A DNA stretch of 18,316 bases from Candidatus Poribacteria bacterium (GTDB lineage Bacteria; Poribacteria; WGA-4E; WGA-3G). The notes below the pieces were generated by a model that had not been told where the DNA came from, made no database searches, and saw nothing but the letters and a program-made list of their open reading frames with translations. The translations under genes were made by a program, and so were the position numbers. Where the stretch lies: assembly GCA_009845505.1 (NCBI GenBank), contig VXZL01000496.1, positions 1 through 18,316 of the forward strand. Direction: 5' to 3'. Below, piece after piece: positions 1 through 18,316 of the stretch (positions within the stretch are counted from its first letter, which is position 1; each line of letters begins with the position of its first letter).

Positions 1-253
1 ATAGGGTTTTTCATGTGTATTTACCGCTCTACCCGACCTACGATTTTATTTTCAAACTCACGTTGTATAAGAAATTATAAACGCAATATCCGATTGGGGA
101 CCCAATTCGTGCGAATTTTCATTTTTGTGGATACCAATTTTAACATTAATGTGCAAATCCGTCAACCAGAAAATTAAATTTTACAGAACTCACGTAAAAT
201 TGAGGCGAGACTCCTATCTTTGGATAACACAAGTACTGACCGCGATACGATCC

Positions 254-272
254 GTGCGGTTAGAAACCGCAC
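254..272. repeat. Perfect palindrome, REP-like
   Basis: GTGCGGTT (254-261) and AACCGCAC (265-272) form a perfect 8-bp stem with a 3-base loop AGA. It has no T-tract, so it does not look like a simple terminator. The form resembles the short dispersed palindromes found between genes in many bacteria. Only one copy is in this window, so repeat status is inferred. Confidence 0.55.
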
Positions 273-369
273 CTACCAGTAGCGTGCGTAAACCGTTATT
301 TTAGTAAAGAACATAGACAGAGAGTCTATTTTAACGATGCCTTATAAATACGCTTTCCCCGAATTTCCA

Positions 370-398
370 TTGCACTCCAATCCGAATTCTGCTATAGT
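370..398 (+). promoter_or_regulatory. Possible sigma70-type promoter of the ZIP gene
   Basis: A TATAGT hexamer (393-398, five of six matches to TATAAT) lies exactly 17 bases after TTGCAC (370-375, which keeps only the TTG of the -35 consensus). A start site about 7 bases after the -10 box would fall on the ATG at 405, so the transcript could be leaderless. That fits the lack of any Shine-Dalgarno before this ATG. The -35 match is weak. Confidence 0.3.
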
Positions 399-404
399 TA
401 TACT

Positions 405-1139
405 ATGCTTATATTTTATCTGGCAATTGCGGTGGTGACAGTCCCACTCGGTGCCGGTATCGCTTTTGTATCCCAGGGGCAACAAAAACACTTTGGAAAT
501 GTTTTCGGGGTAATCGCCGGTTCAGTACTCGGTGTCGTTTTGGTAATGATGCTGCACCTCTACACTGAAGTAGGATACGTTACAATCCTCGTGATGTGGG
601 GTGGATTCTTTCTAATTTCAGCGATCGAACACCTAACACACCGAGGCGATGAAAACGAGCAGAATACTAACAGTAGATGGGGCATCAACCTAACAGTGCT
701 GGGTTTATCGCTCCACTCGCTTGCAGACGGTTTCAATTTGGTTATCGCAGCAAGAGAAGAGATACTCGGTGGTGCGCTTGCATTCGGTATATTAATGCAT
801 CGCTTGCCAGTCGGGACACTTATCACTGTCGCGCTTCTCCGAAACCAGAGTGTTGGTAAGGTATTTGTGCAATTGAGTCCGCTGATATTTGGACCGGTTG
901 TCGGTGCGCTACTCGGCGAACAATTGCTTCAAGGTACTTTTGAAGCACTGATCCACTATCTGACAGCATTCGCTGCGGGGACGCTCTTGCACGTTGTAAT
1001 GGACGGGTTTCGCGGGAAGTATACCGCCGAAAGTACTGATTTGAGTCGCATTGCGAAAGTTCTGTTTGTCATCGGCTTCGTCCTGACCTTTTGCGCGATC
1101 TATTTTTTGCAGGAATTTGAGAGTGGACATGTTCACTAA
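405..1139 (+). CDS. ZIP-family metal transporter
   Basis: A 244-residue integral membrane protein with about seven or eight hydrophobic segments. It carries the two diagnostic ZIP motifs: HSLADG at residues 104-109 (the H-x-x-x-D-G of TM4) and HRLPVG at 132-137, the counterpart of the usual HE/K-x-P-E-G of TM5. A third segment at 187-201 (FAAGTLLHVVMDG) resembles the next ZIP helix. ZIP proteins move Zn2+, Fe2+ or similar cations into the cytoplasm across the inner membrane. The acidic Glu of the TM5 binding site is replaced by Val or Arg here, so metal preference or transport activity may differ from zinc importers. The loop at 76-92 (HLTHRGDENE) and the HVH tail could bind metal. No Shine-Dalgarno precedes the ATG. 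It leads a same-strand cluster, 26 bases before the next gene. Confidence 0.85.
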   Translation: MLIFYLAIAVVTVPLGAGIAFVSQGQQKHFGNVFGVIAGSVLGVVLVMMLHLYTEVGYVTILVMWGGFFLISAIEHLTHRGDENEQNTNSRWGINLTVLGLSLHSLADGFNLVIAAREEILGGALAFGILMHRLPVGTLITVALLRNQSVGKVFVQLSPLIFGPVVGALLGEQLLQGTFEALIHYLTAFAAGTLLHVVMDGFRGKYTAESTDLSRIAKVLFVIGFVLTFCAIYFLQEFESGHVH

Positions 1140-1165
1140 AAGGTGCTAAAAGGATAAAACGCCTG

Positions 1166-3673
1166 ATGTCTGAAAACAAAACAGCATATAAAAGCGGCGT
1201 TCCTGTTTTCATCGCTGCGCTCTGCCTCCTGATATTCGCCGCGCCCGTGAGAAGCAACGAGATTCCGATTGCAGTATCAGGGCAACCGAGGGCAACGCTT
1301 CAGATTGGGGCGAACGCTTCGGCACAAGAGGTTTTCGCGGCTGAGGAGATCCAAACCTTTATCGAGCAATTCGCGGGTGCTAAACTCGACATCCGCACCA
1401 ATCGACAACAGACAGAAACCCCGACGGTGATTGTGTTAGGCACCCCAAAATCGAACCCGACAATTGCACAATTACAGGCAGACACAGGACTTTCATTAGG
1501 GGCAGCACTTGGAGATGAAGGTTATCATATCAAAACAATAGAAGTCGGGACTGAAATCGTTATCGTTGTCACTGCACATACGGAAAGAGGGGTCCTCTAC
1601 GGTGCGTACGGTTTCATCGAAAACTGTATTACAGCGTTGACGGGTTTGATACCGGTGCATCCAGAGGTCGCGGTTGCTGAGGCGCGAGCCCTACTTGTGC
1701 CGTTTATAGATGAGACATCGGCTCCGTTTTACCCCGTGCGCGCTGTGTTAGAGATAGAGGACCCGGACTGGCTGGCGCGTCACCGCGTCAATATGAGTGG
1801 TGGCGAAGGCGTATGGACGGGTACTGGTATTGAAGACGGGTTTGGAACGGCGTTCAAATATGTTGACACGCCTGCATTTGAGGCGTTGCAAGATGAACCG
1901 ATAGAACAACGCCGAGAACGTATTGCGATCCTACAAGATCGGTTCGATGCCCTGAAGCGGCGCGGGATCGATGCCTATCTCTTTATGTACGTAACGGGTG
2001 AACCGACAGAGGCATTGATTCAACAACGTCCCGATGTTCTGGGACCTGCGGTAGCCTATGGGGCATCTCGGAACGAAGTGTCTTATCGTCCGTTTTGCTG
2101 GTCGAAACCTGAATTTCATACGCTTGCGAGGGAACTCATTCAGGCGATTGTGCGTACCTATCCTGCGCTTGGTGGCTTCCATCTCCGTTCTTGGGGACAC
2201 GAGACGCGGGCATGCGATTGCCCAGATTGTGGCGACAGAACAGAACAAGGACAAGCAAAACTCTGGCAGGTCTATTTCACAATCATTAACGCTGCGCGGC
2301 AGATACGCCCGGATTTCAAATTCTATATCTCTGGATATGACAGCAGCTGGCTTAAGGACGCAGCGGGTATTTACGCCCGGCAGTTACCGAAAGGTACGAT
2401 TTTCTCGCGGAAATGGGGTGCGGATGGCGAACCGGTCGCTGATGCAGGTGTGCCTATCCCGCAAATCAGAGCACTGGGTGAAATGGGACATCGCTTCATC
2501 ATCCTCTCACACGAAGTGGAAGAAGTGATGCCGCTCTGGATGCTGGAAAGCGATCTGTTTGTGCAAGGCGTTCGGCAACTCGCCAATAATCCAGAAGTTA
2601 TCGGTTTAAGTGGATTCACTGTTCAAGGTGCCACACAAGGGTTGGGATATCTTGATCGACTTGTCAGTGCCCGTCTCAACTGGGATATCGAACTCGACCA
2701 TTTTCAACTCCTTCAAAACGAATTGACAGCCCGATATGGTCGCGAAGCGGGATCCAACATTCTGAACGCCTTGCGGGTAAACGGATGGAACATGGCGAGT
2801 TACTTTTCGGATTACGCTGGGTCTTTGACCATAGGTGGTACTTACGGCAGCGGTTCGGCTGGACTCGCAACACGATTTTGGAATCTGATAGGACCGCGGG
2901 CGGTTGAGGATACGTTGGCTATTCCTGAATTAGAGATCGCAAAAGTTGCGGTGAACCGGTTTACGGCACTTTTGGCACCACAACAACAAGCCGCCAACGA
3001 GATACGGGCAGCACGTGAGATCGCAGAACCGTTTGACTCGGAAGCCACTGAGGACCTACGCGATGCCGTTCATTTGATGGAGTTATGGGTGCTACTTTTT
3101 GAGAGTCGTGCTAAATTAGTAGAGGCGATCGCACTCGGCTACGAACCGGGGACGGAAGAGACAGTCCGTGCGAAACTTACGAGTGCAATAGAGTTTTCAA
3201 AATCGATACAACCGCATATAAAAGGGATTGAGGAGTTCGTTCCGCTTTTCGGATACTCACATCGGACGATTGAAGCGGAACTGTTAAGTACTTTAAACGC
3301 GGAAGTCGCTTGGTTGACGAATTTCGATTCCCAGACGCTTCAGAAATACGATGCGGATTTCTCACCAGAGGAAACCCCCTTCAGCATCTGGGACGTTCAC
3401 AACTATCCGAACCCCTTGAAGCGAGAAACGACCTTTACCTATCAGTTATCATTGGATGCAGACGAAGTTTCTATCACAATTTATACGACATCAGGACGAG
3501 TCGTAAATGTGCTGAGAGAGGTTTCAGGGAACGAAGGCTACAATGAAATAATGTGGGACGCACGAGATGCTGATGGCATGTTGCTTGCCAATGGGGTCTA
3601 TTTTTACAGAATACGGGCGGTTGCTGGAGAACAGACAACGCAAACACTTGGACGTTTAGCAGTGTTAAGATAG
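1166..3673 (+). CDS. Secreted GH67-like glycoside hydrolase with FlgD-like C-terminal tail
   Basis: An 835-residue protein with a signal peptide (hydrophobic 12-26, probable cleavage near residue 30). Residues 35-175 resemble the N-terminal alpha/beta domain of alpha-glucuronidases (GH67 N, also seen in beta-hexosaminidase-like enzymes), including the ERGVLYGAYGF segment. Residues 185-540 look like a TIM-barrel region. A CxCxxC cluster (C350, C352, C355) follows SWGHE (343-347), a pattern I associate with DUF4838/GH67-like barrels; E346 is a plausible but unproven catalytic acid. A helical segment spans about 580-730. Residues 743-835 form a FlgD Ig-like/T9SS-type domain (NYPNPL, DARDADG, NGVYFYRI). 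It probably acts on a uronic-acid or amino-sugar polysaccharide outside the cytoplasm; the substrate cannot be read from sequence. AAAAGGA lies 12 bases before the ATG. It differs from classic GH67 in its extra C-terminal domains. Confidence 0.8.
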   Translation: MSENKTAYKSGVPVFIAALCLLIFAAPVRSNEIPIAVSGQPRATLQIGANASAQEVFAAEEIQTFIEQFAGAKLDIRTNRQQTETPTVIVLGTPKSNPTIAQLQADTGLSLGAALGDEGYHIKTIEVGTEIVIVVTAHTERGVLYGAYGFIENCITALTGLIPVHPEVAVAEARALLVPFIDETSAPFYPVRAVLEIEDPDWLARHRVNMSGGEGVWTGTGIEDGFGTAFKYVDTPAFEALQDEPIEQRRERIAILQDRFDALKRRGIDAYLFMYVTGEPTEALIQQRPDVLGPAVAYGASRNEVSYRPFCWSKPEFHTLARELIQAIVRTYPALGGFHLRSWGHETRACDCPDCGDRTEQGQAKLWQVYFTIINAARQIRPDFKFYISGYDSSWLKDAAGIYARQLPKGTIFSRKWGADGEPVADAGVPIPQIRALGEMGHRFIILSHEVEEVMPLWMLESDLFVQGVRQLANNPEVIGLSGFTVQGATQGLGYLDRLVSARLNWDIELDHFQLLQNELTARYGREAGSNILNALRVNGWNMASYFSDYAGSLTIGGTYGSGSAGLATRFWNLIGPRAVEDTLAIPELEIAKVAVNRFTALLAPQQQAANEIRAAREIAEPFDSEATEDLRDAVHLMELWVLLFESRAKLVEAIALGYEPGTEETVRAKLTSAIEFSKSIQPHIKGIEEFVPLFGYSHRTIEAELLSTLNAEVAWLTNFDSQTLQKYDADFSPEETPFSIWDVHNYPNPLKRETTFTYQLSLDADEVSITIYTTSGRVVNVLREVSGNEGYNEIMWDARDADGMLLANGVYFYRIRAVAGEQTTQTLGRLAVLR

Positions 3674-3678
3674 TTAGT

Positions 3679-3686
3679 AAAGGAGG
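3679..3686 (+). promoter_or_regulatory. Strong ribosome binding site of the lipoprotein gene
   Basis: AAAGGAGG sits six bases before the ATG at 3693, a near-perfect Shine-Dalgarno. It fixes the start so that the protein opens with a lipoprotein signal peptide. It begins only five bases after the stop codon of the glycoside hydrolase gene, consistent with one transcript. Confidence 0.85.
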
Positions 3687-3692
3687 CTAACG

Positions 3693-4796
3693 ATGCTTCG
3701 TGTATGTATTCTATGCCTGACGGTTTTACTTTTAATAATGGGTTGTCAATCACAGACTTTGCAGGAACACCTTTTAGAACCGCCCCAGCCTCTCACGAAT
3801 TTCGCACTGAGTCGGAATGGGGCAACTGCGGAAGCCTCGCAATCTGTTCCAAATCACCGTCCAGAAGAGGTGATTGATGGCGATACCACTTCTGAGACCT
3901 GGGATGAAGGCAGCGGTTGGGGCAGCAGTTTAGAACATCTACGGACCTCGGATCTGAACAAGCGTCCTTATATCTCCGTGACGCTTGCCAAACCGGTTGA
4001 CATTCGCAAAATTGTCATGTGGACAATTGACTCTGAGCAATATCCGGCACCGCAATTCGGGTTGAAGGACTATCGGATTGAGTATTGGCACGGTACGGGT
4101 TGGGGACTTATCCCTTCAGGTGACACGAAAGATAAGCAGTATACAGCACGAGATAACACCAAAGGTAAACGCGTTCATGAGGTCCGTCAACGTCTCATTG
4201 CCAGCAAAATACGACTGGTGCCAGTCTCTTCAAATGATACGGTGCGCAACTACCAACACATGGCGGGCAGTCGTCCGGTGTATGAAGTGGACGGTATCGC
4301 GCGTGTGATAGAATTAGAGGTCTGGGGGTATGCAGCACCAGAAGTGCATACGCTCAAGCAAATCGCACAGGGTATACCACCAGAAGCGATGGCGCGTCCT
4401 ATCCCGACAGAGGCGCAGGTAAGCAAAGAGCAAGGCGAACCGACGATTAAGGAGATTATCCAAGGGGTCTTAGACCGATATGAACTGGGATACGATATGG
4501 CGGATTTGGCACAGGTTATGTCCTGTTTCTCAGAGGTATACTTGTCCAATGGACGTACATATCAAGATGTCGAAACAAAGGCATCACAGTTCTTTGAGGT
4601 TTATCATCAGATTGACATGACGTTGTCTAATATTGACATCCACCCGAATATTGCCGACGATACGGCAATTGTAACGGGTGGGTACACATTACAATACAGC
4701 CCGAAGGCGAACGGGAGAGTCGAACAGACATCGGGCAAACTGACGTTGGTTTTCGCGAATGAAGCGGAAACGTGGCGGATTATTCGCGCAGAATAA
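3693..4796 (+). CDS. Lipoprotein with discoidin-like (F5/8 type C) and NTF2-like domains
   Basis: A 367-residue predicted lipoprotein. The signal peptide ends in LLIMGC, placing the lipidated Cys at residue 18. Residues 35-212 look like an F5/8 type C / discoidin-type carbohydrate-binding domain: N-terminal FALSRNGATAEAS, VIDGDTTSETW, a YISVTLAKPVDIRKIVMW strand, and a closing VIELEVWGY strand. Residues 250-367 resemble an NTF2/SnoaL-like alpha+beta fold (DRYELGYDMADLAQVMSCFS through KLTLVFANEAETWRII). The protein probably sits on an envelope membrane and binds glycans or another ligand; no catalytic residues can be named. It lies 19 bases after the secreted glycoside hydrolase, so a role in capturing the same polysaccharide is plausible. 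Fold calls are by eye. Confidence 0.75.
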   Translation: MLRVCILCLTVLLLIMGCQSQTLQEHLLEPPQPLTNFALSRNGATAEASQSVPNHRPEEVIDGDTTSETWDEGSGWGSSLEHLRTSDLNKRPYISVTLAKPVDIRKIVMWTIDSEQYPAPQFGLKDYRIEYWHGTGWGLIPSGDTKDKQYTARDNTKGKRVHEVRQRLIASKIRLVPVSSNDTVRNYQHMAGSRPVYEVDGIARVIELEVWGYAAPEVHTLKQIAQGIPPEAMARPIPTEAQVSKEQGEPTIKEIIQGVLDRYELGYDMADLAQVMSCFSEVYLSNGRTYQDVETKASQFFEVYHQIDMTLSNIDIHPNIADDTAIVTGGYTLQYSPKANGRVEQTSGKLTLVFANEAETWRIIRAE

Positions 4797-4842
4797 AGGC
4801 ATGGCATTCGGAATTTGAAGGGTATTTAAAAAAGGTTTGAAA

Positions 4843-5706
4843 ATGGCACAAGATCAGTCTAACCCATGTAAAGCAAAGTCAAATTCTGCCGACGCCGGCA
4901 GCGTTTGGGCAAAGTCCTATATCAACGACGGCTATTTAATGCTTCCAGAAGTCATCAGATCAGAAGAATGCGACGCGTTGAAAACAGAGATGTTGAAAAT
5001 CTTTCGCGGGGATTACCCGTGCGAAGCAATTCCACCGATGCCAGAGACGGCGAGCGACATGGAAGTATTGGATAGAATCATGTGCGTTGGTGAACCACAT
5101 GTTTTCAGTCCGTTGGTACGACGTTACATTGAGCATCCAAAGATCTGTGAAGTGCTTCGCGTAATTGTGGGCGCACACATTCCATTTTGGGATGGTGGTG
5201 TGAAGTGTATGCAGTCGATGATGTTAAGCAAAGTCCCGGGACATACGGGTAACCCGTGGCATCAAGATGAACACCCGATTCCGACCCGGGATAGATCACT
5301 CATTGGCGTATGGATCACGTTAGACGATGCGACAGTTGAAAATGGATGTCTCTGGGTCTTACCGAATAGCCATCGCTCTGGTGTCATTTATGATCGGTTT
5401 CCACACGATAAACGCCATGAATTTGATAGTTGTCACGAAGCTTCGGGTTTTGATGACACAGACGAAATCCCGATTGAGATGCCAGCCGGTAGTGTTCTGT
5501 TTTTCAACGGCTACCTTTTACACCGCTCTAAAAAGAACCGTAGCGATAAATTTCGGCGTATACTTGTGAGTCACTACTGTTCGACGGCATCGTGGTTAGG
5601 CTGGAAAGGAGAGCGGAATTATCGGGGTGTCATCACCGTTGCCGGAGAGGACCCATATATCGATGAGGGGTATGTCGCGCCGAATGTATGGGCGCGATGG
5701 GAATAA
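4843..5706 (+). CDS. PhyH-family Fe(II)/2-oxoglutarate-dependent dioxygenase
   Basis: A 287-residue cytoplasmic protein of the phytanoyl-CoA dioxygenase family. The iron ligands are visible: H140 and D142 in WHQDEH, and distal H227 in FFNGYLLHRS. R238 or R239 in KFRRILVSHY is the expected 2-oxoglutarate carboxylate partner. The family hydroxylates many small molecules using O2 and 2-oxoglutarate; the substrate here is unknown. Length is normal for bacterial members. A TTG two codons upstream (4837) is also in frame, but AAAGG at 4831-4835 is seven bases from ATG 4843 and only one from the TTG, so the ATG is preferred. It is the last gene of the plus-strand cluster, 46 bases after the lipoprotein gene, and is followed by a hairpin. 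Confidence 0.9.
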   Translation: MAQDQSNPCKAKSNSADAGSVWAKSYINDGYLMLPEVIRSEECDALKTEMLKIFRGDYPCEAIPPMPETASDMEVLDRIMCVGEPHVFSPLVRRYIEHPKICEVLRVIVGAHIPFWDGGVKCMQSMMLSKVPGHTGNPWHQDEHPIPTRDRSLIGVWITLDDATVENGCLWVLPNSHRSGVIYDRFPHDKRHEFDSCHEASGFDDTDEIPIEMPAGSVLFFNGYLLHRSKKNRSDKFRRILVSHYCSTASWLGWKGERNYRGVITVAGEDPYIDEGYVAPNVWARWE

Positions 5707-5719
5707 GAGAACGGAAGGT

Positions 5720-5755
5720 TGGAAGACTGGGGGTATCTACCCTTCCAGTCTTCCA
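5720..5755. terminator. Terminator-like hairpin between convergent genes
   Basis: TGGAAGACTGG (5720-5730) pairs perfectly with CCAGTCTTCCA (5745-5755), an 11-bp stem. A nested stem, GGGTA (5731-5735) with TACCC (5738-5742), lies in the loop. It sits between the stop codons of the PhyH gene and the FG-GAP gene, where a shared bidirectional terminator is expected. The T-tract is poor on both strands (ATTTAA on plus), so intrinsic termination is not certain. Confidence 0.55.
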
Positions 5756-5777
5756 TTTAAACACCAAGCACTGATGG

Positions 5778-8555
5778 CTACTTCAAGATTACCATGCGGC
5801 GGGTGCGTTGATAATCACCAGCGGTGAATGTATAGAAATAGACGCCGCTTGCGACAATTTCTCCAGTACCATCCCTACCATCCCAGTATACCGCTTTTTC
5901 TCGGCTGCGGTAGCTGCCGGGTTGCTGCGTCCCGAAATCTAAGTGGCGCACCAGTCTTCCATGGACATCGTAGATTTTCACCGTGACCCCTGCCTGCTCC
6001 GCCAAGTTATAGGGGAACCAAGTTTCGGGATTAAACGGATTCGGATAGTTCTGGAAAATCGTCGTCTGTTTAATATGTCCGAATGTCGTAAGCGTCTTCG
6101 ATGTCGGGTCAATAGAAAAAGGGACATCAGCAGAGCGGAATCCGAGATCAATTGGATTATAGATAAAAGCGGATCCGGAGTTCCCTCCTGCACTATCATT
6201 ACCTTTAGCACCGATGATAGCGAAGGCGCCGCCGATTGCAACCGATCCGCCAAATAGGTCGGATTGGTTTGTACCCGCCGAGACGATTCGGCGTTTTTCC
6301 ACCCAAGACAATCCATCGCGTAGAAAAGAGTAAGCGGAACCTTTGTCGGCTTGTACCGAAGGGTCTTCGTCGGGGTCAACGAGTGGATGATCGTCCTTCC
6401 ATGCGCCGATGATTGCCGTATCTTCGTGTAGTGCGACCGCTGCGCCGAACTCGTCGCCCGCTGCCGCATCAGTTGCAGTGAGTTTTGCCTGTTGGACCCA
6501 ATCCTCTTGCGTCTCAACAAAAATATAAGCCGCACCCATGTTTTCCAGACTTCGATTCTCTTTAGGCGATCCGATAAGCGCGGTTCTTTCGCTAAGATCC
6601 ACTGAATAGCCGAATTCATCACCAACACCGATATCGTTCGGCAGCAGTAGGACCTCTTCCGTCCAGTTGTTCCCGTTACGTATAAAGAGATAGGCAGCCC
6701 CTGAGTCGGGTCCCGCTGCGTCGCTGAGATGTGCACCCACAAGCGCGTTATCGCCATAAACAGCGACAGCGGATCCAAATTCATCTCCCAATACCGCGTT
6801 TTGGTGCGTCAGTTTTGCTTGTTGTGTCCAAGAGTTTCCGCTTCGGACAAAAATGTAGGCAGCCCCGGAATCCGTCCCGACCTCATCTTTTCCGTACGCA
6901 CCGATTATAACCGTATTCTCATGCACAGCAACAGTTGCTCCGAACTTATCGAACATTCCGATATCTGTTCCGATTAATTTCGCCTGCTGTACCCACTCCT
7001 CAACCGCCCGGACGAAAACATAAGCTGCCCCAGCCTCCGGTCCGGCATCATCAACACCCGGCGCACCGATAACTATGGTTTCACCACTAATCGCAGCAGC
7101 ATTCCCGAAGAGATCTCCAGCTTTTCCGTCTTCAGCAGTGAGTTTTGCTTCTTGTAGCCAAAGCGGGCCGCTCCGCTCAAAAACATAGGCAGCCCCGGCA
7201 TTCGGTGCGAGGTCATCGTTTTGTTGTGCGCCCGAGACAGCAATATTAGCACTGATAGCGACAGCCGTTCCAAACTCATCATCAGAGGCAGTTTCGCCGT
7301 CACTCAACTTAGCAGTCTCCATCCAAGCAGCCTCTTCATTTTGCTGGAAAATATAAGCAGCACCCGAACTGGGTCCACCGGCACTATGCCTCGGTGCTCC
7401 GGCGATAATTTCGTTCCCTGCAATCGCGACAGCAAATCCCAGCTGATCACCGCCCTGTCTATCACCTGCGACTAACTTCGTATGTTGGTTCCAAAACGGC
7501 GGTTCATTTCGTGTAAAGACATAGGCAGCACCAACCTCCTCCTCACCCACTATAGCCCCAGTGGCTCCGATGACAGCGGTTTCACCACTGATAGCCACAG
7601 AAATACCGAAAGAGGTAGCACCGTCATGGTCAATAGGTATCATACGGATCCGAATGCGATTTCTTTTCTGCTCCCATCGGGTGCCCTCGCGTTCATAAAT
7701 GTAAGCCGCGCCGGTTCCCCTGTTGCGAGGCGAGGTCACGACAGCGAAATCCCCATGTATAGCGACAGCATATCCGAAGTTATCTTCTGCCTTCGTATTG
7801 TTGCCAATAAGTTTCGCCTGTTGGGTCCATCCAAATTGGTCGCGTACAAAGACGTAGGCGGCACCAGCATCATTACCGGCTTCATCATCGCGAGTCGCTC
7901 CGATGATGGCGGTATTCCCATTAAATGCGACGGAAAAGCCGAAGTATGAGAAGTTAGCACCATCTGGTGCGAGGATCTTGGCTGTTTGATACCAGCTGGC
8001 TCCGATCCGTTCAAAAACATAGACGGCACCCCCATCTGCAAATGCTTCATTCCCACGATGCGCTCCAACAAGCGCAGTATCCCCATCAATTGCTACGGAG
8101 ATACCAAAATAATCACCCTCCGTTTCGTCAGATGCAACGAGTTTTGCCTGTTCCACCCATTCCGTCCCCTGCCGTGTAAAGATATAGGCAGCACCTGAGT
8201 TCGTCCCGACTCCATCTTTCCCCGGAACACCCACAATGACGTAATCGCCACTTACCGCGAGTGTTGTGCCGAGTTGATCGCCACTTGTTGCGTCGCTGGC
8301 AGTCAGTTTTTGATGTTGCACCCACCCCGTTTCAGTACGAAGAAAGATTTGAAGCGAACCCGTATTTGTACCGACATCGGTGTCATCCTTGGGAACACCT
8401 ATCAAGGCATAATTACCGCTGATCCCGACACTTGCGCCGAGATTGTCCTGGAGGACAGCAGCCGTTGTGTTGAGCTGCACCCGATCAGCACTGCTCTGCA
8501 TGACCACCCCAATTCCGAGGAATAAGGTTAGCATGATTACTTGCAATTTTCTCAC
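5778..8555 (-). CDS. Secreted FG-GAP repeat protein (14 repeats) with FlgD-like/T9SS-like C-terminal tail
   Basis: A 925-residue protein from a GTG start at 8555, chosen because GGGAG lies seven bases upstream and the product then begins with a clean signal peptide (MRKLQVIMLTLFLGIGVV, cleavage after SSA). The longer frame to a TTG at 8645 adds 30 residues of non-signal sequence. Residues 32-800 hold 14 repeats of about 55 residues, each with a GDxFG..VA...ALVGA block, a DSGAAYIF block and a W-QQAKL block, as in FG-GAP/integrin-alpha propellers. Fourteen suggests two seven-bladed propellers. Residues 835-925 are a FlgD Ig-like/T9SS-type sorting domain (NYPNPFNPETW, WDGRDGTG, SGVYFYTF). Role probably cell-surface binding or adhesion; ligand unknown. 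One blade near residues 290-315 is degenerate. Confidence 0.9.
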   Translation of the reverse strand: MRKLQVIMLTLFLGIGVVMQSSADRVQLNTTAAVLQDNLGASVGISGNYALIGVPKDDTDVGTNTGSLQIFLRTETGWVQHQKLTASDATSGDQLGTTLAVSGDYVIVGVPGKDGVGTNSGAAYIFTRQGTEWVEQAKLVASDETEGDYFGISVAIDGDTALVGAHRGNEAFADGGAVYVFERIGASWYQTAKILAPDGANFSYFGFSVAFNGNTAIIGATRDDEAGNDAGAAYVFVRDQFGWTQQAKLIGNNTKAEDNFGYAVAIHGDFAVVTSPRNRGTGAAYIYEREGTRWEQKRNRIRIRMIPIDHDGATSFGISVAISGETAVIGATGAIVGEEEVGAAYVFTRNEPPFWNQHTKLVAGDRQGGDQLGFAVAIAGNEIIAGAPRHSAGGPSSGAAYIFQQNEEAAWMETAKLSDGETASDDEFGTAVAISANIAVSGAQQNDDLAPNAGAAYVFERSGPLWLQEAKLTAEDGKAGDLFGNAAAISGETIVIGAPGVDDAGPEAGAAYVFVRAVEEWVQQAKLIGTDIGMFDKFGATVAVHENTVIIGAYGKDEVGTDSGAAYIFVRSGNSWTQQAKLTHQNAVLGDEFGSAVAVYGDNALVGAHLSDAAGPDSGAAYLFIRNGNNWTEEVLLLPNDIGVGDEFGYSVDLSERTALIGSPKENRSLENMGAAYIFVETQEDWVQQAKLTATDAAAGDEFGAAVALHEDTAIIGAWKDDHPLVDPDEDPSVQADKGSAYSFLRDGLSWVEKRRIVSAGTNQSDLFGGSVAIGGAFAIIGAKGNDSAGGNSGSAFIYNPIDLGFRSADVPFSIDPTSKTLTTFGHIKQTTIFQNYPNPFNPETWFPYNLAEQAGVTVKIYDVHGRLVRHLDFGTQQPGSYRSREKAVYWDGRDGTGEIVASGVYFYTFTAGDYQRTRRMVILK
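6158..8438 (-). repeat. Fourteen degenerate coding repeats of the FG-GAP propellers
   Basis: About 14 tandem units of roughly 160-200 bp encode the propeller blades of the FG-GAP protein. I counted them by the G-[SA]-x-x-[IVLS]-[FY] block ending each blade (from GSLQIF at the N terminus to GSAFIY at the C terminus). Units are similar in protein but varied in DNA, so they are old rather than freshly duplicated. Confidence 0.8.
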
Positions 8556-8734
8556 TTTTTTTCTCCCATTTAATGTTCCTTCAGGTTCCCCAAAATAAAA
8601 AACAGATAATTTGCTCGGAAATTTCTTTTTCCCGTTTGCTAACAAAGACTCTATTTATTAATGACACAATTTTCGGGCGAAAAGGGTGCATTATTTTAGC
8701 GGAATTCTGAAAACGCTACGCTCTACGCTCGACC
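8556..8734. other. Intergenic region upstream of the FG-GAP gene
   Basis: This 179-base gap holds the FG-GAP gene's GGGAG ribosome site (8563-8567) and a perfect 14-base palindrome TTTTCGGGCGAAAA (8670-8683) that could be an operator. It also holds a heptad-type repeat next to the end of the propeller gene. I could not find a convincing -35/-10 pair. Confidence 0.4.
8713..8733. repeat. Short heptad repeat, three units
   Basis: Three consecutive seven-base units, ACGCTAC, GCTCTAC and GCTCGAC, lie just after the stop codon of the propeller gene. The 10-mer CGCTACGCTC at 8714-8723 recurs as its reverse complement at 15283-15292, so it belongs to a dispersed family within this window. Confidence 0.5.
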
Positions 8735-9355
8735 TCATTCGGCTACACTGAGTCTACAGATTGTTTTCGCCGCGTCATCGCCGTACCAGAGTGCAGTGCC
8801 ATCCCACGTAAGCCCATGCGGTTCGCCGGGACATGTGACAGTCCTAAGAACCTCACCAGATTCAGGGTGGATTCGGTAAATGATACAGTCATTTGTATCA
8901 GCGTTCCAAAGTGCCTCTCCATCCCAAGCGAGTCCGTGGGCGCGACCACCGGGTGTCGGCATTTCAGCAAGGATTTCACCGGTTTCGGGACCCTGCTTCA
9001 CGAAACGACTGGTGTTCATGTCAACACTCCAGAGGTGTTCACCATCCCACGCCAATCCGTGTGGTCCTTCACCTGGCGATGAAAATTGTGTAACGACTTC
9101 AAGTGTTGGCACCGTGAGTTTGTAGAAAGTCTGCTGCCAGATGCTGTTATACCAGAGATATTCACCATCCGCTTCTAAACCAGATGAACCCGGGAAAGAG
9201 GGTGAAAGTGTTAATTCAACTTCCCCTGTCTGAGGGTGGATTTTGTGAATAGGACCGGGACCTTCAACACTCCAGAGTGACGTTCCCTGCCATGCGAGCC
9301 CATTTGTGCCAGCACCGGGAGCCGGTATTTGATGTTCAGATGTTACTTCACGCAT
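8735..9355 (-). CDS. Small cytoplasmic beta-propeller-like repeat protein
   Basis: A 206-residue protein with five evenly spaced motifs of the type HGLAWDGExLW, at residues 18, 58, 99, 140 and 180 (spacing about 41). Between them lie Y-x-I-x-P-x-T/S-G-E-V strands. This resembles NHL/SMP-30/glutaminyl-cyclase-like propeller repeats. There is no signal peptide or membrane segment, so it is probably cytoplasmic. Five blades is a short propeller, so it may dimerise or be an open solenoid. I cannot name a catalytic site. Its ATG lies inside the end of queG (8-base overlap ATGCGTGA), which suggests translational coupling. A link to tRNA queuosine metabolism is not shown by the sequence. Confidence 0.75.
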   Translation of the reverse strand: MREVTSEHQIPAPGAGTNGLAWQGTSLWSVEGPGPIHKIHPQTGEVELTLSPSFPGSSGLEADGEYLWYNSIWQQTFYKLTVPTLEVVTQFSSPGEGPHGLAWDGEHLWSVDMNTSRFVKQGPETGEILAEMPTPGGRAHGLAWDGEALWNADTNDCIIYRIHPESGEVLRTVTCPGEPHGLTWDGTALWYGDDAAKTICRLSVAE

Positions 9356-10508
9356 TTTTATCGTTTCTCCGTGATGACCGTTCTGTTTCTAAAAGTGCGT
9401 CCTGAATTTCAGTAATAACCTCTGTTTGCGTCTCAACAGTTAATCGCGTCTGTAATATTCGTTTGGCAGCGTCGCCTCCGATTCTCCCTAACGCCCATGC
9501 GGCATGGCTTCGGATTAGAGGTTCGTCATCGGCTAATGCGCCTTTGAGTGCCGGAATAGCACGCCGTTCTCCCCAATTACCGATGGCAACAAGTACGTTT
9601 CGCAAGAACCCACGGCGTTTGGCGCGTTTGATAGGACTCCCTTTGAAACGACTGCTAAACTCTTGCTGCGTCATGCCAATAAGCGACAGCAGCTTCGGGG
9701 CAAGGTTTCCGTCGCGTGGATGGAACCCTGGCTCGGTTGTCGGAACAGCTTTACTGTTCCATGGACAAACCTCTTGGCAGATGTCGCACCCAAAAATGAG
9801 GTTCCCCATTTTAGGGCGAAGTTGCTTCGGAATGCTCTCCTTTAGTTCGATGGTGAGGTAGGAGATACAGAGCCGAGAATCAAGCAGGTTCGGCTCAACA
9901 ATTGCATCTGTCGGGCATTCCTCAATACAGCGTGTACAAGTGCCGCAACTTCCGCGGAGCGCCGGTCCCTCTGATTCCAAGACAGCACCCACAAGAATCT
10001 CAGAGAGAAAATACCACGAACCCGACCGCCAATGAATCAGGTTCGTATTCTTACCAATCCAACCGATACCTGCCTTTTGGGCATACTCTCTTTCGATAAC
10101 GGGAGCGGTATCCACACAGACCCGGGTCTTTAATTCACCTTCAGCAGCCTGCTTAATAAATTCAACGAGTTCTACAAGCCGTTCACGAATAAGTTCGTGA
10201 TAGTCATCGCCCCAAGCATACCGAGAAATCTGCCCGCGTCCGGGATCCTCAGCAAGTGCTTTTGGTGGATCCAACGTATAATAGTTCATTGCGAGACTAA
10301 TAACAGATTTTGCCTCTGCGAGGAGTTGACGGACATCCGTTTTGAGAGGAAGATGCTTCTCAAGATAGTGCATCTCCCCGGCATATCCGTTTTTCACCCA
10401 CTGCTGGTAGCGTGCGATTGTTTCACTGTGTGCTGCGGGTATAATTCCGACGAGTTCAAATCCGAGTTCATGTGCGCGCACTCGAATTTGTTCCGTTAGC
10501 GTTGCCAT
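9348..10508 (-). CDS. queG: Epoxyqueuosine reductase QueG with C-terminal HEAT-like repeats
   Basis: A 386-residue cobalamin-dependent iron-sulfur enzyme that reduces epoxyqueuosine to queuosine at position 34 of tRNAs, the last step of Q synthesis. The catalytic Asp is D133 in CVDTAPVIER. Two 4Fe-4S cluster motifs are complete: C188, C191, C194 and C198 in CGTCTRCIEECP, then C214 and C241, C244, C248 in CDICQEVCPW. Residues 295-370 carry HEAT-like repeats (SHAAWALGRIGG), as in long QueG forms. The ATG at 10508 shares its A with the TAA stop of pheA (TAATG), so I prefer it to an in-frame GTG at 10556 that would lie inside pheA. No strong Shine-Dalgarno is seen, consistent with coupling to pheA. 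No other queuosine gene is in the window. Confidence 0.95.
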   Translation of the reverse strand: MATLTEQIRVRAHELGFELVGIIPAAHSETIARYQQWVKNGYAGEMHYLEKHLPLKTDVRQLLAEAKSVISLAMNYYTLDPPKALAEDPGRGQISRYAWGDDYHELIRERLVELVEFIKQAAEGELKTRVCVDTAPVIEREYAQKAGIGWIGKNTNLIHWRSGSWYFLSEILVGAVLESEGPALRGSCGTCTRCIEECPTDAIVEPNLLDSRLCISYLTIELKESIPKQLRPKMGNLIFGCDICQEVCPWNSKAVPTTEPGFHPRDGNLAPKLLSLIGMTQQEFSSRFKGSPIKRAKRRGFLRNVLVAIGNWGERRAIPALKGALADDEPLIRSHAAWALGRIGGDAAKRILQTRLTVETQTEVITEIQDALLETERSSRRNDKNA

Positions 10509-11575
10509 TACAGAGTCCCGCGCGGATAAGAGCCGAGAACATTGACCTCCCGACACAATTCTTTAAGCTGCGCAAGTGCGACGATGACGCGTTCATCGGC
10601 AATATGCCCTTCCATCTCAGCAAAGAAGATATACTCCCAAGGTTTGGTTCGCGATGGCAGAGATTCCAGATAACTCAGATTCAACTGTGCTTGGTCTAAA
10701 ATACCGAGGGCTTGGTGTAGTGCCCCAATCTTGTCAGGAATTGCGAAAAAGAGCGATGTCCGATCATAGCCACTTGGGTCTGGCATACACTTTCCGATGA
10801 CGAAGAATCGGGTTGTGTTATCAGGTTCATCCATAATGGAGTTTGCAACGATTGGGACCTGATAAATTTCGCTTGCGAGTTCACTTGCGATTGCAGCAGC
10901 GGCGGGTTCTTGTGCAGCCCGTCGCGCCGCCTCAGACGTACTCACCACCTCGACCTGTTCAGCGTTACTGAGATAGCGACTCAGCCATGTCTTACACTGT
11001 GCGAAAGGTTGGGGGTGTGAGTAGACGCACCGAATTTCTGTGAGGGATGCCTTCGACAAAAGGTGCTGTTTTATGGGCTGGAATGTCTCTGCACAAATCC
11101 ACAACGGCGTGCGTTGGAAACGTTCCAAAACATCGCGAACGGTCCCTTGTACTGAATTTTCAATAGCCACTACACCGTAGTCGGCTCTACCGGTTTCGAC
11201 CTCTGTGAAAATGTCAGCCTGTGGACGGACCGGGACCAACTCAGTTGATGCCCCGAAATGAGAGAGTGCTGCCACGTGTCCGAAACTGCCGACGGGACCG
11301 AGGAAAGCGACGCGCTCTGATTCCTGCAAAGAACGGGAAGCAGATAAAATCTCCGTCCAGATTGCTTCCAGCGCGGTTTCAGGAAACTCACCTTGATTCT
11401 GCGCTTTCAAACGTTCAATAATCATCTTCTGCCGATTCGGAACGTAGACTTGCGCGCCTCCTGTTTCTGCTTTCGCCGCACCGACCTGCTTGGAAATTTT
11501 AGCCCGTTTCTGTAGAAGGCGTAAAATCTGGTCGTCAATCTCGTTAATCTGGTCACGGTACTTTGTCAATTCCAA
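10508..11575 (-). CDS. pheA: Bifunctional chorismate mutase / prephenate dehydratase (P-protein)
   Basis: A 355-residue cytoplasmic enzyme for phenylalanine synthesis: chorismate to prephenate to phenylpyruvate. Residues 1-85 are an AroQ-type chorismate mutase (R7, R24, K35 and E54 align with expected active-site positions). Residues 88-262 are the prephenate dehydratase domain, with GPVGSFGHVAA (93-103) and the catalytic TTRF motif at 254-257. Residues 272-350 are an ACT domain with YLESLPSR and the EGH element, which normally binds phenylalanine for feedback inhibition. The start is a TTG, with GGAG ten bases upstream. A second TTG lies two codons on. Length is typical. It precedes queG with a one-base overlap. 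Confidence 0.95.
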   Translation of the reverse strand: MELTKYRDQINEIDDQILRLLQKRAKISKQVGAAKAETGGAQVYVPNRQKMIIERLKAQNQGEFPETALEAIWTEILSASRSLQESERVAFLGPVGSFGHVAALSHFGASTELVPVRPQADIFTEVETGRADYGVVAIENSVQGTVRDVLERFQRTPLWICAETFQPIKQHLLSKASLTEIRCVYSHPQPFAQCKTWLSRYLSNAEQVEVVSTSEAARRAAQEPAAAAIASELASEIYQVPIVANSIMDEPDNTTRFFVIGKCMPDPSGYDRTSLFFAIPDKIGALHQALGILDQAQLNLSYLESLPSRTKPWEYIFFAEMEGHIADERVIVALAQLKELCREVNVLGSYPRGTL

Positions 11576-11594
11576 AGAAATGGGTCTCCGTGTT

Positions 11595-11664
11595 ATCGCT
11601 AATCACTAATCGCTGACCACGGTTCGCGAAGAGCGGTTTGCGGTCAGCGGTTCGCGAAAAGCCA
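11595..11664. repeat. Heptanucleotide array between the selenoprotein candidate and pheA
   Basis: Ten seven-base registers run from 11595 to 11664; eight have GC at the same phase (11598, 11612, 11626, 11633, 11640, 11647, 11654, 11661). Units include TTTGCGG, TCAGCGG and TTCGCGA. The 11-mer CGGTTCGCGAA occurs at 11620-11630 and 11648-11658. CGCTGACC (11611-11618) and GGTCAGCG (11642-11649) form a perfect 8-bp inverted repeat that extends by three more pairs, so the transcript can fold. Confidence 0.7.
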
Positions 11665-11665
11665 A

Positions 11666-11911
11666 CTAACGATCCAATTTTTTCATAGCAGCGATCATCT
11701 CATCGTCTGAGGGGTTATTTTGTACCATCTCAACGAACTCCTCAGCACTTACCTTGTGTTCCTCCAGGAACAACTTATCTTGGGGTCACGGATAGATATA
11801 CTCACCGATAATGCCCTGCAGCTTCGCATTGGCTTTATCGGCAATTCTGGCTAACCACGGGATATCCCCGATAATCATATCCCGGTGCCGTGGTTTCCAA
11901 TCAAGAGCCAT
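11666..11911 (-). CDS. Candidate selenoprotein, DUF5069-like, with in-frame UGA at codon 42
   Basis: An 81-codon reading frame from ATG 11911 to TAG 11668-11666, crossed by a single TGA at 11788-11786 (codon 42). An excellent AGGAGGT site is eight bases before the ATG. Upstream of the UGA: IPWLARIADKANAKLQGIIGEYIYP. Downstream: PQDKLFLEEHKVSAEEFVEM, then PSDDEMIAAMKKLDR. This follows the pattern I recall for DUF5069 proteins (LPRLIDKARA, then GEYxYxCPLD), where Cys fills the UGA position. The product has no Cys, so Sec would be the only redox-active residue. A SECIS-like hairpin lies just after the UGA. Function is unknown. The alternative is a gene broken by a single change TGT/TGC to TGA; intact sequence after the stop argues against an old pseudogene. 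It lies between the UPF0182 gene and pheA, with heptad arrays on both sides. Confidence 0.8.
11757..11772 (-). promoter_or_regulatory. Candidate bacterial SECIS hairpin
   Basis: In the mRNA, UGUUCC (11772-11767) and GGAACA (11762-11757) form a perfect six-base-pair stem with loop UGGA (11766-11763). Nineteen bases separate the UGA from the loop. The bacterial SECIS pattern, as I know it from fdhF and related genes, is a hairpin in the coding region just after the UGA with a G in the first two loop positions, about 16-37 bases away. Both criteria are met. The hairpin lies wholly within codons, so chance folding is possible. Confidence 0.7.
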
Positions 11912-11917
11912 GAGTTT

Positions 11918-11925
11918 CACCTCCT
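11918..11925 (-). promoter_or_regulatory. Strong ribosome binding site of the selenoprotein candidate
   Basis: AGGAGGTG on the minus strand, preceded by a run of A residues, with eight bases between GGAGG and ATG 11911. It is among the best Shine-Dalgarno sites in the window. A maintained site of this quality argues that the UGA-containing frame is translated. Confidence 0.85.
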
Positions 11926-11930
11926 TTTTT

Positions 11931-11966
11931 TAGCAATTAGCAGTCAGCAGTCAGCAGTCAGCAAGA
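11931..11966. repeat. Heptanucleotide array upstream of the selenoprotein candidate
   Basis: Five seven-base units with GC in fixed phase (11933, 11940, 11947, 11954, 11961). Three are identical, AGCAGTC, at 11939-11959. The same TCAGCRG-type unit appears in the array on the other side of the gene. It lies between the UPF0182 stop and the ribosome binding site, where it would be in the leader or promoter region. Confidence 0.8.
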
Positions 11967-12007
11967 GTGTGTAACTTTACCGACGGCCGATGGTTTCCGA
12001 TAGACAT

Positions 12008-15000
12008 TTACTGTGTATTTCCCTCAAGTTGACGTAAAGTGTCCTCTAAAAGTTGAAGGACGCGTCCATATTCTGCCCAGTCGCCAGCGCGTTGTGCGTC
12101 TTGCGCTTGATTAAAATAGCGACTGGCTTGTTGAATAAGACCTATCAGTGAGGTCTGATTTGTACCGGTGTCAGTTGCGATTTCAGTCGTTGGTGTCGTA
12201 GGAGTGGCTTGAAGCGTCGTTCTCTGTCCGAACATCTTGACGAGTGCTTCCTCCAGACTCTCACCCCAGACGACTTCATTGCCGTATCCAATAACGACTC
12301 TCCGCAATTCGGGAATAGCGGTTTTCTCATCTTCAGATTGTATGTAGATAGGCTCAACATAAAGCAGAGAGTCATTCATTGGAAGAATCAGGAGATTACC
12401 GCGTAAAACCCGGGAGCCTTGCGTATTCCAGAGACTAATCTGTTGAGAAATATCGGGTTCTTGGCTAATAAAGTTCTCAACTTGCATAGGTCCAGCGACC
12501 TGTTTTCCCTTCGGGAAGCGGTAAACGAGGAGTTGTCCGTATTGGGGCAGATCACACCGAGCGGCGAGCCATGCTGTCAAATTCGGTTTATTGAGTGGCG
12601 TGTATGGCAACATCAACATGAATTCGGCTCTCTCTTGCCCGGGCAGTCTGATAACCACATAGTAAGGCTCAACGGGTTGCCCATTTACGCCGGAACTTTG
12701 TGGTACCTGTTGTGGTAGAAACGGGTTCCTTTGCTGCGGTTGGACAACTTGCCGCGTCTGTGCGTCTGTATTGTCATAGAGTTCCCTGCCGATCTCCCAT
12801 TTATCTTCACCCGCATAAAAGGTTACAGGGTCTTTCATGTGATAATCTTGGTAGACGCGCGCTTGGATGAGGAACATAGAGGTCGGATAGCGGATATGCG
12901 TTTTGAGTTCCTCCGGCATGTCTTCAAAGGATTTGAAAAGGTCTGGGAAGATTCTGCGATAACATTCTGCAATAGGGTCTTGTTCTCGTTCCATGACGTA
13001 AAAATCGACAGAACCGTCGTAAGCGTCTACAACGACTTTAACAGAATTTCGGATATAGTTGCCCCAGGGTTCAGCATTTCGCTGCGTATTTGCAATCTGC
13101 CGTCTTCTTTCGCTAACGAATTCTTCCATAGAAACGGCATAGGGATAGCGATGTGTAATGGTATAGGCATCAATTAGCCAAACAAGCCGTCCCTTATAGA
13201 TAATGACGTAGGGATCACCGTCATAGCGCAAGAAGGGTGCGATTTTCTGTACGCGTTCCCTGATATTCCGATCATAGAGAATTTTACTTGTTGATGAAAT
13301 TTCACCCGGTAAGACGAAGTTAATCTCGTTATTGAATTTGAGCATATACACGAGTTTTCGCCAGAAAGAACTTAGCGGCACGCCGCCTTGCCCTTGATAG
13401 GCATATTCGGCATACTGCTGTCCCTCTTGGGGATAATCAAATTCAAGCCCTTGGCTTCGATTTGGGTGTACGATAACGTAACGATTCGTGCGTTCACCAT
13501 AATAGATACGGGGTCCTGGGGTTTCACCAAACCGGTGTTGCCACTGTTCATCGTAGTCAATAGGCGGCAAGCCTTGAATATACATGTGCGGTTTCCCGTC
13601 AACAATTTCGTTAACAGGGCTGACGACTGCGCCGTATCCGTGTGTATAGGTATAGGTTTGCTTATACCAATCATTTCTGATTTCCACGGGGAGTTCGTTG
13701 ATGTTGAGTTCCCGTCCGGCGAGCATCACCTGTCGAATTTCACCATCAACGGTATAACGATCGATATCCACATCATTGAAGTCGTATTGCGATCTTAATT
13801 CTTGGAGTTGACGGAAAGTTCTGCGTAAGGGTCGCCAATCCCAGAGACGGATGCTGTTAAAAACAGGGGCATTCTCCTGACTCCTTATGTCCTCATAACT
13901 GAGTTGCTCCGTGAGGGGATATTCCTGTTCTGTCACGGTGTTTTCAGCCAAGCCGTAAGCTTGAAGCGTCGCTTTGATATTATAGTTGATGTAATCCGCT
14001 TCCAACACCTGTTTTCTGGGTTCTACCTGCCATCTTTGTATAGCGACAGGGTAGGCTTGTCCAAGGAAACCGGCAATTAGGAATACAGCGAACCCACCGA
14101 AAGCAAGCGTGTTGCTTTTGAGAAAGACGCTAACAATAAAAACCAATGCGCAAAGCACTGTGATACCGAGCATAATCCACAATACTGGAAGCCGTGCTTG
14201 TATCGCGGCGTATCCACCGCCCCCCCGTACCACGTCATTAGAGGTATACAGCAGATCATACATGACAAATTGATAGTTCCACGCTCGACAGAGGAGCGTT
14301 ATCCCGACAAGCGTGAACAGATGCGCTTTGACATTGAAAGGTGGGCGGAATCGAAACTGGCTGGTATCCCCAGTGACTAGCCCGTGGAAAAAGTAGATGA
14401 CGAGTGCGAATATGGTCACCAACAAGAAAATCCCGAAAAGCGTTCCACAAATGTAACGCCAGAACGGCATTTCAAAAACGTAGTAGGTGACATCCTTGTT
14501 GAAAATTGGGTCGCGTGCGGGTGAAGTGAAAAACGCTTTTTGCCCGGCTTCTATCTGAACGGACGTATTTAATCGAATCGCGCTGCTCAACACAGCCTCA
14601 ACGCGGGCTTCCTGATTTGTGCCATCAACCTGAACATTTATCGGATCCCCAACCTTTATATTTTTCGCTTGAAGTTCCAAGGGTGTGACGGGAATTTCGT
14701 TAGAATCCAAATTTGCTTCTACAATAATAGGTGTAGCAGCGGGAAAAACGAGTTCATCGGCGTTTTGAAAACGTAGATAAATTTCCCATCGGTCACTGGC
14801 TGTGTAGCCCATCAAGATACTAAACAGTACTGCGAGAAGCGTTAGCCCCCCATAAATTAACCTTCGCGTAGCACCCGGATCGTCTGTGGCACCGTCTGTG
14901 AAGTCTGCGCCTCCCATAAAAGCCGGGCTGAGATAGGCGGGTGTGAATCGGTAGATGATGAAAAGATTCGTTAAGAGGATTACCAAATAACAGAGCCCAA

Positions 15001-15172
15001 CAACTGCCCCGACACCGATTTTTGTTGTGAGAATTTTAGCGTAAACGCCCCAATAGTCAACTACCTTAAACCATAGGTAATCCGGGTAAAGGTTCACCCA
15101 GGTAGCAACGAGTCCTCCGATAATTGCGAGGACGACGACAGTGGGAATCAAGCGTTTGGTTCGTGAATCCAT
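12008..15172 (-). CDS. UPF0182 family large membrane protein
   Basis: A 1054-residue protein of the UPF0182 (COG1615) family, whose function is not established. About seven membrane segments lie in the first 380 residues (near 8-26, 53-74, 104-123, 237-263, 283-303, 328-351 and 355-378). The rest is a large, probably extracytoplasmic domain with family landmarks: YVIVHPNRSQGLEFDYP, YKGRLVWLIDAYTITHRYPYA, VVVDAYDGSVDFYV, DPIAECYRRIFPDLF, HIRYP and FMLMLPYTPLNKPNLTAWLAA. The tail (1005-1050) is a short helical Gln-rich segment typical of the family. Residues about 139-219 look like an inserted beta-rich domain between the third and fourth membrane segments. The ATG at 15172 has AAGGA six bases upstream. 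It precedes the selenoprotein candidate, across a 96-base gap. Confidence 0.9.
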   Translation of the reverse strand: MDSRTKRLIPTVVVLAIIGGLVATWVNLYPDYLWFKVVDYWGVYAKILTTKIGVGAVVGLCYLVILLTNLFIIYRFTPAYLSPAFMGGADFTDGATDDPGATRRLIYGGLTLLAVLFSILMGYTASDRWEIYLRFQNADELVFPAATPIIVEANLDSNEIPVTPLELQAKNIKVGDPINVQVDGTNQEARVEAVLSSAIRLNTSVQIEAGQKAFFTSPARDPIFNKDVTYYVFEMPFWRYICGTLFGIFLLVTIFALVIYFFHGLVTGDTSQFRFRPPFNVKAHLFTLVGITLLCRAWNYQFVMYDLLYTSNDVVRGGGGYAAIQARLPVLWIMLGITVLCALVFIVSVFLKSNTLAFGGFAVFLIAGFLGQAYPVAIQRWQVEPRKQVLEADYINYNIKATLQAYGLAENTVTEQEYPLTEQLSYEDIRSQENAPVFNSIRLWDWRPLRRTFRQLQELRSQYDFNDVDIDRYTVDGEIRQVMLAGRELNINELPVEIRNDWYKQTYTYTHGYGAVVSPVNEIVDGKPHMYIQGLPPIDYDEQWQHRFGETPGPRIYYGERTNRYVIVHPNRSQGLEFDYPQEGQQYAEYAYQGQGGVPLSSFWRKLVYMLKFNNEINFVLPGEISSTSKILYDRNIRERVQKIAPFLRYDGDPYVIIYKGRLVWLIDAYTITHRYPYAVSMEEFVSERRRQIANTQRNAEPWGNYIRNSVKVVVDAYDGSVDFYVMEREQDPIAECYRRIFPDLFKSFEDMPEELKTHIRYPTSMFLIQARVYQDYHMKDPVTFYAGEDKWEIGRELYDNTDAQTRQVVQPQQRNPFLPQQVPQSSGVNGQPVEPYYVVIRLPGQERAEFMLMLPYTPLNKPNLTAWLAARCDLPQYGQLLVYRFPKGKQVAGPMQVENFISQEPDISQQISLWNTQGSRVLRGNLLILPMNDSLLYVEPIYIQSEDEKTAIPELRRVVIGYGNEVVWGESLEEALVKMFGQRTTLQATPTTPTTEIATDTGTNQTSLIGLIQQASRYFNQAQDAQRAGDWAEYGRVLQLLEDTLRQLEGNTQ

Positions 15173-15308
15173 AGTATTCCTTTTCTAAGGGTTATTAGTT
15201 TTCAGTTTTTAGAGAGAATCTTGTGGCAGTAAAAACGTTCTCACCTGCCACAACGAGTTACTGACAACCGATAACTGAAAGTGAGCGTAGCGAACGTCCT
15301 GACAACCA
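15173..15308. other. Intergenic region with nested inverted repeats and heptads
   Basis: This 136-base gap separates the beta-barrel fusion gene from the UPF0182 gene. TTGTGGCAG (15221-15229) and CTGCCACAA (15245-15253) form a perfect 9-bp stem. Outside it, TTTCAGTT (15200-15207) pairs with AACTGAAA (15273-15280). The outer arms are built of seven-base units: GTTATTA, GTTTTCA and GTTTTTA at 15191-15211, and GTTACTG, ACAACCG and ATAACTG at 15257-15277. No clear T-tract or promoter is visible. Confidence 0.55.
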
Positions 15309-18290
15309 TTAAAAGGCTTGTCCGAGTCCGAGGTGGTACTTGATACCGGGTTCTAATCCGGTGAGATCGGTCAATCGTGCTGCGGCGAAATCTACCGAAA
15401 ACACACCGAGTTGCAGTCGAAGCCCAATTCCGATGGAGGCTTTAACATCGTCAAGCCGCAGTCGATTGTTTTCCCAAACAAAGAGCGTGAAGGGGTTCTC
15501 TGGTCCGTACTGCCAATCCGACCATGCGCCTCCCATATCGGCAAAGAGGATGCCGCGAATGCCGCCGAGGGTCCATGGAACGGGCCATCCGAAGTGCAGT
15601 ATATCTATGAAGGGAATACGGACTTCCAAGTTGAGGAGCCCGATGCGCGTGCCGACTAAGGCTTCATAATCATAACCCCGTATTGTGTCAATGCCGCCGA
15701 GATAGAAGTAGGATTGGTCAGCACCAAAGTTACTGCCGAGCAATAACCGCGCTGCAATAGTGGAACGTCTTCCGAGTCCGAAGTAGCGGCGTGCGTCAAA
15801 AATAACGTTTGTCAGTGCGAGTTCGCTTCCAAGTGCGGGGAAGGATTGCTCAAGTTCGATGCGGTAGCGCGAGCCGGTATAAGGTTCCCACTCCCGCCAC
15901 ATCGTTGTGTCCCCAACAAAGGCGAGAGAGCCAACAGTGAGTAGCCCTCTATCGTCCTCATAGGGATCGAGAGGTTCCCTTGTTTGGAAGTTAAAGGAAA
16001 ACGGTTTCGAGTACATCGAGAATGCCAAATCGAGGCGGTGGTATCTGTCAAATGGATAGTTGAGATAGGCGCCGAGCCCAGTAATCCGCTGTAAAATGCC
16101 GCGTCTGCTCTGGATACCGCCTAAAATATGGTATTCATGATAGTTATAAATCATCGCGCCAATATCGGTTCGGTGTGTCAGAAATCCGTACTGTGCGATG
16201 AAATCCGGTGCGAGATAGCTGGACTGATTCATCACACTGACCCCAACGCGATGGTTGCCGAGCATATCACTACCGACGATTTGTACCGAGCTTCTCAGGA
16301 TACCGTCGGCACCGAAAGTAAAATCTGGAAAGATTGCATCCAAAACGAAAGAGGATCGTGTACTGTACTTCCGCTTAGCAATCCTATAATTCTCTGGTTC
16401 TTCAGCCGTCAAAATCGCGGAGGGTTCCTCGACATCTGCGACTTCAATTTTCTCCTCAATGGTTTTGGACGTGTCCATGAGACAGACGTCATATTTTCCG
16501 TTCTGGTATGCACTAAAGAGCAGGTGGTCTCTATCCGGTGACAGACTCGGATTAAAACAGCCCGTCATGATGTTGGTAAGACGTGTAAGTTCAGCCTTTA
16601 AAGATGCGTCTGCAGATTTCTGCGTTTCCTCTGGGGATACGAGTAACTCGGCATCTGCGGGACTATCAGTCTGCTGGACATCGTGCGTTTCTTGTGTGGT
16701 ATCCGTGTTTTCCTGTGCGCTGGTTTTCTCCACAATCTTAAGTTCATAGACATCGTAAATCCCTTGGGCATCCGAGCAGAAAAGGATTGATTCCGTCCCT
16801 GGTGTCCACGTTGGACTGATAGCGTTATAGGTATTATCGGTCAGGACGCGTTCGGTTTCGCTATTAAGGTCTATAAGGACGAGCCTATTTTTCCCGCCGC
16901 GCTCAGAGGCGTAGAGGATCTTATCAGCTGTTGGATGCCATGAGGGGTGTGTGTCGTTGAAAGGATCGAAAGTGAGCCGCCTGATTTCACCGGTCAACAA
17001 TTCAATAATATAGAGGTCTGTCTGTCCGTCTTTGAGTGCAGCAAAGATGATACGTTCACCGCTCCCATCATAGTCTGGAGACGTAGCGTTATCAAAATCG
17101 AGTTCAAAGTATTGCGTCAGCTCCTCTGTCAAAATGTTGACTTCAAGGAGATAGTTTGCATCGTGATATTTAGCGATGAAGGCAATTTTGTCCCCATCGG
17201 GTGCCCATGCGAGGCTTCTGCCAAACCCCCCGAAATCCGTACGGATCTCCTCATACTTCTCGCGGAAAAGTCGCTTGGTGACCCGTTTGATGCGTTCACC
17301 GGTTTTTGCAGACATGAGGACAATCTCAAGGAATCCTTCATTTCCTGTGACATAAGCGATAATATCGCCGCTTGGGGACCAGATGGGTTTAATATTATGC
17401 GAGTATTTCGATTTCTCGGTCAAATTCTTCGAGACGAGGTCTGGCAACTCCCTATCCTCAATAAGGGGCCAGTACCGCTTTCGTACCGTCTGTCTCCACG
17501 CCTTATCAAATTCCTCAAGTTCTATACCGAGTACTTCTATGAAAACCTGGTTGATATCCTTTGTCCGACTTTGTCGTAAGCCTTGCAAAATTTCAGCGAT
17601 TTTTTCCCGTCCATAAGTTTCTGTGAGATATGCTACCGCCAATTGCCCTAACTTATATCCAACAAACGGTGAGCTGAGTCGATTGAAGTTGTGGAGTTGC
17701 GGCAAGGGTACAATATTGTTATTCATACTTGCGTCGCGAATCACCATTTCGCCGATGGCATCGTTATCTTCGGCAAAGTAGTCTGCCATTCCTTCTATGA
17801 ACCAGATCGGTGCGGAATAGAGAAACTCGCCGCTATAGATACGGGCATGCGGTTTCTGATAGATGATGTCGTACTGGAAAATATGGATGAGTTCGTGGAA
17901 GATCACTTCTCGAAACGCTTCAAGCGAACCGGTGAAAGGTATAACGATGCGATGTTTAAAGAGTTCAGCGAATCCGCCGATGCCTTCGTGGAGTTCTTGG
18001 AGGATTATGTTGGTTTCCTGAAAATCTTTGTGGGATTTGTAAAGGATCAGAGGCGTTCTGTCTCGGAGCTCATGTTCAAAATCAGCACTGTGTTGCTCGT
18101 AAGCCTCCTCAGCAATCGCGGCCATGATCGGAACAAGTTTTGCTTCACTCGGATAATAGTAGATATCAAAATGCTCTGTTTTATGGATGTGCCACTCGAA
18201 ACGTTGTGCTGTAATCTTATTTTTTCCGAAACTTTGTGCCCACGTGACACACGGAATAGCGAATAGCAGACCGCAAATAGCAAATAGCAA
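15309..18290 (-). CDS. Metalloprotease / TolB-type propeller / outer-membrane barrel fusion
   Basis: A 993-residue protein as counted from a TTG at 18290; the frame stays open to the window edge, so the true start may lie outside. The signal peptide ends near TWA-QS (residues 17-20). Residues 35-280 are a gluzincin-type peptidase domain: HELIH at 132-136 with third ligand E166 in FIEGMADYF, like the peptidase MA family. Residues 295-610 hold six PD40/TolB-like blades (SPSGDIIAYVTG, APDGDKIAFIA, HPTADKILYAS, TPGTESILFCS, SPDRDHLLFSA). An acidic, Thr/Gln-rich linker (523-566) interrupts the last two. Residues 645-993 resemble a BamA/D15-type barrel with IRGYD at 870-874 and a terminal Phe. It is probably an outer-membrane protein with a periplasmic protease and propeller; substrate unknown. 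Confidence 0.85.
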   Translation of the reverse strand: MLFAICGLLFAIPCVTWAQSFGKNKITAQRFEWHIHKTEHFDIYYYPSEAKLVPIMAAIAEEAYEQHSADFEHELRDRTPLILYKSHKDFQETNIILQELHEGIGGFAELFKHRIVIPFTGSLEAFREVIFHELIHIFQYDIIYQKPHARIYSGEFLYSAPIWFIEGMADYFAEDNDAIGEMVIRDASMNNNIVPLPQLHNFNRLSSPFVGYKLGQLAVAYLTETYGREKIAEILQGLRQSRTKDINQVFIEVLGIELEEFDKAWRQTVRKRYWPLIEDRELPDLVSKNLTEKSKYSHNIKPIWSPSGDIIAYVTGNEGFLEIVLMSAKTGERIKRVTKRLFREKYEEIRTDFGGFGRSLAWAPDGDKIAFIAKYHDANYLLEVNILTEELTQYFELDFDNATSPDYDGSGERIIFAALKDGQTDLYIIELLTGEIRRLTFDPFNDTHPSWHPTADKILYASERGGKNRLVLIDLNSETERVLTDNTYNAISPTWTPGTESILFCSDAQGIYDVYELKIVEKTSAQENTDTTQETHDVQQTDSPADAELLVSPEETQKSADASLKAELTRLTNIMTGCFNPSLSPDRDHLLFSAYQNGKYDVCLMDTSKTIEEKIEVADVEEPSAILTAEEPENYRIAKRKYSTRSSFVLDAIFPDFTFGADGILRSSVQIVGSDMLGNHRVGVSVMNQSSYLAPDFIAQYGFLTHRTDIGAMIYNYHEYHILGGIQSRRGILQRITGLGAYLNYPFDRYHRLDLAFSMYSKPFSFNFQTREPLDPYEDDRGLLTVGSLAFVGDTTMWREWEPYTGSRYRIELEQSFPALGSELALTNVIFDARRYFGLGRRSTIAARLLLGSNFGADQSYFYLGGIDTIRGYDYEALVGTRIGLLNLEVRIPFIDILHFGWPVPWTLGGIRGILFADMGGAWSDWQYGPENPFTLFVWENNRLRLDDVKASIGIGLRLQLGVFSVDFAAARLTDLTGLEPGIKYHLGLGQAF

Positions 18291-18316
18291 ATAGCAAATT
18301 GCTAACCGCCAACTGC
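18259..18316. repeat. Heptanucleotide array that encodes the signal peptide core
   Basis: GC occurs every seven bases at nine consecutive registers (18259, 18266, 18273, 18280, 18287, 18294, 18301, 18308, 18315) and the array runs off the window edge. The best-conserved unit is ATAGCAA. On the minus strand the repeat is read as LLFAICG-LLFAI, the hydrophobic core of the signal peptide of the barrel fusion protein. The same xxxGCRR unit type is seen at 11595-11664 and 11931-11966. Confidence 0.8.

Follow-up and report, generated by a model that had tools for sequence, protein, structure and literature searches.

The window analysed here, 18,316 nucleotides of Candidatus Poribacteria DNA (contig VXZL01000496.1), carries on its minus strand a short gene whose frame holds a single in-frame TGA, lying between a pheA-type gene and a gene of the UPF0182 family (Table 1). 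The frame runs through 41 sense codons, the TGA and 39 further sense codons to a TAG without any other stop, and the 81-residue product, with the TGA read as selenocysteine, contains no Cys. A first-pass annotation had given precisely these codon numbers and coordinates, leaving out the strand; the strong Shine-Dalgarno sequence it reported is AGGAGGT (11925-11919), and the lack of Cys it noted is true of the window's 81 residues.

Table 1. Features of the DUF5069 locus and its conserved neighbours in the window
Feature	Positions	Strand	Details
Candidate Sec-DUF5069 gene	11666..11911	-	ATG 11911-11909; TGA codon 42 at 11788-11786; TAG 11668-11666; 81 residues
Shine-Dalgarno sequence	11919..11925	-	AGGAGGT, 5' of the Sec-DUF5069 ATG
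In-frame UGA codon	11786..11788	-	at the conserved Cys place of DUF5069
SECIS-like hairpin (putative)	11756..11773	-	core GUUCC-UGGA-GGAAC 11771-11758; loop UGGA 11766-11763; 6 of 7 consensus pairs possible in the window
pheA-type gene	10508..11575	-	chorismate mutase, prephenate dehydratase, ACT (Pfam); conserved downstream neighbour
UPF0182 gene	12008..15172	-	Pfam; conserved upstream neighbour

The two intergenic gaps that flank the gene contain short tandem repeats of 14-15 nt (11620-11662 and 11932-11959). Elsewhere in the window, at 15309-18290, a single frame encodes a peptidase MA-like part together with WD40-like repeats and an Omp85 domain.

A DUF5069 frame with UGA at the place of a conserved cysteine

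The first-pass annotation called the frame DUF5069-like, and a Pfam profile search agrees: read through the TGA, it matches PF16798 with 46.8 bits against a cut-off of 27, the match spanning the TGA (residues 7-78, equivalent to profile positions 4-75 of 133). The full 133-position length is seemingly not required for the family, since equally short Cys homologs bear the Pfam label. An NCBIfam scan of the read-through product returned no match at E up to 1. Longer frames that match DUF5069, about 290-580 residues in size, occur repeatedly in both Poribacteria and Latescibacterota, and the window's own genome has a 576-residue frame with three tandem DUF5069 domains (G000 contig C513:922-2172, L102).

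Aligned with the window's product, the database homologs (the best 120 of 219 listed, leaving aside P0013 to P0018, six entries that are truncated, partial or frameshifted) carry Cys at position 42 in 102 cases and Trp in 18, in keeping with the annotation's statement that DUF5069 proteins have Cys-Pro-x-Asp at the place of the UGA. The conserved motif is Y-x-Y-P-C-P-x-D, in which Sec would replace Cys in the window's product, and the residues invariant in 65 aligned sequences include Arg22, Asp25, Lys26, Tyr38, Tyr40, Pro41, the Cys/Sec and Asp45. A solved relative with the Cys form, the uncharacterised protein 3omd, covers the same N-terminal half of the domain (profile positions 7-82) and has its Cys in the aligned motif Y-N-C-P-L-D; the literature matches listed for 3OMD seem unrelated by title and abstract. 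Compared with Cys-form DUF5069, the window's product would thus have Sec for Cys, and has 81 residues against a 133-position domain.

None of the contigs behind the 18 Trp homologs is longer than 1,237 bases, for which reason we infer that their Trp is a TGA translated under another code. The gene models P0013 to P0016 terminate precisely at the UGA, whilst P0018 starts past it, so that, much as the annotation expected of normal gene finders, the entries listed miss the UGA form, being cut at this codon or giving Trp in its place. None of the DUF5069 homologs, among the matches listed, has a selenoprotein label in its name.

Amongst 84 Poribacterial genomes, an ortholog with one TGA at this codon is present in 71 (72 loci, G057 having two copies) and one with Cys in 6, whilst in 7 no ortholog was found; six of the UGA-form genomes are single-contig. 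A scan of named records, a set that overlaps with the unnamed Poribacterial one, gave 60 loci with TGA and 20 with TGC or TGT among the best 80 of 248 relatives. All 60 of the former are Poribacterial and the latter comprise five from Poribacteria and 15 others, every one of these 15 with Cys, although the scan was biased against UGA forms in other phyla since one of its two search patterns included Cys. Latescibacterota were searched because the Trp homologs P0117 and P0127 looked unlike Poribacteria, and 64 genomes yielded 43 matches (E up to 1e-18), of which 36 carry a single TGA and 7 have Cys instead; the phylum is taken here as grouped by the search database, one member (L188) being recorded under another phylum's name. 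Nine loci from other phyla have Cys at the aligned place. Both the Cys-bearing homologs and the relatives with TGA that the annotation proposed to look for are therefore at hand, and the near relatives of this isolate share its TGA. Its view of Sec as the sole redox residue stands for the window's product but not for some Latescibacterota UGA rows, which have one further Cys.

Downstream of the TGA the frame stays open for 39 to 51 codons in each of the 72 UGA rows from Poribacteria, and all 71 of these rows with sequence ahead of the start carry GGAGG or GAGGT no more than 20 nt from it. In 70 Poribacterial rows (2415 pairs, with usable dS in 1185 before the UGA and 1673 after it), dN/dS as a ratio of means is 0.059 before the UGA and 0.121 after it. 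The stretch past the UGA is under purifying selection as protein, and neither the frameshift nor the loss of selection that the annotation named as contrary signs is seen. Two orthologs, L078 and L079 (G013 and G014), carry a Lys/Ser-rich C-terminal extension closed by TGA, which can only be a real stop there, and this gene therefore uses UGA both ways; L088 likewise has TGA as its terminal codon.

A tree of 162 of 230 rows, built after near-copies were dropped and with the Sec/Cys column masked, requires at least nine Sec/Cys changes, with 84 of its 159 inner branches unresolved. A branch with support 67 sets the Poribacterial Sec rows apart, the Cys rows P0024 and P0025 standing in the same wider fork, and the Latescibacterota Sec rows do not form one group. 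This suggests repeated exchange of Sec and Cys in DUF5069, as far as the aligned sequences go.

The putative SECIS hairpin and the selenocysteine machinery

Bacterial SECIS elements are hairpins situated just 3' of the UGA, with a G in the apical loop, and both features are present here. The core starts 14 nt 3' of the UGA, within the coding sequence. The motif TTCCTGGA is found in all 108 UGA rows, at a distance from the UGA of 15 nt in 107 of them and of 18 nt in a single row with a codon insertion, and TTCCTGGAGGAA in 105 of them (Poribacteria 72/72, Latescibacterota 33/36). Among the 13 Cys rows, TTCCTGGAGGAA occurs in none (0/6 in Poribacteria) and TTCCTGGA stands at the place in one. The Poribacterial core GUUCC/GGAAC is exact in 71 of 72 rows, the remaining one (L090) being AUUCC/GGAAU, a double compensating change. 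In Latescibacterota, where TTCCTGGA is kept in 36/36 UGA rows, the outer arms are, for example, CAC/GUG, AAG/CUU or CGC/GCG, so that the outer pairs differ between the clades in a compensating way; one UGA row of that phylum has a C-U mismatch, a U-G pair occurs in three, and in roughly half of them the outermost pair is missing.

Codon usage points to the same place. In 70 Poribacterial rows (L090 and L094 omitted), all 4 conserved degenerate sites at codons +6 to +9 keep a single codon, against 1 of 38 elsewhere (Fisher 4e-5), and in 36 Latescibacterota rows the figures are 3/3 against 0/21 (Fisher 5e-4).

Across 100 distinct rows (68 + 32), 91.4% of the cells of the seven-pair stem can pair, against 80.0% when shuffled, and the covariation score is 0.229 against a shuffled 0.060 (0 of 500 as high) and 0.113 for the best slid version, bearing in mind that relatedness of the rows can lift such scores above shuffles even where there is no structure. 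The third pair, which is GC in 86 rows, CG in 13, AU in 1 and broken in none, is the strongest single sign of the predicted hairpin, whilst the outermost pair is unpaired in 48 rows and the next in 11. Two other measures on these 100 rows, the number of pairs altered at both partners (3) and that of additional pair types (8), do not rise above shuffles (439 and 450 of 500 as high). Within Poribacteria, where most stem pairs are invariant, pair types are again not above shuffles (483/500) and a stem slid by +2 scores 0.106, more than the 0.042 of the real one, so that covariation inside this phylum is not convincing as evidence of a hairpin. The folding energy of the window's hairpin is no better than that of shuffles (z 0.42), the minimum-energy fold being a different one, and the case for the hairpin accordingly draws on codon invariance and on the exchange of pairs between clades. 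An Rfam scan of the window gave no family at gathering score.

The first-pass annotation had also asked whether the genome encodes the Sec machinery. In the window's genome, tRNA-Sec (anticodon TCA) adjoins selB on contig C335 and selA is found with 588.8 bits; selD, the remaining gene it had named, was not found in this draft, but the same-species genome G055 has it, likewise with an in-frame UGA. SelB has the winged-helix domains SelB-wing_2 and wing_3, which in SelB proteins act in hairpin binding. In 75 of 84 genomes, the same-species one included, selD is above cut-off with one in-frame TGA each, and the UGA was seen in 20 of the 20 selD loci read. UGA-form Poribacteria have tRNA-Sec in 63/71 genomes and selB in 67/71; no tRNA-Sec was found in the other 8 and no selB in the other 4, and in G032 (73% complete) tRNA-Sec, selB and a UGA-containing selD were all not found. 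In Latescibacterota, tRNA-Sec accompanies the UGA form in 34 of 36 genomes as against 8 of 28 others (Fisher P 2.5e-8, uncorrected for relatedness). Cys-form genomes have it as well (5/6 in Poribacteria, 4/7 in Latescibacterota), for which other selenoproteins such as selD could account. One study reports SelA and SelB for most of its sponge symbiont bins (PMC5649159).

Decoding of the UGA

The open frame, its homology, the exchange of UGA with Cys, the conserved hairpin and the presence of the machinery support, by sequence, the case for a selenoprotein. Very probably, then, the DUF5069 gene is a bacterial selenoprotein gene whose UGA codon 42 is read as Sec by way of the downstream in-frame hairpin, and the annotation's reading of the codon as selenocysteine draws its support from the exchange, the hairpin and the machinery. 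The hairpin, about 15 nt 3' of the UGA, would recruit SelB carrying Sec-tRNA(Sec), and the ribosome would on this account insert Sec at codon 42. The product would be an 81-residue DUF5069 protein in which Sec, standing in for the conserved Cys, is the only selenol or thiol. Sec42, close to the invariant Asp45, may serve as nucleophile or redox residue, and, as the window's product has no second Cys, it would presumably work with an outside thiol or reductase.

Insertion of Cys or Trp at the UGA, through a suppressor tRNA or a reassigned one, would fit the existence of Cys homologs, the Trp shown by 18 of the 120 database homologs and the opal tRNA-Cys present in some bacteria. However, TGA is the real stop of 2 of the 11 window genes examined (8735-9355 and queG), so that UGA is not reassigned genome-wide, and it is an ordinary stop in 3 of 72 orthologs as well. 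In addition, a suppressor would not be expected to leave a hairpin kept in UGA rows and not in Cys rows, the genome has tRNA-Sec(TCA), selB and selA, and the 102 non-Trp homologs are all Cys, whilst the 18 with Trp fit wrong-code calls on short contigs. We regard such decoding as very improbable.

It is less credible still that the UGA is a true stop, yielding a 41-residue peptide followed by a restart of the C-terminal piece at the conserved GGAGG. The hairpin does contain this GGAGG, and the gene models that halt at the UGA or begin after it would agree, but the rows inspected by eye share no start codon at the right distance past it, which speaks against reinitiation there; moreover, the domain match crosses the UGA, the Cys homologs are one frame and the exchange partner is Cys. 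As for a sequencing error or pseudogene, which a single in-frame stop in one draft assembly might suggest, it is refuted by the number of genomes with the same TGA (72 Poribacterial and 36 Latescibacterota loci, with six Poribacterial genomes single-contig) and is opposed by the dN/dS of 0.12 after the UGA, and we give it hardly any credence.

DUF5069 among selenoproteins, and its neighbours

With selenocysteine as the preferred reading, the gene resembles known bacterial selenoprotein genes such as selD of the same phylum in having an in-frame UGA at a Cys site together with SelB and tRNA-Sec, and in several selD loci a sequence resembling a hairpin, its loop containing GG, can be made out by eye at a similar distance. 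It differs from such genes in that the window's product has no CxxU or UxxC and its family does not figure in the 119-entry table discussed below. Sec/Cys exchange among homologs is shared with thioredoxin-like selenoproteins; unlike these, the window's product lacks both a CxxC-type motif and any Cys, and its Pfam match is DUF5069 and no thioredoxin family.

The annotation knew of no described selenoprotein in this family, and the search ended likewise. As far as its accessible text extends, the 2026 Table 1 of 119 prokaryotic selenoprotein families, which gives NCBIfam model numbers for many entries, does not list DUF5069 (PMC13188914). Neither DUF5069 nor PF16798 is named in the main texts of the literature searched, which takes in few subscription papers, so that an earlier mention in others or in supplements is possible. 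That literature has no co-mention of Poribacteria and selenoprotein, whilst Poribacteria and selenocysteine occur together in PMC5649159 and PMC9999580, and Latescibacter and selenoprotein in two papers.

Since the same UGA arrangement recurs in a second phylum, DUF5069 is almost certainly a new selenoprotein family, one that, to judge from its genes, includes selenium proteins in two phyla (71 of 84 Poribacterial genomes and, in Latescibacterota, 36 of the 43 genomes that yielded the gene). The UGA/Cys exchange points to the conserved Cys of DUF5069 as its likely active residue and offers a first handle on the family. On balance we lean towards DUF5069 being a family of redox or nucleophilic enzymes with one active-site Cys/Sec outside thioredoxin-type motifs, whose Sec form would be established in the selenoproteomes of two phyla and whose Cys and Sec would have been repeatedly exchanged. 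If so, this exchange would make the Sec and Cys orthologs that lie beside the same genes a natural experiment on why selenium is used.

The pheA gene lies downstream of the DUF5069 gene in 56 of 67 loci (65 of them Poribacterial), five Cys-form Poribacteria included, and UPF0182 upstream of it in 55 of the 67, none of Cys form. In Latescibacterota the window's neighbours were not found beside the DUF5069 gene, save for one weak PhyH-like match, and in one group of that phylum an oxidoreductase-like gene lies downstream (16 of the 52 loci searched for neighbours, which comprise 43 from Latescibacterota and 9 from other phyla). As the neighbours differ between the two phyla, they do not allow the function of DUF5069 to be inferred. 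In the two loci scanned for domains, a gene with an NAD-binding oxidoreductase domain stands directly 3' of DUF5069, beside the Sec form in one (L217:1727-2638) and the Cys form in the other (L213:1743-2645).
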